64,000 nt of DNA. Origin: Dehalococcoidia bacterium. GTDB lineage: Bacteria; Chloroflexota; Dehalococcoidia; Tepidiformales; Tepidiformaceae. The stretch is from assembly GCA_020432045.1 (NCBI GenBank), contig JAGQHB010000024.1, positions 1-64,000 on the forward strand, given 5' to 3'. Position numbers and translations under genes: made by a program. The first letter of the stretch is position 1. Every line of letters begins with the position of its first letter. Shown piece by piece: positions 1 through 64,000 of this stretch. The notes under the pieces were generated by a model, which was not told the DNA's origin, ran no database searches, and saw nothing but the letters and a program-made list of their open reading frames with translations.

Positions 1-19
1 CGTGCTATCGTGGGCGTCC

Positions 20-170
20 GGCTGAACAGGAGGTACTGTCGGCGGGGTGGCCGCTCTCGCAGACAAGAAGTAGGGCCTGGTGGTATCTCCCAAACCCCCA
101 GGCCCCTGTCCCGCAAGGGACTGTCCTTTCGGACATGCGCGTTCGGCTAGATAGCTACCTCCTTTCAGCC
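20..170 (-). ncRNA. Candidate structured RNA element at the 3' end of ftsZ
   Basis: A long-range helix pairs positions 20-35 with 156-170: 7 bp plus 8 bp, interrupted by one bulged base at 27. Inside it are perfect hairpins 73-80/98-105 (8 bp, 17-base loop), 108-112/117-121 (5 bp, tetraloop) and 122-126/131-135 (5 bp, GAAA loop when read on the minus strand), plus small helices 37-40/62-65 and 42-45/51-54. The 156-170 arm is the last codons of ftsZ, so in a minus-strand transcript the element begins inside ftsZ and includes its AAGGAGG-like end. No match to a riboswitch or RNA class that I can recall. It could be a 3'-UTR regulator, an attenuator or a riboswitch for the next gene, which lies outside the window. 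A 43-codon ORF (136-5, minus) runs through the hairpins and is probably chance. Confidence 0.45.
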
Positions 171-1279
171 AGCCTTGCTCCAATACCCGCCCCCTCTTGT
201 CCCACCACGTTCAATGACCTGATGTTCCGTCGGAGGAATGCGGGCAGTTCGGCGTCTTCTGCGGATTGCACGCCCTGCAGCCCGATTTCGGTGATCCGCC
301 GCACATTGCGAGGATCTTCCAGTTGCTGAGCACGCGGCGGGAATCCCGTTGCAATCACTGTCAACACCACCTCGTCGCCCAGTTCCGGGTCCACCACGTA
401 GCCCCAGATTGTTTTCACGCTCGGGTCGGCCATCTCCTGGATGACGTTCGCCGCGCTGTTCAGTTCGCGCATCCCGAGGTCGCCGTTGTGCGCGATGCAC
501 CAGAGCACGTTGCGCGCCCCTTCGATGGACTGGTCAAGCAGCGGGCTCGAAGTCGCCGCATGTGCTGCCGCTTCCGCACGGTTCTCGCCCGATGCCCGGC
601 CCACGGCCAGCAGTGCCGGACCGGCTTCGCTCATCGTCGTACGGACGTCGTTGAAGTCCAGGTTCACCTGGCCCGCCTGGCTGATGATCGTCGAAATCGC
701 CTGTGTCGCCTGGCGGAGTACGTCGTCCGCCATTGCGAACGCCTCGCTCATCTTCATGTCCGGGTACACGTCCAGCAGCCGCTGGTTCGGGATCACGATC
801 AGCGTGTCAACCTGTTCCCGCAGCCGGTTGATCCCTTCTTCGGCCAGCCGCAGCTTCGCCGCGCCTTCCCAGGTGAAGGGCTTGGTCACGACCCCCACCG
901 TCAGTGCGCCGCACTCTTTCGCTATCTCGGCCACGACGGGTGCCGCGCCCGTCCCCGTGCCGCCACCCATGCCCGCCGTTACGAACACCATGTCCGTGCC
1001 GCGCAGCGTGTCGTACAGGTCGTCGCGGCTCTCCTCGGCCGCCCGTTCGCCCTTGGACGGGTCTGCGCCCGCTCCCAGGCCGCGCGTCACCTTCTCGCCG
1101 ATACGCACTCGCGTTTCGGCTTCTGAGTGCATCAGCGCCTGGGCGTCCGTGTTCACTGCCATGAAGGTCACGCCCGGAATGCGGGCCTCGATCATGCGGT
1201 TGACGGCGTTGCAGCCGCCCCCTCCAACGCCCACTACCTTGATGTCCGGGAGCATTTCCGAGTCGTAGCGGATGCTCAT
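155..1279 (-). CDS. ftsZ: Cell division protein FtsZ
   Basis: Tubulin-like GTPase that polymerises into the cytoplasmic Z-ring and recruits the divisome. The protein is 374 aa. The tubulin signature GGGTGTG is at residues 105-111 and the catalytic T7 loop NLDFNDVR follows near residue 205. The C-terminus has the short FtsA-binding style peptide (ELPAFLRR) and then a basic tail. The start at 1279 is preceded by AAGGAGG at good spacing and fits the family N-terminus. A second in-frame ATG at 1339 also has a GGAAGG ribosome site and would add 20 residues, so two translation starts are possible. Last gene of the dcw operon inside this window, 103 bases after ftsA. Identity is secure. Confidence 0.98.
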
Positions 1280-1382
1280 TGCGTGGTCCCTCCTTGCGGG
1301 TGTGAATCGATCGCTTCGTGAAAACTCGTTCAGCGTCATGCCTGGCGTCCTTCCCTCTCCCCTGTTGAAGTGCTGGATTGCC

Positions 1383-2627
1383 CTACTGCGGCATCAATGC
1401 CCGGCCAATGGCAAGAATGCGCCGCAGCACCCCGCCAGCGGGCATCTCCATGCCCGCATGGGTGAGTTCCACGGGGCGTTCGCTGCCGCGGAGCGCGTGC
1501 TCCGCTAGCCCGATCGACGTCGCATACGCGGGCGTCCCGATCAGGTCGGAAAGCCCGAGATAGCCACTCGGATTGCCGATGCGCGCCGGGATCCCCAGCC
1601 GCACCTCCGCGAACTGGGCAAGGCCCGGCAGCAATGCCGTCCCGCCCGTCAAGACAACGCCCGCCGCCAGCCGGTCGAGGTAACCGGCGCGCTTCAGCTC
1701 GATCTCCACTGTCTCGAGGATCTCGTCCACACGCGCCTGCAAGATCTCCCGCAGGTATCGCAGCGGAACCGCCCGCCTGCCGCTCGCCCCGAACGTCGGC
1801 ACCTGAACGTCGTGGCCGTCGTCTTCGGGGAGGGCGAATGCCGCCCCGTGGCGAATCTTTGCCTCCTCAGCCGCTTCCCACGGGCAACGCAGCACATGCG
1901 TCAGGTCCTGCGTCAGGTGGTACCCACCGAGTGGCAGGCAGGCGACATGCGTGATCGTCCCTTCGTCGAACACCGCGATCGACGTCGTTGCATCGCCGAT
2001 GTCGATCACTGCGACGCCTTGGTGTCGTTCCTCGTCCGTTAGCACGCACTCGGCTGCCGCTACCGGCTCGACCACGATGTCCTCGACGTGTACCCCGGCC
2101 CCCTCAACAACCTTCACCAGGTTCTGGATGGCGGAAACCGCCCCCGTGATGATGTGCGTCTCTGCATCGAGCCTTGCTCCATGCATCCCAACCGGGTCCG
2201 ACACTGGGTCGCTTCCGTCGATCCAGTAGCCGCGCGGCAACACATGCAAGACCTGCCGGCTGCTTGGCACCGCAATGTTCCCCGCAGCCTCCAGCACGCG
2301 TGCCCGGTCATCACCGGACACGATCCGCTTTGGGTTGGCCACGGCAACGATCCCACGATTGTTCTGGCAGGCGATGTGTGTCCCGGCAATCCCGATGGTC
2401 GCGCTCAGCACACGCATCCCGCATGCCTGTTCAGCCTTCTCGACCGCTGTCGCGACGGACTCCCTCGCCTGCTCAATGTGATCGACCACACCGCGCGCCA
2501 GCCCCTGGGCCGGCGCCACGCCCGTCCCGATGATCTGGACATCGCCCCGAGGGCCTACCTCGGCGACGATCACCGTCACCTTGCTGGAGCCGATGTCGAT
2601 CGCTGCGACTGTTCCACGTCGTTTCAT
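1383..2627 (-). CDS. ftsA: Cell division protein FtsA
   Basis: Actin-fold ATPase that anchors FtsZ to the membrane. It is 414 aa, normal for the family. Visible motifs are phosphate-1 (AIDIGSSKV, near residue 8), phosphate-2 ([12 protein letters not shown]) and the adenosine motif ([13 protein letters not shown]). The C-terminus ends in a short stretch ([17 protein letters not shown]) that fits an amphipathic membrane-targeting helix. The start at 2627 has a GAGGAG ribosome site and lies 10 bases after the ftsQ stop. A longer reading frame extends upstream through ftsQ but has no family similarity. FtsA is absent from Actinobacteria, which helps to place the organism. Confidence 0.97.
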
Positions 2628-2637
2628 TTCTGGCTCC

Positions 2638-3489
2638 TCACTGGACCAGCACCGGCCGGTCGCCGAATCGAAGGTCGACTGCCCGATAGTTGATGCCCTG
2701 GCGGTCTGCTTCCTTTGCCATCGCCGCCCACGCCGAGAGCTTGTATTCCATGTCCGCCCCGTCGCCGAGAAGCGCGACCTCGCCGTCAGCCGTCTGCACC
2801 TGCACGCCAAGGCCGGCGAGGAATGCCACTTCAACCACCCTCACACCCATCCGTGCCGGCAGGTCGGAGTAGATCTGCGCCGCCGCCTCGACGGCTCCAG
2901 CGTCCACACGGTCGCCCGGGATCCGTGAGCCCGCTTCCGAACTCCGGATGACAGGTCCATCCGCCGGCGCCGGGATCGTCACGCCCATGACAACTCCCGT
3001 GCGGTCGATGGTGTAGCCGACGCCCCCCTGCTGCCATGTGCCCCAGGCTTCGCGTTCGTACACCGTGATCCGTACCCCGTGAGGCCAGGCCCGTTCGATC
3101 TCCGCGCCCTGCACCAGCGGCAGCGCCAGTACGCGCCCGAGCGCCTCGTTTAAGTCTGTGGTGATCAGGTTCTCGCCACCCAGCGCAGCTGCGGCAGCAA
3201 TGTCCGCTGGGCTCGCATAGGCAGTCCCGGCCACCTCGATCGTGTTTACCTCGAACAAGCCCGAATTCAGCACCCAGTACAGGCCGCCGCCTGCCAGTGC
3301 CATCACCGTCAGGGCGATGGCGCCCAGCGTCGCCCACGGCATTAGTGCACGTCGCTTTCGCCGCGGCGTCGCCGGCAAACGGTGCACACCGCGCGGTGCT
3401 TCCACTGGTGGCGGTGCTGCGGCTCCGATTACGGCTTCGCGTCGGCGGATAATGCGGTGTTGACCCGGGCGGGGACCGGGGTCGCTCAT
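2638..3489 (-). CDS. ftsQ: Cell division protein FtsQ/DivIB
   Basis: Bitopic divisome protein that links FtsL/FtsB-type partners and the septal synthase. It is 283 aa. The first 48 residues are a basic, proline-rich cytoplasmic tail, followed by a transmembrane segment at about 50-72. An extracytoplasmic POTRA domain starts around residue 78 (FEVNTIEVAGTAY) and is followed by the FtsQ beta domain. The start overlaps the ddl stop by four bases (3486-3489). Sequence similarity in this family is always low, so the call rests on topology, POTRA pattern and position between ddl and ftsA. Confidence 0.93.
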   Translation of the reverse strand: MSDPGPRPGQHRIIRRREAVIGAAAPPPVEAPRGVHRLPATPRRKRRALMPWATLGAIALTVMALAGGGLYWVLNSGLFEVNTIEVAGTAYASPADIAAAAALGGENLITTDLNEALGRVLALPLVQGAEIERAWPHGVRITVYEREAWGTWQQGGVGYTIDRTGVVMGVTIPAPADGPVIRSSEAGSRIPGDRVDAGAVEAAAQIYSDLPARMGVRVVEVAFLAGLGVQVQTADGEVALLGDGADMEYKLSAWAAMAKEADRQGINYRAVDLRFGDRPVLVQ

Positions 3490-4538
3490 CGGCGGGCCCT
3501 CCTCTCGTGACGTGCTAGCGCCAGCTCCAAGATCCGCGTAAGCAACTCGGCATAAGGCAAACCCGACGCCTCCCAGAGCTTCGGATACATGCTGATGCTC
3601 GTGAATCCCGGGATCGTGTTGATCTCGTTCGCCAGAACGTTCCTTTCGCCGGTCACAAAGAAGTCGACCCGCGCATACCCTTCACAGCCCATCACGCGGT
3701 ACATCCGCAGTGCCATTTCCCGCACTTCGTCTGCTACGTTGTCGGAGACGCTGGCCGGGATATGCAGCGCGGTCGTCGAAGCGGCGCTGTACTTGCTGTC
3801 GTAGTCGTAAAACTCCCGGTCCGGCACGATTTCGCCGACCACGCTGGCCTCGGGCGCTTCGTTACCGAGCACCGAGCACTCCACCTCACGGCCGGTAATC
3901 GCTTCTTCCACCACGGCCTTATCGTCGTAGGCGAACGCTGCCGCGAACGCAGCCGCAAGGTCTTCGGACGACCGCACCTTGGTCACGCCCACGCTCGAAC
4001 CGCCATTCGCAGGCTTCACAAAGCACGGGTAACCCGTCGTCCCGCCGATGTACGCCGCCGCCCGCCCCGGATCTTCGGCCACTTCCCACGCCCGCAGCAC
4101 CCCATATCTCGCCTGCTTCACGCCCGCTTCCTGGAACAGGGCTTTCATCAGCGCCTTGTCCATCCCGATTGCGCTCGCTGCTACGCCGCATCCTGCGTAC
4201 GGGATCCCGGCCGTCTCGAAGAATCCCTGGAGCGTCCCATCCTCGCCGTACGTGCCGTGCACCAGCGGGAAAGCCACGTCACAGGTCGCGAGTGCTTCCA
4301 GCGCGGAACCGGCCCGTAACAGCTGTTGCCCACCCTCCCTGAACGCCTTGGCGCCACCGGCAAGCGCCGACGCTGTCTCTCCCGGCGTGAGCCAGCCCCC
4401 CGAACGGCTGATGCCAAACGGCACCACTTCCCACCGTGCCTGGTCGAGGGCGTCGATCACGCTCCGCGCGCTCACCACGCTCACCTCGTGCTCGCCCGAA
4501 CGTCCGCCTAGGATCACGGCCACCCGCTGCCGGCTCAT
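3486..4538 (-). CDS. ddl: D-alanine--D-alanine ligase
   Basis: ATP-grasp ligase that makes the D-Ala-D-Ala dipeptide later added by MurF. It is 350 aa. The N-terminus has GGRSGEHEVSV, followed by the serine/glycine loop region, the ATP-grasp segment PCFVKPANGGSSVGV, and the C-terminal metal-binding stretch NEINTIPGFTSISMYP. The start at 4538 overlaps the murB stop by four bases and its own stop overlaps the ftsQ start by four bases. The open frame runs further upstream, but that part is antisense-like and unrelated. Cytoplasmic. Identity is secure. Confidence 0.97.
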   Translation of the reverse strand: MSRQRVAVILGGRSGEHEVSVVSARSVIDALDQARWEVVPFGISRSGGWLTPGETASALAGGAKAFREGGQQLLRAGSALEALATCDVAFPLVHGTYGEDGTLQGFFETAGIPYAGCGVAASAIGMDKALMKALFQEAGVKQARYGVLRAWEVAEDPGRAAAYIGGTTGYPCFVKPANGGSSVGVTKVRSSEDLAAAFAAAFAYDDKAVVEEAITGREVECSVLGNEAPEASVVGEIVPDREFYDYDSKYSAASTTALHIPASVSDNVADEVREMALRMYRVMGCEGYARVDFFVTGERNVLANEINTIPGFTSISMYPKLWEASGLPYAELLTRILELALARHERRARR

Positions 4539-5449
4539 TGCCACGCCCCCACGAACGACACTTCCCGGTCCAACCGCACGCCGAACTGCTCGAACGTGCG
4601 CCGCTCCGCTTCTTCCACCAGCCATGCGACGTCGCTCGCACTCGCCTGTCCCGTGTTCACGAAGAAATTGCAGTGCCGCTCGCTGATAGCCGCATCGCCT
4701 CGAGTTGCGCCGCGTAGCCCAACGGCTTCGATCAGTTTCCACGCCGGGCTCTCCGGGGGATTCTTGAACATCGAGCCCGCGTTCCGGCCCCGTGGCTGCG
4801 CCGCAAGCCGCTTTTGGTCGTGTGCTGCCGCCCGCGCTACCAGTTCGGCCACGTCGCCCTCAAGCAGTGTCAGTTCCACTTCCAGGACTACAGCTCCCGC
4901 CGCCCGTCCGCGCGTGAATGCGCTTCCCCGGTAGACGAGTCCCAGTTCCTCTGCTGCCACCCAGCGGTCGCCCTCCGCATCCCCGAGGCGCACGGCCGTT
5001 AGCACGTCCGCCAGGCAGCCGCCGTACGCGCCCGCGTTGTAGACCACGGCACCGCCAAGCGTCCCCGGAATCCCCACCGCCCACGTCAGTCCGGCTCTTC
5101 CCTGACGCCCCATGCGCCGGGAGAAGGCGGCAAAGCTAGCGCCACTCTCCACGCGATACGTTGTGCCGCCGTCGTCCGTCTGCTCGGCTCGTGCACGGTT
5201 ATCGATTACCAGCCCTCGAATGCCCGCGTCCGCCACAAGGATGTTGCTCCCGCTGCCCAGCACGAATGCATCTACGCCCGATTCCCGTGCCGCCGTCGAT
5301 GCCTCCCGCAGCGAGCCCGAATCCCGCACTGTCAGGTACAGGTCTGCGGGACCACCGATCCCGAAGGTCGTGTGCCGGGCCATCGGCTCGTCCCGCCTCA
5401 GTTCGCCAAGGCCCTCGATCCGCGTGGCCAGCGTCTCGATGGCGGTCAT
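4535..5449 (-). CDS. murB: UDP-N-acetylmuramate dehydrogenase MurB
   Basis: FAD enzyme that reduces UDP-GlcNAc-enolpyruvate to UDP-MurNAc with NADPH. It is 304 aa, the short type II form. FAD-binding motifs seen are RHTTFGIGGPADLY, LGSGSNILVAD and GIPGTLGGAVVYNAGAYG. The active-site serine lies in NAGSMFKNP, and the NFFVNTGQASASDV stretch is typical. It overlaps murC upstream (5446-5449) and ddl downstream (4535-4538) by four bases each. Its presence inside the dcw cluster is usual for Firmicutes- and Chloroflexota-type clusters. Confidence 0.97.
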   Translation of the reverse strand: MTAIETLATRIEGLGELRRDEPMARHTTFGIGGPADLYLTVRDSGSLREASTAARESGVDAFVLGSGSNILVADAGIRGLVIDNRARAEQTDDGGTTYRVESGASFAAFSRRMGRQGRAGLTWAVGIPGTLGGAVVYNAGAYGGCLADVLTAVRLGDAEGDRWVAAEELGLVYRGSAFTRGRAAGAVVLEVELTLLEGDVAELVARAAAHDQKRLAAQPRGRNAGSMFKNPPESPAWKLIEAVGLRGATRGDAAISERHCNFFVNTGQASASDVAWLVEEAERRTFEQFGVRLDREVSFVGAWQ

Positions 5450-6819
5450 CGCAGCCGCTCCAGCAGCATCGGCCCGATATCCACGACATCGCCTGCACCA
5501 ATCGTGAACACCACATCGCCAGGTCGCGCCAGGGCCGCCGCCTGAGTCGCTGCGTCCTCAAAGTCCTTCGCGTAATGTGCCGTCGGCCTGGTAATCGCCG
5601 CGACGAGGTCACGCGCGCTTCGTCCCGCGACCGGCACCTCACGGGCCGCGTACGTCTCCAATACAATCAGCTCGTCCAGCCCTTCCCAACACGCTGTCCA
5701 CTCGTCCCAGAGATAGGAGATACGGCTGTACGTGTGTGGCTGGTACACCCCGATGATGCGCCTGCCCGCAAACCGGCCCCGCGCTGCCGTCAGCGTCGCC
5801 CGCACCTCCGTCGGATGGTGCGCGTAGTCGTCCATCACCAACACTCCGGCGGCCTCCCCGACTGTCTCGAATCGTCGTCGGGCGCCATGGAAGTTCCCCA
5901 ACGCCTCGGCAACTGTTTCGAACGGAACGCCCAGCCCGACGCACACCGCTGCTGCGGCTGTCGCGTTCCGCACAACATGCATGCCCGGGTGCCGCAGGTG
6001 GATGCGCCCGAGCACTCCTCCACCACGCCGCAGCGTGAACGCCGCGCCCGTCTCCTCCACCGCGACATCAGTCGCCTGCCAGAACCGCGTGCCCTCGGTG
6101 CCGTAGCTCTCTACCCGCACAGGGCCGTCCTCGATGGCCTCACTCACGGCGCGCGCGCCCGCGTCGTCCCAGCACGCGATAAGCGTCCCACCCTCGACGA
6201 TCTTTCGCGCGAACACTTCGAACGCTTCGTGGTACGCGGCCGCCGTCCTGTAGTAGTCGAGGTGGTCCGCCTCTACGTTCGTGACCACTGCGACCGCCGG
6301 CTCGTATTCGTGGAACGCTCGACGGTACTCATCCGCCTCGACCACGCACAGGTCGCCCTCGCCCCACGCCGCATGCCCGCCGAGGTCGATGCTCTCGCCA
6401 CCGAGCAGGTACATCGGGCGTCGTCCCGCCTGCACCAGGATGAACGCAATCATCGACGACGTTGTCGTCTTCCCGTGCGCGCCTGCGACCGCGATCACGC
6501 GCTTCCCTTCCATGAGTCGCGCGACCATCTCAGCTCGTAGCAGCAGCGGGATCCCCCGCCGCCGAGCCTCCGCCAGCTCTGGATTGTCGTCGGCGGCCGC
6601 TGCCGTCGTCACGACCAGCGCCGCATCGCCGACGTTGCCCGCGGCATGCTCGCCGATCACGACGCGCGCACCCATCGCCCCGAGCCGGTCAGTAAACGCG
6701 GACGCGCGCAGGTCGCTGCCCGACACGGCGACGCCCCGTTCCAGCAACAGCTGCCCTATCGCCGACATATGCATGCCGCCGATCCCCACGAGGTGGACGG
6801 GCCCGCCTATTTCGCTCAT
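5446..6819 (-). CDS. murC: UDP-N-acetylmuramate--L-alanine ligase MurC
   Basis: First amino-acid ligase of the cytoplasmic peptidoglycan pathway; it adds L-Ala to UDP-MurNAc using ATP. It is 457 aa. The N-terminal Rossmann motif is VHLVGIGGMHMSAIG, the P-loop is AVAGAHGKTTTSS near residue 110, and the central domain carries EADEYRRAFHEYEP, VTNVEADHLDYY and DDYAHHPTEV, all MurC-specific. Four-base overlaps with murG (6816-6819) and murB (5446-5449). A 459-codon open frame on the opposite strand here is a GC-driven shadow. Confidence 0.98.
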   Translation of the reverse strand: MSEIGGPVHLVGIGGMHMSAIGQLLLERGVAVSGSDLRASAFTDRLGAMGARVVIGEHAAGNVGDAALVVTTAAAADDNPELAEARRRGIPLLLRAEMVARLMEGKRVIAVAGAHGKTTTSSMIAFILVQAGRRPMYLLGGESIDLGGHAAWGEGDLCVVEADEYRRAFHEYEPAVAVVTNVEADHLDYYRTAAAYHEAFEVFARKIVEGGTLIACWDDAGARAVSEAIEDGPVRVESYGTEGTRFWQATDVAVEETGAAFTLRRGGGVLGRIHLRHPGMHVVRNATAAAAVCVGLGVPFETVAEALGNFHGARRRFETVGEAAGVLVMDDYAHHPTEVRATLTAARGRFAGRRIIGVYQPHTYSRISYLWDEWTACWEGLDELIVLETYAAREVPVAGRSARDLVAAITRPTAHYAKDFEDAATQAAALARPGDVVFTIGAGDVVDIGPMLLERLR

Positions 6820-7901
6820 CGCTTGACCACCTCCTCGATGATCGTGGCGATGGTGTCCGCGGCCTGCGGCCGCGCCAGCAGGGTCGCTGCCGCGCGCATC
6901 CGTTGAAGCCTCTCTGGATCATCGAGAATCGATAGCGCGCTTGGGGCGAGGATGCCGATCTCCGCCTCGGTGAGCAGTTCTGCCGCTCCGGCCTCGACGA
7001 GCCACAGGGCGTTGCCCCGCTGATGGCCGCCGGCGTACTCGCCCGGCAACAGGATCGCCGCAAGTCCCGCCGCCGGGACCTCGCCGAGGATGCTGGCGCC
7101 GGCGCGCAGAATGGCGAGGTCTGCCGCCACCATCAGGGCCGGCAGGTCTCCGCGGAAACTGAACGGCTGATACCGGCTCTCCAGGTTGCCCAGCTCGCGC
7201 TTTGCTGCCCCCGCCTCCGCTGCTCCGGCGGCCCCCGTGATATGCACCACGTGGGCTCGTTTCGTCAGCTCGGCCAGGTGTGCGAACACCGCCCGGTTCA
7301 GCGCCTGCGCTCCTTGTGACGCCCCCGCGATCAGGAGAATCGGGTCTCCGTCCCCGGCTCCGAGCGCCCTGCGCATCTCGTTGCGGTTTGTGTCGAAGAA
7401 CGCGCTCCGCACCGGGTAGCCGGTCACGGAGGTCTTGCCTGGCGGCAGGTGCTGCAGAGCAAGGTCCGTCGATGTCGCCATGCGTGTCGCGAACCGGCGT
7501 TCGGCCTTTACGGCCCACCCTGGTGCCACGTCGGGCAGAAAGACGACGAGTGGCTTCCGCAACAGCCGCGCTGCGACGCTCTGCGGAAAGCTTCCATATC
7601 CCCCCGTGCTGAACACTGCGTCGGCCTTGAATCGCCGCAGCTTCCACCAGGACAGCGCGATTCCGCGCACAATGCGTAGACCGCCGCGAAACACTGCCAG
7701 TGGCCCACGATCGCGCATCGCAGCGGCCGGGATGCGCTCAAGCACCAGGCCTGCTCCCTCTACCATCGTGCGCTCGCCACGGTTGTCCGGCCCGAAAACG
7801 CGCACCTCGATCGCGGGCTCACGCTTCCGCAGCGCCTCAACGACCGAGATCGCGGGGTAGATGTGTCCACCCGTGCCGCCTGCCGCAATCGCGATCCTCA
7901 T
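6816..7901 (-). CDS. murG: Undecaprenyl-PP-MurNAc-pentapeptide GlcNAc transferase MurG
   Basis: Peripheral membrane glycosyltransferase (GT28) that converts lipid I to lipid II. It is 361 aa. The N-terminal glycine loop GGTGGHIYPAISV and the second-domain signature (AILRAGASILGEVPAAGLAAIL) match the family. The usual SRAGA..T..E consensus appears as LRAGASILGE, a modest variation. The start and stop both sit in four-base overlaps with ftsW (7898-7901) and murC (6816-6819), so translation is probably coupled. Confidence 0.97.
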   Translation of the reverse strand: MRIAIAAGGTGGHIYPAISVVEALRKREPAIEVRVFGPDNRGERTMVEGAGLVLERIPAAAMRDRGPLAVFRGGLRIVRGIALSWWKLRRFKADAVFSTGGYGSFPQSVAARLLRKPLVVFLPDVAPGWAVKAERRFATRMATSTDLALQHLPPGKTSVTGYPVRSAFFDTNRNEMRRALGAGDGDPILLIAGASQGAQALNRAVFAHLAELTKRAHVVHITGAAGAAEAGAAKRELGNLESRYQPFSFRGDLPALMVAADLAILRAGASILGEVPAAGLAAILLPGEYAGGHQRGNALWLVEAGAAELLTEAEIGILAPSALSILDDPERLQRMRAAATLLARPQAADTIATIIEEVVKR

Positions 7902-9055
7902 GTCGCTCGCCTCTTCCGGGGGCGCGGCTTCTCATCTTGCTTCGCCGCCTCCGGTTCCATCCCGTATCGCGACACGCTCGCGACGACGCCCATCGCCATC
8001 AACACGGCCGCCAGAGCGTTGTTCCCATAGCTCATGAATGGAAGAGGCACGCCAGTCAACGGCAGCGTGCTCGTGATCCCGCCGATATTGAGGATCGTTT
8101 GCACCGCGATCCACGTCGTCACCCCCGTCACGATGAATGAGCCGAAGTCGTCGTCGCAACGGCGTGCCAGGTGGAAACCGCGCAGGATCAGGAACAGGTA
8201 CATGCAGAGGACGAGCCCGGCCATCAGCAGCCCGGTCTCCTCGCCCAGCACTGCGAATACACCGTCCGTGTGGCTTTCAGGGATGTAGAAGAACTTCCCC
8301 CGGCTCGTCCCTAGCCCGAGGCCCGTGAGCCCACCGTTGCCCAGGGCCAGCATCGCCTGGTGCGTCTGGAACAGTGCACCATCAGTCTCGCCGTGCCCCA
8401 GGAACGTGAGTAACCGGTCATACCGGTAGTCCACGAGCAGTGCCAGAGACACCACCGCCACCAGTCCCGACCCGATGAGCGCCGCCACGTGCATCAGCGA
8501 AGCTCCAGCCACCCAGAACATGCAGATCGCGATCGAAACGACCACCAGCGTGGTCCCAAGGCTCCGTTCCCAAACTATCAATCCGGCAACTACGCCAAGG
8601 ATGATCATGAAGGGGAAGAACCCTTCTTCAAAGCTTCGGAGGTTCCGGCCCGGCCTTGTCAGCCACACCGCGAGGTAGACTGTGATCGAGAGCTTGGCGA
8701 ACTCGGCCGGCTGGAACGTTACTGCCCCGGCGCCGATCCAGCGCTGTGCGCCGTTCCTCTCCTCTCCCACGATGAGCACTGCCACGAGCGCGACGATTGT
8801 CACCGCCATGATCGGCAGTGCCCATGGCCGCAGTTTGCGGTAGTCGAGCCGCCACATGGCGACGAACATGAATGCTCCGAGGAATGCACCCATCAGCTGG
8901 CGTACGAAGTACGCGTTGGGGTCACCGAACTGCACGATCCCGATCACGAAGCTCGCGCTCCAGACCACCACCAGCCCGATGACTGTCAGCAGGAGCGTCA
9001 ATCCAAGCAGGACATAATCGCTTCGCAGATGTGACTGTTGGGGGATCGCGGTCAT
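7898..9055 (-). CDS. ftsW: SEDS-family peptidoglycan polymerase FtsW
   Basis: Multi-spanning membrane glycosyltransferase that polymerises lipid II at the septum together with the class B PBP. It is 385 aa, with about ten hydrophobic segments beginning at residue 15. SEDS landmarks include WIGAGAVTFQPAEFAKL, RSLGTTLV and LGLGTSRGKFFYIPESHTDGVFA. The C-terminal SEDS block reads LPFMSYGNNALAAV, where most family members have SYGGSS. Four-base overlaps join it to murD and murG. The position in the dcw cluster favours FtsW over RodA. Confidence 0.96.
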   Translation of the reverse strand: MTAIPQQSHLRSDYVLLGLTLLLTVIGLVVVWSASFVIGIVQFGDPNAYFVRQLMGAFLGAFMFVAMWRLDYRKLRPWALPIMAVTIVALVAVLIVGEERNGAQRWIGAGAVTFQPAEFAKLSITVYLAVWLTRPGRNLRSFEEGFFPFMIILGVVAGLIVWERSLGTTLVVVSIAICMFWVAGASLMHVAALIGSGLVAVVSLALLVDYRYDRLLTFLGHGETDGALFQTHQAMLALGNGGLTGLGLGTSRGKFFYIPESHTDGVFAVLGEETGLLMAGLVLCMYLFLILRGFHLARRCDDDFGSFIVTGVTTWIAVQTILNIGGITSTLPLTGVPLPFMSYGNNALAAVLMAMGVVASVSRYGMEPEAAKQDEKPRPRKRRAT

Positions 9056-10449
9056 CGCGCGTCCTCCGGCCCCTGGTATCCCGGCATCTCCCGGACAAGT
9101 TGTCTGAACGCAGCGCCACGAGCTTCAAAGCTAGGGAACGCGTCGAAGCTCGTGCCTGCTGGCGAAAGCAGCACGATGTCGCCCGCTGCCACCAACCGGC
9201 TCGCTTCAGCGACGGCTGCTTCCAGCGTGTCGACTATTGTCACCGGCCCGCCGAAGCCTTCCATCGCGCTCCCGAAACTCGGTCCCGCCTCGCCGAAGCA
9301 GATGACGGCCCGGCAGCGCTCGATGACCAGGGCCCGTAACTCTGTCACCGGCAGATTCTTTTCGCGGCCGCCCAGCAGGAGCACCACTGGCTCCGTGAAC
9401 GCTCGTAGGCCCGCCATGGTCCGTTCTGGCGCCGTCGCAATGCTGTCGTTCACCCAAGTCGCCCCCAGCGCCGTGCCGGCCATCTCCAGCCGGTGGGGCA
9501 CCCCCCGGAACCGTCTGCAGGCAGATGCCATCGCCTGTGCCGGGAACCCGGCTGCTGTCGCCACTGCGCAGGCCATCACAGCGTTCGCCACGTTGTGGTC
9601 GCCCCGGATTTGCAGCGCGTCACGGTTCGCCACCGCGTGGCGCTTGCCGTCCTCGCTGCGAATCATGACCTCCGGGCCATCCAGCCAGGCGCCGGGCTTG
9701 CCGTGGTCGCCCGTGACAGACGCCAGGAACACCCGTCCGCTGCCTTCGCTTGCCCATGGGCGGCTCACGGGGTCGTCGACATTGATGACTCGCGCATCGT
9801 CTGCCTCCTGGTACTCCAGCAGGTGATGCTTCAGTTCCACGTACGCGTCCCAGTCGAACTGGTCCAGGTGGTTCGGTGTCACATTCGTGATTGCTGCCAC
9901 GCCCGGCGACCGGTCGGTGTATTGGAGCTGTGTGTGGCTGATCTCCAGTACGACGGTTGTCTCTGCGTCGATCTCCCCCAGTCGCCCCAGCAAAGCTTCA
10001 CCGATATTGCCACCCACCACATGCTTGACTTTGCCGTCTTTCGCCATCTCCGCGACCAGTGCCGTCGTGGTCGATTTCCCGCTCGATCCTGTAATCCCCA
10101 CAACCCGGCCCGCGCACAGCTGCAGAAAGAGCTGTGTCTGCGAGACGACCGGGATGCCGAGCGACTTCGCCCGGACTACCGCGCTGTCATGCCGCAACAC
10201 GGACTGTCCAACAGCCAGCACATCGAACCCGTCCGGCTTCAGCAATGGCTGACCGGTCACTACCTGGCCGACGCCCGCCGGCGCCACGGCGGCGGCTGCC
10301 TGGAGCTGGATGTCGCTCCGTGTATCTGAAATCGTGACATCTGCACCCTGCCCGAGCAGCCACCCGGCCAGGTCCCGCCCCTCCTTGCCGAGCGAATACA
10401 CAAGCGCTCGAGCACCCCGCAGGTTGTCGATCCCGGCGATTGCGCTCAT
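9052..10449 (-). CDS. murD: UDP-N-acetylmuramoyl-L-alanine--D-glutamate ligase MurD
   Basis: Adds D-glutamate to UDP-MurNAc-L-Ala using ATP. It is 465 aa from the ATG at 10449, which overlaps the mraY stop by four bases. The P-loop reads ITGSSGKSTTTALVAEM, where the family normally has GTNGKTT. The substrate region NHLDQFDWDAYVELKHHLL and the C-terminal VWVNDSIATAPERTMAGLRAF and LLLGGREKNLP are MurD-like. An upstream open-frame extension overlaps mraY and was not used. Cytoplasmic. Confidence 0.96.
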   Translation of the reverse strand: MSAIAGIDNLRGARALVYSLGKEGRDLAGWLLGQGADVTISDTRSDIQLQAAAAVAPAGVGQVVTGQPLLKPDGFDVLAVGQSVLRHDSAVVRAKSLGIPVVSQTQLFLQLCAGRVVGITGSSGKSTTTALVAEMAKDGKVKHVVGGNIGEALLGRLGEIDAETTVVLEISHTQLQYTDRSPGVAAITNVTPNHLDQFDWDAYVELKHHLLEYQEADDARVINVDDPVSRPWASEGSGRVFLASVTGDHGKPGAWLDGPEVMIRSEDGKRHAVANRDALQIRGDHNVANAVMACAVATAAGFPAQAMASACRRFRGVPHRLEMAGTALGATWVNDSIATAPERTMAGLRAFTEPVVLLLGGREKNLPVTELRALVIERCRAVICFGEAGPSFGSAMEGFGGPVTIVDTLEAAVAEASRLVAAGDIVLLSPAGTSFDAFPSFEARGAAFRQLVREMPGYQGPEDAR

Positions 10450-11432
10450 TCCGGCACCGCCAGCGCCAGCGCGACACCGAGAAACGCCGCAGCGATGCTC
10501 AGGATCCACGCCCGCGTCACGACCTGTGTCTCTGCCCAACCGCTCTCTTCGAAGTGGTGGTGCAGCGGAGCCCGCTTGAAGAAGCGCTTCCCACTCGTCC
10601 ATTTGAAGTAGCCGATCTGGATCACATTCGACGCAGATTCCAGCACGAACACGATGCCAATCACCGGCAGCAGCAACCATTGGCCAGTCATCAGTGCGAT
10701 CACGGCAAGGCTGGAGCCAAGCGCCAGTGCGCCCGTATCGCCCATGATCACCATCGCCGGGTGCGCGTTGTACCAGAGGTATCCCAGGTTCGCCCCGGCA
10801 ATGATGAACGCGAACGTCGCCACGAACTCCTGGCCCTGGATGAACGCGATAATCCCGTATGCGACGAACGCGATGAGCGTCGTCCCTCCGGCGAGGCCGT
10901 CCAGTCCGTCCGTAATCGCCACGCCCGTCGTCGTCGCAACCACCACCACGATCGCGACCAGCACATAGGCCGGGCCGAGGGCCCAGCTACCGGCCCACGG
11001 CACGTTCACTGATTCCACTTCGATGAACTTGTAGAGGATGATCCCCGCGAACGCCCCGAGGACCAACAGGAACGACACTTTGAAGCGCCACGACAGTCCC
11101 CCCTGCCGCCGCCCCTGCAATGTCCCCATGTCGTCGATGAACCCGGCCGCTCCAGTGATCCCGATCATCGCCATCGGCAGCAGGATCGACCTGTGTGCCC
11201 ACCATTCCACGCCGACGGCCGTCACGATCGCCGTCGGGATCCAGATGATCAGACCGCCGAACGTCGGAGTTCCCGCCTTCTTCTGATGCGACGCCGGCTG
11301 ATGCTCCGAGATGTGCTTGCCAGCTTTCTGTGCCCGCAGGTACTTCACGATTGGCCCGCCAAGGACCAGTGTCAGCACGAACGTGACGGCTCCTGCTAGC
11401 AGCGCCTTGATCATGTCGTCGGAGGTGATCAC
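10446..11432 (-). CDS. mraY: Phospho-MurNAc-pentapeptide transferase MraY
   Basis: Integral membrane enzyme that transfers phospho-MurNAc-pentapeptide to undecaprenyl phosphate, making lipid I. It is 328 aa with about ten membrane segments. Key signatures are the DDMG aspartate pair followed by GLSWRFK, the ITDGLDGLAGG loop, NAHPAMVIMGDTGALALG and the HHHFEESGW histidine loop. The first ATG at 11432 overlaps the murF stop by four bases; a second ATG is six codons later. Identity is secure. Confidence 0.98.
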   Translation of the reverse strand: MITSDDMIKALLAGAVTFVLTLVLGGPIVKYLRAQKAGKHISEHQPASHQKKAGTPTFGGLIIWIPTAIVTAVGVEWWAHRSILLPMAMIGITGAAGFIDDMGTLQGRRQGGLSWRFKVSFLLVLGAFAGIILYKFIEVESVNVPWAGSWALGPAYVLVAIVVVVATTTGVAITDGLDGLAGGTTLIAFVAYGIIAFIQGQEFVATFAFIIAGANLGYLWYNAHPAMVIMGDTGALALGSSLAVIALMTGQWLLLPVIGIVFVLESASNVIQIGYFKWTSGKRFFKRAPLHHHFEESGWAETQVVTRAWILSIAAAFLGVALALAVPE

Positions 11433-12811
11433 AAAGAGGCCCCCAACGCTGGCAGCAGCGTCTCGAACGCCTGACTCCGTGATGCCTTCACCAGCACCGT
11501 CGCACCCGGTGTCAATCGCGTCGCCACAAACGCCGCTGCTTCTTCTTTCTGCGCGAACCAGTGCGCGTCGCGATGCCCGGCGCCGCGTGCCGCCTCTATC
11601 AGCGCCCTGGCAGGTTCTCCCACGGCCACGAGGAGGTCACAACAGCGAGCAGCGATCACGCCAGCCGCTCGATGTTCGGCCTCCTCATGCTCTCCGAGTT
11701 CGGCCATCCTTCCCAATAGCGCGATACGCGGGCCTGACTGCCTCGTCCCCAGCAACCGGAGCGCGCCCGCCAGTGAAGCCGGACTGCTGTTGTATCGATC
11801 GTCGAGGATCGTGCTTCCGTTCTTGCCCTTCATCGCCTTCATTCGGCCCGTCGTCTGCGCCACGCCCAGGGCATCCGCCGCTTCGCGCAGCGTCATCCCC
11901 AGTGCGATCCCGCAGGCGACGGCCGCCAGCGCAGCTGGGACCGTGTGGAGGCCCGCGAGCGGTGACCGCGCTTCGATGCTTCCACCGCCGTACGCCAGGC
12001 GCATCCGGGTGCCGTCCAGCCCATCCTCAAACAGCTGCGAGGCGCGCAGTGTGTTCCCCTCGCCAGTCCCGAAGGTGATCGTGCGGCAATTCAACCGCTC
12101 CGCCTCCGGGCCAACGCGCGGGTCGTCGCCATTCAGCACCGCGACACCGTCCAGTGGCAGCGCCCGCACCAGAGACAGCTTCTCTTCCCGGATAGCCTCG
12201 ATTGAGCCCAGCTTTTCCACATGGGTTAGCCCCACGTTCAAGACCACGCCCACGGCTGGCTGCACCATTTCGCAGAGCTCCGCTATCTCGCCCGGGCGGT
12301 CCATCCCCATCTCCAGCACGGACACTTCGTGCTCGGCCGTCAGCGTCAGCAGCGCCAACGGCAAGCCCTCCGCGGAGTTGAAGTTCCCGGCGCTGCGGTG
12401 CGTGCGGAACCTTGCTGAGAGGGTGTCAGCGGTCAGCTCTTTGGCAGTCGTCTTCCCGACCGTTCCAGTGATCCCGGCGACGGTCCCGCGCCATTGTGCT
12501 CGCCATGCGGTCGCCAATTCGCCCATCGCCTTTACCGTGCTGGGCACAACGACGACAGTCCGGTCCGGCCAATCCCCTTGAACGGGCCGATTGCAGACGA
12601 CGCTGATGGCGCCGGCGCGGAGCGCTTCCTCCACGTAGAGGTTTCCGTTGGTGTTCTCGCCGGGATAGGCGGCGAACAGGTCTCCCTCTCCCACGTTGCG
12701 CGAATCCGCCGTACCGCCACGGACTGCCACGTCCGGCCCCGCCGACACGTCATAGCCATGATCCCGCATCACTCTTGCGACGAACCCCGTGGTCATCCGG
12801 CCGCTGCTCAT
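11429..12811 (-). CDS. murF: UDP-MurNAc-tripeptide--D-Ala-D-Ala ligase MurF
   Basis: Final cytoplasmic ligase, which adds D-Ala-D-Ala to UDP-MurNAc-tripeptide. It is 460 aa from 12811; a second ATG five codons later is also possible. The P-loop ITGTVGKTTAKELTA, the GNFNSAEGLPLALL stretch and EMGMDRPGEI are MurF-specific, and the MurE hallmark DNPR is absent. It overlaps ftsI and mraY by four bases each. No murE gene lies between ftsI and this gene, which is unusual for a dcw cluster. Confidence 0.96.
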   Translation of the reverse strand: MSSGRMTTGFVARVMRDHGYDVSAGPDVAVRGGTADSRNVGEGDLFAAYPGENTNGNLYVEEALRAGAISVVCNRPVQGDWPDRTVVVVPSTVKAMGELATAWRAQWRGTVAGITGTVGKTTAKELTADTLSARFRTHRSAGNFNSAEGLPLALLTLTAEHEVSVLEMGMDRPGEIAELCEMVQPAVGVVLNVGLTHVEKLGSIEAIREEKLSLVRALPLDGVAVLNGDDPRVGPEAERLNCRTITFGTGEGNTLRASQLFEDGLDGTRMRLAYGGGSIEARSPLAGLHTVPAALAAVACGIALGMTLREAADALGVAQTTGRMKAMKGKNGSTILDDRYNSSPASLAGALRLLGTRQSGPRIALLGRMAELGEHEEAEHRAAGVIAARCCDLLVAVGEPARALIEAARGAGHRDAHWFAQKEEAAAFVATRLTPGATVLVKASRSQAFETLLPALGASL

Positions 12812-14550
12812 GGCCGCGCCACCAGGTCCCCGGCATCCGGGCGAACCTTCATATACGCCAGTGAGCGGTCCACCAGGTCCGCAAAGATTGGCGCCGCGGC
12901 CGTTGTGCCCGTCAGCAGGTCGGCATTGTTGTCCAGCTTCACCATGATCAGCAGCCGGGGCGAATCGAACGGTGCGAAGCCGATGAACGATGCAATCTGC
13001 GTGTCGTTGTAGCCGTTCGGCACCGGGATATTGGCCGTGCCCGACTTTCCCCCGGCGGTGTAGTCCCGCGGGTTGCCCGGGTGGTAGTACGAGCCATCCG
13101 GCGGGTCTACCACTTTGCGCATCATCTCCCGCAGCGTCGCGCTTGTCTGTGCCGAGATTGCCTGCCCGCGGACCTTCACTGGAATGTCCTCGCGCCGCCC
13201 CTGTGCGTCGATAGTCGCCCTTACCAGCCTCGGCTGGATGAGGTTGCCGCCATTGATCACCGCGGCGAACGCCGTTGTCATCTGCACCGGCGTAACGCTG
13301 ATTGACTGCCCGAACGACTGCGTGGCGAGGTCCACTTCCGTCCACGCTTCGTCATCTGGGCGCCGAAAGATGGCCTCCGGCTCGCCCGAAAGTTCGATGC
13401 CGGACGTCGACCCGAACCCGAATCGTTCCAGGTAGCGCGTGAATGCGGTCGCGCCAAGTTTCTGGGCCATAAACACGGCGCCCGTATTGATGGAGTGCTG
13501 CAACACACCCGTCATCGTCTGGTCGCCATACGAGCCGTTATCGAAGTTCTTGAGTTCTGTGTCCGTCCCGATCTTTATCGAACCAGAGTCGTGGTACCAC
13601 GTGTCAGCCGTGACGACACCGGCGTCGATTGCTGCAGCTGCCGTGACCACTTTCATTACGCTGCCCGGCTCGTACAGGTCCGTAACGGCCGCGTTCTTCA
13701 GCAGTGCTAGCTGACCGTTGTCGTCCAGGTTCAGCGTGCTGTACTTCAGGCTCGGGTTCGTGGCCAGTGCCAGGATGTCGCCGGTGTACGGGTCCATCAT
13801 GATCACCGTTCCGCCCTTGGCCCGGTGGGCGACGACCGCGTTGTTGAGCGCCTTCTCGGCCATGTCCTGCAGCACCCGGTCGATCGTCAGCACAATGTCC
13901 TTGCCCTGTTCGGGGTCGTGCGTGACATGCTGCGCGTACGGGATGGGGTCGCCAGTCGTGTCGCGTTCGAAGAAGACGCGCCCCGGTAAGCCTGCCAGTA
14001 CCCGGTTCAGCGACGATTCCATACCGGCGATACCCGAGTTGTCGTATCCCAGCAGGCCGATGATCGACGCGCCAATGTCGCCGTTAGGCTTCACTCGCTT
14101 TGTGTTTCCGAGCGCCTCCAGCCCCTTTACCTTCGCGTCAATGAGCGCTTTGCCTGTGTCGTAATCCACGTCAGTCGCGATCTTCACATCGCCCGTGCCC
14201 ACCGCCGAGACCTTTGTGCGCAGTTGAGCGGCATCCATCCGCAGGGCCGTGGCAATCGCCGTCGAGCCCGCGATGGCGTCCTCAGGTACGACCCAGTCCT
14301 TGGCTCGCACGTAGATATCCCAGGTCGCGACACTGGTCGCCAGCACATCGCCGTTGCGGTCCAGGATGGCGCCGCGCCGGGCATAAACAGTGTTATCGAC
14401 TTCGAGTTCGGCCTGCGCCTCGGCAGAAAGCACGTCGTGTTGGTAGACCTGGATGTAGACGACGCGACCCAGCAGCCCTGCACAGCCAAGCGTGGCCAGT
14501 GCGGCGGGCACGAGCAGTCGGCGGGACCTTCCGGCCCGTGGCTCTGTCAT
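12808..14550 (-). CDS. ftsI: Septal class B penicillin-binding protein (FtsI/PBP2B type)
   Basis: D,D-transpeptidase that cross-links septal peptidoglycan. It is 580 aa with one N-terminal membrane anchor at about residues 11-33, a PBP dimerisation region (YARRGAILDRNGDVLATS) and the transpeptidase domain. The catalytic triad motifs are the SxxK serine in YEPGSVMKVVT, SxN in QHSINTGAVF, and KSGT in GGKSGTANIP. No PASTA domains follow. GGAAGG precedes the ATG. The 48-base gap after ftsL holds a weak inverted repeat. It overlaps murF by four bases. Confidence 0.97.
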   Translation of the reverse strand: MTEPRAGRSRRLLVPAALATLGCAGLLGRVVYIQVYQHDVLSAEAQAELEVDNTVYARRGAILDRNGDVLATSVATWDIYVRAKDWVVPEDAIAGSTAIATALRMDAAQLRTKVSAVGTGDVKIATDVDYDTGKALIDAKVKGLEALGNTKRVKPNGDIGASIIGLLGYDNSGIAGMESSLNRVLAGLPGRVFFERDTTGDPIPYAQHVTHDPEQGKDIVLTIDRVLQDMAEKALNNAVVAHRAKGGTVIMMDPYTGDILALATNPSLKYSTLNLDDNGQLALLKNAAVTDLYEPGSVMKVVTAAAAIDAGVVTADTWYHDSGSIKIGTDTELKNFDNGSYGDQTMTGVLQHSINTGAVFMAQKLGATAFTRYLERFGFGSTSGIELSGEPEAIFRRPDDEAWTEVDLATQSFGQSISVTPVQMTTAFAAVINGGNLIQPRLVRATIDAQGRREDIPVKVRGQAISAQTSATLREMMRKVVDPPDGSYYHPGNPRDYTAGGKSGTANIPVPNGYNDTQIASFIGFAPFDSPRLLIMVKLDNNADLLTGTTAAAPIFADLVDRSLAYMKVRPDAGDLVARP

Positions 14551-14598
14551 CCCGAACGCGCCTTCCGCCAGGAAGCCTGCCGGCCCCCTGGCAGTTTA

Positions 14599-15024
14599 TT
14601 AGTCCCCGATGGAGAGCCAGGAGAGAACTGCTCGCCACCAGGGGTCAGCCACGAGACTCGTCGCCTCGGGGCTGGGGAGATACTCCGAAGGGATCCGCGC
14701 GGGGCTGGGCCCCGGCGTGTCCACCGTCACGAACAGGGGTGCCTCAGCTGATTGCACCATCCCCAGTTCGTTCGCACGGCGCTCGACGCGCTCGAGCGAG
14801 GTGAGCCGCGCTACATCGCCTTCCAGAAGGCTGATGTCGGTCCGTAGCTGTGCCTGTTCGGCTTGCAGATCCCGGATCTCGAACCCACGCGATGTCGTCG
14901 CGCTGTTCTGCAATACCGGTAACGTCCCGCCGATCCCAAGCACTGCCACACCCCACACGATCCACCAGTTGAGGCGGACTCCCGGAAAAGGTAGTGGCGG
15001 ACGAGGGAGATTAATCGCCGCCAT
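14599..15024 (-). CDS. ftsL: FtsL-like septum protein
   Basis: Small bitopic protein of 141 aa. A short cytoplasmic tail is followed by a membrane helix at about 19-38 and then a coiled-coil (about 48-72: REL/QAEQAQLRTDIS style heptads). The remaining C-terminal 60 residues are Pro/Ser-rich and close to unique. FtsL evolves fast; the call rests on topology and on position between rsmH and ftsI. The start at 15024 overlaps the end of rsmH by 14 bases and has GGAGGGG just ahead. It would form the FtsQ-FtsL complex that activates FtsW/FtsI. Confidence 0.85.
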   Translation of the reverse strand: MAAINLPRPPLPFPGVRLNWWIVWGVAVLGIGGTLPVLQNSATTSRGFEIRDLQAEQAQLRTDISLLEGDVARLTSLERVERRANELGMVQSAEAPLFVTVDTPGPSPARIPSEYLPSPEATSLVADPWWRAVLSWLSIGD

Positions 15025-15982
15025 TGACCCCTCCGATCCGGACAGCAGCGCGCAGTGTTGCGCTCCGTGCCCTCGGGTTCCGGGCCACTTCGTCTTCACT
15101 CGGGCGAATCCCACGCTTCGTCAGCAGCCGCAGCCGGGCAACGTGGCCACACACACATACCGGCACGGCAGGCGGGCACACGCATCCCGTCGACTCCCGA
15201 CGGAGGAATTGCTTTACTAATCGGTCTTCAAGGGAATGGAACGAAATGACTACGAGGCGTCCGCCGTCAGAGTCTGTTCCAGGGTCGAGCAGGTCGCAGG
15301 CGAGCGGAAGTCCCTCGTCAAGGCTGTCGAGTTCGCCATTGACTCGGATCCGGAGTGCAAGGAAGACCCTGGTGGCGGGGTGAATTCGGGTTTGTCCACC
15401 TGCCCTCCCCACGGCCTGCTCGACCGATCTGGCTAGATCCCACGTCGTCTGGAACGGCCTGTCCCGGACGATCGCGGCGGCGATCCGGCGTGAGCGCGTC
15501 TCCTCCCCATACCCGTAGATGAGATTCGCTAACGCCGTTTCATCCCACGTATTCACAATCTCAGCGGCAGTTTCTCCGCCGAACTGCGGGCCCATTCGCA
15601 TATCGAGCGGCCCTTCGAGCGCGAAACTGAATCCGCGATCGGCCCGCCCGAGCTGCAGGGACGACACCCCGAGGTCAAACAGGATGCCATCCACCCGTTC
15701 GAACCCCGCCTCCTGTGCCATCGTGCCGATGTCGCGGAAGTCTCCGCAGGCAAAGCTGATTCGCCTCCCAAACGACCTCAGCCTCACCTGCGCAGACTCC
15801 AGCGCCTCCGCATCCCGGTCCACGCAAAGCAACATCCCCTCAGGCCCCATCGCCTCAGCGATCCGGCTTGAGTGACCCCCAAGCCCCGTTGTCGCATCGA
15901 TGTACCGGCCTCCCTGTTTCACAGCGAGGTGGTGCAGCGCTTCTTCCAGCAAGACAGGGACGTGTGCGATAGGACTGGTCAT
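15011..15982 (-). CDS. rsmH: 16S rRNA (cytosine1402-N4)-methyltransferase RsmH
   Basis: SAM-dependent methyltransferase that modifies C1402 in the ribosomal P site. It is 323 aa. N-terminal HVPVLLEEALHHL leads to the SAM motif IDATTGLGGHSSRIAE; ILFDLGVSSLQL, FSFALEGPLDMRMGP and VVISFHSLEDRLVKQFLR are all family signatures. The start at 15982 lies 11 bases after mraZ. The mraZ-rsmH pairing at the head of dcw clusters is very widely conserved. Confidence 0.98.
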   Translation of the reverse strand: MTSPIAHVPVLLEEALHHLAVKQGGRYIDATTGLGGHSSRIAEAMGPEGMLLCVDRDAEALESAQVRLRSFGRRISFACGDFRDIGTMAQEAGFERVDGILFDLGVSSLQLGRADRGFSFALEGPLDMRMGPQFGGETAAEIVNTWDETALANLIYGYGEETRSRRIAAAIVRDRPFQTTWDLARSVEQAVGRAGGQTRIHPATRVFLALRIRVNGELDSLDEGLPLACDLLDPGTDSDGGRLVVISFHSLEDRLVKQFLRRESTGCVCPPAVPVCVCGHVARLRLLTKRGIRPSEDEVARNPRARSATLRAAVRIGGVNGGD

Positions 15983-15993
15983 AATCGCCAACG

Positions 15994-16392
15994 CTATGCG
16001 CCCTCCTGCCGGTTTCGGTACGCGCCTGCTTCCCAGGCCTCGACCCATTCGTCCATACCGATGACCACCAGGTCACACGGCTGCTTGATCTTTAGCTTGT
16101 CCAGGAGACGGCCCGGAATCGTCGCCCGTCCCTGGCTGTCAGTGTTCACCTTTTCGGTGAACTCCCAGTACGACCGCCAGTTCTCGCGCCCCTCCCTGCT
16201 CGTCCGCGGGTTCTGGGCCTTGACTTCCTCCCGGATTGCCTCGAATGTCTCTTCCGAAAAGATGGAAAGACAACCATCCTCGCTTGCCATCAGGTACACG
16301 GGACCTTCTCCCATGTCGTGCCGGAACTTCGCCGGGATCGCGACGCGGCTCTTGTCATCGAGCTTTGCGTCTGCGTACCCGAAGAACCCCAT
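15994..16392 (-). CDS. mraZ: Transcriptional regulator MraZ
   Basis: Double AbrB-like (swapped-hairpin) DNA-binding protein that represses its own dcw operon through TGGGN boxes. It is 132 aa from 16392. Two repeats are visible: an N-terminal one with KLDDKSRVAIPAKFR and a second with VNTDSQGRATIPGRLL. The start at 16392 matches the family N-terminus exactly, with GGAG 10 bases upstream. A GTG at 16443 would add 17 residues without homology, so it was not chosen. Matching operator boxes lie directly upstream. Confidence 0.95.
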   Translation of the reverse strand: MGFFGYADAKLDDKSRVAIPAKFRHDMGEGPVYLMASEDGCLSIFSEETFEAIREEVKAQNPRTSREGRENWRSYWEFTEKVNTDSQGRATIPGRLLDKLKIKQPCDLVVIGMDEWVEAWEAGAYRNRQEGA

Positions 16393-16442
16393 CCCGGCAC
16401 GCTCCAATTCAGGGAGAGATGGCCCTCCTCCCTGACGATTCA

Positions 16443-16487
16443 CACCAGGACGTGGGATTTTCCCCCACTTTGCCCCACTGCGTGGGA
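16443..16487 (-). promoter_or_regulatory. MraZ operator boxes (10-bp phased TGGGN repeats)
   Basis: On the minus strand TGGGG occurs at 16473-16477 and 16463-16467, exactly ten bases apart, followed by TGGTG at 16443-16447. The same 10-base phase holds TGGGA in the opposite orientation at 16453-16457 and 16483-16487. Direct TGGGN repeats spaced by five bases are the known MraZ-binding sites. They lie just after the -10 box, as expected for autorepression. Confidence 0.8.
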
Positions 16488-16490
16488 CGA

Positions 16491-16519
16491 ACTGTAGGCA
16501 CAGCTTCCCGGCGTGTCAA
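16491..16519 (-). promoter_or_regulatory. dcw operon promoter Pmra
   Basis: A perfect -35 TTGACA (16514-16519, minus strand), a 17-base spacer and a -10 TACAGT (16491-16496). It is the best sigma-70-type promoter in the window and lies directly before the MraZ boxes. It gives a leader of about 90 bases to the mraZ start at 16392. Confidence 0.85.
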
Positions 16520-16545
16520 TGCCTACTTTGTCCTTTGCTCTCCCG

Positions 16546-16551
16546 TATGCT
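16546..16551 (+). promoter_or_regulatory. -10 box of a leaderless promoter for moaB
   Basis: TATGCT ends 7 bases before the GTG at 16559. No Shine-Dalgarno sequence is present. Divergent from the dcw promoter. Confidence 0.6.
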
Positions 16552-16558
16552 TGTATCC

Positions 16559-17080
16559 GTGGTTCGTGTCGCTGTCCTCACCTGTTCCGATAAAGGCGCC
16601 GCTGGCGATCGTGAGGACGTGAGCGGCGATCTGGCCGCCCTCGTACTCTCCGGAGCCGGGCACGAAGTGGTTGCCCGGGCCATCCTTCCCGACGATCGAG
16701 CCGCAATCGCCAGCCAGCTTCGTCACTGGTGCGACGCAACAATTGCCGAGGTCGTCATTACCACTGGTGGTACCGGCCTCTCCCCCCGGGACATTACCCC
16801 GGAGGCAACGCGCGACATTGCCGAACGCGATGTGCCCGGCATTCCCGTCGCACTCTGGGTGGAAGGCCTCAAAAAAACGCCTTTCGCCGTGCTCTCGCGT
16901 GGCATAGCCGTGGTCCGCGCCCGCACGCTCGTAGTGAACCTGCCCGGGAACCCCCGCGCCGTCGAAGAGGGCCTCGCCGTCCTTCTGACGCTCCTCCCTC
17001 ACGCAGGCCGCATCCTCGCCGAGGCCGTTGAGCACCGCACCGCGGCCGACACCGGCCATGTGGGCGGCCCTGGCAACTGA
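16559..17080 (+). CDS. moaB: MoaB/Mog-type molybdopterin protein
   Basis: Molybdopterin-adenylation-type protein (MogA/MoaB fold) of molybdenum cofactor synthesis. It is 173 aa. The conserved stretches are [17 protein letters not shown] at the N-terminus, the substrate loop [18 protein letters not shown], and [13 protein letters not shown] near the C-terminus. The start is set at GTG 16559 because a TATGCT -10 box lies 7 bases upstream; an ATG at 16547 would lie inside that box. It overlaps trmD by one base (TGATG). No other moa genes are nearby. Confidence 0.88.
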
Positions 17081-18219
17081 TGCGCGTCGATATCCTCACG
17101 CTCTTCCCGGAGGCGTTCGCTGGCCCGCTCGATGTCTCCATCCTGAAACGCGCCAGGGAGGCCGGCCTCCTCGACCTGGTAATCCACAATATTCGCGACC
17201 ACGCCACCGGCCGCCACCAGAGCGTCGACGATTACCCGTTCGGCGGCGGGCCCGGCATGGTAATGCGTGTCGATGTCCTCGCCCGTGCGATTGAACGCAT
17301 CGCCCCACTCGCGCCCGACCCGCCCCACGTCATCTACTTCACGCCACAGGGCGAGCCCATCGGCGACCGCCTCGTCCGTGATCTCGCCCGTAGGCCCCGC
17401 CTCGTCCTCGTCTGCGGCCGCTATGAAGGCGTCGACGAACGCTTCATTGATGGATGGGTGCACCAGCAGGTCTCGCTTGGTGATTTCATCGTGACCGGAG
17501 GCGAACTGCCCGCGATGGTCCTGGTCGATGCAGTCACCCGCCACGTGCCTGGTGCCCTCGGGGATTCGGAGTCCCCTGAGGACGAGTCGTTCGCCGACGG
17601 CTTCCTCGAACACCCGCAATACACGCGGCCGGCTGAATTCGAAGGCCGCCCCGTCCCTCCCATCCTCCTCAGCGGTGACCACGCTGCCATCGATCGCTGG
17701 CGCCAGGAGCAACGACTGCTTCGTACGGCGCGCCGGCGCCCGGACTTGCTGGGAGACACCTCACCTGAACGCCCCTCCTTGAAGTCGTCAGGCGTCCGGA
17801 TTCGCACTGGCCAACTCGAATCCGACCTTGATGCCGTCCTCGCGCTCTGGCGGAGAGCCGGCCCCGGTATCAAGCTCGGCCCGTCCGATGAGCCCGCCGA
17901 AATCGCCCGAAAACTCACCCGCGACCCGGACCTCTTTGTCGTCGCCATGTCCGGGCGCCGCATAGCTGGCGCTGTTCTCGGCGGCTGGGATGGTCGCCGA
18001 GGCTACGTCTATCACCTTGCCGTCGATGCTCCGTTTCGCAGCCGCGGCGTCGGCACTGCTCTCATGCAGGAGCTCGGAGCCCGCCTCCGCCTTAAGGGTT
18101 GTACTCGCATGCATCTTGTCGTCCCGCCGGGCGCGTTGCCCGCCGTCCGGTTCTATGAACGCCTCGGATGGGTCCAAACCGGGAACATTCAGATGGCTCG
18201 TGATACCGATTTCGACTGA
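17080..18219 (+). CDS. trmD: tRNA (guanine37-N1)-methyltransferase TrmD fused to a GNAT acetyltransferase
   Basis: Residues 1-232 are a standard TrmD, which methylates G37 next to the anticodon with [33 protein letters not shown] and [15 protein letters not shown]. Residues about 241-379 form an extra GNAT N-acetyltransferase domain with the acetyl-CoA loop [14 protein letters not shown] and the C-terminal [14 protein letters not shown]. TrmD is normally about 230-250 aa, so this is a continuous single-frame fusion with no frameshift seen. It starts with ATG overlapping the moaB stop. The GNAT substrate is unknown; a ribosomal or tRNA-related target is only a guess. Confidence 0.92.
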
Positions 18220-18308
18220 TCTCATGCCTCAGCTTTGCAGCCACAGGTGTCGATAGTAGGATTCGGATGCTCCCTCAGAGGAGCCCGACGGAAGAGGAGG
18301 AACGAAGC

Positions 18309-18596
<288 letters not shown>

Positions 18597-18622
18597 TTCA
18601 ACGGCCCCAAAGCCCGCACAAA

Positions 18623-18651
18623 GCAGGTGATCTGGCGGATCGCCTGCTTTT
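18623..18651 (+). terminator. Rho-independent terminator after fdxA
   Basis: A ten-base stem (18623-18632 with 18638-18647, one G-T pair), a five-base loop and a TTTT run at 18648-18651. Confidence 0.85.
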
Positions 18652-18665
18652 CTGCGTCTCTCGCG

Positions 18666-18693
18666 TTGACCGTGCCGTCCCGTCAGCTAGCCT
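18666..18693 (+). promoter_or_regulatory. Promoter of the bL25 gene
   Basis: TTGACC (18666-18671), 16-base spacer, TAGCCT (18688-18693). This leaves a leader of about 45 bases before the ATG at 18747. Confidence 0.55.
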
Positions 18694-18746
18694 GACAGTT
18701 CAGTTTGATCGCCACGTACACAGGCGTGGCCCCTGGAGCTCTCCAA

Positions 18747-19397
18747 ATGGCAGATCGTGTTTCAATCCCCGCGCGCCGTCGCGAAGTCATCGGCAAAAAA
18801 GTCCGCCACATCCGTCGCGAAGGCCGCCTTCCCGCAAACATCTTTGGCAAGGGCCTCGAATCTGTCGCAATTGAACTTGATGCTCACGGCTTCGCTGAAA
18901 TCCTCAAGCACAGCGGGGCACGTCCGCTCTTCGACCTCGCGCTTGATGGCGAATCCAGTGCCCGCCCGGTGGTAATCCGCAGCATTGCCCGCCAGGGCGG
19001 TACCGGCCCCGTACACCACGTTGACTTCTACCAGGTTGATACCCGGCGCCCGATTGTCACCTCCGTGCCGCTCCTGATCGTTGGTGAATCGCCCGCCGTT
19101 CGCGACCTCGCAGGCACGCTTGTCACCCAGATCGACACCGTGTCGGTCCGTTGTCTGCCGCTTGCCATTCCCGACGTAATCGAGGCCGACGTCAGCAAGG
19201 TCGTCAGCTTCGATGTCACGCTCACCGTCGGCGACCTGGTCGTACCCGAAGGCGTCGAAATCGTGACCGACGCTTCCGTCCCGGTTGCCACTGCCCTCGC
19301 TCCGCGCCTCCGTCTCGCCGGCGAAGATGGCGGCCCAGAGGACGCTGCCGAGGCCGAGACCGCCGCTGAAGATGCGGCCGCCGACGAAGCAGAGTAG
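18747..19397 (+). CDS. rplY: Ribosomal protein bL25 (CTC form)
   Basis: 5S-rRNA-binding ribosomal protein with the C-terminal TL5/CTC beta domain, 216 aa. N-terminal RREVIGKKVRHIRREGRLPANIFGKG is the L25 signature; the segment around VHHVDFYQVD marks the start of the beta domain. The last 35 residues are an Ala/Glu-rich acidic tail. TGGAG precedes the ATG at 18747. An upstream ATG at 18705 lies close to the promoter and was not used. The next gene overlaps its end. Confidence 0.94.
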   Translation: MADRVSIPARRREVIGKKVRHIRREGRLPANIFGKGLESVAIELDAHGFAEILKHSGARPLFDLALDGESSARPVVIRSIARQGGTGPVHHVDFYQVDTRRPIVTSVPLLIVGESPAVRDLAGTLVTQIDTVSVRCLPLAIPDVIEADVSKVVSFDVTLTVGDLVVPEGVEIVTDASVPVATALAPRLRLAGEDGGPEDAAEAETAAEDAAADEAE

Positions 19398-20364
19398 TGC
19401 GCTGACCGCGCCGGCCTACCCCGCGGATCTCGCACAGGCCGGGCTGCGCATCTTCCTCTCCTGGTTCGGGCCCCACTACGCTCGCAGTGTCACCGTCGAT
19501 TCCCTCCAATCGGACGGCGACACTGCAGTCGCCGGCTTAACCGTTGGCCGCCGCTGGTCCATGCAGGCGCTGGTCGCCAACACACTTGGGCTCGATGCAA
19601 CTATCGATTGGGAAGTCGCCCGAGCCGCCATCGAAAGCCGCCTCGACGCCGAGTGTGCCGGTACGGTCCTCTGGGTGCCGCGTGGTGCCTGGCCTCCCTC
19701 CGCCGAGCCTGGCCTCAGCGAACTCGTCCTCGCCGTCGAAGAAGCGCGCACCCTCGAAGATGGCCGTCGTGAAATGCACCGCCCCGTCACCCTCCACCTT
19801 CGCCGCGTCGGCACTACCGGTTCCGTCATCACCGTTCTCGGTGGGCTCAGTGGCCACTGGGCGCAGTTCACAAACCGCGTGCCAGGCACGTTCCAGCTCA
19901 ATTCGCACGAACTCTTTCGCCTCCCCGACGCTCGTGAGGATCGGGAAGCGCTTTCGGAGCGCATCGTTCTCGCCGCCAGTCAGCCCACAATTGATGAGAG
20001 TCAGGCGATCCCCGCCGAAGACTGCTGGACCGTCACACACATCGAGGATGGCCCCTCCTGCGTCGTTGGCACCCCCGCTCCCGACAACGACGAGCAGTCC
20101 TCGGTGCTGCGGCGCAACCTCCGCCGGCTCCTGAAAACGCTCCAGGCAGTGCCTCCATCCGGCGAAGCCAGGGCCCTCATCATCCTTGGTGCCGCGACCT
20201 ATGCGGCAGAGGAGAAGCTGTCCTGGGCGCTTCGCGGCATGGACCCCGGTCTCTACGCTGGTTTCGATCTCGTTGTGGTCATCGCTGACGGCGTCGTCAA
20301 GACGTTGTTGCTCCCCGGCCGGGGAGCCTTGCCGTGGGATGCACCACTCCCCGGCCAGCACTAG
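19372..20364 (+). CDS. Conserved-looking protein of unknown function
   Basis: 330-aa protein with no family that I recognise. It has no signal peptide or membrane segment and is acidic with mixed alpha/beta character. A central region (about residues 130-190) is rich in short beta stretches (TLHLRR..GSVITVLGG). The C-terminal 100 residues have a Rossmann-like look (ALIILGAATYAAEEKLSW, FDLVVVIADGVVKTLLLPG). The start is uncertain: ATG 19372 overlaps the bL25 gene by 26 bases; ATG 19327 or a non-standard codon after the bL25 stop are alternatives. Its stop overlaps the stop of the convergent GGDEF gene (CTAG, 20361-20364). Confidence 0.7.
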   Translation: MRPPTKQSSALTAPAYPADLAQAGLRIFLSWFGPHYARSVTVDSLQSDGDTAVAGLTVGRRWSMQALVANTLGLDATIDWEVARAAIESRLDAECAGTVLWVPRGAWPPSAEPGLSELVLAVEEARTLEDGRREMHRPVTLHLRRVGTTGSVITVLGGLSGHWAQFTNRVPGTFQLNSHELFRLPDAREDREALSERIVLAASQPTIDESQAIPAEDCWTVTHIEDGPSCVVGTPAPDNDEQSSVLRRNLRRLLKTLQAVPPSGEARALIILGAATYAAEEKLSWALRGMDPGLYAGFDLVVVIADGVVKTLLLPGRGALPWDAPLPGQH

Positions 20365-21050
20365 GCGACGAGCGCAGATCGCCGCACGATCGTCGACAAC
20401 GCGTCGAGTCGAGCCGCGGCCGCTTCCACTGCTGAGGCTGCATTCGTAAACGATGCCGACAATGCGGCCGCCCCGAACACGGGGCTTACATGCAGCCCCG
20501 GTCCTCCTGCGCCACGGGCATAGGGTTTCCCCGCGAACGCGGTAGCAAGCCGTTCGGCAAATGTCCTCGCCCCTGTCACGTCAGTCTCCGCCAGCAGAAC
20601 CCCAAATCGCTGCTTCCCAAGCCTTGCCGCGACGTCCGATTCGCGCATCACTCCACTCACGATCCGCGCTACGTGCTTCCCGAAAGGGGGCGGCTCTTCG
20701 CCATCAAACGTCGGCAGGAAGCCGACGACGCGCACATCGAACAGGACGACGGAAGCCCCCGAGCGATGTCTTGTGTTTCGCGCGAACTCCCGCTGGACTA
20801 CGTCGCGAAAAAAGTGCGCATTGCCCAGTCCCGACTCTTCATCGACCAGCCGTGCCGACGGGTCGGCGCCCTCGACCCGCACAACCGGTGGCGCCAGTCG
20901 CCGTATAAGCAGCGAAGCCCCGGCCCCCGCCCAGAACAGCACCGACAGCATCACCGCATCGTTCGCGCTATGGGGGAAGACCGTTTCGGCTGCGAACGCC
21001 GTCCCACACAGCGCGATCAGCGGGGGCGCGACTCGCGCCGCGATCCGCAC
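20361..21050 (-). CDS. Membrane protein with degenerate GGDEF domain
   Basis: 229 aa from a GTG at 21050. Two membrane segments (about residues 8-22 and 33-50) are followed by a diguanylate-cyclase fold beginning at ESGLGNAHFFRDVVQREF. The signature position reads GKQRF where active enzymes have GG[DE]EF, so catalysis is unlikely. It is probably a dead domain used for binding or interaction. The start is uncertain because the frame stays open upstream into the neighbouring gene. It lies 22 bases after another degenerate GGDEF gene. Confidence 0.7.
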   Translation of the reverse strand: MRIAARVAPPLIALCGTAFAAETVFPHSANDAVMLSVLFWAGAGASLLIRRLAPPVVRVEGADPSARLVDEESGLGNAHFFRDVVQREFARNTRHRSGASVVLFDVRVVGFLPTFDGEEPPPFGKHVARIVSGVMRESDVAARLGKQRFGVLLAETDVTGARTFAERLATAFAGKPYARGAGGPGLHVSPVFGAAALSASFTNAASAVEAAAARLDALSTIVRRSALVA

Positions 21051-21072
21051 CCGTTGCTGATGGATCGGGTCG

Positions 21073-22044
21073 CTATGCCACCGAGGGTCCAAAGCCCTGC
21101 TCCGCAAAGCCCGCGTTGGCCGTTCCCCGGAGAAGCGGCTTTCGGTGCAAGATCTCCTCGTCAGCAGCTTCGACAAGGGCAGTGGGTGCGGGACCGATAG
21201 CCGTCGCCACGCCGAATGACAGCACGACACGTGATTCGGCGGACCATGCTTCCGAGTTAAGCCGGTCCAGTTCCTCGGCAATTCTCCGCGCCATCCGTCG
21301 CCCAAGGTCCAGGTCCGCATCCCGGAGGATGATGGCGAACTCCGCCGGCCCGACCGTCGCCGCGTAATCAGCCGATCGAACCGCCCGGCTCAGCCCCGCG
21401 GCGGTACGCCGGATCGCATCGTCTGGCAGAGGTCCTGTCTCCGGCACGTCTTCGCCCGAATCCATCTCCGCCTGGATCCGTATCAGTGTCACCGGCCGCC
21501 GCGAAAGCGACGAGTCTTCGCAAGCATCGCGCAACTCCTCCTCGAACGATGCTTTTGAAAAGAGCCCTGTCACCTTGTCCGTGCGAGCATCACGCTCCAG
21601 CCAGCGCACCAGCGTCTCACGCCGCCGCGCACCGCGCGTCTCCGCAACAGCCGCATCCAGCCGCGCCACAAGCTGCTCCGGCACGATAGCGCCGCGGTCG
21701 ATGCAGTCGTGTGCCCCCACGTGAAATGCCGGGGATGCCGCGGTCTCATCCGTCAGGACGATTACGGCTGCATCCGGCAAGTGCCTGCGTACCAACGTTC
21801 CGACCCGGCTTTCCCCATCCGTCCAGATGTGGTCGTCGATCAGGATTGCATCGTACGGCCCGTGCTCAATCATTCGGGCTGCTGCCGCAGACCCCCGCGC
21901 CACATGCACGCGGATCGCTGGCTGCCGTTCCAGGGCGTGCCGGATCGAGCGCGCCGTTGCTGCCGACCGTTCCACCACGAGCAGTCGCAGCGCCCCGGGA
22001 AGGGCCGATGCGGGAGCGCCCATGTGTAACGTCGTAAGCGGCAT
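21073..22044 (-). CDS. Response-regulator-like protein with degenerate GGDEF domain
   Basis: 323 aa. Residues about 18-135 resemble a receiver domain: LRLLVVERS, the putative phospho-acceptor in YDAILIDDHIW, VIVLTDE, and DRG where the conserved lysine is normally found. Residues about 150-305 resemble GGDEF (TDKVTGLFSKASFEEEL), but the signature is GPAEF. Both halves therefore lack key residues. It is cytoplasmic. It precedes the membrane GGDEF protein in the same direction, suggesting a joint signalling function without c-di-GMP synthesis. Confidence 0.75.
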   Translation of the reverse strand: MPLTTLHMGAPASALPGALRLLVVERSAATARSIRHALERQPAIRVHVARGSAAAARMIEHGPYDAILIDDHIWTDGESRVGTLVRRHLPDAAVIVLTDETAASPAFHVGAHDCIDRGAIVPEQLVARLDAAVAETRGARRRETLVRWLERDARTDKVTGLFSKASFEEELRDACEDSSLSRRPVTLIRIQAEMDSGEDVPETGPLPDDAIRRTAAGLSRAVRSADYAATVGPAEFAIILRDADLDLGRRMARRIAEELDRLNSEAWSAESRVVLSFGVATAIGPAPTALVEAADEEILHRKPLLRGTANAGFAEQGFGPSVA

Positions 22045-22095
22045 ACCCTTAGATTCGACCGTCCGGCCGGAATCCCAAGGCTCCGCTTCCGCTAC

Positions 22096-22317
22096 CTAGC
22101 CGAACAGTGGTCCGCCCGCATCGATCACACTGCCGTCGACCGCGATGACCGCAGGCCGTTCTTCGCAGTAGCCGTCCGCCTCGCACTTGTTCATCACAAA
22201 GGCACGCCGCTTCTTGTCGAACGCGATAGACCACACGCCAATCGCATGGCCCGACGTGCCCTTCTCCCGCTCAGATTCCAGCACTGCAATCAGCGCATCT
22301 ATTTCTTCTCGTCCCAT
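22096..22317 (-). CDS. Small hypothetical protein
   Basis: 73-aa protein, amphipathic, with an N-terminal helix (MGREEIDALIAVLESEREK) and then a beta-rich part with two cysteines (NKCEADGYC). No family recognised. GGGGGA lies 6 bases before the ATG. It fills the gap between the MFS gene and the REC/GGDEF gene on the same strand. The residue composition looks like real protein, but support is limited to frame and ribosome site. Confidence 0.55.
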   Translation of the reverse strand: MGREEIDALIAVLESEREKGTSGHAIGVWSIAFDKKRRAFVMNKCEADGYCEERPAVIAVDGSVIDAGGPLFG

Positions 22318-22332
22318 CGTCTAGTCCCCCAT

Positions 22333-23607
22333 TTAGGTGGCGAACCGGTCAGAGGCCGGGTTCGCGATTGCGATTGGTTCGGGCTCGCTCCGCCGCGCGA
22401 ATCCCCGCAGCACCGCTGTCAGCGCCGTGATGACCAGTACGCCTGCGCCCATCGCTGCTAGCGTACCCTGTTCGCCGATTCCGTCGGCGAGTAATCCGAA
22501 CGGAAGTCCCGCAAGACTGTTGAACCCCCATGCCATCATCGTCAATGACATCACCCGGCCGTAGTACGCCGGATCCGACTCCTGCATCACTAATGCGCTG
22601 TTAAGCAGCTGGAACACGCTTGCCCCGGCTCCAATCACAAGCATAAGGGCCAGCGACAGCCCGAAAGTCGGTGCCATCCCCAGCCCAATGAGTCCGAGCC
22701 CCAGGACGGCCGCGCCGATCAGTAGCAACGGCCACGCCGCAGCCGACCCCGCACGGTTCGCCACGGCCATCGTCGCGACAAGTCCGGCTACGCCGGATAC
22801 CACCAGGAGCAGGCCCATATCGCTCGTTTCCCGGCCATGCACGTTGTGCAGGTAACCCGGAAGGATCACCTGGTACGAAAACCCGAACACCACCGTCGCG
22901 ATGAATGACATCGTCAGCAACGCCAATCGCGGCCGGCTCTTCACGTGCCGCGCTCCGTCGCTCAATCCGCTCAGCGCCGTGCTCTTCGGATCCCGCGGCG
23001 GTGCCGGTGATGGTGGCATCTTTGCCAGCGTGGCCACCACGATCGCCAGGAGCAGACCCATGAACAGGTATGCACCGCCCGAACCGATCACCGAAACCGC
23101 GATCAGCGCCGCTGCCATTCCCGGCCCGAGAATCCGCGTCGCCGTCATCGCCACCTGCTGCAACGCGATCCCGTTCCCCAGCCTCGGCCCCTTCAGGAGT
23201 ACACCGATCCAGGCCTGCCTCGCCGGCGCGATGAACGAGAACACGAGGCCCATCACAAACGTCGAGAACACCAGCAATGGGATCGTGATCATGTCCAGCA
23301 CGATCAACACTCCCACGCCTGTGAAGTTCACCGCTGTCAGCCCCTGGCCAATGAGCAGCAGCTTTCGCTTCGAAACGCGGTCCGCGATAACGCCGCCAAA
23401 CGGCGCTGTAACGATCGTTGATACCCCCATCCCGAGGGCCACCACTCCCACCTGCCCGTTCTTCCCGGTGATCTCAAACGCCACCACACCCTGCACAATC
23501 CAGGACATCGAGAACGCCAGGAACGCCAGCGACGTGCCCAGCCAAAGGATCCGGTAGTGCGGATCCTTCAGGGATTCAAACGTCGTGTCCATCCAATTGC
23601 GGAACAT
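22333..23607 (-). CDS. MFS transporter
   Basis: 424-aa integral membrane protein with about 12 hydrophobic segments. The N-terminal FRNWMDTTFESLKDPHYRILW and the loop ADRVSKRKLLLIG (motif A-like, G-x3-D-R-x-x-R-K) fit the MFS_3/EntS-like exporter subgroup. The substrate cannot be told from the sequence. A TAGGAT -10 box lies 7 bases before the ATG at 23607, so it is probably leaderless. It is divergent from the hydroxyacid dehydrogenase gene. Confidence 0.9.
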   Translation of the reverse strand: MFRNWMDTTFESLKDPHYRILWLGTSLAFLAFSMSWIVQGVVAFEITGKNGQVGVVALGMGVSTIVTAPFGGVIADRVSKRKLLLIGQGLTAVNFTGVGVLIVLDMITIPLLVFSTFVMGLVFSFIAPARQAWIGVLLKGPRLGNGIALQQVAMTATRILGPGMAAALIAVSVIGSGGAYLFMGLLLAIVVATLAKMPPSPAPPRDPKSTALSGLSDGARHVKSRPRLALLTMSFIATVVFGFSYQVILPGYLHNVHGRETSDMGLLLVVSGVAGLVATMAVANRAGSAAAWPLLLIGAAVLGLGLIGLGMAPTFGLSLALMLVIGAGASVFQLLNSALVMQESDPAYYGRVMSLTMMAWGFNSLAGLPFGLLADGIGEQGTLAAMGAGVLVITALTAVLRGFARRSEPEPIAIANPASDRFAT

Positions 23608-23614
23608 TCAGGCC

Positions 23615-23620
23615 ATCCTA
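23615..23620 (-). promoter_or_regulatory. -10 box of a leaderless promoter for the MFS gene
   Basis: TAGGAT on the minus strand, 7 bases before the ATG at 23607; no Shine-Dalgarno sequence. Confidence 0.55.
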
Positions 23621-23692
23621 AGAGCTCCAGCCGTCCTCCGCATCGGCCGGTCGCGCTTTCGCATCGGGCCGTCTGGCGGCAGACTGCGCCAC

Positions 23693-24682
23693 ATGGGATC
23701 CGTCTTCGTTACTCGCGCCGTCCCCGGCGATGCCCTCGATCGTCTTGCTGAGGCCGGGCATTCCGTCGATCTCTGGTCCGGCGAGCTGCCTCCCCCTGCC
23801 GCCGATCTCGTGGCGCATCTCGCCACCGCGGATGCTGCCCTCGCGATGGTCACCGACCGGATCGACGCCCAGGCGATCGCTGCCAGCCCCTCCCTTAAGG
23901 TCATCTCGAATATGGCTGTCGGGTACGACAATGTCGATCCTGCTGTTGCCGCTGACGCTGGCGTCTGGCTCACCAACACGCCCGGCGTGCTCGCGGAGAC
24001 AACGGCAGACCTAGCCTTCGCGCTCCTGATGGCCGCAGCCCGCCAGGTCGCCCGCGGTGACCGGGACGCCCGCGCCGGGCTCTGGAAGACGTGGTCACCA
24101 ACGGGATATCTGGGAACCGACATCCACGGCGCTACGCTCGGCATCGTTGGCCTCGGCGAAATCGGCGAAGCCATGGCCCGCCGTGGTCGCGGCTTTGGCA
24201 TGCGCATCCTCTATGCCAGCCGCACGCGCAAGCCTGCCGTTGAAGCTGCCATCGGTGCGGAATTCACGTCGCTCGATGGTCTCCTGGAGGTGGCGGACTT
24301 CGTTTCTCTCCACATGCCCCTCACACCTGTAACCCGCGGCTTGATCGGTGCCCGTGAACTCAGCCTGATGAAGTCCACCGCGATCCTTGTGAATACCGCC
24401 CGCGGCACGGTGATCGATCAAGCCGCGCTCGTCCACGCGCTCCGCGCCGCGACGATCGCCGCCGCCGCCCTCGATGTCACGGACCCAGAACCGCTCCCTG
24501 CGTCGCACGAACTCTTCTCGTTCCCGAACGTCGTCATCACTCCCCACATCGCCAGTGCCAGTCTTGCTACCCGCTCCAGGATGGCTCGCATGGCGGCTGC
24601 AAATATTGTGGAAGTGCTCGCCGGACGAAAACCCATCAACCCCGTGAACGCCCCCGCAATGCCTCGAATGCCTCTGACTTGA
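23693..24682 (+). CDS. D-2-hydroxyacid dehydrogenase (glyoxylate/hydroxypyruvate reductase type)
   Basis: NAD(P)H-dependent reductase, 329 aa. The nucleotide loop is LGIVGLGEIGEAMARRGRGF. The catalytic Arg is in VNTARGTVID, the Glu in DVTDPEPLP and the His in VITPHIASAS. N-terminal VISNMAVGYDNVD and NTPGVLAETTADLAFALL match the D-glycerate dehydrogenase/glyoxylate reductase group. The ATG at 23693 is the family start; the longer frame overlaps the divergent MFS gene. Likely role is glyoxylate or hydroxypyruvate reduction. Confidence 0.9.
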   Translation: MGSVFVTRAVPGDALDRLAEAGHSVDLWSGELPPPAADLVAHLATADAALAMVTDRIDAQAIAASPSLKVISNMAVGYDNVDPAVAADAGVWLTNTPGVLAETTADLAFALLMAAARQVARGDRDARAGLWKTWSPTGYLGTDIHGATLGIVGLGEIGEAMARRGRGFGMRILYASRTRKPAVEAAIGAEFTSLDGLLEVADFVSLHMPLTPVTRGLIGARELSLMKSTAILVNTARGTVIDQAALVHALRAATIAAAALDVTDPEPLPASHELFSFPNVVITPHIASASLATRSRMARMAAANIVEVLAGRKPINPVNAPAMPRMPLT

Positions 24683-24745
24683 CACACCAGAGCGGGCGGG
24701 CCCAAATCATCTGTACAGACGGCGCCTGCCTCTCCTGGAGTATCT

Positions 24746-25399
24746 GTGGCCATGCCAACCCTCCCGGCCGGTAACCTCTGGCTGGCGGAAGAACTTTGGA
24801 ATCTCAACGCCATCGAGTTTGGCGATTTCACCCTCGGCCGTACGGCCGTCCATAGCCCTTTGCATGTCAATGTGCGGCGTCTCATCAGCAGCCCGCGTGC
24901 ACTCGGCCGCTGTGCCAGCATCATCCGCGATGAGCTCGAGGCGCTGATGGCCATGCGCCACCCGCATGTCCGGCCCTTCTCTCTCGTTGCGGGCGTCCCT
25001 TTCGGCGGCCTTCACGTCGCCACGGCCTACTCGCTCGCCGTCAGCATGCCCATGATCTACATCCATCCGCCGTCCACCGCGAAGGCCGACGTCATCGAGG
25101 GTCTCTACAGCTTCGGCCAGACCTGCCTCGTTATCGACGACCTCATCACAGGTGGCGGTAGCATCCTCCAAACCGCCACAACGCTCGCCGAAGCGGGCCT
25201 CGTCGTTCGCGATGCCGTTACGCTGATCGACCGGCAGGAAGGTGGCCGCCACGCACTGAAGGCCGCCGGCATCAATCTCGTTAGCATCCTCACACTCGAA
25301 CAAATTGCCAACTACCTCATGTCTGCCGGCCACATTGAAGAGCAGTGGTATCGCAAGACGATGGACTATCTTGCCGCCCGGCGCTCGGCCGAGGACTAG
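24746..25399 (+). CDS. Orotate phosphoribosyltransferase-like protein
   Basis: Type I phosphoribosyltransferase, 217 aa, with the PRPP motif CLVIDDLITGGGSILQTA around residue 127. An N-terminal region FGDFTLGRTAVHSPLHVNVR resembles the OPRTase hood (substrate) segment. A separate pyrE with the same type of motif is at 44007-44567, so this copy is a paralogue with perhaps another base substrate. GTG 24746 has GGAG at 5 bases; ATG 24752 is an alternative. Confidence 0.75.
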   Translation: MAMPTLPAGNLWLAEELWNLNAIEFGDFTLGRTAVHSPLHVNVRRLISSPRALGRCASIIRDELEALMAMRHPHVRPFSLVAGVPFGGLHVATAYSLAVSMPMIYIHPPSTAKADVIEGLYSFGQTCLVIDDLITGGGSILQTATTLAEAGLVVRDAVTLIDRQEGGRHALKAAGINLVSILTLEQIANYLMSAGHIEEQWYRKTMDYLAARRSAED

Positions 25400-25446
25400 C
25401 CCGTCACCTTTTCGCCCTTCCGTGCCATTCAGAAGGTGAGACCGCA

Positions 25447-26034
25447 GTGCGCGATCGCGAGGAAGGGCAACATGGACACGGGATGCAGACAGCTGATCCC
25501 GAATCGCTCGCTCGCAGGGCAGCAGCCCGTGACGAAGCTGTCTGGGCGCTCGTCTTTGAGGGCCATTACCGTTCCGTGTTCGCCTTCGTCCGGTCGCGGC
25601 TCGGGAATCCTGATGTCGCTGAAGACATCGCTTCGCAGGTCTTTGAGATCGCGTTCAGCCGCGCCGAATCGTTCGACTATCGCGGCGTCCCGATCGAAGG
25701 CTGGCTCTTCGGGATCGCCCGCAACCTCGTGCGGGACCACATCAAGAAGCTCGTCCGTCGCGGCCCGGAAGCGGAACTGGTGGAAGCCGCTACCCCCGCA
25801 GAATCCGACCAAACCACCACGATCGATCTTCGCCAGGACCTCTCGCAGGCCATGCAGGGCCTTACCGAGGACCAGCAAACCGTCCTCAACCTCCGCTTCC
25901 TCCTCGACAAGTCAGTCGAAGACACCGCCCGGCTCATGGAACGCTCTGAAGATGCCGTCAAGAACCTGCAAAGACGCGCCCTCTCGGCGATGCAGCGGCA
26001 GCTCGTCGCCACCGGCTACCAGGAGGATGGCTAA
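25447..26034 (+). CDS. ECF-type RNA polymerase sigma factor
   Basis: 195 aa. Region 2 starts with VWALVFEGHYRSVFAFVRSRLGN and contains AEDIASQVFEIAF and the WLFGIARNLVRDH stretch. Region 4 is TEDQQTVLNLRFLLDKSVEDTARLMERSEDAVKNLQRRAL. The GTG at 25447 has AGGTGAG at good spacing; the ATG at 25483 is an alternative start. The stop overlaps the start of the next gene, which encodes a membrane protein likely to be its regulatory partner. Confidence 0.9.
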   Translation: MRDREEGQHGHGMQTADPESLARRAAARDEAVWALVFEGHYRSVFAFVRSRLGNPDVAEDIASQVFEIAFSRAESFDYRGVPIEGWLFGIARNLVRDHIKKLVRRGPEAELVEAATPAESDQTTTIDLRQDLSQAMQGLTEDQQTVLNLRFLLDKSVEDTARLMERSEDAVKNLQRRALSAMQRQLVATGYQEDG

Positions 26035-27293
26035 TGGACCGCATTGACGCCCTCCTCGACATCTATCTCGAATCTGGCGACTTTCCCGCTGATGCGACCG
26101 AGGCCGAATGCGAAGAGGTCGCGGCCCTCGCAGCGTCTGCTGGAATGGTCCGTGCCAGCGCAGCGGCGATCGATTCTGAAGCACGGGCTTCCATGCCCGA
26201 GGCTCGCGCCCGGTTCGAGCGATTCGTCGTGGCCTCCCGGCCGTCAGCTCCGCCGGTTCGCGTCGTTCAGCCCCGGCGCGGGCTTTTCGGGCTTCGACTT
26301 CTGACCGTGCCGCGAATGCTTGGTCTCGCAACCGCCCTTGCTGTCCTCATCATCGTCGCCGGCCTCACTGGCTCACGGCTTACCTCCGGACCCGAAACCG
26401 TCGAAGCCCTTGAAGTTGGCGACTACGTGGAAATGCCCGGCGTTGTCACCGCAGCCGAAGGTGCGGGAGATGACCGGGTCATCACGGTCAGCGGCCCCCT
26501 CGGCGATATCGTCGTCGAGGCCAGTACCGAGACGTCTATCGTCCAGAGCGAGGCATCCGCTGACATTGCAACGTTGCAGCCCGGTGCGCAGGTCGTAGTA
26601 GCCGGCACTGTCCTCGCGTCCCGCCGCATTGCAGCTCAGACAGTGGCCGTCGGTGACCCCTCCCAGCCCGCGACTGAGCCGCTCACGCTAAAGCGCCTCC
26701 GCGAACTGAAGCCGAACCTCGCGGGCACCGTCGTCGTCCTTGCTCTTTCCCCCGATGACGCCCGCGCCCGCGTCGTCCTCAACGTCCCCGGCGACCGCAC
26801 ATACCTCGTCACCATCGATGCAGCGTCCGCTCGCGCTCTGCTCCAACTTTCGCGAAGTCTCGGCGCCGAGGTATCGATCGCCCGGAAACCCGGCGCAGCT
26901 GCTGGTGAGTTCTCGCTCGAAGTTGCGTCGCCGCAGCCAACCGGGACTGTCGCCGTGCCGCCATCAGCTCCGGCGACCGCTACGCGCGTTCCTCAATCGC
27001 CGTCTCCCGCAGCAGAACGCCCCTCGCTTGTTCGCGTCGAAGGCGTCGTCGCCGCGATCAACGCTCGCACCGTGACCCTCCTGACGCTCGATGGGCGAAA
27101 GTCAGTCGTCATCCGGCCCGAGGCCCGTATCCTCCCCGGCGAAAGTGGTCTCACCGCCGGCCAACTGCTGTCCGCGGATGCGCTCGGCCACCTGGTTGTC
27201 GTCCGTGGCGGGATCGATGTGGGTACGGGCGCAGTAATCGCCGATATCGTCCTCATAGGACAAAAGGTGGAACGGCCCCTCCAGAATCGCTAG
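26034..27293 (+). CDS. Membrane protein with DUF5666-like repeats, probable anti-sigma partner
   Basis: 419 aa. The N-terminal cytoplasmic 85 residues are acidic then basic and have no HxxxCxxC zinc motif. One membrane helix is at about 93-112. The extracytoplasmic part holds at least three similar beta modules (GDYVEMPGVVTAAEG..., LAGTVVVLALS..., VEGVVAAINARTVTLLT...) of the DUF5666 kind, separated by a Pro/Ser linker. It overlaps the sigma gene by one base (TAATG), so they are coupled. The anti-sigma role is inferred from context. Its stop shares a CTAG with the convergent larE stop. Confidence 0.75.
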   Translation: MDRIDALLDIYLESGDFPADATEAECEEVAALAASAGMVRASAAAIDSEARASMPEARARFERFVVASRPSAPPVRVVQPRRGLFGLRLLTVPRMLGLATALAVLIIVAGLTGSRLTSGPETVEALEVGDYVEMPGVVTAAEGAGDDRVITVSGPLGDIVVEASTETSIVQSEASADIATLQPGAQVVVAGTVLASRRIAAQTVAVGDPSQPATEPLTLKRLRELKPNLAGTVVVLALSPDDARARVVLNVPGDRTYLVTIDAASARALLQLSRSLGAEVSIARKPGAAAGEFSLEVASPQPTGTVAVPPSAPATATRVPQSPSPAAERPSLVRVEGVVAAINARTVTLLTLDGRKSVVIRPEARILPGESGLTAGQLLSADALGHLVVVRGGIDVGTGAVIADIVLIGQKVERPLQNR

Positions 27294-28114
27294 GGCGTGG
27301 GCACGGTGGCGTCTCCCTCCGTGCCGGCTGCGTTCATATTCCCCTGCCGGTATCCGCCCAGGTCCAGCGTCACATAACGGAAGCCAAGCGATTGTAGCCG
27401 TCCTACGATTCGTTCACGCGTCGCTGCCACCATCGCCAGTTCCAGTCCCGCTGCATCCGTCTCGATCCGCGCAATTTCGCCATGGTGCCGTACTCGCACC
27501 TGCCGCATTCCCACCGCGCGCAGCACAGCCTCTGCCGCTCCCACCTGGTCGAGCGCCCCCACCGTGACCGGTGTCCCATGTGGAATCCGGCTCGCGAGGC
27601 ACGCCATCGCCGGCTTGTCCCACGTCGGCAGCCCCAGTTTCAGCGAAGCTTCACGTATCTCCGCCTTGGTGAATCCCGTCTCCAGCAGCGGGCTCCGGAC
27701 GCCGTGCAACTCTGCGGCTTTGCGCCCCGGTCGCCAGTCCCCTACATCGTCGGCATTTGTCCCATCGACCACCACCGCCCCGTTTGCTTCTGCCGCGATC
27801 GCCCCGAGCAGTCCGTACAACTCGTCCTTGCAATGGAAGCAGCGCATCGGGCTGTTCTCTACGTACCCCGGCCGTTCCATCTCATGGGTCTCTATGAGGC
27901 GGTGCCGAATCCCGATCTGCTTCGCCAGCGCAATGGCCTCGTCTCGTTCGGCTTCCGGCACCGACGCCGAAAGCCCTGTGATGGCCTCGGCCCGGTTCCC
28001 CAGTGCTCCATATGCAACGGCTGCCAGGTAGGTCGAGTCCACTCCCCCGGAGAACGCCACCACCACACGGTCGTACGAGCGGATCATCGCTTCGAGGGTA
28101 TCGATGCGTTCCAT
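27290..28114 (-). CDS. larE: LarE-like ATP-dependent sulfur transferase
   Basis: PP-loop ATPase, 274 aa, that in LarE transfers a cysteine sulfur to the nickel-pincer cofactor precursor. The PP-loop VAFSGGVDSTYLA is at the N-terminus, then ENSPMRCFHCKDELY, VDGTNADDVGDWRPG and the LarE signature KPAMACLASRIPHG with the sacrificial cysteine position occupied. The ATG at 28114 is chosen because a TAGCAT box lies 7 bases upstream; the ATG at 28123 overlaps that box. larB and larC were not seen in the window. Confidence 0.88.
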   Translation of the reverse strand: MERIDTLEAMIRSYDRVVVAFSGGVDSTYLAAVAYGALGNRAEAITGLSASVPEAERDEAIALAKQIGIRHRLIETHEMERPGYVENSPMRCFHCKDELYGLLGAIAAEANGAVVVDGTNADDVGDWRPGRKAAELHGVRSPLLETGFTKAEIREASLKLGLPTWDKPAMACLASRIPHGTPVTVGALDQVGAAEAVLRAVGMRQVRVRHHGEIARIETDAAGLELAMVAATRERIVGRLQSLGFRYVTLDLGGYRQGNMNAAGTEGDATVPTP

Positions 28115-28121
28115 CCAGACC

Positions 28122-28127
28122 ATGCTA
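28122..28127 (-). promoter_or_regulatory. -10 box of a leaderless promoter for larE
   Basis: TAGCAT on the minus strand, 7 bases before the ATG at 28114. Confidence 0.55.
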
Positions 28128-28141
28128 CCTGCTGTGAGCTC

Positions 28142-28966
28142 TCATGGGAGCGACGTCTCCGGGTGCTCCCGGTACCACTGCGCCAGGCGAACGCTCAGGT
28201 CCTCCTGCAGCTGCACCGAAAGGCCCCCGTCCACCACAAGTGTATGCCCGGTAATGAAGCTCGCATCCGGAGAGCAGAGAAACGCCACAGCATTCGCTAT
28301 ATCGTCCGGTTCGCCCACCCGCCGCATCGGGTACTGCTGCTTGAAGAACTCCAGATAGCTCGGATTCGTCGCCCAGCGAGCAGCGGCTCGTTCGGTCACG
28401 ATGTGCCCCGGACAGATGGCGTTCACACGGATGCCGCGCGGCCCGAGATCCACCGCCATCTGGCGTGTCATCCCGATCACGGCTGCCTTCGCCGTGTCGT
28501 AGCCGAGCCGCCCCGGCGCTCCCAGCAACCCGTGGACCGATGACATGTTTACGACGCTGCCACCGCCTGCCGCCTCCATGTAAGGGACAGCGGCCTTCGT
28601 GGCGCGATACAGCGCCCGCACAAGCAGGTTCATCGATGCGTCAAAGCTCGAATCTGCGATTTCCGCGACGCCCCGGTCCGGCTCTGCCGCGCTGTAAGCA
28701 TTGTTCACAAGCACATCCAGCCGTCCCCACATCCCGATCGCCTCCGCGATCGCCGCCGCCGCTGTGCCCTCGGCCCCTACATCAGCCACGAGTGCTGCCG
28801 CCGTGCCACCGGTCTGCCGTATTTGAGCCACGTTCCCGGCTGCCGCTTCTGCCGCCGTGTCCACGATCAGGACGCGCGCCCCGTCGCGTGCCAATCGCCG
28901 CGCCGTCGCACCTCCAATGCCCAGGGCTCCACCCGTCACGATCGCGACCCGCTGGTTCGTACTCAT
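28142..28966 (-). CDS. SDR-family oxidoreductase
   Basis: Classical short-chain dehydrogenase, 274 aa. The cofactor loop is [25 protein letters not shown] is the NNAG-like motif, and the catalytic Ser and YxxxK are in [32 protein letters not shown] after beta-2 suggests NAD preference through the Asp. C-terminal [14 protein letters not shown] is typical. Substrate unknown. It has its own leaderless-type promoter (TAGGAT). Confidence 0.88.
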
Positions 28967-28973
28967 TGTCCGA

Positions 28974-28979
28974 ATCCTA
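28974..28979 (-). promoter_or_regulatory. -10 box of a leaderless promoter for the SDR gene
   Basis: TAGGAT on the minus strand, 7 bases before the ATG at 28966; no Shine-Dalgarno sequence. Confidence 0.55.
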
Positions 28980-29002
28980 CGGGCTTTCTGCCCGTCTGCA
29001 CG

Positions 29003-29042
29003 ATCGCGAAGGAGCCCTCCAACCGGAGGGCTCCTTCGCGAT
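29003..29042 (-). terminator. Perfect 18-bp hairpin after the SDR gene
   Basis: Arms 29003-29020 and 29025-29042 pair without mismatch around a four-base AACC loop, 22 bases after the stop of the SDR at 29065. No U-run follows, so it may be a stability hairpin or a non-canonical terminator. Confidence 0.65.
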
Positions 29043-29064
29043 GCAACGAATGATTGATCGCGAC

Positions 29065-30024
29065 CTACCGTCCCGGCACCTCAAGATCGTCCGGCGGTGG
29101 TGCCGGGTTCACCACTCCGGCCATCAGCTGTGTCGGTACCAGCGCCCGCAGTTCGTCGAGGCTCCACTTGCCGTGCTTGTAGATGTTCTTGAACGGTGGG
29201 TACATATCCTGGAGCAGACCAACGTGGCCGCCCGATACCTGGAAGATGCGCCCGTTGATGTTCCATGCCTCGTCCAGCAACAGGTACACCGTCATCGGCG
29301 CCACCATTGCCGGGCTTCGCAGGTTCGCTGCTTCTTCCGCTGCCCGCGCCGCCGCGCCGGTGTTCCCAGCGATCCCACGCGATTCCCTCAGCTCACGTGC
29401 CGACTGTGGCACCGTCGCCGTCAACCGTGTCGATGCCCCAGGGGCGATGCAGTTTACCGTCACGCCGTAGCGCCCCAGGTCCCGCGCTGCGACGCGCGTC
29501 AGGCCCGCGACCCCCGCCTTTGCGGCGCCATAGTTCGCCTGTCCTGAGTTACCCTGGAGCCCCGAGACCGACGAGTAGTTCACGATCCGGCCAAACCGCT
29601 GCTGCCGCATCAACACCGCAGCTGGCTTGATCGTCGTGAAGTGCCCCTTCAGGTCAATGCGGACAACGTCGTCCCACTCCTGTTCGGTCATGTTAAAGAT
29701 CATGCGGTCCCGGAGGACTGCGGCAAGGTTGACGAGGCCGTCCAGCCGCCCGTATGAATCCAATGCCGTCTTGATGACGCTTTCGCCACCATCCATTGTC
29801 GAAACGTCGGCGAAGTTGGCGGTGGCCTCGCCTCCCGCCTTTTTGATCTCTTCCACAACCTGGGCTGCCGGTCCGTCGTCGTGGCCAGAGCCGTCCGGGT
29901 TTACGCCCGGATCATTCACAATCAGGCGCGCGCCCTCGCTTGCCGCCAGGATGGCGCATTCGCGGCCAATACCGCGCCCCGCACCGGTCATCGCAATCAC
30001 ACGGCCTTCAAGTAGTCCTGCCAT
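29065..30024 (-). CDS. SDR-family (3R)-hydroxyacyl-CoA dehydrogenase-like protein
   Basis: 319 aa. The cofactor loop is [21 protein letters not shown] and [11 protein letters not shown] is the insert typical of MFE-2 type hydroxyacyl-CoA dehydrogenases; [41 protein letters not shown] complete the active site. It has a long C-terminal extension. It is a clear paralogue of the SDR at 59806-60753. Two MaoC-fold genes lie directly upstream on the same strand, suggesting hydration plus dehydrogenation of an acyl-CoA. GGTGAGG precedes the ATG. Confidence 0.88.
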
Positions 30025-30051
30025 AGCCTCACCAGCCTCCAGTCATGAAAA

Positions 30052-30088
30052 GAGGGCACCCTACCGTTGTACGGTTACGGGTGCCCTC
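30052..30088 (-). terminator. Rho-independent terminator after the MaoC gene
   Basis: The stem 30052-30061/30079-30088 (10 bp) is capped by a second stem 63-67/71-75 of the same arm. On the minus strand it is followed by TTTT. It lies 27 bases after the MaoC stop and before the SDR start. Confidence 0.8.
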
Positions 30089-30114
30089 GCCTCTGGCGCC
30101 TCGCTGGGTGCCTC

Positions 30115-30534
30115 TTATTTTGAGAAGGCGACCGTCGCCGTGCCTGGCGTCGTCTTGTTCCCTTCGGGGTTTTCGCTCCAGATTTCGAGGTCGACCAGCT
30201 TCTCGCCACCCTCCTCATACTTCCGCCGCACGATTCCCTTGCAGGTGATGTCCTGGTTCGGGTAATCCATGCCGCGGTAGCTGCAGCCGTACTTCTTGAT
30301 GCGGCCGTTCGGGCCCATCCAATCGTGCACCAGCTGCCCGAGGAACGCGTTCTTCAGAGCCCCGTGCACGATAATGTTCGAAAGGCCAGTGCCGACCGCA
30401 AAGTCCTTGTCGTAGTGGATCTGGTAGAAGTCGCCCGAGCCGGCCGCCCACTGCACCAGCTGCTGTGTGCTGCAGTTCTTCTTCAGCTCCGTGATGGCCT
30501 GGCCCTCAGAGATGCTGTCCCATGTGACGGTCAT
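30115..30534 (-). CDS. MaoC-like hotdog dehydratase
   Basis: 139-aa hotdog-fold protein of the (R)-hydratase/MaoC family. The hydratase core is visible: AAGSGDFYQIHYDKDFA with the catalytic Asp/His pair, then NIIVHGALKNAFLGQLV. It probably forms a heterodimer or two-subunit hydratase with the adjacent FAS1-like MaoC protein. AAAGGGA lies before the ATG. It would hydrate an enoyl-CoA for the neighbouring SDR. Confidence 0.85.
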   Translation of the reverse strand: MTVTWDSISEGQAITELKKNCSTQQLVQWAAGSGDFYQIHYDKDFAVGTGLSNIIVHGALKNAFLGQLVHDWMGPNGRIKKYGCSYRGMDYPNQDITCKGIVRRKYEEGGEKLVDLEIWSENPEGNKTTPGTATVAFSK

Positions 30535-30548
30535 CGTTGTTCCCTTTC

Positions 30549-31049
30549 CTAGTACCGAATGCCGGTGCCGGTCATCACGGCCACGACCTTGCCGTCGCTC
30601 TTGCGCTTGTATTCGTTCTTGCTTGTCGTGATCAGCATGTCGCCGATCGATCCCTTGCGCTCCACGATCTCTGAAACGTAACTCGTGGATTCGAGCACGT
30701 CGCCAGCGCAGATCGAGTCGAAATACTCGATCTCCGTGCCGCCGTTCAGGATGCGCTTCAGTGGGCGTCGTGGCTCAGGAGCACGGGCGCCACCGCGGCG
30801 GCCACCAAATGTCGGGTCGCTGTATCGCGGGTCGTATACCGGCGTGCCCAGGTATCCGGGAGGGCACGGCAGGCTACGGTAGCCCGCCTTCTTCGCCTCT
30901 GCCTCGTCGTAGAAGATCGGGTCAACGTGCCCGACGCTTCGTGCGAACAGTCGAATCTGCAGTTTATCCACTTCGCAAATCGTCGGTTCGCTGCGGACGC
31001 CAATCGTGGCCCGCATCTCATCGGTGATAAGCGACTCTTCGTCTGCCAT
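30549..31049 (-). CDS. MaoC-type dehydratase, N-terminal (FAS1-like) domain protein
   Basis: 166 aa. It resembles the non-catalytic hotdog subunit: PTICEVDKLQIRLFARSVGHVDPIFYDEAEAKKAGYRSLPCPP near the N-terminus, then GGTEIEYFDSICAGDVLESTSYVSEIVERKGS. GGAGGAAC precedes the ATG. It lies 14 bases upstream of the MaoC gene. Paired genes of this kind form heteromeric acyl-CoA hydratases. Confidence 0.83.
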   Translation of the reverse strand: MADEESLITDEMRATIGVRSEPTICEVDKLQIRLFARSVGHVDPIFYDEAEAKKAGYRSLPCPPGYLGTPVYDPRYSDPTFGGRRGGARAPEPRRPLKRILNGGTEIEYFDSICAGDVLESTSYVSEIVERKGSIGDMLITTSKNEYKRKSDGKVVAVMTGTGIRY

Positions 31050-31153
31050 CAGTTCCTCCGGGTAGTGAATGCGCCACGAACATTAACCGAACGCGCGTGC
31101 ATTGAAAACCACGCCGTCTGGCCCCCTTTTCGGAGCCCGTTCGGCCTGCCACG

Positions 31154-31579
31154 ATGACCACAGAAGGTACTCCCGTGGCGAATCAATCCTGCGGGGCCGG
31201 TGGCCGCTTCCACCGCTGCCCCAACATCCCCATAAATAGCTGCCAGTATTGCGGGCGCCGGTTCTGCGAGGCCCACACCTATTTTCTGGGGGGGTACGAG
31301 GCCGTTTGCACCCGCAAGCCTTGCCGGCGCAAACACGACGACCTGCAGCTCCACCAGGCGTACAAACGCCGCATCGGCGAACGGAACCGGGCTGGTCTCT
31401 GCGGGATCGAAGACTGCGTTCCTCACCCGCGCTTCGAATGCTCCCTCTGTCGCGGCCACTTCTGTGAAGAGCACATCAGCGAACGTCAGTACCCTACCCG
31501 CGATGGCAGCGTCATCATCAACCGCCCGGCAAGCGTCTGTGCCTGGTGCTGGCGTCGCCGCAAAGTCTGGCGCCGGTGA
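31154..31579 (+). CDS. Cysteine-rich protein with two AN1-like zinc-binding half-sites
   Basis: 141 aa with 14 cysteines. Two copies of C-x2-C-x4-C-x2-H are visible: CQYCGRRFCEAH near residue 30 and CSLCRGHFCEEH near residue 96. They are separated by a basic linker with C-x4-C. The last cysteine pair is CAWC. The pattern recalls AN1/treble-clef zinc fingers, which are rare in bacteria. No catalytic motif seen. ATG 31154 has no ribosome site; GTG 31175 with AAGG is an alternative. It overlaps ilvA by four bases (GTGA). Confidence 0.72.
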   Translation: MTTEGTPVANQSCGAGGRFHRCPNIPINSCQYCGRRFCEAHTYFLGGYEAVCTRKPCRRKHDDLQLHQAYKRRIGERNRAGLCGIEDCVPHPRFECSLCRGHFCEEHISERQYPTRDGSVIINRPASVCAWCWRRRKVWRR

Positions 31580-32832
31580 CTCTTGACCTCTCCACCATTG
31601 AACAAGCGGCCAGGGTCATTCGAGCGGCCACGCGGCTGACCCCTGCCTGGCCGTCCGCCATCCTGGAACAGATCACCGCCGTTCCTGTCACACTGAAGTG
31701 CGAACAGCTCCAACGCACCGGCTCATTTAAAGTCCGCGGTGCCCTCAACTTCGTCGCCAACCTTCCTGCAGATGGCGTCCTCGGCCTTGTTGCCGCAAGT
31801 GCTGGCAACCACGCGCAGGGCGTCGCCTACGCGGCTTCCCTCCGCGGACTACCGGTCACCGTGGTCATGCCGTCATTCGCACCTCTCGCCAAGGTCAATG
31901 CCGCCAAAGGCTACGGCGCCCGTGTCGTTCTCCACGGCCTCTCGCTCGAACAGGCGCGCGACCACGCCCGCACGATCGCCGCCAACGAGGGCCTCATCTT
32001 CGTTCCACCCTTCGACGACGACCATGTCATCGCCGGGCAGGGCACCCTCGGCCTTGAACTTCTCGCCCAGGCACCCCACCTATCAGAAGTGCTGGTGCCA
32101 ACCGGTGGCGGTGGCCTGCTCGCTGGCGTTGCCACGGCAATCAAGGAATCGAACCCCGCCATCCGCGTCATCGGCGTCCAGGCTGCCGCCATGGATGGTG
32201 TTGCCCGTTCATTCGCCGCCGGTTCGCTCATCGAGGTGCCGCCACGCCGCACCATCGCCGATGGCGTCGCCGTCGCGGGTCCATCAGAGCGAACGTTCAC
32301 CCTTGTCCGCCGCTACGTCGACGAGATCGTTACGGTCCCCGAGGACGCAATCGCCCACGCGCTCCTCCTTCTCGTCGAACGCTCGAAGATGGTCGTAGAA
32401 GGTGCGGGCGCGCTTGGCGTCGCCGCCCTCCAGTCGGGCCTCTACCGCCCCAAAGGCCCGGCAGCAGTCATCCTCTCCGGCGGCAATATCGATATCAACC
32501 TCATAGGCTCTATTATCCGCCGGGGCCTCGTCGACGCCGGCCGCTACCAGCAGCTCTCTATCCAGGTCTCCGATACGCCAGGAGAACTCGCCGCAATCAC
32601 CGCGGCCATCGCCTCCGAAGGCGGCAACATTCTCGAAGTCGAACACAACCGCGAAGCCCCGCAGCTCCCCGTCGGTGTTGCTATCCTCGACCTCGTCCTC
32701 GAAGTCGACGGCCCCGAACACTTCGATCGCGTCGTTGCCGCCCTCACCGCTGCCGGTATCACGCGCGTTGGTTCGGTATCGGACACCCGCTCGTCTCCGG
32801 CCGCCCGCACCCGCAACGACCGTCGGGAATGA
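31576..32832 (+). CDS. ilvA: Threonine ammonia-lyase (threonine dehydratase) with ACT domain
   Basis: PLP enzyme, 418 aa, that deaminates threonine to 2-oxobutanoate. The PLP lysine is in RTGSFKVRGA and the phosphate-binding glycine loop in VPTGGGGLLAG. A C-terminal ACT-like regulatory domain begins near residue 330 (LSIQVSDTPGELAAITAAI). This layout is the catabolic/biosynthetic single-ACT form. The GTG start at 31576 overlaps the zinc-finger stop in GTGA. Its stop overlaps the next small membrane gene (ATGA). Confidence 0.93.
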   Translation: MTLDLSTIEQAARVIRAATRLTPAWPSAILEQITAVPVTLKCEQLQRTGSFKVRGALNFVANLPADGVLGLVAASAGNHAQGVAYAASLRGLPVTVVMPSFAPLAKVNAAKGYGARVVLHGLSLEQARDHARTIAANEGLIFVPPFDDDHVIAGQGTLGLELLAQAPHLSEVLVPTGGGGLLAGVATAIKESNPAIRVIGVQAAAMDGVARSFAAGSLIEVPPRRTIADGVAVAGPSERTFTLVRRYVDEIVTVPEDAIAHALLLLVERSKMVVEGAGALGVAALQSGLYRPKGPAAVILSGGNIDINLIGSIIRRGLVDAGRYQQLSIQVSDTPGELAAITAAIASEGGNILEVEHNREAPQLPVGVAILDLVLEVDGPEHFDRVVAALTAAGITRVGSVSDTRSSPAARTRNDRRE

Positions 32833-33116
32833 CCGGCACATTTCCACTGATCGCCGTTTTCCTGGGCATATTCGTCGGCCCCGCTCTCCTCGCCGGGTTC
32901 GTGGCTTTCGTGGCGGGGAGGGCACGCGCGGGTGTGGCCGCTGCCGTCATCCTCCTGGCTACCGTCTTCGTCTACGCGATGAACAACCCCAGCACCGAGT
33001 CAGGAGAGCAGAACACCTTCAGCGCCGTGCTCGTTACGTTTGTACTCACGCCCTCGCTTGCACTTGCCATTGCAGCTTCGTTTATCGGCGCCGCCCTCAG
33101 GCGCCGCGAATCCTGA
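32829..33116 (+). CDS. Small three-segment membrane protein
   Basis: 95 aa with hydrophobic segments at about 5-28, 34-50 and 64-88. It has no recognised family. It overlaps the ilvA stop by four bases (ATGA), so it is co-translated. A protein of similar length and topology is encoded at 33350-33634, possibly a distant paralogue. Confidence 0.7.
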   Translation: MTGTFPLIAVFLGIFVGPALLAGFVAFVAGRARAGVAAAVILLATVFVYAMNNPSTESGEQNTFSAVLVTFVLTPSLALAIAASFIGAALRRRES

Positions 33117-33136
33117 CCTGCGCCCAGGAGCAATCG

Positions 33137-33286
33137 CTAAGAAAGCGGCCGCCGATCCCGGTCCTTCAACAACACCGCGTCCAGCACGAACATCAGCACC
33201 GTGATCGTCGCTGTCGCGACCGACACGATCATCACCCGGCGTAACAGCCGTCCGATAGCCCTGGGAGTTGCCTTCAGCATTCGCAT
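33137..33286 (-). CDS. Small single-span membrane protein
   Basis: A 49-codon open frame between two plus-strand genes. It encodes a basic N-terminus (MRMLKATPRAIGRLLRR), one hydrophobic helix (VMIVSVATATITVLMFVLDAV) of about 22 residues and a charged tail. TAGGAT lies 9 bases before the ATG at 33286 and AGGA overlaps it. The tail recalls SecE C-termini, but the WP motif is missing. Support is composition and topology only. Confidence 0.45.
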   Translation of the reverse strand: MRMLKATPRAIGRLLRRVMIVSVATATITVLMFVLDAVLLKDRDRRPLS

Positions 33287-33335
33287 CGCAGGCACATCCT
33301 ACAGACTTCAGGGCCGGCTGAGAGGGTCTCGCCCT

Positions 33336-33341
33336 TAGAAT
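33336..33341 (+). promoter_or_regulatory. -10 box of a leaderless promoter
   Basis: TAGAAT, 8 bases before the ATG at 33350. Confidence 0.5.
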
Positions 33342-33349
33342 TCCCAACG

Positions 33350-33634
33350 ATGTCCTGGTCGCTTGCTGCCGTTCTCGCCACCATCTGGCTCGGGCCGCCA
33401 TTTCTCGCCGCGGCGACGTGGGTCGTTACCCGTAGCTGGCGCCGAGCAGCCATCAACGCCGCCATGACGCTCGGCGCCCTCACTGGCGTCATCCTCGTTT
33501 CGCGGCGCCCGCTCGAAATCGCCCAGCCGGCCGAGATTGCTCTCATTGCCATCACGTTCCTCCCGGCATTGCTGCTCACGGGCCTCGTTATCGTGATCGT
33601 CCGCACCGTTTCGGCGGGGGATCCCCTTCATTAG
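33350..33634 (+). CDS. Small membrane protein
   Basis: 94 aa with about three hydrophobic segments (2-26, 33-49, 60-88) and positive charges at loop 27-32. No family recognised. TAGAAT lies 8 bases upstream, fitting the leaderless promoter pattern. Similar in size and layout to the gene at 32829. Confidence 0.65.
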   Translation: MSWSLAAVLATIWLGPPFLAAATWVVTRSWRRAAINAAMTLGALTGVILVSRRPLEIAQPAEIALIAITFLPALLLTGLVIVIVRTVSAGDPLH

Positions 33635-33684
33635 GCGTGCTTCGACTCGCCATCACGGGGCCGGTCGTGCTCCGGTCACTCCCG

Positions 33685-34383
33685 CTACCGTCCCAGTGTC
33701 ACGTAGTCTTGCGGCGTGTCGAACACCGCGGCATCGACGGTGTCTTTGATCCCCGTCACCGCAACCGTCACACGGCTCCCTTCAGTCGTCACGTCCAGCC
33801 GCGTCGGGATCCCGGTATCGGTGGCGAAGCATGCTGCGCCATCCTGACCCTCACTACTGGTTTTAAAGCAATGGCTCGCAATCCCGCCCGGCTGTTCGTC
33901 CGGCAACCGCGTCACATCGCCATCTCCCTCGATTCGGTCCAACATGGCTCCAAGGTCCAGCGGGTTCGGAAACGCACTCCCCGCGTCGCCGGTGGCCTTC
34001 AAGCAGGTGCCCCGGTCTCCGTCTCCGAAACACGCGGTCGTCTTGTCGCTGCTCGCGACCAGCACAATGTCCGTGAACGGCGTCCCCTCTGCCTCGTCGA
34101 GTGACAACCGTGTCGCTTCACGGCCATCCTCCTGTGCCAGCACCAGCGTCCCGGTGCCAGAAAGGCCCGCGCCCGCGATAGTCGCGTCATAGGTCGCCTG
34201 GAACGTCCGCGCATCGGCCTTCGCTACCAGCGCCCGCAGCTCAGTCGCAGCCGCGCTTGCCGGTTCGGACGGAGTCGGGGTCGCCCCGTCCGAGTCCCCC
34301 GAGCCCCCGCAGGCGGCCATAACCATCACGACTGCCCCCACGAACGCCAGTGATGTTGTCTTCCAGCACAAGAGAATCTTCAC
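33685..34383 (-). CDS. Lipoprotein of unknown function
   Basis: 232 aa from the GTG at 34383. The signal peptide ends in a lipobox (MVMAAC) at about residue 24, followed by an acidic Ser/Pro/Thr linker. The mature part is a predicted beta-rich domain with two cysteine pairs (ACFGDGDRGTC; SHCF...AACF), which may form disulfides. It resembles LppX/LprG-like hydrophobic-ligand lipoproteins only in general layout. TACGGT lies 6 bases before the GTG, which selects this start over TTG 34386. Confidence 0.75.
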   Translation of the reverse strand: MKILLCWKTTSLAFVGAVVMVMAACGGSGDSDGATPTPSEPASAAATELRALVAKADARTFQATYDATIAGAGLSGTGTLVLAQEDGREATRLSLDEAEGTPFTDIVLVASSDKTTACFGDGDRGTCLKATGDAGSAFPNPLDLGAMLDRIEGDGDVTRLPDEQPGGIASHCFKTSSEGQDGAACFATDTGIPTRLDVTTEGSRVTVAVTGIKDTVDAAVFDTPQDYVTLGR

Positions 34384-34389
34384 CAACTC

Positions 34390-34395
34390 ACCGTA
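34390..34395 (-). promoter_or_regulatory. -10 box of a leaderless promoter for the lipoprotein gene
   Basis: TACGGT on the minus strand, 6 bases before the GTG at 34383. Confidence 0.5.
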
Positions 34396-34444
34396 CCGTG
34401 CTCGTCCGTTCGCCGCCGTAAAGCCCCGCTTCTACAGCAGCAGC

Positions 34445-34450
34445 TAGAAT
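34445..34450 (+). promoter_or_regulatory. -10 box of a leaderless promoter for the LLM gene
   Basis: TAGAAT, 6 bases before the ATG at 34457; no Shine-Dalgarno sequence. Confidence 0.6.
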
Positions 34451-34456
34451 CTCCCT

Positions 34457-35392
34457 ATGCCACGTCCCCACGTCTCATGCATGGTCCGCGGCTGGGACCT
34501 TCGCGCGGGCACAACCGGCGATATGGTTCTCGATTCCGCCCGCTACGCAGAGAACATCGGCCTCGACGGCCTCATCGCCGGCGATCATGTGACCTTCCAC
34601 GGCTTCGGCTACGACGGCCTCATTACACTCACGGCCGTCGCCGCCGTAACGGAACGAATCCAGCTCAAGACTGCCGTCTACCTCCTGCCCCTCCGCCACC
34701 CCGTACCCGTCGCACTCCAGGTTGCCCAGCTCTCCCAGCTCAGCCAGGGGCGCTTCGTGTTCGGTGTGGGTGTCGGCGGCGAAGACCCGCACGAGTTCAC
34801 CAGCTCCGGTGTCGATCCTCGCCATCGCGGAGTCCGTACCAACGAGGCCCTGCAGATCGTCCGTCGCCTCTGGACCGAAGACAACGTCACCTTTCCCGGG
34901 CGCCACTTCGATCTCCACGACGTCACCCTTTATCCCAAACCGTGGGATCACGTGCCGATCTTCATCGGCGGCCGCAGCGATTTCGCCCTACGGCGCGCCG
35001 GCCGCTACGGTGATGGCTACACCGGCATCTGGCAGTCCGTCGACCGCCTCCGCGCGTGCCGCGAACAGATCGATGAAGCTTTAGTCGCCGCGGGGCGCGA
35101 ACCCGGAAGCGTGGAACTTGGCATGCAGTTCTGGCTCGCCGTCGGTGATGACGCCGCCGTTGCCCGCGCCAACCTTGCTGCCGGCATGGAGAGCACCTAC
35201 CAGGTCCCCTTCGATCGTTTCGAGCGTTATTCCCCCTACGGGTCCGTCCGCCAGGTCGCTGAGTTCATCGCACCCTATATCGAAGCCGGCGCCCGCCACA
35301 TCAACCTGCTGCCCATGCAAGATTCGCCCGAGGCCAATATCGAGGCCGCTCGGGCCATCCAGGAATCCCTCAACGACATCACCGGCGAATAG
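34457..35392 (+). CDS. LLM-class flavin-dependent oxidoreductase
   Basis: 311-aa TIM-barrel oxidoreductase of the luciferase-like/F420 superfamily. N-terminal ARYAENIGLDGLIAGDHV, the LQVAQLSQLSQGRFVFGVGVG segment, and PIFIGGRSDFALRRAGRYGDGY are family landmarks. Many such proteins in Chloroflexota and Actinobacteria use F420, but the cofactor cannot be told here. It lies 15 bases upstream of an amidohydrolase and is likely co-transcribed with it. Confidence 0.9.
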   Translation: MPRPHVSCMVRGWDLRAGTTGDMVLDSARYAENIGLDGLIAGDHVTFHGFGYDGLITLTAVAAVTERIQLKTAVYLLPLRHPVPVALQVAQLSQLSQGRFVFGVGVGGEDPHEFTSSGVDPRHRGVRTNEALQIVRRLWTEDNVTFPGRHFDLHDVTLYPKPWDHVPIFIGGRSDFALRRAGRYGDGYTGIWQSVDRLRACREQIDEALVAAGREPGSVELGMQFWLAVGDDAAVARANLAAGMESTYQVPFDRFERYSPYGSVRQVAEFIAPYIEAGARHINLLPMQDSPEANIEAARAIQESLNDITGE

Positions 35393-35407
35393 CCCAGGAG
35401 TACTGCC

Positions 35408-37009
35408 ATGCCCGACGCCACCATCGTTTTCGTCAACGGCCGTGTCCACACGGTCGATTCAGCGAACTCCGTAGCAGAAGCCGTGGCCGTGGCCGGCGAC
35501 CGCATCCTCGCCGTTGGCAGCAACACCTCAATCCGCCCTCTCGCCGGTGCGGGGACGCGCGTCGTCGACCTCGCCGGACGCACGCTCCTCCCCGGGCTAA
35601 TCGATTCTCACTGCCATCTCGTTGGCGTCGGCACGGCCCAGCGCGCAATCGACTGCAAAGCACCCGGAAACGGTTCCATACGCGCTCTCGTCGAAGAGGT
35701 GCGAAGGCGTGCCGCCACTCAGCCCGCGGGTACCTGGATTCGTGGCCGCGGCTACGACCAGACCCGGCTCGCTGAGGGCCGCCACCCCAATCGCTTCGAC
35801 TTCGACGCTGTCTCCCCTGATCACCCGGTCATCTTCACCCGCACCTGCGGCCATATTTCTGCTGCGAACTCGCTTGCACTGAAACTCGCCGGCATCGATG
35901 ACACGACGCCCGACCCTCCCGGTGGCCGCTACGACCGGGAAGGCGGCCGCAATCTTGGCGTCTGCTACGAAAATGCCCAAGGGCCAGTCCAGCGCGTCGC
36001 CCAACTATCCGGCCCCGAGCTACGCGAGGGCATTCTCCTCGGCCAGGAAGCCTATCTGAAGGCCGGAGGCACCAGCGTCCACGATGCCGGTGGTTTCGTC
36101 GGCCCAGCGTTCATTCAGGGACAGGACCTCAACACCGAGGGAAAGCTCAAGATCCGCGTCTACGCGTTTGGCACGGACAGTGCCGGCGGCCGCCCTGGGA
36201 GCGCCCTGGTGGCCTCAGGCGTCCACACTGGCTTCGGCGACGACCGCCTCATGGTCGGCGCCTACAAGGCCATCACCGACGGCTCGACCAGCGGCCCAAC
36301 CGGAGCCACCCGCGACCCCTACGCTTCCAACTCTGACGACAGCGGCATCCTCTACTACGGCCAGCAAGAGCTCGACAGCATGCTCCTCGCCGCCCACCGC
36401 GCCGGCTTCCAGGTCACCATGCACACCGTCGGCGACAGGGCGATCGAAAACGGCCTCAACGGCCTTGCCGCCGCCCAGGCTGCCTTCCCCCGCGAAAACC
36501 TCCGCCACCGCCTCGAACACTGCGCCATCTGCCCGCCAGACCTGCAGCGCCGTGTCCGCCTCCAGGGCATCGTCCCGGCCATGCAACCAGCATTCTTCTG
36601 GGAGTTCGGCGACGGCTACATCGTCAACTACGGCCGCCAGCGCGCCGACTGGATGTTCCCCGTGAAATCTCTGCTCGACGCTGGCGTCATCGTCGCCGGC
36701 AGCTCAGACGCACCCGTCACCGACCATCGCCCCCTCTTCGGCATTGAACAGGCCATGACTCGTGCAACCAGCGGTGGTGATATCTGCGGCCCCGATGAGC
36801 GCGTCGACCTCGACACCGCCATCCGCATGTACACCTACAACGGCGCCTACGCGCAGTTCCAGGAAGACCGTAAAGGCACCATCGAACTCGGCAAGTTCGC
36901 CGACCTCACCATCCTCAGTCAGGACATCGCCCGGATCCCACCAACCGAACTGCGGGACCTCCCCATCGAAATGACCGTCATCAACGGCGAAGTCGTCTAC
37001 GAAGCCTGA
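35408..37009 (+). CDS. YtcJ-like amidohydrolase
   Basis: 533-aa metal-dependent hydrolase of the Amidohydrolase_3 group. The metal-binding HxH is in LPGLIDSHCHL, further ligands are in FQVTMHTVGDRAIENGL and RHRLEHCAICPPD, and the catalytic Asp in AGSSDAPVTDHRPL. The C-terminal beta part GTIELGKFADLTIL returns to the N-terminal sandwich. The substrate is not known. GGAGT precedes the ATG. No signal peptide. Its stop abuts the stop of the convergent gene. Confidence 0.9.
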   Translation: MPDATIVFVNGRVHTVDSANSVAEAVAVAGDRILAVGSNTSIRPLAGAGTRVVDLAGRTLLPGLIDSHCHLVGVGTAQRAIDCKAPGNGSIRALVEEVRRRAATQPAGTWIRGRGYDQTRLAEGRHPNRFDFDAVSPDHPVIFTRTCGHISAANSLALKLAGIDDTTPDPPGGRYDREGGRNLGVCYENAQGPVQRVAQLSGPELREGILLGQEAYLKAGGTSVHDAGGFVGPAFIQGQDLNTEGKLKIRVYAFGTDSAGGRPGSALVASGVHTGFGDDRLMVGAYKAITDGSTSGPTGATRDPYASNSDDSGILYYGQQELDSMLLAAHRAGFQVTMHTVGDRAIENGLNGLAAAQAAFPRENLRHRLEHCAICPPDLQRRVRLQGIVPAMQPAFFWEFGDGYIVNYGRQRADWMFPVKSLLDAGVIVAGSSDAPVTDHRPLFGIEQAMTRATSGGDICGPDERVDLDTAIRMYTYNGAYAQFQEDRKGTIELGKFADLTILSQDIARIPPTELRDLPIEMTVINGEVVYEA

Positions 37010-38749
37010 TCACTCCCCGCCGACGAGCTCCGCCGCAAACGAATCGAGCCCACGTTCGGCAACCACCGTGTAGGTCTGCAGGTCCACCACGACGACCTTC
37101 CGGCAGGCCTCGCCGAGGCACTTCCCTCCGTTCGTCATCGCCCTCTCCAGCGCTGGCCCGTCCGCGAGGAACAGCGCGTACCGTCCGTCGCGAGTGATCA
37201 CCGGCATCTCGAACCTCCCTCCGGGATCGATCACGGTGCTTACCGTCATCGACGTGAGGTCTACAATCGTGATTCCGGAACCATGGAGCGTCAGCCAGCC
37301 ATCGCTCCTCACCGGAGGCCCCTGCCACGTGCCCACCCCGGCGAGCGTTTTCCCATCCTCCGAAACGGCAATAGCTCCGACCTCCGGCACTTCCAGCACC
37401 GTCTCCAGCGTTTCCGCATCGACGATGCGCAAACCGAGCGGGAGGCCCCGCCAGCAGGTGTCAAGGCCAGCGCACTGCTCGGTGGTGGTTCCGCTCAGCG
37501 CCAGGTATCGGCCCCCACCGACAACCTCAATGCCCGGCCGGCTCGATGGTCCGCCCTTTGCTTCGGCAGTGTCCCAGAGCCGGTCCGCAAGCCAGCCTCG
37601 GAGTCTCTTCCACCCGCTCTTTCGCGCTCGTAGCGACTTCTCTCCCACGACTTCTAGCCTTGACGTGTCGATCACAGTGATGGTGGGTGATTCGGCGTGC
37701 ACGACATAAACACGACGCCCATCCGGCGAGATCGCGATCGCCGGCGCATAGAGCCCGTAGAAACCGGCCCCCTGGTCCTCCTCTAACAGCTGTCCCGCGA
37801 GCAGGCCATCCACCATCACGCGCCCAAGTTCCGCGCCCGTGGCAATGTCGATCACGACCAGGAACCCCGGCTTGTCCGTCACATAGCCGTCAGCTGTTTC
37901 GAATCCCGGCACGTAGAGGCGCGTGCCGTCCGGCGACAACACCAGCCTGCTCCCCACGGTGAAGTTGAGCGTCCCTAACACATGGCTCTTGGTGCCATCC
38001 GCCGGGACGAGAGTCACGTCGGTACGGGACCCGTTGGCTCTCAGGGCGATAATCGCCCGCCCATCCGGCATCCATGCATCCACGGTGTCATTTCCGGCGG
38101 GCGTGTCCAATTGCCTCGCCGACCACGCCGCCAGGTCAATCACGTAGGGACCGGCCGCCAGCATCGTTCCGTCCGGCGATAGCAGGCCGCCGGTAAACCC
38201 GGATACCTCGATAGCGTCGAACCCCGCGAGATCCTCTCCCGTCGCCGGGTCGATCGGCCGGACCACCGCTCCGTTTGCATCCGCCTCCCACGCCGCCACG
38301 AATACACTTCCCGGCGCGCCCCCTGCGGGGGAAAGGTAGTCTCTGACCATCGGCGAATTCGCCGGCGTTGGAAGGAACGGTTCCAGGAAACTGACGTCTC
38401 CGCTCCCGGAATCCGCCTCTGAATCTCTCGCAAGCACTCCCAGGGCAAGCATGGCTCCGATGCTGATCCCTACCGCAACCGCCGTGCTCAGCCCCGCGTA
38501 CAACGCCAGCGCGATCACAGGCCGTTCCTGCCGCTGCGCGGGTGCTGACCAGGTCGCCAGCTCGCCGCGATCTCGTGTGTCAGTCTTCGCCAACAAGTTC
38601 GAGACGTGATAGCGCACCGTGTTCACGCTGATGCCAAGCCGCACGGCGATCTCCGCGTTCGCCCGGCCCTGCCGCACTTCGGCCAGTACGCGCTCCTCAG
38701 CCGGCGTCAGCCCCTCGGCCCGCGGACGTCCTCGTCGCTTCCAGGTCAT
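37010..38749 (-). CDS. Membrane-anchored LuxR-type HTH protein with extracytoplasmic beta-propeller
   Basis: 579 aa. Residues about 13-66 are a GerE/LuxR DNA-binding domain (LTPAEERVLAEVRQGRANAEI...VNTVRYHVSNLLAKTDTRDR). A single membrane helix follows at about 77-107. Residues 120-579 repeat a beta-propeller pattern with SPDGTMLAAG, SPDGTRLYVPG, SPDGRRVYVVH and SEDGKTLAGVG blades. The layout resembles one-component membrane regulators of the ToxR/CadC kind, but with a LuxR head and a propeller sensor. TAAAGT lies 7 bases before the ATG. Two cysteine pairs late in the propeller may form disulfides. The ligand is unknown. Confidence 0.85.
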   Translation of the reverse strand: MTWKRRGRPRAEGLTPAEERVLAEVRQGRANAEIAVRLGISVNTVRYHVSNLLAKTDTRDRGELATWSAPAQRQERPVIALALYAGLSTAVAVGISIGAMLALGVLARDSEADSGSGDVSFLEPFLPTPANSPMVRDYLSPAGGAPGSVFVAAWEADANGAVVRPIDPATGEDLAGFDAIEVSGFTGGLLSPDGTMLAAGPYVIDLAAWSARQLDTPAGNDTVDAWMPDGRAIIALRANGSRTDVTLVPADGTKSHVLGTLNFTVGSRLVLSPDGTRLYVPGFETADGYVTDKPGFLVVIDIATGAELGRVMVDGLLAGQLLEEDQGAGFYGLYAPAIAISPDGRRVYVVHAESPTITVIDTSRLEVVGEKSLRARKSGWKRLRGWLADRLWDTAEAKGGPSSRPGIEVVGGGRYLALSGTTTEQCAGLDTCWRGLPLGLRIVDAETLETVLEVPEVGAIAVSEDGKTLAGVGTWQGPPVRSDGWLTLHGSGITIVDLTSMTVSTVIDPGGRFEMPVITRDGRYALFLADGPALERAMTNGGKCLGEACRKVVVVDLQTYTVVAERGLDSFAAELVGGE

Positions 38750-38756
38750 GGGTCAC

Positions 38757-38762
38757 ACTTTA
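38757..38762 (-). promoter_or_regulatory. -10 box of a leaderless promoter for the LuxR/propeller gene
   Basis: TAAAGT on the minus strand, 7 bases before the ATG at 38749. Confidence 0.55.
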
Positions 38763-38842
38763 TCCACCGTCGTCGGCAATTACCCCGTCCACCGCCGCAA
38801 AGTCCGCTCAGCAGCCACGGCCCACGGCTTAACGCTAACCGC

Positions 38843-39268
38843 CTACGCCCCTAATGGCCGCCACTGCACCAGCGTCACCTCGGGCGTCACATCCATAAAC
38901 GCCACCTCCACCGGCAGCCCGATCCGCACGCTGTCCGGGCTGCAGTCGATGATGTTCGCCGTCATGTGCACGCCCTCGTCCAACGCCACGATCGCGATCA
39001 CATACGGCTCGTCGCCGTTCCACTGGGGTGACGTCGCGCGCCTCGCTACCGTGTAGGAATACACCGTCCCGCGTCCGCAGGCATCCACCCACTCCAACGT
39101 GTCGTCCGCCCCGAACGGAGACACCGCCCGCGGGTAGAACACGAACCGTCCTGTCTTCCGCGACCGCTGCAGCACCAGCCGGTGCTCTTTCGCCGCGTCC
39201 CAGTACGGCTTCGATATCGTGTTGGGCTCTGGCAGCGGTTTCCCGTAGGTTTGCGGTTCGTCGCTCAC
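38843..39268 (-). CDS. DUF35 OB-fold protein, partner of the thiolase-like protein
   Basis: 141 aa. N-terminal helix (ISKPYWDAAKEHRLVLQRSRKTGRFVFYPRAVSPFG) is followed by an OB fold (RGTVYSYTVARR...PYVIAIVALDEGVHMTANI). In canonical DUF35 proteins the helix leads into a CxxC zinc ribbon; here those positions are not cysteine, so zinc is unlikely. The start overlaps the stop of the thiolase-like gene by four bases, matching the usual thiolase/DUF35 partnership. Confidence 0.87.
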   Translation of the reverse strand: MSDEPQTYGKPLPEPNTISKPYWDAAKEHRLVLQRSRKTGRFVFYPRAVSPFGADDTLEWVDACGRGTVYSYTVARRATSPQWNGDEPYVIAIVALDEGVHMTANIIDCSPDSVRIGLPVEVAFMDVTPEVTLVQWRPLGA

Positions 39269-40449
39269 TTTCCGCTCCTCGCGAGCAACAGCGAAACCTG
39301 CTCGCTCATGATCCCGCCGTTGCCGTTCACAAAGGCGTACTCACACTTTCGTATCTGCCGCACACCGCTTCGGCCCATGATTTGCCGCGCCGCTTCCGTC
39401 ACGTGTGACATGCCGCCCGCGATCCCTGCCTGTCCGAACGAAAGCTGGCCGCCGTGCGGGTTCAGAGGCCAGTCGCCGTCGAATTGCAGGCTGTGCTCAT
39501 CAACGAACGTCCCGCCCTGCCCCTTCTTCGCGAATCCGGCATCCTCGATCGTCAGCAATACAGTGATCGTGTAGCAGTCGTACAGGCTCGCGAGGTCGAT
39601 GTCCCGCCGCCGCACGCCCGCCATCTTGAACGCATCGTCCGCCGCTGCAGTGATGGCCGAGTGTGTCAGGCTCGGCGCAAACGCGATGCTCCGGTGCGTC
39701 GTGTGTTCTCCCGCGCCAAGCAGCCACGCCACAGGCTTCTTCAGTCGCTTCGCCTTTCGTGCACTCGTCACCACGATCGCTGCCGCGCCCGCCACTGGCA
39801 TCACGATTTCCAGCAGGTGCAGCGGGTCGACCACCATCGGTGAATTCAGGACGTCGTCAACCGTGATCGGCTGCCCGAAGAAGATCGCGTCCGGGTTGTG
39901 ACACGCGTTGTAGCGCTGTGCCACCGCGATCTTCGCCAGCTGCTCCGGCCGCACACCGTATTCGTGCATATAGCGCTGGGCGATCATCGCATAGCCGTAG
40001 TTCGCGCCAATCGCCCCGTAAGGCTCTTCGAACTCCGCTGCCGGCGTCCGGTCTATCCGCCGCCCTGAGAAGCTGCCGCCGCCCGGCCGCGAACTTCGCT
40101 GCTCCCGTCGCGCCGCTGTCGTGCACACAACGGTCTCGCAGAGCCCGGCCGCGATAGCCATCGCCGCCCGCGTCACCATCCCTGCCCCGGTCGCCCCGCC
40201 GAGGTCCACCACCTCGGCGAATTTCGCGTCGATCCCCAGGTACTCCACCAGCGTTGCCGGTGCCATGAAGGGCGCTTCCGCGAAGTTCGCCGTGATCACG
40301 CCATCGACCTCACCCGGTTCCAGGCCCGCGTCGGCGATCGCATCCATCGCCGCCCGCGCCAGCATCCCAAGCGTCGTTTCACCCACCGTGAAACGGCTCG
40401 GCTTGAACTCCGCCACCCCGGCGATCGCGACACTGCCGCGCAGCGACAT
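39265..40449 (-). CDS. SCP-x-type thiolase-like protein without the catalytic cysteine
   Basis: 394 aa thiolase fold (SCP-x/lipid-transfer-protein branch). The segment where the nucleophilic Cys is expected reads VDLGGATGAGMVTRAAM, and the C-terminal GHPxGA position reads GQAGIAGG. Both key residues are therefore replaced. With a DUF35 partner this recalls Ltp2-ChsH2-type aldolases rather than true thiolases; that is inference from family knowledge. The ATG at 40449 has GAGG upstream. Confidence 0.85.
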   Translation of the reverse strand: MSLRGSVAIAGVAEFKPSRFTVGETTLGMLARAAMDAIADAGLEPGEVDGVITANFAEAPFMAPATLVEYLGIDAKFAEVVDLGGATGAGMVTRAAMAIAAGLCETVVCTTAARREQRSSRPGGGSFSGRRIDRTPAAEFEEPYGAIGANYGYAMIAQRYMHEYGVRPEQLAKIAVAQRYNACHNPDAIFFGQPITVDDVLNSPMVVDPLHLLEIVMPVAGAAAIVVTSARKAKRLKKPVAWLLGAGEHTTHRSIAFAPSLTHSAITAAADDAFKMAGVRRRDIDLASLYDCYTITVLLTIEDAGFAKKGQGGTFVDEHSLQFDGDWPLNPHGGQLSFGQAGIAGGMSHVTEAARQIMGRSGVRQIRKCEYAFVNGNGGIMSEQVSLLLARSGK

Positions 40450-40562
40450 CCTCTTACCTCGATCCTGGAATCGGATCCCGCATGGTACGTGGCACAGGCT
40501 TCCGGGGCGACCAGCCCCCCGGCCTTCCACCTTCCGGCCCTTGTCGCGCGCCCCTCCGTTGA

Positions 40563-40568
40563 TACGCT
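40563..40568 (+). promoter_or_regulatory. -10 box of a leaderless promoter for the DUF2157 gene
   Basis: TACGCT, 7 bases before the GTG at 40576. Confidence 0.5.
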
Positions 40569-40575
40569 GTGCTCA

Positions 40576-41544
40576 GTGTCGGAATCCAAACAGCACCTTC
40601 GGGCCTGGCAGAATGCAGGGCTCCTCGACGAGGAGACCGTTAGCCGCATCGTCGCCTTCGAATCCGCCAGCCGCCCGGCGCCGTCGGCCCTCCCCGAAGA
40701 ACGCCCCGGCGTGATCGAAGCGATCCTCTACCTTGGGTTCGTCGTCGCCGGCGCCGGTATCTTCTTCCTCGTCGGCAACAACTGGGAGCAGCTCACCTCC
40801 TGGTCCAGGCTCATGCTCGTCACCACCGCTGCGGTCCTTACACTCGGTGCGGGCGCGGGGATGCACCTGGCGGCCCATCCCGGTGTGCGTCGCGGTGGCC
40901 AGGCGGCCTGGCTTCTCGCCGTGGCCCTCTCGGCGGCGTCCCTGGCCGTCGCCTTCAACGAGTACGGTGGCCACCAGCTCGGTGACGAACGCTGGCAGAT
41001 CGTCGTCGTCGCCACGGCAACGTTCGCACTGGCGATGACGCTCTGGGCGTTCGCTCCGTCATCCCTCCAGGTCCTCGCGATCGCCGGCGCCACCGTCTTC
41101 TTCGCTGAAGCCCTCGGCGCTTGGCCCGATGAGTACTCGCCTCGGCTCGCCGGCCTCACCATCGCCACGACGGGTGCAGCGCTGCTCGTGCTCACGGAAC
41201 TGGGCGTCTTCCGCCCGGTACGCACTGCCCGTGTGGCCGCCGCGGCCCTCTGCGGCATAGGCGCCTTCCACGCCGGTGTCGATAGCTCGCTGCCTTGGGA
41301 GTTCATCGCATTCGTGGCGGGTGGCGCGCTAATCGGGCTCGGCATCTGGCGTGCGTCTTTCACCTACGTCGCTGTCGCTGTCGCTACGCTCCTTGTGGCG
41401 CTCATCACGTTCATGTTCGAACACTTTGGCGGCGAACTCGGTGCGCCCATCGCCCTCATCCTCTCCGGGGGCCTCCTCATCGGATCAGTCCTCGTCCTCG
41501 TCCAGGTCCGCACAATGATTCACCGCCACCGGGTTGCCGTATGA
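40576..41544 (+). CDS. DUF2157-like multi-spanning membrane protein
   Basis: 322 aa from the GTG at 40576. A cytoplasmic N-terminal helix pair (HLRAWQNAGLLDEETVSRIVAFE) precedes about nine to ten membrane segments starting at residue 48. The first membrane block (EAILYLGFVVAGAGIFFLVGNNWEQL) is the DUF2157 signature. Function unknown; the family is often near lipid or envelope genes. It overlaps the TolB-like gene by four bases (ATGA). Confidence 0.82.
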   Translation: MSESKQHLRAWQNAGLLDEETVSRIVAFESASRPAPSALPEERPGVIEAILYLGFVVAGAGIFFLVGNNWEQLTSWSRLMLVTTAAVLTLGAGAGMHLAAHPGVRRGGQAAWLLAVALSAASLAVAFNEYGGHQLGDERWQIVVVATATFALAMTLWAFAPSSLQVLAIAGATVFFAEALGAWPDEYSPRLAGLTIATTGAALLVLTELGVFRPVRTARVAAAALCGIGAFHAGVDSSLPWEFIAFVAGGALIGLGIWRASFTYVAVAVATLLVALITFMFEHFGGELGAPIALILSGGLLIGSVLVLVQVRTMIHRHRVAV

Positions 41545-42239
41545 AGTCGCGTCTCGCTATCGCGGCCACCTTCGCAGGCGTTGCCGTGCTGGTCGCCGTA
41601 GCCCTCGTTGCCTTCCAATTCGGCCGCATCGACCCATCACCTCCATCCCTCCGAAATAAGCCCGCTCCGAGCATCCCGGGCGAGATCCTCTACACCAGTG
41701 GCCAGTCTTGCCTGACCCGTGCCGATGCCTCAGGAGCTAATCGCCACGAGATCTGCTATCCCGCCCTGCTCTACATCGGTCCCTTCACGTGGGTGGATGC
41801 CAACACGATCCGGACCTGGTCGCAGGGCGTTGTTGCCGATATCGACCTCAGGACCGGCGCCCGCACCCCCGTGTCCAAGTCCGGGTCAGGTATCGAGAAA
41901 TTTCCGCTACGCCCTCCAGTCTCATCCGCCGGTGACACTGTGCTCGTCGATCGGGGCGACCTCTATCTGGTGAGCGCCGGGGGGCAGCAGAAGATCGCCA
42001 GCTTCGATATAGGCGATACCTGGCTGGAGCCCATCGTTTGGTCGCCTGACGGCAAGTGGATCCTGGTCCGCTGGCAGCCCCCACGGGGTCGCGAGTCGGA
42101 ACTCTGGATCGTCTCCCGGGATGGCTCGGTAAAGGGCACGCTCGCAACAAACTTCGAAGGAAACTGGGCCGCCTGGCGTATCGATGGCGTCGGCACGACG
42201 CCGACTGTCGACGAAATGTTCGGTGCCGCCGCTCGCTGA
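41541..42239 (+). CDS. Membrane-anchored TolB-like beta-propeller protein
   Basis: 232 aa with an N-terminal membrane anchor (residues 5-25) and a short extracytoplasmic domain of beta strands. The segment WSPDGKWILVRW and GRESELWIVSRDGS are TolB/PD40-type. Too short for a full propeller, about three to four blades. It starts inside the DUF2157 stop (ATGA), so the two proteins are likely to act together in the envelope. Confidence 0.75.
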   Translation: MKSRLAIAATFAGVAVLVAVALVAFQFGRIDPSPPSLRNKPAPSIPGEILYTSGQSCLTRADASGANRHEICYPALLYIGPFTWVDANTIRTWSQGVVADIDLRTGARTPVSKSGSGIEKFPLRPPVSSAGDTVLVDRGDLYLVSAGGQQKIASFDIGDTWLEPIVWSPDGKWILVRWQPPRGRESELWIVSRDGSVKGTLATNFEGNWAAWRIDGVGTTPTVDEMFGAAAR

Positions 42240-42240
42240 G

Positions 42241-43464
42241 CTACCAGCGCTGACCTTGTGGCGCTTCTTTGTCCGCTGTTCCGTGCGTCATGTGCGCCGC
42301 CGAGGCTCCTGCTCGCCACGGCCAGCTCTCTCTGGCCGGCGCGAAGTCCCCTGCGCTTCCACGCAGCGTCGCCCAGGCCACGTCCAGGGCGCGTTTCGTC
42401 CCTTCGACATCGTGCACGCGGAACAGTCGCGCCCCCTGCGCCAATGCCAGCACCGTGGACACGTGCGTCTCCAGGTCGCGCTCGCCCGGCGGCCGCGCAG
42501 CGACGCTCCCGAGGTAGTTCTTCCGTGAATGCGCCAGTAGCAGCGGCAATCCCGGCGATGTGCATTCACCGATCCTGCGCAACACCTGCAGGTCCTCGTC
42601 GTGGCTCTTGCCGAACGCGATCCCCGGGTCCACGACGATCGACGCCCGTGCCAGCCCCGTGTCCTTCAGGTGCGCGACCCGCTCAAACATCCATCCAACA
42701 GTTTCTGTGACCACATCGTCATAGACGGGCGGTGCGTCCGGCCTCCGCTTCGGCACGCTGTAGCTGTAGTTCAGCACGTATCCGGCGCCGGCCCGGGCCG
42801 CCACTTCCGCCGTCTCCATCCCAAGCGTCAACCCGCTGATGTCGTTCACGATGGCCGCGCCGGCCGCCAAAGCTCGTTCCGCTACCAGCGGTTTGTAGGT
42901 GTCCACCGAAACGATGTGGCCGTCTGCGACCAGCGCTCCTACCACTCGTGCCCCACTGGCCGCCTCGTCTTCGGCGTCTCTCACCGGCCGGTCGGCACGG
43001 GCCGTCTCGCCGCCTACGTCAATGATGTCCGCTCCCTGCTCCCGGAGCTGGCCGGCACGAGCGAGCGCGGCCGCCACGTCGCTCCCGACTCCGTCCCCGG
43101 AAAACGAATCCTCCGTCAGGTTCACGATGCCCATGATCACCGGCCGATCTACCCGGAGCTCACCCTGGGCCGTTGACCACGTTGTGCGCGGCTCCAGCGC
43201 GTTCCAAAGAGAGGTCGCCGCGGACGCTCGTCCGGCGTCGAGCGCACCCGCCAGCCGCTTCAGGTCCCGCCGCGTCCCGCGCACTAAAGTCGTCCCGTGA
43301 CCCTGTTCGGCCATCACAGCGACGGCTGCCGCGGCCCGTCCAACGATCCCGTGGGCATCCTCGATATGCACGGTCCAGACCGCATCGTCGCCGTTTGCCC
43401 ATGGCGCTGGACGAATCACTCGTACCGGCGGCAACGGACTCCGCCTCCACGCCGCCCCACTCAT
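42241..43464 (-). CDS. folP: Dihydropteroate synthase with N-terminal extension
   Basis: 407 aa. The DHPS TIM barrel starts near residue 107 (VDRPVIMGIVNLTEDSFSGDG), followed by GADIIDVGGETAR, VSVDTYKPLVA, AIVNDISG, VDPGIAFGKSHDEDL and SRKNYLG. It condenses pABA with a pterin pyrophosphate to make folate. The first 106 residues form an extra domain (VHIEDAHGIVGRAAAAVAVMAEQGHGTTLVRG) not present in the usual 280-aa enzyme. The start overlaps the DinB stop by four bases. Some motif residues differ from the consensus NVTPDSFSDGG. Confidence 0.87.
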   Translation of the reverse strand: MSGAAWRRSPLPPVRVIRPAPWANGDDAVWTVHIEDAHGIVGRAAAAVAVMAEQGHGTTLVRGTRRDLKRLAGALDAGRASAATSLWNALEPRTTWSTAQGELRVDRPVIMGIVNLTEDSFSGDGVGSDVAAALARAGQLREQGADIIDVGGETARADRPVRDAEDEAASGARVVGALVADGHIVSVDTYKPLVAERALAAGAAIVNDISGLTLGMETAEVAARAGAGYVLNYSYSVPKRRPDAPPVYDDVVTETVGWMFERVAHLKDTGLARASIVVDPGIAFGKSHDEDLQVLRRIGECTSPGLPLLLAHSRKNYLGSVAARPPGERDLETHVSTVLALAQGARLFRVHDVEGTKRALDVAWATLRGSAGDFAPARESWPWRAGASAAHMTHGTADKEAPQGQRW

Positions 43465-43964
43465 CGTGCTGGCAGCGCCTCGGCCATGCGCTTTGCCTGC
43501 CACAGATGCTCCAGATCATGCTGGTACAAGTCCCGCACCAGGTCGAGCAGCGTCACCTCTCCCCGGTACGGATGCAGTCCCGTGCGAGCCCAGTCCCGCT
43601 CGTCGGTACTCCAGAGCAGGTAGGTTGTCTGCCGCCGGTAGTAATGAAACTCGTCCAGCAGTTCGTCCTCATCTTCGTCTTCGTAGTCGTCCAGCCTCGG
43701 GATGTCGTCAAGGTCGACTACGCCGACTCGCGCCACTCTCCGCGCGCCAAGGATCGAATTGAAGTTCTCGTTCATCCCAAGCTCGACATCCCGCATATGC
43801 GCGGCAAGGCCGAGCAACGTCCAGTCCTCGTCAGGCATCGACCCTGGTTCGAGTAAACGTGCCCGCCGTATCCCCTCCAGCATCCGGCGCAGCTCGCCAG
43901 ACGCCTCTCCGATAGCCTTCAGGAGAAACGCAGGGTCGTTGGCCGCTTGCCGCACGTACTTCAC
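43461..43964 (-). CDS. DinB-like four-helix protein
   Basis: 167 aa DinB/YfiT-like helical bundle, a fold that holds a metal through three histidines. Candidate ligands are in LLGLAAHMRDVELG and YQHDLEHLWQ. A central acidic loop (DDIPRLDDYEDEDEDELLDEF) is unusual. TACAAT lies 6 bases before the GTG start at 43964. Its end overlaps folP by four bases. The family includes thiol transferases, but the role here is unknown. Confidence 0.83.
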   Translation of the reverse strand: MKYVRQAANDPAFLLKAIGEASGELRRMLEGIRRARLLEPGSMPDEDWTLLGLAAHMRDVELGMNENFNSILGARRVARVGVVDLDDIPRLDDYEDEDEDELLDEFHYYRRQTTYLLWSTDERDWARTGLHPYRGEVTLLDLVRDLYQHDLEHLWQAKRMAEALPAR

Positions 43965-43970
43965 CCGTCG

Positions 43971-43976
43971 ATTGTA
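43971..43976 (-). promoter_or_regulatory. -10 box of a leaderless promoter for the DinB-folP operon
   Basis: TACAAT on the minus strand, 6 bases before the GTG at 43964. The closest match to the consensus TATAAT in this class. Confidence 0.65.
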
Positions 43977-44006
43977 GCGCGGTTCACTCGCCGTACCGCC
44001 AGCCCG

Positions 44007-44567
44007 TTACGTGAGCTTGAGCGGTTCGCCTGCCTTGCAGAGGGGACACTCCTCGGCCGCCCACGACACGATATTCAGCGAAATCGCTGCCGCGAACGGC
44101 ACGCCAAAGTCCGTCTTCCCGCCCGTCCGGTCCACGAGCACGCCGACGCCCGCCACCGTTGCACCAGTCTGCTCCACCGCTTCGAGCACGTCGCGGATAC
44201 TCCCGCCGGTCGTCAGGACGTCATCGACCACCAGCACCCGGTCGCCAGGCCCGATTTCGAATCCTCGGCGAAATTCGCGGCCAGCCACGCCGTCTTCCCG
44301 TCGCTCGGCGATAATCGCCTTCAGTCCCAGCTGCCGCGCTGTCTCGAAGCTCAGGATCACCCCGCCGGTTGTGGGCCCCGCCACCACGTTCGCCACCCCG
44401 CTGAACGCTCCCGCGATCCGCTCGCAAAGCCGGGATGTGATGTCAGGCCACTGCAGGATTCGAAATTTCTCGACATACGTGTCGCCATGCCGCCCGCTGG
44501 CGAACTGAAAATGCCCGCGCATCAGCGCGCCGCGGTCTGCTAGGAGCTGTTCTAGTTCTTCGGTCAC
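44007..44567 (-). CDS. pyrE: Orotate phosphoribosyltransferase
   Basis: 186 aa. Converts orotate plus PRPP to OMP. FQFASGRHGDTYVEKFRIL is the substrate/hood region and VLVVDDVLTTGGSIRDVLEAV the PRPP motif. The C-terminal SWAAEECPLCKAGEPL is typical of the form with a CPLC tail. The GTG at 44567 is selected because TACGCT lies 6 bases upstream; longer frames run into lepB. Confidence 0.92.
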   Translation of the reverse strand: MTEELEQLLADRGALMRGHFQFASGRHGDTYVEKFRILQWPDITSRLCERIAGAFSGVANVVAGPTTGGVILSFETARQLGLKAIIAERREDGVAGREFRRGFEIGPGDRVLVVDDVLTTGGSIRDVLEAVEQTGATVAGVGVLVDRTGGKTDFGVPFAAAISLNIVSWAAEECPLCKAGEPLKLT

Positions 44568-44573
44568 GCCGCG

Positions 44574-44579
44574 AGCGTA
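44574..44579 (-). promoter_or_regulatory. -10 box of a leaderless promoter for pyrE
   Basis: TACGCT on the minus strand, 6 bases before the GTG at 44567. Confidence 0.5.
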
Positions 44580-44599
44580 GCCTCGGCGATTTCCCAGGT

Positions 44600-45907
44600 C
44601 TACCGCGGGCTCGCTACCGTCGGCGACTGCTCCGCCTGCCACATCTCCACCGTCTTCTCCGTCAACCTGGGCGACTCGTTTGGTGCCAACCCAAACTGAC
44701 TCGACGGCCAGTACGACAGGAGCGCCTTCCCGATGATCATGTCCTTCGGTACCGGCCCAACCTGGGCACTTCGGCTATCCAGGCTGTTGTCCCGGTTGTC
44801 CCCCATCACGAAGTAGTCACCGTCCGGGATCGTCATCTTCGGCCCCGTGTAATGCCACGGCTGTCCGATGTACGGCTCCTCCAGCAGCTTCCCGTCGATG
44901 AAAATGGTGCCATTGATGATTTCGATCGTCTCGCCCGGCAGCCCGATGACTCGCTTGATCAGGTCGGTTCCAGGCCGGTGCGGGTCTTCCAGCACGATGA
45001 TGTCGCCGCGCTGTGGCCCGTGGAACACGTATCGTTCGGGCGAATCGCCTGGATCGAGAAACGGCAAGAAGCGGCTCAGTTTGTCCACGTCCACTTCCGA
45101 ATACACCAGCTTGTTCACGATCAGGAATTCGCCGTTCTCCAGTGTCGGGGACATCGAATTCCCATCGACCTTGAAGTTCTGAAAGCTCGCTCGCACCGCG
45201 AGAAACACCAGGAGCGCCAGAAGCGCCGTCTCAACAAGTTCCCGCACCACGGTGCGCCCCTGCCGTCGGCGGCTCTTCATTACCAGCGGCACGACCGGCG
45301 CCGGCGGACCATCGAAGTCCATCCGCCCCGCCGGCGGCACGGCCGGGAAGTCGTCAGGCTCGTCCCAGCCTTCGTCCACGTACCCCCTCACTGGCGCCGA
45401 AGGCCGCGGCGGTTCGTCTTCCCACGGCTTCGGCTCAGTGTCGCCGGGCTCGTCGTACTCGTACACCGGACCCTCGATCGGTGACGCCTGGGCGGCGCGC
45501 ACGATGTCGTTCGCGTCTGAGCCCAGCAGCGAATGGATCTCGTCGGGGTCTTCTAGCAACGGTGCGGCGGCCTGCGCAGCGTAGCGTGTCTGCACCATCG
45601 GCTCGGCCCGTGCGTGTTCCTCGAACGCCCGCAGCACCACGTCGTCGTCCAGTGCCCATTCGGGATTTGGCTCGGCCAGGGGGGGCTCGTGAACATCGGC
45701 CGCTTCGTCCCCATGATGCCGTTGTCCCCAGGGGGAACCCATGTCCACATCCTGCGTCAGCCGCCGCCGTGCGCTACGGCCATCGTCGGCCCGGCCACGG
45801 TAGATCGGTACCTCATCGTTGGACGCTTCGTAGCCGGCCGCCGCGACGATGGCATCCCAGCCATCTGCCTCGTCAGGGGTGCGTTCTGGTCCTTCCGTTT
45901 CCCGCAC
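44600..45907 (-). CDS. lepB: Signal peptidase I with a long acidic N-terminal extension
   Basis: 435 aa; the usual enzyme is about 180-300. Residues 215-435 are the S26 peptidase: membrane anchor about 223-241, catalytic Ser251 in GNSMSPTL, Lys318 in DLIKRVIGLPGE and the GDNRDNSLDSR box. It cleaves Sec and Tat signal peptides outside the membrane. Residues 1-210 are an acidic, Pro- and Trp-containing disordered cytoplasmic region with motifs such as GWDAIVAAAGYE, KPWEDEPP and GWDEPDDFP. Similar Trp-acidic motifs occur in the protein encoded 45 bases upstream. The GTG start has AGGGG upstream. Confidence 0.9.
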   Translation of the reverse strand: MRETEGPERTPDEADGWDAIVAAAGYEASNDEVPIYRGRADDGRSARRRLTQDVDMGSPWGQRHHGDEAADVHEPPLAEPNPEWALDDDVVLRAFEEHARAEPMVQTRYAAQAAAPLLEDPDEIHSLLGSDANDIVRAAQASPIEGPVYEYDEPGDTEPKPWEDEPPRPSAPVRGYVDEGWDEPDDFPAVPPAGRMDFDGPPAPVVPLVMKSRRRQGRTVVRELVETALLALLVFLAVRASFQNFKVDGNSMSPTLENGEFLIVNKLVYSEVDVDKLSRFLPFLDPGDSPERYVFHGPQRGDIIVLEDPHRPGTDLIKRVIGLPGETIEIINGTIFIDGKLLEEPYIGQPWHYTGPKMTIPDGDYFVMGDNRDNSLDSRSAQVGPVPKDMIIGKALLSYWPSSQFGLAPNESPRLTEKTVEMWQAEQSPTVASPR

Positions 45908-45952
45908 GTGTCGTCCCCTATCCCCTCACGCTCTGGGCGTCGGCGCCGGTCT

Positions 45953-48088
45953 TCAACTCGCCAACCTCGAATCGCGATCGCTCGTGAACCGGAAGCCGAG
46001 TGGCTCGTCGCTCTCCCGCGCAACTAGAAACGCTGCCCATGGATCGTCGTCCACGGGCCGTCGCTGCGCGGGCTCCTCACCGGCCTCGTTTGCGACCACG
46101 ACGTCCAAGTCAGTCTGCACCACGAGCACCTCGTCCGCGGGCCTGTCTGCCTGGTTGGCGGGCAGTCCCCACGGATAGCTTCCAGCATCGCCCGTTTCGG
46201 CCTCTGCGTCAGCACCCGCGCCCACAGGGCTTTCCTTTGACTTTGCGGCGACGCTCTCTTCCGGATCGGCGAACAGACCCCCCTCGTTGGCCGTGACATC
46301 CTCCGGCTCCGCCATGCTCGGGGCCACGATTGGATGCTCTCCGTCGAAGAGAAACTCGGCCACTCCCCCGTCGGGCACAGCCTCGACAGCTGCTGCGAAC
46401 GGTTCAACGTCCGTCACACCATGCTCAGTGACTTCCCCGGCACGCGCTTCGGATGGTTCGGCGACCAATTCGCCGCCGGCTTCCATGGGCTCCGTCGTCT
46501 CCGCTTCTGCTGCCTCGTCGAACGCTTCGACAACCGTCGCTGCCGGGTCAGCTGTCTCCCGGGGCCCGGATTCCAAACGCTCGCCGGTCGCTTCGACATC
46601 GGCCCCGCCAACGTCCGTCTGCTGCGGTGCACCCGCCGCCTCCGTGTCGCGTACCATCCGCGGCGGGCGCTGCGGCACCCGTTCATCCGATGGCGGCCGT
46701 TCGAACCATTCGTCGTCCCATACGTCCCTGTCCGTGAAACGTCGCGGAAGTTCGTACTTCAGCGATCCGTCCTCGTCGCTCGGTGGCGCCCCCCAGGCCC
46801 CTGGTCCCGGTCCGCTCGCACCCCGTGCCGTGGCGTCGAGCGCACGCGTTCCCGGCGCCCCATCGCCGCCGATCGCGTCGTCGTTCAACTGTTGTTCTGC
46901 TGGTTCCCAGCCCGTCAGCGCAGCCACATCGGTTCCGGGTGGCTCCGGGTGAATCTGCCGCTGCCGCTCGCCCTTCGCGGCCTTCATCTCCATGATCGCC
47001 GCTGGGTCTGCTGACCATTCCATCGCTTCACGTTCAGCGCGCCGTTCGGCCCCCCGCCCGAAGAGCTTCCCGAGGCGCATCGGCTTTCGTTCGGGTTCAG
47101 CCCCGGTGTCCGCGCGCGTGGGAGCGCTGGCTGAAGCGAAGGTATCCCACCCGCTCGCGTCCAGCGCAGACTGCTCTACGATCGCAAGCGGCACAGCCTC
47201 GGCCGGCTCCTCTTGCTGCTCGCGTGCCGTCCCTGCCCGTCGTTCTTCGTTCGCCACCGCCGGTATGGCAGGCTCCTCCGGCTGCTGCCTGCCTGGAACA
47301 TCCGCTTCCTCCCAGTCGAACGGCTGCAGGAGTTCGGACGGCAACTCCGTCAGATCTCGCGCCTTCCGCTCCTCGTCCTTCGCTCCGGTCGTCCAGTCAC
47401 GCATCGCCTCGATGATCGACGTCTCCGGAGGTCCGCCGAACATTTCGTCCCATTTCGTCCGCTTTGGCGTCAGGTTGTCCGGTTCTCCCGGGCCGTCTCC
47501 GTGCTCTTCGTCCATTGGCGCTTCACGGAGCTCGAACTCGCGCGGCCGTAGCGGAGCCGGCGCCCATTCCCTGTCGCCCTCGATCGCTCCGTCCGGCCCG
47601 TGCTGCTTCGCGATCGCCCCGGCTCTGCGTGGCCCGGTCCGCCGTTCAAAGTCCTCAGGTGCGCCCCATTCGGGCTCTGGTTCCTCTTCCTGCCACGTCG
47701 TCCGGTTCCGCCGGTCTGGCAACTCCGCCTTCCAGCTTCCCGGCTCCTCGTTCTCGAACGATTCAGGGTCCATCCACGTCTCGCTGGCCTGCTGTGAAAC
47801 GGGTGCGTCGTCCATCTCTTCTCCCCATGCCGGGCCATCGGCGTGTTGTGCCAGCCCGAGAAGTGCATCACGACCGTGAAATGGGTCGCGTCGCGCCTCC
47901 ATCGCCCGCAGCGATGTCTCCCGGTTCACATTCGCGCGGATGTTGTCCCGCAGTACCCGGTTCTTTGCTTCCTGGCGCTCCCACGCACCAACGGGCAGGT
48001 CGAAATACCAGCCTTCCTCGTGCCATGGGTCATCGCCGTCGGTTTCCTCAGGTACCGGCCCCTGGGCCAGGTCGTCTTCCGGATCCAT
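45953..48088 (-). CDS. Large acidic, Trp-rich, predicted disordered protein
   Basis: 711 aa from 48088, where AGGTGGGAG is well placed. No known domain, signal peptide or membrane segment. Composition is dominated by Glu, Asp, Ala, Pro and Gly. About 20 tryptophans sit in short acidic contexts such as DDPWHEEGWYFD, TKWDEMFGG, FDWEEADVPG, GWDTFAS, VWDDEWFERPP and DDPWAAFL. These look like repeated short linear motifs. The N-terminal RVLRDNIRANVNRETSLRAMEARRDPF is the only clearly helical basic stretch. It lies directly upstream of lepB. I do not recognise a family. Antisense frames here are open over long spans but lack sense-like composition. Confidence 0.75.
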   Translation of the reverse strand: MDPEDDLAQGPVPEETDGDDPWHEEGWYFDLPVGAWERQEAKNRVLRDNIRANVNRETSLRAMEARRDPFHGRDALLGLAQHADGPAWGEEMDDAPVSQQASETWMDPESFENEEPGSWKAELPDRRNRTTWQEEEPEPEWGAPEDFERRTGPRRAGAIAKQHGPDGAIEGDREWAPAPLRPREFELREAPMDEEHGDGPGEPDNLTPKRTKWDEMFGGPPETSIIEAMRDWTTGAKDEERKARDLTELPSELLQPFDWEEADVPGRQQPEEPAIPAVANEERRAGTAREQQEEPAEAVPLAIVEQSALDASGWDTFASASAPTRADTGAEPERKPMRLGKLFGRGAERRAEREAMEWSADPAAIMEMKAAKGERQRQIHPEPPGTDVAALTGWEPAEQQLNDDAIGGDGAPGTRALDATARGASGPGPGAWGAPPSDEDGSLKYELPRRFTDRDVWDDEWFERPPSDERVPQRPPRMVRDTEAAGAPQQTDVGGADVEATGERLESGPRETADPAATVVEAFDEAAEAETTEPMEAGGELVAEPSEARAGEVTEHGVTDVEPFAAAVEAVPDGGVAEFLFDGEHPIVAPSMAEPEDVTANEGGLFADPEESVAAKSKESPVGAGADAEAETGDAGSYPWGLPANQADRPADEVLVVQTDLDVVVANEAGEEPAQRRPVDDDPWAAFLVARESDEPLGFRFTSDRDSRLAS

Positions 48089-48120
48089 TGGCACTCCCAC
48101 CTGTCACCGATCCGCGTCAG

Positions 48121-48150
48121 TTGTCCCGTTGGTGGGCCTTGACCTACCTT
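48121..48150 (+). promoter_or_regulatory. Promoter of the sigma/anti-sigma/SIMPL operon
   Basis: TTGTCC (48121-48126), 18-base spacer, TACCTT (48145-48150), ending 8 bases before the ATG at 48159. Leaderless arrangement. Confidence 0.6.
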
Positions 48151-48158
48151 CGCCCACG

Positions 48159-48764
48159 ATGAGCGAAGTCGGCGATCTCCCCGACGCAGAACTGGTCTCA
48201 CTGGCAAAGAACGGCAGCCTTGATGCCTTCAACAGCCTTGTTGACCGTCACCAGGCCCATGTCTATGGCCTCTGTCGCCGCATGCTCGGCCAACCCGAGT
48301 CTGCCGAAGACGCCACACAGGAGACATTTCTTGCCGCATTCCGTGGTCTCAACGGATTCAAAGAAGGTAACTTCCAGGGCTGGCTCCTTCGGATCGCTGC
48401 CAACCAGTGCCGCGACGAATACCGCCGCCGCGGCCGTCGTATAGCTGCCTCCACCCTCACGCCCGGCGATACCAACGGCGACGCAATCGACCTCCCGGAT
48501 GGTGGCGAGACGGCCGAGGGCACCATGCTCCGTCACGAACTCGGGACAGCCCTCGAACAGCTCCTCCTTGAACTACCCTTTGAACAGCGACAGGCAATCG
48601 TCCTCGTCGATGTCTACGACCTCAATTACGACGAGGCTGCAAGTCTCCTCGAAACCTCGCTAGGGACGCTGAAATCCCGCATCCACCGCGGCCGCGAACG
48701 CCTTCGCCGCCTCGTCCTGGCACACCCGGAACTCTTTGGCGAGGTCCATCGTCTTGGAAAGTAA
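48159..48764 (+). CDS. ECF-type RNA polymerase sigma factor
   Basis: 201 aa. Region 2 is FNSLVDRHQAHVYGLCRRMLGQPESAEDATQETFLAAFRGL with GWLLRIAANQCRDEYRRR after it; region 4 is LPFEQRQAIVLVDVYDLNYDEAASLLETSLGTLKSRIHRGRERL. The linker of about 30 residues is acidic. The next gene encodes a zinc anti-sigma factor 7 bases downstream. This is the classic envelope-stress module arrangement. Confidence 0.93.
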   Translation: MSEVGDLPDAELVSLAKNGSLDAFNSLVDRHQAHVYGLCRRMLGQPESAEDATQETFLAAFRGLNGFKEGNFQGWLLRIAANQCRDEYRRRGRRIAASTLTPGDTNGDAIDLPDGGETAEGTMLRHELGTALEQLLLELPFEQRQAIVLVDVYDLNYDEAASLLETSLGTLKSRIHRGRERLRRLVLAHPELFGEVHRLGK

Positions 48765-48771
48765 CCGGATC

Positions 48772-49563
48772 ATGAGCTTCTTCAACCTTCGCCCTCACTC
48801 CCGCCACTCGCGGCGGCTCAGCGCATTCGTTGATGGCAATCTTGCCCCACGAAATTACGCGTCGCTTGAACGGCACTTCGCGAACTGTGAACGTTGCCGC
48901 CTGCGCTCAACGGAACTGCGCGGCCTCCGCGCTGCCTTACATGCCCTCCCCGCCCATGAGGCGCCGCGTTCATTCAGACTCACGCCCGCCATGGCTGCTC
49001 CCATGCCGGAGCGAACCCCTCAGCCCCTGTCAAAGCGATCCCGCGGGTCCTGGGCCCAGAACGGCGCGCGGGCCGTCGGAACTCTCGCGGCGGCGGCTCT
49101 TGCCGTCGTTCTTGTCATTGATCTTGGCCCGGGATCCGGTGCCAGCTCTTCGTCCAATACCGCTGCTGGAGTTGCTGCCGTCGCGCCCGAAGCAGCGGAT
49201 GCCGCGGCCGCCGGGAGTTCCCGTTCCTCCCTTGCACCGGAAGCGACGCCCGCCGCGAAGGCCACCGAAGTCGTCCCGACCTTTGATACTGGCGAAGTCA
49301 CCGCCCAGGCGGCTGGCGGTGAACCCACGCCTGCACCACCGGATTCTGCGCCACCAGCAACGGGCGCCCAACCGCTCACCCCGGAACCTGAGGTCGAAGC
49401 CCCTTACGGGTCGCTCGCCACGCAGGCGCTCAGCCCTGCCCGGGACACTGACGGTGACAGCAAGCCACTTCGCGTCGCCGAGGTGGTGTTGGGCGTGCTC
49501 GCCGTGGCCGCTCTTGGCGCCTCACTCGTCATCCCTCTGTTCAAACGAAAGGCTCAACGATGA
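48772..49563 (+). CDS. Zinc-binding anti-sigma factor
   Basis: 263 aa. The ZAS motif H35-x3-C39-x2-C42 (ERHFANCERC) lies in the cytoplasmic head. A membrane helix is at about 99-118; then comes an Ala/Pro/Thr-rich low-complexity extracytoplasmic linker of about 130 residues and a second helix near the C-terminus (LRVAEVVLGVLAVAALGASLVIP) followed by KRK. The two-helix layout puts both ends inside, unlike most single-pass anti-sigmas. It overlaps the SIMPL gene by four bases. Confidence 0.86.
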   Translation: MSFFNLRPHSRHSRRLSAFVDGNLAPRNYASLERHFANCERCRLRSTELRGLRAALHALPAHEAPRSFRLTPAMAAPMPERTPQPLSKRSRGSWAQNGARAVGTLAAAALAVVLVIDLGPGSGASSSSNTAAGVAAVAPEAADAAAAGSSRSSLAPEATPAAKATEVVPTFDTGEVTAQAAGGEPTPAPPDSAPPATGAQPLTPEPEVEAPYGSLATQALSPARDTDGDSKPLRVAEVVLGVLAVAALGASLVIPLFKRKAQR

Positions 49564-50312
49564 AACACCTGCGCGTCCCGCTGGGCATCGTCCTGTTCGC
49601 CCTCCCAATCCTCGCCCTCACCGGCGTGGCCTGCAGCGATGACGGAGGGACCACCGTGCTCAATACCTCGACAGACCAGGTTGGAATTACCGTCAGCGGT
49701 ACCGGCGAAGTCATCGTTGAACCTGATACCGGCTACTTCGACGTCGGCGTGAACGTCACTCGTACGACCGTCGCCGAGGCCCGCGAGGCCGCCGCCACGT
49801 CGGCAACTCGCCTCATCGACAGCGTGAAAAAGAACGGTGTCGATGCGAAGGACATTACAACCTCATCGTTCTCCATCTATCCGCAGTACAACTACCCGCG
49901 CGATGGTGGCCAGCCCACTATCACCGGCTACCAGGTCTCCAACACCGTCTCCGTGAAGGTCCGGAAACTCGATGACTTCTCGCAGATCATCGACGACGCT
50001 GCCGAGGCCGGCGGTGACGATACTCGCATCAACGGCATTCGCTTCGGGCTTGAGGACGATCAAAAGGCCATCGACGAAGCGCGTGGCCTTGCGATGGACG
50101 ATGCAAAAAAGAAGGCGTCTCAGCTGGCTTCCGCAGGAGACGTTACCCTCGGCAAACCCGTCGCCATCAGCGAAGTGAACTTCAGCAGCCCCGAGGCCTA
50201 CTACGCCGACAAGGTCGGGGCGGCCCCGGCCGCCGGCTCTCCCACGCCCATCGAACCCGGCACGGGCAAAGTCACGGTCACCGTGACCGTCCGTTACGCC
50301 ATCTCCGGCTGA
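49560..50312 (+). CDS. SIMPL-domain (DUF541) lipoprotein
   Basis: 250 aa. Signal peptide with lipobox LTGVAC (Cys at about residue 25). The mature domain is SIMPL: VSGTGEVIVEPDTGYFDVGV, EAREAAATSATRLIDSVKKNGV, ITTSSFSIYPQYNY, GYQVSNTVSVKVRKLDDFSQIID and EARGLAMDDAKKKASQLA. These proteins sit in the envelope and can form ring-like oligomers; function is poorly known. Coupled by ATGA to the anti-sigma gene, so it belongs to the same envelope-stress operon. Confidence 0.9.
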   Translation: MKHLRVPLGIVLFALPILALTGVACSDDGGTTVLNTSTDQVGITVSGTGEVIVEPDTGYFDVGVNVTRTTVAEAREAAATSATRLIDSVKKNGVDAKDITTSSFSIYPQYNYPRDGGQPTITGYQVSNTVSVKVRKLDDFSQIIDDAAEAGGDDTRINGIRFGLEDDQKAIDEARGLAMDDAKKKASQLASAGDVTLGKPVAISEVNFSSPEAYYADKVGAAPAAGSPTPIEPGTGKVTVTVTVRYAISG

Positions 50313-50371
50313 ACCGGATCCAAACCCCGTTCTTTTCGAGGCGGTCCGCTGCCCGTGATACTGGACTCGCC

Positions 50372-51208
50372 GTGAGAATCATCCTTGCCGTCCTCGCTGG
50401 GGTCGCCGTCCTCGCAATCGCCGGCGTGGCCACGGGGGCCGTCCTGAACAGTGCCGGTTCTGGTGGAGGTTCCACACCGGCCAGCGCGGTGGCTACGCCA
50501 GTGGTCGCGCCTACGACCGGGCAGCCGAGGCTTACACCCGGCCAAACTGTCTGCCAGGGCGTCCTTCATATCCCCGCTCCTGGTGAACCAAGGGTCATCC
50601 CTGCTGAATACACGCAACAGCGCGATGTGCTCGGCTTCGCCATCGCCGGCGGCCCCGGTGTCCCTGCCGCGGCATTCGATGCCGCCGTCTCCACCGTCGA
50701 AGATGTGTTTAATGATCCGGCGTTGCGCCAGCCGCTTGTTGACCAGGGCGCCTACATCGTGATCGCGGAAAAAGGCCAGGGTGTCCTCGAATTGCCCGAG
50801 TTTCGCTGCCTCGAAGAAGAACTCGGCCGTTCCTTTTCAGAGCACGTGTGTGGCATCGCCGACCGCGCCGATTACCCACTCGTTACCGTAAATGCCGCGG
50901 ATATGACCGGAGATCCCGAGGGCCCATGCCGCGGCGTCAACGTCCTCTACCACGAACTCGGGCATCTCGTGCAGGGCTGGGTCCTCTCCTCTGCTGACTA
51001 TATCGAGGTACGGGTGCTCTACCAGGCCGCATTGGATGGCGGACAGTACGGCCGCGCCTACGCTATGCGAAACGCCAACGAGTACTTCGCCGAAGGGACC
51101 ATGGCTTACTTCGATGGCGACCCTTCAACACGTCTCGACCGCAGCTGGCTCCGTCAGAACGACCCGGGCCTCTTCGCACTTCTTGAAGAGGTCTACGGCC
51201 CGCGCTGA
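50372..51208 (+). CDS. Secreted or membrane-anchored zinc metalloprotease candidate
   Basis: 278 aa from a GTG at 50372. An N-terminal hydrophobic helix (residues 2-25) is followed by a Ser/Pro/Thr linker and a domain with HELGH at 194-198 and a downstream NEYFAEG at 236-242, which together look like a gluzincin-type zinc site (His, His, Glu). Cysteines at 61, 146, 160 and 186 could form disulfides. No known peptidase family was matched with confidence. It follows the SIMPL gene on the same strand with a 59-base gap. Confidence 0.72.
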   Translation: MRIILAVLAGVAVLAIAGVATGAVLNSAGSGGGSTPASAVATPVVAPTTGQPRLTPGQTVCQGVLHIPAPGEPRVIPAEYTQQRDVLGFAIAGGPGVPAAAFDAAVSTVEDVFNDPALRQPLVDQGAYIVIAEKGQGVLELPEFRCLEEELGRSFSEHVCGIADRADYPLVTVNAADMTGDPEGPCRGVNVLYHELGHLVQGWVLSSADYIEVRVLYQAALDGGQYGRAYAMRNANEYFAEGTMAYFDGDPSTRLDRSWLRQNDPGLFALLEEVYGPR

Positions 51209-51255
51209 ACGCCACTCGCGCGAACGGCACTGAATGCTACGATGACCATTCGCGT

Positions 51256-51332
51256 GGCGGGCGTAGCGTAGCGGTTAACGCGTCTGGTTGTGGCCCAGAA
51301 GATCGTGGGTTCAAATCCCACCGTTCGCCCCA
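51256..51332 (+). tRNA. tRNA-His (GTG anticodon)
   Basis: Complete cloverleaf. The acceptor stem 51257-51263 pairs with 51322-51328. G at 51256 is the extra G-1, which pairs with C73, a tRNA-His hallmark. The anticodon stem TCTGG/CCAGA encloses loop TTGTGGC with anticodon GTG, and GTGGG/CCCAC forms the T stem. CCA is encoded (51330-51332). Confidence 0.97.
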
Positions 51333-51363
51333 CCTCTTCACTTCCCAGGCTTGCGAGGCCGTG

Positions 51364-52713
51364 TCAGGCGATCTGCTTGATCGCCACGGTTGCCAGCCCG
51401 AGGAAGAACAGAAACCCCAGTACATCCGTGATCGTGGTTACGAAGATATTCGCCGCCAACGCGGGGTCCACATTGATCGATTTCAGACCTAGCGGGATCA
51501 GCACACCGCCCATCGTTGCCGCACAAATGTTGAGGAACAACGCCGACGCCAGCACCGTCGAAAGTGCCCAGTTCTGCTGCCAGGCAAAGGCTGCCAGTCC
51601 GGCGACCATGCCCACGGCCAGCCCGTTTGCGATCGCCACCAGGATCTCCTTGCGGCAGGCTCGGAACACATCCCGGACCTCGAGATCTCCCAGCGCGAGG
51701 CTGCGTACCGCGATCGTTGCGGTCTGCGTCCCAGCGTTCCCGCCCTGGCCAGCCACGATGGGCATGAACGCTGCCAGCACCGTTGCCTTCCCCAGCGTCG
51801 TGTTGAATCGGCCGACAACGGCCGCAGCAAGGAACGCTGTCGCAAGGTTCACCATCATCCACGGGAGACGCCGCCGTACGCTCTGCCACACCGGGCTGAA
51901 GACGCGCTCATCCTCGTCCAGGCCGACCATGCGGTACATGTCCTCGGTCGCCTCTTCTTCGAGGACGTCGATCAGGTCGTCGGCCGTCGTCACGCCAATC
52001 AACCGGCCCTCCTCGTCCACGACCGGGATGGCCAGCAGGTTGTATCGCTGAAGAGCGCGCGCTACTTCTTCCTGGTCGGTCCCGGCCGTTACTGCATGCA
52101 CATCCCTGCTTGTCACCTCCGCCAACACGGTCGATGGACGCGAGACGATGAGGTCCCGCAGGCTCACGACCCCTTGCAGGCGCTCATCGTCGTCCACCAC
52201 GTACAGGTAGTAGGCATGGTCGGCTCCTGGCTGTAGCAGCCGCAGGTAGTCGATTGCCTGCTGCACCGTTTCCCGCTCCGGGAGCGTCACGAACCCCCGC
52301 GACATGATGCCGCCGGCCGATTCGTCCGCGTACTCCAGGAGCTCGCCCAGTTCTTCCCGGTCCAGCGCCGCGAGCGTCTCGATCCGTTCCGCCGGTGTCA
52401 GTTGTTGAATCACGTCGACTGTGACGTTGTCCGGGGTCTCCTCCAGCACTGCTGGCAGACCGGCGATGCCGACGCTCTCGATCAGTGCCTTCAGGTCGCT
52501 CTCTTCCGTGAATTCGAAGAGCTGTCCAACGATGTCGTTTGGCAGGTGGATGAGGAGCGCGCTCCGCTCGTCTTCATTGAGCGCCAGTACCAGGTCCGCG
52601 AGGTCAGCCGGATGGAGCGAAGAAAGGAGCGCGACAGCCTTCGCCCACTCCCCGGACTCGACCAGGGCGCGGGCGTCCTCCCGAAGCTCCCGGGCGACGT
52701 CCTCTTCCGCCAT
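51364..52713 (-). CDS. mgtE: Magnesium transporter MgtE
   Basis: 449 aa. An N-terminal superhelical MgtE domain (about 1-130: HPADLADLVLALNEDERSALL) is followed by two CBS domains (about 131-255: SAGGIMSRGFVTLPERETVQQAI; IPVVDEEGRLIGVTTADDLIDVL) and five membrane helices. The signature FMPIVAGQGGNAGTQTATIAVR lies in the pore. Cytoplasmic Mg2+ closes the channel through the N and CBS domains. AGGA lies 9 bases before the ATG at 52713. Confidence 0.96.
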   Translation of the reverse strand: MAEEDVARELREDARALVESGEWAKAVALLSSLHPADLADLVLALNEDERSALLIHLPNDIVGQLFEFTEESDLKALIESVGIAGLPAVLEETPDNVTVDVIQQLTPAERIETLAALDREELGELLEYADESAGGIMSRGFVTLPERETVQQAIDYLRLLQPGADHAYYLYVVDDDERLQGVVSLRDLIVSRPSTVLAEVTSRDVHAVTAGTDQEEVARALQRYNLLAIPVVDEEGRLIGVTTADDLIDVLEEEATEDMYRMVGLDEDERVFSPVWQSVRRRLPWMMVNLATAFLAAAVVGRFNTTLGKATVLAAFMPIVAGQGGNAGTQTATIAVRSLALGDLEVRDVFRACRKEILVAIANGLAVGMVAGLAAFAWQQNWALSTVLASALFLNICAATMGGVLIPLGLKSINVDPALAANIFVTTITDVLGFLFFLGLATVAIKQIA

Positions 52714-52847
52714 AAACCACGTTCCTGTGCATAGCCGCACCGGACGGACCGGGGCAAGCCGAACGTAATCCTCGCTCCAAGAAGGGTCAATGAACTCACG
52801 ATTCGTTCATCTGTTGACCCGATCGAGCATCTCATCAGAATAGCTCG

Positions 52848-52853
52848 TATACT
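52848..52853 (+). promoter_or_regulatory. -10 box upstream of the secreted-protein pair
   Basis: TATACT, about 35 bases before the ATG at 52888. No clear -35 hexamer. A GGGAGG ribosome site follows, so this transcript has a leader. Confidence 0.4.
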
Positions 52854-52887
52854 GGCCACGCCCCCAACCCCGCAGGGAGGTAACCCT

Positions 52888-53835
52888 ATGCAAAGAACGC
52901 ACCTGGTCGCCGCAATCGCCGCTACCGCCGCCATCCTCGCGCTCCCCGCCTACTCGGCGCTGGGCAGCGTCCTCGACCCGGGCCCCGCCCGCGAAGCATC
53001 TGTCCTCGCTGCCCCAACCGAACTGACGGATTCCTTCACCTACCAGGGCCGGCTTACCGACAACAACCAGCCAGCCTCTGGCGCCTATGACTTCCGCTTC
53101 ATCGCCTATGACGCGGAAACCGGTGGCGATCAGGTTGGACTCACCGTCACGAAGGACGACCTGCCTGTCTCAGCCGGTGTGTTCACCACCACGCTTTCGC
53201 TGGGTCCGGATGCTTTCAACGGCGATGCTCGTTGGCTTGAAATTGCAGTCCGTCCCGGCGCATCGACCGGCACCTATACCGTTCTCTCGCCGCGCCAGCC
53301 GATCAGTGCCGTCCCCTACGCAATCTACGCGAAGACCGTCGGCGGTATCGAAGTGCCATTCGAAGCTGCCGGGGTCACGACCGGTACAGGCGCCGTCATC
53401 GCCATCACCCAGACCGGCGCCACTGCGACAGGCTTCGGCCTCGACGTCGACGGTGCTTCCGGCACCGGCGCGAAAGTCGCCGGCGACGTTGCCGCCATCG
53501 AGATCGACGGTGCGATCAAGGTCAGCGGCACCAACAAGGCAGCGTTCACAGCGACTATCGACGCCGGCAACAACACATGTGACCTCGCGACTGCTGACGA
53601 CGATGCGGCCCGTGTCATCGACAACCCCTTCGCCAACGACGACCCGAACGCTCTCATTTTTCTGACGGTTTCGGGCGGGAGCGTTTCGTCCGGCATCGGG
53701 TACGGCGTTACCTACGACAGCGACGGCACGACCACATTCCCGAAGTGTTCGGCCGGCCGGTGGGTTGTCTATTCCCTCGACGGCAGTGCGCTTGATGACA
53801 ACCTCAAGTTCAACGTCCTCGTCATCAAGCAATAA
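52888..53835 (+). CDS. Secreted protein of unknown function
   Basis: 315 aa. Signal peptide at residues 1-25, probably cleaved near AYSALG. The mature part starts with a domain of the form DSFTYQGRLTDNNQPASGAYDFRF, a pattern found in many secreted proteins of Chloroflexota and Planctomycetota, running to about residue 145 (SAVPYAIYAKTV). The second half is Gly/Ala/Thr-rich with beta-helix-like repeats (TGTGAVIAITQTG). It ends with a compact domain holding two cysteines. Probably a surface or matrix protein. GGGAGG precedes the ATG. Confidence 0.8.
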   Translation: MQRTHLVAAIAATAAILALPAYSALGSVLDPGPAREASVLAAPTELTDSFTYQGRLTDNNQPASGAYDFRFIAYDAETGGDQVGLTVTKDDLPVSAGVFTTTLSLGPDAFNGDARWLEIAVRPGASTGTYTVLSPRQPISAVPYAIYAKTVGGIEVPFEAAGVTTGTGAVIAITQTGATATGFGLDVDGASGTGAKVAGDVAAIEIDGAIKVSGTNKAAFTATIDAGNNTCDLATADDDAARVIDNPFANDDPNALIFLTVSGGSVSSGIGYGVTYDSDGTTTFPKCSAGRWVVYSLDGSALDDNLKFNVLVIKQ

Positions 53836-53846
53836 GGAGGCCCTGT

Positions 53847-54170
53847 ATGTCCGCAGTGCGCCTCAATCGCTTTCGCGCAGGACGATTCATCGCCCTCGCC
53901 GGAGCGGGCGTCGCAGCCTCGGCTGTTGCTGTCGTCGTCCTCGCACAATCCGCCAGCGGCTGGGATCTCTCGTTCTCCGGTCCCACGGGCGGTGGCGGCC
54001 TCAGCTCCAAGGACAACTTCTCGCTTGTTGGAACCATCGGCCAGCCCATCGCAGGCACGTCTAGCCTCGATTCCTTCAAGGTCTCCTCCGGCTTCCTTGG
54101 TGGTGGAGGTAACGACAAGATCCGCCGCATAATGCCCGCGGTTGCTTCCGACGGTATCCCCGGGCAATAG
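53847..54170 (+). CDS. Small secreted protein with IGQ...SGF motif
   Basis: 107 aa. Signal peptide or anchor at residues 12-34. The mature region WDLSFSGPTGGGGLSSKDNF is followed by SLVGTIGQPIAGTSSLDSF and KVSSGFLGGGG, a signature seen in surface proteins of several phyla that ends in SGF. It follows the larger secreted protein by 11 bases with AGGAGG, so they are co-expressed. Confidence 0.75.
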   Translation: MSAVRLNRFRAGRFIALAGAGVAASAVAVVVLAQSASGWDLSFSGPTGGGGLSSKDNFSLVGTIGQPIAGTSSLDSFKVSSGFLGGGGNDKIRRIMPAVASDGIPGQ

Positions 54171-54182
54171 ACGAATTCACAG

Positions 54183-54206
54183 GGCCGCCGCTCACCCGCG
54201 GCGGCC
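54183..54206. terminator. Bidirectional hairpin between convergent genes
   Basis: Nine-base GC stem (54183-54191/54198-54206) with a six-base loop, between the secreted-protein gene and the BtuF-like gene. No long T-run. Confidence 0.6.
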
Positions 54207-54229
54207 TCCTCCGCCTTCAGCCTTCCCGT

Positions 54230-54949
54230 CTATCCGGTGGGCGCGGTGAACAACGCGCGTAGCTGCCGGATCGCCTCCGGCATCCGCGGCCCGTACCACC
54301 ACAGCGCCTTTCCATCGACCAACCGCGCCGGTGCAATTCGTGAGAACTCCTTGCGGTCGCGCTCCCGGAACCGGTAAGGCTCGTCCGGCAAAAGGATCAG
54401 ATCCGGTGCGAGCGCGATCAGCTCCTCCTGGCTCGTCTCCGGGTACCGTGGCCTCCCCGCAAGCACGTTCGTGGCACCGCATCGTCGGATCAGGTCATTG
54501 CCGTAGCTTTCCGATCCGAGACCCAGCAACGGTTTCTTCCAGACGGCAACGAACACCTTGGGGCCTGGCACAGGCGCCGCCAGTGCCGCATCGATGTCCG
54601 CCACCAGCTCCTGCGCTCGTTCGTCCCCTCCAAGCAGTGCCCCGAGTTCCGCGACCATCGCCACCGCTTCGTCGACGGAATTCGGGTCCGTCAGGACAAC
54701 GCGCAGGCCCGCCGCTTCGAGGGCTTCGACGTCCTCTTTGCGATTCTCTTCACGGTTTGTAATCACCAGGTCCGGGCGCAAACCCGCGATTGCTACGACA
54801 TCGGGGTCCTTCGTCCCCCCAAAGGCGGGGACGCGCTCGATGAGGCCCTCCGGTTCAGTGCAGAACCGCGTCCGCCCAATCAGCCAATCATCCCGCCCCA
54901 ACCACCACACCAGCTCTGTCAGGCTTGGAACAAGGGAAACGATGCGCAT
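54230..54949 (-). CDS. BtuF-like cobalamin/metal-binding protein without signal peptide
   Basis: 239 aa with the helical-backbone metal-receptor fold: MRIVSLVPSLTELVWWLG at the N-terminus, RPDLVITNREEN, YGNDLIRRCGATNVLAGRPRYPETSQEELIALAPDLILLPDEPY. It looks like the B12-binding component of an ABC importer, but it lacks a signal peptide or lipobox. No permease or ATPase is nearby. TAGGCT lies 6 bases before the ATG at 54949, which makes a missed N-terminal signal unlikely. Confidence 0.82.
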   Translation of the reverse strand: MRIVSLVPSLTELVWWLGRDDWLIGRTRFCTEPEGLIERVPAFGGTKDPDVVAIAGLRPDLVITNREENRKEDVEALEAAGLRVVLTDPNSVDEAVAMVAELGALLGGDERAQELVADIDAALAAPVPGPKVFVAVWKKPLLGLGSESYGNDLIRRCGATNVLAGRPRYPETSQEELIALAPDLILLPDEPYRFRERDRKEFSRIAPARLVDGKALWWYGPRMPEAIRQLRALFTAPTG

Positions 54950-54955
54950 CGGTCG

Positions 54956-54983
54956 AGCCTATCGCGCCGGCCGCGGCCCGCAA
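54956..54983 (-). promoter_or_regulatory. Leaderless promoter of the BtuF-like gene
   Basis: TTGCGG (54978-54983), 16-base spacer and TAGGCT (54956-54961) on the minus strand, 6 bases before the ATG. Confidence 0.6.
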
Positions 54984-54985
54984 AG

Positions 54986-55019
54986 AAAAGCCCCGTGAGA
55001 TGGTGCTCGCGGGGCTTTT
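54986..55019. terminator. Rho-independent terminator after the HtrA gene
   Basis: 14-bp stem with flanking AAAA and TTTT (54986-54999/55006-55019), six-base loop, active in either direction. It is 30 bases after the HtrA stop. Confidence 0.85.
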
Positions 55020-55048
55020 CGGGGAGAGAACCCCCATGCGCAGCTACG

Positions 55049-56200
55049 TTACTGCGTAGGAGGCGTGCCAAGCGTCACGTTGACCGTCAGCTTCTGAGAC
55101 CCGCGGTAAATTTCGACAGGGACGGTGCTCCCCGGACCGTTTCGGATCATCGCCACAGCCAGGTCGGCTTCAGTCGCGATCTTCGAACTGCCTATCATCG
55201 TGATCACGTCGCCAGAACGGATGCCGGCCGTCGCCGCGGGGCCGCCCGGCTGCACAGCGTCACCTGCGGCGAGGTAGATGCCCGCCGTCGTTTCCGGCAC
55301 ACCAAGATCCCTTGCCGTTGCCGGACGCAGCGCCGTGAACCCGGAAACCCCGAGGTAGCCGCGGTCAACCTTCCCGCTGTCTCTGAGCTGTTCCCACACC
55401 GCGCTCACCGTGTCGACTCCGACTGCGAAGCCGATGCCCTGCGCCACTCCGCCCGTCGTCGGGTCAGGGGCCAGCGACGTATTCACGCCCACGACCTCGC
55501 CAAACAGGTTGATCAGCGGCCCACCGCTGTTGCCATGGTTGATGGCGGCGTCGGTCTGAATGGCCCCAAGGATTGGCGCTGTCTCGCTGATCGCCCGGTT
55601 CTTCTGGCTCACGATGCCCGTCGTCACCGTAAAAGACGGGCCCTCGCCGCGCGTCAGGTCAAGCGCGTAGCCGATTGCCACCACTTCCTGGCCGATCTCC
55701 ACCCGGTCCAGGCTGCCCAACGGAAGCGGCGAATACGGCCCACCGTCGATCTTGACGAGCGCAAGGTCTGATCGCGGGTCCGTCCCCACCACGGTTCCCG
55801 CCACCCGCCCCCCGTCACTCAGCGTCACGTTAACGGTCCGCGCCGCCACGCCGTTCCCACCCTCGACGACATGATTGTTCGTTACGATGTAGCCGTCCTT
55901 GCTCACGATGAAGCCCGTCCCCACACCGCCGCCCGTCTCGATCCGGACGATTGCTGGTTCCGCCAGTTTCACGATGTCCGGCACGGCCAGCTCACCCGCG
56001 GCTCGTGTCGCAGCCGGTTGTGGCGCCACCTGTGTTGCGGTTGCCGCCGTTTGCACAGCATGAGTTGCGGACGTCGTCACCGCAGTCGCCGGTTCCGAAT
56101 TGGGCAGCCGGTCTGAGCATCCTGCGATCGCGACAGCCGCTCCGATCGCTGCTGCTCCCATACCCAGGCTTCGTATTCGCATCCCCGTCGTTCGTTTCAT
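55049..56200 (-). CDS. HtrA/DegP-family serine protease, lipoprotein form
   Basis: 383 aa. The signal ends in a lipobox (AIAGC, Cys28), so the enzyme is probably membrane-tethered outside the cell. Catalytic His110 (TNNHVV), Asp145 (DPRSDLALVK) and Ser225 (NHGNSGGPLIN) are all present. One PDZ domain follows (about 285-375: GGPAATAGIRSGDVITMIG). AAGGA lies before the ATG. The divergent neighbour is an ECF sigma factor, so an envelope protein-quality link is likely. Confidence 0.94.
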   Translation of the reverse strand: MKRTTGMRIRSLGMGAAAIGAAVAIAGCSDRLPNSEPATAVTTSATHAVQTAATATQVAPQPAATRAAGELAVPDIVKLAEPAIVRIETGGGVGTGFIVSKDGYIVTNNHVVEGGNGVAARTVNVTLSDGGRVAGTVVGTDPRSDLALVKIDGGPYSPLPLGSLDRVEIGQEVVAIGYALDLTRGEGPSFTVTTGIVSQKNRAISETAPILGAIQTDAAINHGNSGGPLINLFGEVVGVNTSLAPDPTTGGVAQGIGFAVGVDTVSAVWEQLRDSGKVDRGYLGVSGFTALRPATARDLGVPETTAGIYLAAGDAVQPGGPAATAGIRSGDVITMIGSSKIATEADLAVAMIRNGPGSTVPVEIYRGSQKLTVNVTLGTPPTQ

Positions 56201-56335
56201 GTGTAAGCCGTTCCTTTGGGGTCTGTCTCCAGTGTTCGATACCCGGCGGCAATCGAGCGTAAACCGCCAAACGGGCCGGTAAAGGGCGTCACCAACCAGT
56301 ACAGGCTCGCTGTATCATGGCCTCTGGCTCTTCGA

Positions 56336-56998
56336 ATGACCTGGGAACACAATCCAGACCTTACCGGCATACGTAACGTAACTACAGCGGTCGTGCGTGG
56401 GGCCCCCGATGACGCCCCCCGCGACATGGCCGCATGGTCGGATGAGCGTCTCATGGAAGCTGTCGTCGCCCGTCAGGAAGCGGCTTTCGCCGTTATCTTC
56501 GACCGCTATACCGAGGTCGTCTACTCAACCGCATACCGCGTGCTGGGCGATTCACAGCTTGCCGAAGACACAACGCAGGACATCTTTGTCCGCCTTTGGA
56601 AGAATCCCGCCGCCTTTGTGGCCGATCGCGGCCGGTTCGTCTCCTGGCTGATGAGTGTCTCACGCAATCGTGCCGTCGACGAGCTCCGTTCTCGCGGCCG
56701 TCGCCGCCGCCGCGAAGGTATCCCGGGTGCCCTGCCCGAAGATAACTTCCTCGAGTCCCTCCCGGCTGAGACTGAGGACCCGCTCTCAAGCGCCCAGATG
56801 AACGAGCGACAGTCGCTCGTCCGCGCCGCCCTCGCCAATCTCCCCCGTGAGCAGCGCCTCGCGCTCGAGCTCTCCTATTTTAGCGGCCTGACCCAGCAAC
56901 AAATTGCCGACATGCTTCACGAGCCCCTCGGCACCGTGAAGACGCGTGTCCGCCTCGGCATGATGAAACTCCGTCGCGCACTCGATGGGCAGGTGTAG
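56336..56998 (+). CDS. ECF-type RNA polymerase sigma factor (SigK-like)
   Basis: 220 aa. Region 2: FAVIFDRYTEVVYSTAYRVLGDSQLAEDTTQDIFVRLWKNP with FVSWLMSVSRNRAVDELRSR. Region 4: LPREQRLALELSYFSGLTQQQIADMLHEPLGTVKTRVRLGMMKL. It pairs with an RskA-type anti-sigma factor that starts two bases after its stop. The start at 56336 is uncertain; a downstream GTG is possible. TATCAT about 25 bases upstream may be its -10. Confidence 0.92.
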   Translation: MTWEHNPDLTGIRNVTTAVVRGAPDDAPRDMAAWSDERLMEAVVARQEAAFAVIFDRYTEVVYSTAYRVLGDSQLAEDTTQDIFVRLWKNPAAFVADRGRFVSWLMSVSRNRAVDELRSRGRRRRREGIPGALPEDNFLESLPAETEDPLSSAQMNERQSLVRAALANLPREQRLALELSYFSGLTQQQIADMLHEPLGTVKTRVRLGMMKLRRALDGQV

Positions 56999-57000
56999 CT

Positions 57001-57852
57001 ATGCGCCAGCACCTGACACAGGAACAGGCCGACGAATACGCGGTCGGAGCGCTCGACCCCGAAGAGGCCGTACGCATCGCACTCCACGCTGAGTCCTGCC
57101 ACGCCTGCGCCCGGCTCGTCGCCGAAAGTGAACGCGTCGCCGCCGTCCTCCTTTTCGCAGTTGACCGTGTCGCTCCGCCTCCTCGCCTTCGCGGACGCGT
57201 ACTTCGGGCGGCTGGCCTGTCGGCGCCGGGCCCTCTCGTCTGGACTGCCCGTCTCATCGGCGCTGGTGCCGGGGTCGCAGCCATTGTGGTGGCCATCGCG
57301 GCCCTCACCGGCCTCGTCTCCGTGCGCAGCCAGGTCAAAGATGTCGAACAGCAGAACGAACTCCTGCAGGCTCAAATCGACGATGCTCTCTCCCAGAAAG
57401 TGGAGATCGCCGCCCTCACTCAGAAGCTCGACGACCAGGCGAAAGAGGCAGCGGACATCCGCTCAACGTCGCGCCTTGACCGCGACCTGCTACTTGCTCT
57501 GCTCTCCCCCGATAGCAACGTCGCCGAAGTCTTCTCTGTCGATGAGAACAGCTTCGCGATCGGCCGCTTTATCTGGGATCCGGAACAGCGCCGTGCCTGG
57601 TTCGTGGCCTCTCGCCTCCCGAAACTCTCTGATGGCCAGGCCTACCAGCTCTGGGTCAACGCCGCCGGCCACTACATCAGTCTCGGCTCGTTCAACGCCG
57701 ACGACTCGGGATTTGCCCGCTTCCAGGCACTCATTCCCCAGGGCGTGGATGGCTACGAAAACGCGGTGGTCACCGTGGAAGCCGCGTCTGGCGTTTCTGA
57801 ACGGTCCGGCCCGGCGGTCTTCGTCGCCGACCTCGCGAACAGCCGCCGTTAG
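57001..57852 (+). CDS. RskA-type anti-sigma-K factor
   Basis: 283 aa. The zinc motif H29-x3-C33-x2-C36 sits in the cytoplasmic head (ALHAESCHACARLV). A membrane helix is at about 82-105, followed by a coiled coil (about 107-150) and the extracytoplasmic RskA domain (about 180-283: RRAWFVASRLPKLSDGQAYQLWV, AVVTVEAASGVSERSGP). It would hold the upstream sigma factor at the membrane. Its stop overlaps the convergent apbE stop by four bases (TTAG). Confidence 0.92.
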   Translation: MRQHLTQEQADEYAVGALDPEEAVRIALHAESCHACARLVAESERVAAVLLFAVDRVAPPPRLRGRVLRAAGLSAPGPLVWTARLIGAGAGVAAIVVAIAALTGLVSVRSQVKDVEQQNELLQAQIDDALSQKVEIAALTQKLDDQAKEAADIRSTSRLDRDLLLALLSPDSNVAEVFSVDENSFAIGRFIWDPEQRRAWFVASRLPKLSDGQAYQLWVNAAGHYISLGSFNADDSGFARFQALIPQGVDGYENAVVTVEAASGVSERSGPAVFVADLANSRR

Positions 57853-58724
57853 GTCGGCCCACCTCCCAACACCACTCCATCGCCCGTCACTGCAATCACA
57901 TCCAGGCCCTGACCACGGCACGATGCAAGAGCCGTCTCGCCCCCGATGACCACAGCCTTCGCCCAAACCTCCGCGAGCCAGCACTCCTCGGCCCAAACAG
58001 ACGCCTGCACAATGTCCGAGGCCGAGGGCATGCCGGTCGCCGGGTCGATGAGATGGTGAGCCCAGGACCCGTCAGCAATCCTCCACCGGCGCTTCCTGCT
58101 GGTGGAGGTCGCCACGGCACCGCGCATCGCTCCTTCCCATGGTGTGTCCGCCAGCCCTGCCCCGTCGATGGTCGCCCACCAGCCGTCAACGTCGCCTTCT
58201 GACCCTGAGCAACGCAGGTCGCCGCCGGCGTTCACAAACAATCCGTCGAGAGATGCGCCGTAGTGCTCAACCAGCCGGTCAACCGTCCAACCCTTTACGA
58301 TTCCGCCCAGGTCCAGTTGGCCCCCAACAAGCCTCACCTCGTCGCCATCGAGCCGAATCGCCTCCTCTGGATCGGGGACCGCCTGTTTCTGCGGGCTCCC
58401 TGCCTTCGTCAGCAGTTCGAACGATCGATCGTAGCCCGCAGCTGTTAGCGCCTCCAGCACCATCGGGTTGAACCGGCCACCAGTGAACTCCCAGGCCTCC
58501 AACGCCATGCGGCACACCGTCGCCAGCAACGCGTCGTCCACCGCGCGGCCCGCGTTGAGCTGGCTCAGCAGGCTGCCACTGCGGAACCGGCTGAACCGCT
58601 GTTCCTGCTCCTCAAACAGCAGTTTTGCCCCGATGAACAGGTCCAGCGGCGGGATCGGGGCATCCGTCTCGGCCAGCACCTCCACGTCGGTGTTCATCGC
58701 CCGGAACTCCGTCGAATGCTGCAT
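57849..58724 (-). CDS. apbE: FAD:protein FMN transferase ApbE
   Basis: 291 aa. Transfers FMN from FAD to Thr/Ser of target proteins. FRAMNTDVEVLAET at the N-terminus, then FEEQEQRFSRFRSGSLLSQLNAG, LDLGGIVKGWTVDRL, VNAGGDLRCSG and HHLIDPATGMPSASDIVQ are family motifs. No signal peptide is seen from the start at 58724 (GGGAGAG upstream), so it may be cytoplasmic. It could serve an Rnf/Nqr-type or urocanate-type flavoprotein elsewhere. Confidence 0.92.
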   Translation of the reverse strand: MQHSTEFRAMNTDVEVLAETDAPIPPLDLFIGAKLLFEEQEQRFSRFRSGSLLSQLNAGRAVDDALLATVCRMALEAWEFTGGRFNPMVLEALTAAGYDRSFELLTKAGSPQKQAVPDPEEAIRLDGDEVRLVGGQLDLGGIVKGWTVDRLVEHYGASLDGLFVNAGGDLRCSGSEGDVDGWWATIDGAGLADTPWEGAMRGAVATSTSRKRRWRIADGSWAHHLIDPATGMPSASDIVQASVWAEECWLAEVWAKAVVIGGETALASCRGQGLDVIAVTGDGVVLGGGPT

Positions 58725-58762
58725 GCTGGCTCTCCCGGTCCACCTCGCGGGGCGTGCACTCA

Positions 58763-58790
58763 TTGCGTATCGTTCGCGCGCGTGTACCTT
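58763..58790 (+). promoter_or_regulatory. Leaderless promoter of the lipid kinase gene
   Basis: TTGCGT (58763-58768), 16-base spacer, TACCTT (58785-58790), 6 bases before the ATG at 58797. Confidence 0.6.
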
Positions 58791-58796
58791 CCCACA

Positions 58797-59732
58797 ATGA
58801 GCACGCAACCACTCTTCGTCGTCAACCCTGAATCGGGCGGCGGACGTACCCGGAACCGAATCCCCTCGCTGGTAGCCGGCATTTCTGCCCGCGGGATGAC
58901 CCCGGATCTGTCACTCACCGAACGGCGGGGCCACGCCTACGAACTCAGCCGGCGGGCGATCGGGCAGGGCCGTGAATGTCTCATCGCCTGTGGCGGCGAT
59001 GGCACCGTCTTTGAAGTGGCCAACGCCATTCTTGATGCTGGTGCGGGCGACGATGTTGTACTCGGAACCGTCGGTCTCGGTACCGGCAAAGATGTCGCCA
59101 AGTGTCTCGGGATCGGACGGCCATGGGCAGCCCTTCGTGCCATAGCCGCCGGACACGAGCGCCGGATTGACGCTGGGCGCATCGAACTGCGCGATGAAGG
59201 CGGCGACCCCGTCACTCGCCACTTCCTCCTCGAAGCTTCAGCAGGGTGGGTCCCCGAGATCTCGCAATCCACGCCGAAACTGCTCAAACGGCTTGGAGAT
59301 ACGGCCCCGTACGTCATCATGACGGTCGTCAAAATGGCCGGCCGTATGAGTCGCGATTTCACGGTCGAAATCGATGGTGAGCGGTTTGATGGCCGCTACA
59401 ACAGCATCTCCGTCCACAACATGGCGTACTGGGGTGGCGATCTCCTCGCCGTTCCCGCCGCTGCTCCCGACGATGCGGTGCTCGATGTTGTCCGCTGGGG
59501 CGACGTTGGCCGCAGGGACATACTCAAAGCGGTCGATGCCCAGCGAAAGGCCAATGGCTCCCACCTGGATATGCGCGGCGTAGATCACGATCGCGCCCGC
59601 TCGGTCGTCCTCTCCTCGCCCCGGCTGAGTGTCGTCGACCTCGATGGCGAGCGCGGCGGCTATCTGCCTGCCCGCGTGGGGGTCGTCCCAGCGGCCCTCA
59701 GATTCCTCGCTCCACCGAACGATCCAGCGTGA
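58797..59732 (+). CDS. Diacylglycerol/lipid kinase family protein
   Basis: 311 aa of the DagK/YegS catalytic family. NPESGGGRTRNRIPSLV is the N-terminal motif, ACGGDGTVFEVANAIL the GGDGT nucleotide site and LGTVGLGTGKDVAKCLG the second loop. FVNTG-like C-terminal elements are also present (VHNMAYWGGDLLAVPAAAPDDAVLDVV). It phosphorylates diacylglycerol or sphingoid-type lipids for phospholipid turnover. The exact substrate is not visible. Confidence 0.9.
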   Translation: MSTQPLFVVNPESGGGRTRNRIPSLVAGISARGMTPDLSLTERRGHAYELSRRAIGQGRECLIACGGDGTVFEVANAILDAGAGDDVVLGTVGLGTGKDVAKCLGIGRPWAALRAIAAGHERRIDAGRIELRDEGGDPVTRHFLLEASAGWVPEISQSTPKLLKRLGDTAPYVIMTVVKMAGRMSRDFTVEIDGERFDGRYNSISVHNMAYWGGDLLAVPAAAPDDAVLDVVRWGDVGRRDILKAVDAQRKANGSHLDMRGVDHDRARSVVLSSPRLSVVDLDGERGGYLPARVGVVPAALRFLAPPNDPA

Positions 59733-59748
59733 CCCGTAGCACGCCCTG

Positions 59749-59792
59749 GGAAATGGCGAAGGCCGGACACTTGTCCGGCCTTCGCCATTTCC
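59749..59792. terminator. 20-bp perfect hairpin between convergent genes
   Basis: Arms 59749-59768 and 59773-59792 pair without mismatch around a four-base loop. It lies between the lipid kinase stop (59732) and the SDR stop (59806). No T-run on either side; it may act as a bidirectional terminator. Confidence 0.7.
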
Positions 59793-59805
59793 GGCGGCTT
59801 TCGCG

Positions 59806-60753
59806 TTACTTGCCGGCGACCGGTGGCTGCGGGTTTTTCAACCCGGCGCCGAGGGTCGTCGGGAAGACGCGCGCCAGCGTGTCGACGTCCCAACCCCCGT
59901 CCCGGTAAATCGTCCGCTCTGCACGCGGCAGGCTTACGAGGCTGATTTCGTTGCCACCGACGATGAAGTCGCGGCCATTGACCTCCGCGGCATCATCGGT
60001 GCACAGGTACACAACGAGCGGAGCGACCAGCTCAGGACGTAGTGCATCGAGCCCCGTGACAACATCTGGCGCAGCTGTTTCAGCTGGCACCTGCCCAGCC
60101 TGGGCCGCCTGTTCCCGGCGCGCGCGCGCAGCCTCCATCTCCGGGCTCAGCGTTAGCCGCGTCGCGGCGCGTGGCCGGATAGCGTTGGCCGTCACGCCGT
60201 ATCGGCCGAGATCGAGCGCGAGGCTGCGGGTCAATCCCGTGATGCCTTCCTTTGCGGCCGCGTAGTTCGTCTGGCCCATGTTTCCGAATCCCGATTCGGA
60301 TGACGTGTTCACGATTCGGCCGCTCCGCTGCTGCCGGAACACCATCGACGCGAACTTCGTCGCAGTGAAGTGCCCCTTCAGGTGCACCGCGATCACCGCG
60401 TCCCACTCTTCTTCAGACATATTGAAGACCATCCGGTCTCGCAAAATCCCGGCGTTGTTCACCAGGATGTCGAGGCGGCCGAACGTGTCCAGGGCCTGCT
60501 TCACCATCGCTTCGCCATCCGCCAGCGACACGACGTTTCCGTAGTTGGCGACGGCTTCGCCGCCCATCTTCTTGATTTCTTCTGCGACTTCATCGGCGGG
60601 CCCGGCAGCGCCGCCCTCGCCTGCTGTAGTGCCGCCAAAGTCGTTCACCACGACCTTCGCGCCCTGCGCTGCCAGCAGCAGCGCTTCGCCGCGTCCAATG
60701 CCACGTCCACCGCCGGTGACGATCGCCACCTTGCCTTCAAGCATTCCAGCCAT
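59806..60753 (-). CDS. SDR-family (3R)-hydroxyacyl-CoA dehydrogenase-like protein
   Basis: 315 aa. The cofactor loop VTGGGRGIGRGEALLLAAQG and the NDFGGTTAGEGG insert resemble MFE-2-type dehydrogenases; MVFNMSEEEWDAVIAVHLKGHF and NTSSESGFGNMGQTNYAAAKEG hold the active site (Ser, YxxxK-like YAAAK). It is a paralogue of 29065-30024. GGAGGAAAG precedes the ATG at 60753. Probably involved in fatty-acyl or related CoA oxidation. Confidence 0.88.
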   Translation of the reverse strand: MAGMLEGKVAIVTGGGRGIGRGEALLLAAQGAKVVVNDFGGTTAGEGGAAGPADEVAEEIKKMGGEAVANYGNVVSLADGEAMVKQALDTFGRLDILVNNAGILRDRMVFNMSEEEWDAVIAVHLKGHFTATKFASMVFRQQRSGRIVNTSSESGFGNMGQTNYAAAKEGITGLTRSLALDLGRYGVTANAIRPRAATRLTLSPEMEAARARREQAAQAGQVPAETAAPDVVTGLDALRPELVAPLVVYLCTDDAAEVNGRDFIVGGNEISLVSLPRAERTIYRDGGWDVDTLARVFPTTLGAGLKNPQPPVAGK

Positions 60754-60875
60754 ATCGTGCTTTCCTCCATTTCCGTGCTCCGGCATCAGTGCCGGGCAGA
60801 AAGCAGCTCAAATCTAGCAAGATGCGGAGCAAAGTACGAACCATGCCGCGCGCCCGCCTCCCGCGGCAAGGCGCG

Positions 60876-60881
60876 TACACT
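60876..60881 (+). promoter_or_regulatory. -10 box of a leaderless promoter for the PIG-L gene
   Basis: TACACT, 6 bases before the GTG at 60888. Confidence 0.6.
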
Positions 60882-60887
60882 TGCGCC

Positions 60888-61613
60888 GTGCCAATGCTTC
60901 TTGCCGTCATGCCGCATCCTGATGACGAGGCCTACGCGATCGCCGGGACCGTCGCGATTGCGACCGCTGCCGGATGGGAGGTCGCAATCCACTGCGCAAG
61001 CTCCGGTGAACGCGGGAAACGCCACGACGGTGGCCCCACCGACCCGGACTCCGTTGCCCGGGCACGTGAATCTGAACTTCGGCGCTCCTGTGAATACATA
61101 GGCGCAAACGAACCCTATTGCTGGCGCCTCCCCGACGGCCTCCTCCGGGACGCCCCAACGCAGTCCCCCCGGCTCCAGGCGCTCATTCGCGGTGGTGCCC
61201 CCGACGTCATCGTCACGCTCGGCCCCGACGGCGCCTACGGCCACCCGGACCACATCGCCGTCCATCGCTGGGTAGTCGATGCCTGGAACCAGCTTCCCGA
61301 GCCACGGCCTGCCCTGCTCTTCGCCGCCTTCCCCCACGGCCTCTTTCTTCCCCAGTACTTCAAATGCCTGGCCATGATGGGTGATCCGCCGTCCCCCCCT
61401 GCGGACGAGATCGGCGCGTCCCGTTGGGACCTTCAGATCGACATCACTGCGGTCAATGGCCGAAAGCTCGCAGCAGTCTCCGCCCACCGCTCCCAACTGC
61501 CTGGCGGCGATCCCTACGCCCTCTTTCCGCCAGGCGTGCTGTCTGGCTGCCTCGATTTCGAACGGTTCACCGTCGCACCCGGTTCAGCGCGGCCTACAGG
61601 ATTCCCCGCCTGA
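60888..61613 (+). CDS. PIG-L/LmbE-family deacetylase
   Basis: 241 aa zinc de-N-acetylase of the LmbE/MshB family. The metal site is in MPHPDDEAYAIAG (HPDDE) and PDGAYGHPDHIAVHRW. Family substrates are N-acetylglucosaminyl conjugates such as thiol precursors or lipids; which one cannot be told here. The GTG at 60888 is chosen for its TACACT box 6 bases upstream. Confidence 0.9.
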   Translation: MPMLLAVMPHPDDEAYAIAGTVAIATAAGWEVAIHCASSGERGKRHDGGPTDPDSVARARESELRRSCEYIGANEPYCWRLPDGLLRDAPTQSPRLQALIRGGAPDVIVTLGPDGAYGHPDHIAVHRWVVDAWNQLPEPRPALLFAAFPHGLFLPQYFKCLAMMGDPPSPPADEIGASRWDLQIDITAVNGRKLAAVSAHRSQLPGGDPYALFPPGVLSGCLDFERFTVAPGSARPTGFPA

Positions 61614-61620
61614 ACGTCGA

Positions 61621-62268
61621 TCAGGCGGGGCTAACCACGGGCCCCTTCCGGTTGAACCGATTGCCGGCGGCTTCAACGCCCTCGGTCACGATCGCCACCA
61701 CGGCGTCCGCCGCGAGCCGCACGGCATCCTCAAGCACAGCCCGGTCGCTGCCCATTGGCGCGCTCAACACCCATGCCGCCACTTCCTCCGGGTCCCAGGT
61801 CGGCTCCCCGCCGGGCGCTGGTCTTCCGATCCCGATACGGATTCGCACGAACTCCGGCCCGATGCGCGCCATGATGCTCTTCATCCCGTTGTGCCCGCCG
61901 TGCCCACCGCCCTGCCGCACGCGCAACGCTCCCGGTGCCATGTCCAGCTCGTCATAAATCACTACCGTGTGCGGTGCGTCGCAGCCCGTCCACTCCTTCG
62001 CCTGGCCCAGTGCGCGTCCGCTCTCGTTCACGAATGTCGTTGGCTTCACCAGTGCCACCTTTGTCCCGGCGAGCGATCCGACACCGATCTGCATCGTGCT
62101 CCCAGACGTCTTCAGCTGGGCGCTGGCCCGCTTCGCCAGTTCGTTCACGACCCAGAAGCCGACGTTGTGCCGGTGACGCGCGTATTTCTCCCCAGGGTTT
62201 CCCAGCCCCACCACCAGCCACTCCGCCTCAAAACGCCGCCCGCTTCCTGAACCGAACAGCTTCCTCAT
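61621..62268 (-). CDS. pth: Peptidyl-tRNA hydrolase
   Basis: 215 aa. Releases peptides from stalled peptidyl-tRNA. Signatures are VGLGNPGEKYARHRHNVGFWV with the catalytic His, TFVNESGRALGQA, YDELDMAPGALRVRQGGGHGGHNGMKSI and RIRIGIGRP. The first 18 residues are a basic extension. The ATG at 62268 lies 6 bases after TACGAT. Confidence 0.96.
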   Translation of the reverse strand: MRKLFGSGSGRRFEAEWLVVGLGNPGEKYARHRHNVGFWVVNELAKRASAQLKTSGSTMQIGVGSLAGTKVALVKPTTFVNESGRALGQAKEWTGCDAPHTVVIYDELDMAPGALRVRQGGGHGGHNGMKSIMARIGPEFVRIRIGIGRPAPGGEPTWDPEEVAAWVLSAPMGSDRAVLEDAVRLAADAVVAIVTEGVEAAGNRFNRKGPVVSPA

Positions 62269-62274
62269 GCTGGT

Positions 62275-62304
62275 ATCGTACCTTCCGGGCCTCAAGCGCC
62301 CCAA
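62275..62304 (-). promoter_or_regulatory. Leaderless promoter of pth
   Basis: TTGGGG (62299-62304), 18-base spacer, TACGAT (62275-62280) on the minus strand, 6 bases before the ATG at 62268. Confidence 0.6.
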
Positions 62305-62323
62305 TCTTCGGGAGTAACGGCCA

Positions 62324-62467
62324 TTGCTCGACCCACTCGTCGACATCCTCCTCTTCAACCTCTACGGTGCCCTCGTCACCGGCATTGGCCTCCTCCTCGC
62401 TATCCCGTACGCCATCTGGCAGGGGGTCCGCTGGATTGAGGCCCACGCCCGTCGAAGGAGCACATGA
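62324..62467 (+). CDS. Small membrane protein, TTG start
   Basis: 47 aa. GGGAG lies 9 bases before a TTG at 62324. The product has an acidic N-terminus, a membrane helix (about residues 8-31: LLFNLYGALVTGIGLLLAIP) and a basic C-terminus (HARRRST). Its TGA overlaps the start of the DinB gene (ATGATG). The coupling and topology make it credible, but no family was recognised. Confidence 0.6.
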   Translation: MLDPLVDILLFNLYGALVTGIGLLLAIPYAIWQGVRWIEAHARRRST

Positions 62468-63042
62468 TGGCGACGCGCGAACAAGTCGAAGAACTCAAGC
62501 AAAAGATGGCGGAGGAGCGCACTGCCCTCATCGCGGCCGCCCGTGGCCTCACCCCCGATGACGCCCTTCGCGTCCCCAAAGATGCTAAGGGCGAAGAGCA
62601 ATGGACCGCGCTCGAACAGCTCGCCCACCTCCACGAGATGGAGCGTAGCTACGACGCCTGGGTGCGCGCCGCCCTCGAACGCGACGGTGCAGACCTCACC
62701 GGAGTCCGTGGCGAGCCTGTGCGCATCCCCATCGAAGACGCGAACGGCCACTCCGTCGCTGAGATGCTTGACCTCCTTGATCGCGAACGTCACTACACAC
62801 GGGGCCTGATAGACGGCATCTCCCTCGAAGGATTCGACCGCACCGCCGTCTCTCCTGCCTTTGGGCGCCTCACCGTGCTCCAGTACCTGCGGTCGTTCTA
62901 CCGCCACGATCGCCAGCACGCTGCCCAGATCGCCGGCCGCCAGAGCGACTACAAGCCGAACTTCGCCTCTGGCAAGGAGCCGAATCAACGCCAGGCCCGA
63001 ATCGAACTCGTCGCGAAGCGCGGGCAGTCACAGCAAGAATAG
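62464..63042 (+). CDS. DinB-superfamily protein
   Basis: 192 aa helical bundle. Metal-ligand style histidines are in QLAHLHEMERSYDAW and RSFYRHDRQHAAQIAGR, as in DinB/YfiT. The N-terminal helix (QVEELKQKMAEERTALIAAARGL) matches DinB_2. AAGGAGCAC precedes the two tandem ATGs at 62464 and 62467. It overlaps the small membrane gene. Likely a thiol-dependent transferase, substrate unknown. Confidence 0.84.
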   Translation: MMATREQVEELKQKMAEERTALIAAARGLTPDDALRVPKDAKGEEQWTALEQLAHLHEMERSYDAWVRAALERDGADLTGVRGEPVRIPIEDANGHSVAEMLDLLDRERHYTRGLIDGISLEGFDRTAVSPAFGRLTVLQYLRSFYRHDRQHAAQIAGRQSDYKPNFASGKEPNQRQARIELVAKRGQSQQE

Positions 63043-63059
63043 GAGCCGAGCCCGGCGCG

Positions 63060-63554
63060 TTAGCCCTTGAACTGCCACCGGGTCGCCGTCGAAGAGAACT
63101 GCGCACTCGCCTCAATGAATCCGAACACTGTTAGCGGCCGCACAGTGAACACACCCGAATCCTCGGGGTAGCCCATCCCGTACTTCTCCCGGTATGCCGT
63201 TGGTACATCGTCCGGGACGCGCGCCACCAACGCAGCCCTTCCTTCCATAACGACGGCCTCATCCACCCGCTCCGTCGTCACCACACACCGTGGCTGATCT
63301 GCCAGGTTCCGTGCCTTCTTCGAGTCATTCCCCGTGCTGAACCAGAATCGTCCGTCCAGCCAGATGCCCCATACGGCCATCGCGTGGGGCATCCCCGCCG
63401 GCGTCACAGTTGACAGCCAGTAGTTCTGGCTCGCCGCCAGTCGCTCTTCCGCCCACGCCCAGGAGAGCAGACCCGATTCCGACGGCTCAATGCCATAACC
63501 TGGCATATGCGGCCGGCCTGCGTTGGGCTCCTTCCTCGCGTGTGGGTCAGCCAC
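63060..63554 (-). CDS. Pyridoxamine 5'-phosphate oxidase-like flavin protein
   Basis: 164 aa split-barrel protein. SQNYWLSTVTPAGMPHAMAVWGIWLDGRFWFSTGNDSKKARNLADQPRCVVTTE is the PNPOx-like flavin/F420-binding part, followed by AYREKYGMGYPEDSGVFTVRP. The GTG at 63554 has GAGGAG upstream and lies just after the CoA-transferase stop; the longer frame overlaps that gene. The cofactor may be FMN or F420. Confidence 0.82.
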   Translation of the reverse strand: MADPHARKEPNAGRPHMPGYGIEPSESGLLSWAWAEERLAASQNYWLSTVTPAGMPHAMAVWGIWLDGRFWFSTGNDSKKARNLADQPRCVVTTERVDEAVVMEGRAALVARVPDDVPTAYREKYGMGYPEDSGVFTVRPLTVFGFIEASAQFSSTATRWQFKG

Positions 63555-63568
63555 GGCCGGCTCCTCGA

Positions 63569-64000
63569 TTAGATCAGGATCTCCTCGGCCATCAGGTCCG
63601 CGATCTCGTCGGCCGTGAGCCCAAGGATCCGGTCGCACACTTCGAACGTGTGCTCCCCGAGGAGCGGCGCTGGCGCCGCGAACGCACCTGGTGTCTTCTC
63701 CAGCAATGCCGCTCCGCCGTCGTACGCCGCCCGCCCGGTTTCCGGATGGTCCAGGTACTGGTAGTAGCCGCGCTGCGCCACATGCGGGTCCTTGTCGAGG
63801 ATGTCCTGTGGGTTCTGCACTACGCCGGCCGGGATGCCGCGTGCCTGCAGTGCCTCCATCAGGTCCTCCGCTCGCCACGCTCGTGTCCACTCGCCGACCA
63901 GCGCTTCCAGCGCATCCTCGTTCGCCTTGCGTGCCTCGAACGTTACGAACCTGGGGTCCGTTGCCGCCTCAGGGTGTCTCAGCACGTCGCACAGGGCCGG
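63569..64000 (-). CDS. CaiB/BaiF-family CoA-transferase (partial)
   Basis: C-terminal 144 codons of a type III CoA-transferase; the frame is open to the window edge, so the 5' end is missing. DPRFVTFEARKANEDALEALVGEWTRAWRAEDLMEALQARGIPAGVVQNPQDILDKDPHVAQRGYYQYLDHPETG is the small-domain signature of this family, which moves CoA between carboxylic acids. Its stop is 14 bases before the GTG of the flavin protein, suggesting an operon. Confidence 0.88.
   Translation of the reverse strand, partial: PALCDVLRHPEAATDPRFVTFEARKANEDALEALVGEWTRAWRAEDLMEALQARGIPAGVVQNPQDILDKDPHVAQRGYYQYLDHPETGRAAYDGGAALLEKTPGAFAAPAPLLGEHTFEVCDRILGLTADEIADLMAEEILI

Follow-up and report, generated by a model that had tools for sequence, protein, structure and literature searches.

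Architecture of the encoded protein

The window (the whole 64,000-nucleotide stretch of Dehalococcoidia DNA analysed here) carries on its minus strand a reading frame that opens with an ATG at 38749, closes with a stop at 37010 and encodes a protein of 579 amino acids (37010–38749). A preliminary description of this DNA had proposed a single protein combining a LuxR-type head, one membrane helix and a beta-propeller, and the ORF, Pfam, hydropathy and AlphaFold all confirm it. The first of these elements is a GerE (LuxR/NarL-type) helix-turn-helix domain (residues 14–67, minus strand 38549–38710), which reaches 44.5 bits with Pfam PF00196 (cut-off 23.5) and which AlphaFold and Foldseek also support. 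It is followed by the single stretch of the protein that exceeds 1.6 on the Kyte-Doolittle scale, a 19-residue window from residue 89 that reaches 2.17 and forms the core of the one predicted transmembrane helix (residues 89–107, minus strand 38429–38485). The remaining part, predicted to be extracytoplasmic (residues 112–579, minus strand 37013–38416), consists of a flexible linker and then a beta-propeller (aligned span approximately 132–558), with a Pfam PD40 match of 30.5 bits against a cut-off of 20.9. Sequence searches of the PDB paired the head with NarL/LiaR-type output domains and the remainder with the YVTN surface-layer propeller 1l0q, while the several SPDG-type blades of the preliminary description correspond to three exact SPDG motifs and further xxDG turns. 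Pfam and NCBIfam scans found no autoinducer-binding or receiver domain; in Pfam there was no Trans_reg_C match, the head being GerE, and of the sigma-70/ECF signatures region 4 gave a weak match below cut-off and region 2 was absent.

Codon-position GC is similar throughout the gene, with GC3 of 0.73–0.79 across head, helix and propeller, as in the neighbouring genes, and we therefore read it as one coding unit and not as two genes joined by a frameshift. Such a frameshift or fusion artefact, an objection that the preliminary description had itself raised, is ruled out by this uniformity together with the recurrence of the layout on dozens of unrelated contigs. Among the neighbours, a thiolase and OB-fold (DUF35-like) pair lies 93 bp upstream of the regulator on the same strand (38843–40530, minus), and about 3 kb away (approximately 41540–42239, plus) the translations, read by eye, show another TolB/PD40-like protein that is predicted to be exported and to have a membrane anchor at its N-terminus. 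The same inspection by eye pointed to two pairs of genes (47940–49563 and 56216–57852) in which a sigma-factor-like gene precedes a membrane-anchored anti-sigma-like gene.

Head and ectodomain were modelled separately, since a full-length alignment placed the propeller onto the head. The head model contains helices at residues 16–26, 31–38, 42–56 and 61–65 with pLDDT above 90, as well as a long helix at 81–112; the third of these, residues 42–56 (minus strand 38582–38626, with the Tyr47 codon at 38609–38611), is assigned as the recognition helix from AlphaFold and the operator covariation described below. Foldseek superimposed the head on the NarL–DNA complex 1je8 with an rmsd of 0.7 over 54 columns, and matched it also to LiaR–DNA, with 4wul among the matches. 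The structure prediction of the propeller, a check suggested earlier, gave an all-beta model (mean pLDDT 69, pTM 0.75) whose best matches are beta-propellers (Z 21–26, rmsd 2.8–4.4 Å over 285–355 residues); many of these have eight blades, as do cd1 nitrite reductase and Tako8. With a repeat score above threshold and a propeller fold, the protein groups with the PD40/WD40-like beta-propellers.

The closest homologue of the propeller, from genome G010, is a stand-alone lipoprotein (LLATAGGAC) that has no GerE domain, is 37% identical and shares two cysteine pairs with the window propeller; more distant homologues begin with signal peptides or lipoboxes. Because these head-less relatives are exported proteins, the propeller almost certainly lies outside the membrane, and the topology put forward previously (cytoplasmic head, one helix, outer propeller) holds as one inferred from hydropathy and homologues. 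A whole-protein search of GTDB contigs yielded no close orthologue, and in a family-wide search with a propeller profile the G010 lipoprotein was the only match, with no full-length orthologue seen in the family. That the closest homologue is headless suggests that domain exchange attached the propeller to the head cassette. The same two observations could be taken to mean that the protein is an ordinary surface propeller carrying a non-functional helix-turn-helix gained by gene fusion, a reading that we find barely credible, since the head has kept its conserved GerE residues and a matching operator and the cassette recurs across genomes.

A head-helix cassette with interchangeable ectodomains

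The window protein was used to search its own genome and 60 relatives, many of the matches covering the first ~110 residues only. The roughly 100 relatives examined are alike at the N-terminus, where head, one helix and linker succeed each other, and vary in the ectodomain behind it, which is interchangeable and can be of the RCC1, PD40, LRR, SH3, PQQ or another type; the hydrophobic helix, whose absence from homologues had been named as a reason to doubt the proposal, is thus present across them. We assembled 64 head-plus-helix proteins, of which one (L019) was left out and to which the window protein was added, giving an alignment of 64. GerE was matched in 62 of these, and their ectodomains comprise RCC1 repeats (10), PD40 (6), SH3_3 (6), CarboxypepD_reg (2) and one each of LRR, fn3 and PQQ/BamB, the others being without a named domain.

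The combination of GerE, membrane helix and propeller, which the preliminary description had proposed to seek in other genomes, recurs: GerE-TM-PD40 proteins were seen again in the same family (L062) and in another family of the class (L225). Searched for across the class, the cassette turned up in Tepidiformaceae and in other families of Dehalococcoidia; some genomes carry 20 or more candidate genes (the maximum exceeding 20), and in G145 such genes form clusters. The evidence throughout is computational and comes for the most part from metagenome-assembled genomes. When the search was widened to a sample of 201 genomes of the phylum at E ≤ 1e-24, the window's own genome alone matched, so that at this threshold the cassette looks lineage-restricted. 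In the matches from other phyla GerE is mainly C-terminal, or the membrane helix is absent. These results support a class defined, as far as sequence can tell, by the head-helix cassette and its operator (see below) and not by the propeller. The earlier suggestion of a new class of membrane-bound regulator is therefore retained as regards a distinct class, and dropped as regards the propeller as its defining part, the ectodomains being variable.

Many members possess long Pro/Thr-rich linkers after the helix, which could serve as a cleavage region if the head were freed from the membrane by regulated proteolysis and acted as a soluble factor. We consider this unlikely: the linkers lie outside the membrane, we identified neither a cleavage site nor a partner protease, and CadC operates without cleavage (PMC5936718). 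We infer instead that the head stays anchored while it binds DNA.

Three helix-less proteins (L158, L160 and, in the window's own genome, L015 at 780–1436 of contig C19) join the same N-terminal GerE head to a glyoxalase/VOC-like domain and form a soluble branch of the family; an operator-like site is found in front of L015 as well. One close match to the head (L136) comes from a record that bears the name of another phylum (Gemmatimonadetes bacterium jk18x9bins.46); a Dehalococcoidia bin stems from the same series of samples, and the match probably reflects mis-binning.

Predicted operator and promoter, and further candidate target genes

Upstream of the genes encoding these proteins, k-mers and expectation maximization recovered a 16-bp motif with the consensus tcGGgTAGGGAAATTc or ...GGTAATTC, scoring 1096 in 88 non-redundant upstream regions compared with ~640 for shuffles; simple palindromic dyads in the upstream regions showed no excess over shuffles. 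Across the 88 regions the motif starts most often 42–43 nt ahead of the start codon, and it is missing at the expected distance in 22. The motif lies in range in 66 genes, and 51 of these have a TANNNT element downstream of it (shuffled rate 7%), invariably 14 or 15 nt away; the commonest distance from this element to the beginning of the start codon is 6 nt. The spacing and the position of the start codon together predict a leaderless promoter with the motif in its −35 region. Scanning 484 kb with the position weight matrix returned 71 matches located no more than 130 nt in front of GerE-TM starts; the other 77 are near the chance expectation of ~70, and several of the best of these precede further GerE-head genes or exported-protein genes.

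The window gene follows this geometry. Its predicted operator, GTGGACGGGGTAATTG, identified by motif discovery, starts 43 nt upstream of the start codon (minus strand 38777–38792), and 14 nt past the 16-mer lies a predicted −10 element of the TANNNT type, TAAAGT, 7 nt before the ATG (minus strand 38757–38762). A scan for sigma-70 promoters and terminators near the gene found none, and the region contains no TTGACA-type −35. This operator is the sole exact match to GGACGGGGTAAWTSS in the genome and, with up to two mismatches allowed, the only match in the window; two one-mismatch copies elsewhere in the same genome (G000) were rejected, as they do not have the promoter geometry. The window-type heads of G000, G005 and G010 are each preceded by GGACGGGGTAA[TA]T[GC] at 41–42 nt before the ATG. 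A further window-type head gene in G005 (L306, contig C22, approximately 15108–15305) also has the exact operator in front, and its reading frame shifts right after the recognition helix (67 amino acids), indicating a pseudogene or an assembly error.

For the window protein we found no convincing target in its own genome besides its own gene and, as there is no other exact copy of the operator in that genome, autoregulation is the best prediction. The direction of this control would be activation, given the position of the operator, in place of a −35, and the failure to find a TTGACA-type promoter. The head might alternatively be an autorepressor whose binding over the −35 region blocks RNA polymerase, a possibility that fits the position of the operator and the presence in the window genome of an exact self-site only. 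We place it well short of even odds, because a region devoid of a TTGACA-type −35 would make a weak promoter unless activated, and because in relatives the same element marks target genes.

In three genomes with many heads, G025, G028 and G031, the pattern SGGVBVRKGWAAWTC is matched 15, 20 and 14 times, compared with 0–2 for the reversed pattern; it is matched 3 times in G011 (where one GerE-TM gene was found) and 4 times in G000. The non-regulator matches with promoter geometry mostly precede exported proteins, among them RCC1 and LysM lipoproteins, LRR and vWA proteins and other secreted repeat proteins. By an automatic criterion, an export-type hydrophobic N-terminus occurs in 20 of the 27 non-regulator matches and in 6 of 46 window genes, the matches including orthologues in three genomes of one genus that are not independent. 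The exact 15-mer CGGACGGGGTAATTC was found only in G005 and in seven genomes of genus g12, and is missing from the 30 family genomes other than these. It is present in all six genomes whose matching head is at least 84% identical, a correspondence confounded by genus, and G028 has such sites although the matching head was not found there. In two genomes the operator precedes a tiny lipoprotein gene (L268, G028:C21; L286, G031:C5) located directly upstream of a citramalate/isopropylmalate synthase-like gene.

Head-operator correspondence and a proposed membrane-tethered switch

Within one genome (G028), paralogues of different head class have different left halves of the motif. Operator positions 7–8 are predicted by a single residue, x, within the recognition-helix sequence [VAIT][KR]xH: GA accompanies Thr or Ser at x in 13 of 14 cases and an aromatic residue in 0 of 52 (Fisher p 7e-13), counts in which related genes are not independent. 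This rule was noticed before it was tested, and it was written down before the examination of new loci, where, with both test columns masked when the site was located, GA was found in 5/5 Thr/Ser and 0/20 aromatic cases (Fisher p 1.9e-5). The left half of the operator correlates with the recognition helix when the rest of the head, the spacer and the flank are controlled (partial Mantel r 0.245, p 0.001). With the recognition helix controlled instead, the rest of the head gives a partial r of 0.002. The motif's right half does not track this helix. On the best head tree the residue and base traits change about 7–8 times with 65 of 66 concordant, the tree being poorly resolved and offering only two independent pairs on well-supported branches. 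In the window protein x is Tyr47, which by hand alignment we take to be the counterpart of the DNA-contacting NarL residue V189. The covariation of residue and bases speaks for binding of each head to the promoter of its own gene, and we regard the sequence evidence for such binding as strong. The core of the motif, GGGGTA, is moreover the half-site of the NarL co-crystal DNA TACCCCTAAAGGGGTA (PMC4549865).

The shared element could instead be the promoter of an alternative sigma factor (for example of the ECF type) serving envelope genes, with the GerE heads as mere clients. The tight 14–15 nt spacing to the −10, the predominance of exported proteins among the clients, as expected of an envelope sigma regulon, and the independence of the right half from the recognition helix would all fit such a promoter. 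It would leave unaccounted for a left half that varies inside one genome with the head class of the downstream gene and that tracks a single recognition-helix residue, new loci included; the occurrence of the 15-mer in all six matching-head genomes points the same way, subject to the genus confounding and the G028 exception, and we judge the sigma-factor promoter a long shot.

Our preferred reading, to which we give a probability of nearly four in five, is that the window gene encodes a single-pass, membrane-integrated one-component regulator with its propeller outside and a head that, as in most of its Dehalococcoidia family, binds the operator of its own leaderless promoter. The parts of it that sequence supports are the architecture, the family, the operator and the head-operator match. 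A NarL/LuxR-type GerE head in the cytoplasm would be tethered by one helix to the outer beta-propeller and would regulate its own gene from the operator at 38777–38792 in the −35 region; a ligand or an envelope state read by the propeller, for which the preliminary description had suggested a wall or extracellular ligand, may alter dimerisation of the head on DNA, the effect probably being activation rather than repression. In related genomes the same operator type also fronts genes for exported lipoproteins and surface proteins. For the class as a whole we lean, with some reserve, towards a broader picture in which Dehalococcoidia possess modular, orthogonal transmembrane transcription sensors: a mobile cassette of promoter operator, head and helix would turn any exported domain joined to it into a sensor that acts on its own gene and frequently also on genes encoding exported proteins of a similar kind, and the identity of one recognition-helix residue would specify two bases of the operator, a readable code for the wiring.

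The preliminary description had likened the protein to ToxR and CadC built from different parts, and the comparison stands. By prediction and by its exported homologues it has, like them, an N-terminal head, one membrane helix and a C-terminal extracytoplasmic domain, and it works like ToxR/CadC yet is outside that winged-helix family: whereas ToxR, CadC and TcpP carry a head of the Trans_reg_C type, the proteins described here carry a GerE/NarL-type head, very diverse ectodomains, a large lineage-specific expansion and an operator that forms part of the leaderless promoter of the regulator itself. Membrane-integrated systems have been described as ~3% of one-component systems and as the winged-helix ToxR family (PMC5936718). 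In the searchable literature, which lacks most subscription journals, we found no description of a GerE-TM class, and this family of switches is apparently undescribed. It would represent a second membrane-integrated design, built on a NarL-type head, with more than 20 members per genome, self-matching operators and an apparent residue-to-base code. If this is true, the signal wiring of a largely uncultured bacterial class becomes readable from sequence, and ready-made orthogonal promoter-sensor pairs are at hand.

Other known systems share individual features. The LuxR proteins DadR, HcdR and CadR of Eggerthella lenta, which have 10–12 membrane helices and a C-terminal helix-turn-helix (PMC9734109), are likewise membrane-bound, carry a LuxR-type helix-turn-helix, are expanded in one lineage and control individual functions; the window protein, with its N-terminal helix-turn-helix, one helix and big outside domain, falls outside that group. 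NarL, LiaR and VraR have the same helix-turn-helix fold (Foldseek rmsd ~0.5–1.1 for isolated domains) and a TACCCC/GGGGTA-type site, but the window protein lacks both a receiver domain and an input by phosphorylation, and its head is fused directly to a membrane helix. The ectodomain, in turn, has its fold in common with YVTN/WD40-like PD40 propellers (PDB 1l0q) and those of the cd1 type and, unlike the surface-layer YVTN/PD40 and cd1-type propellers, is attached to a transcription factor.
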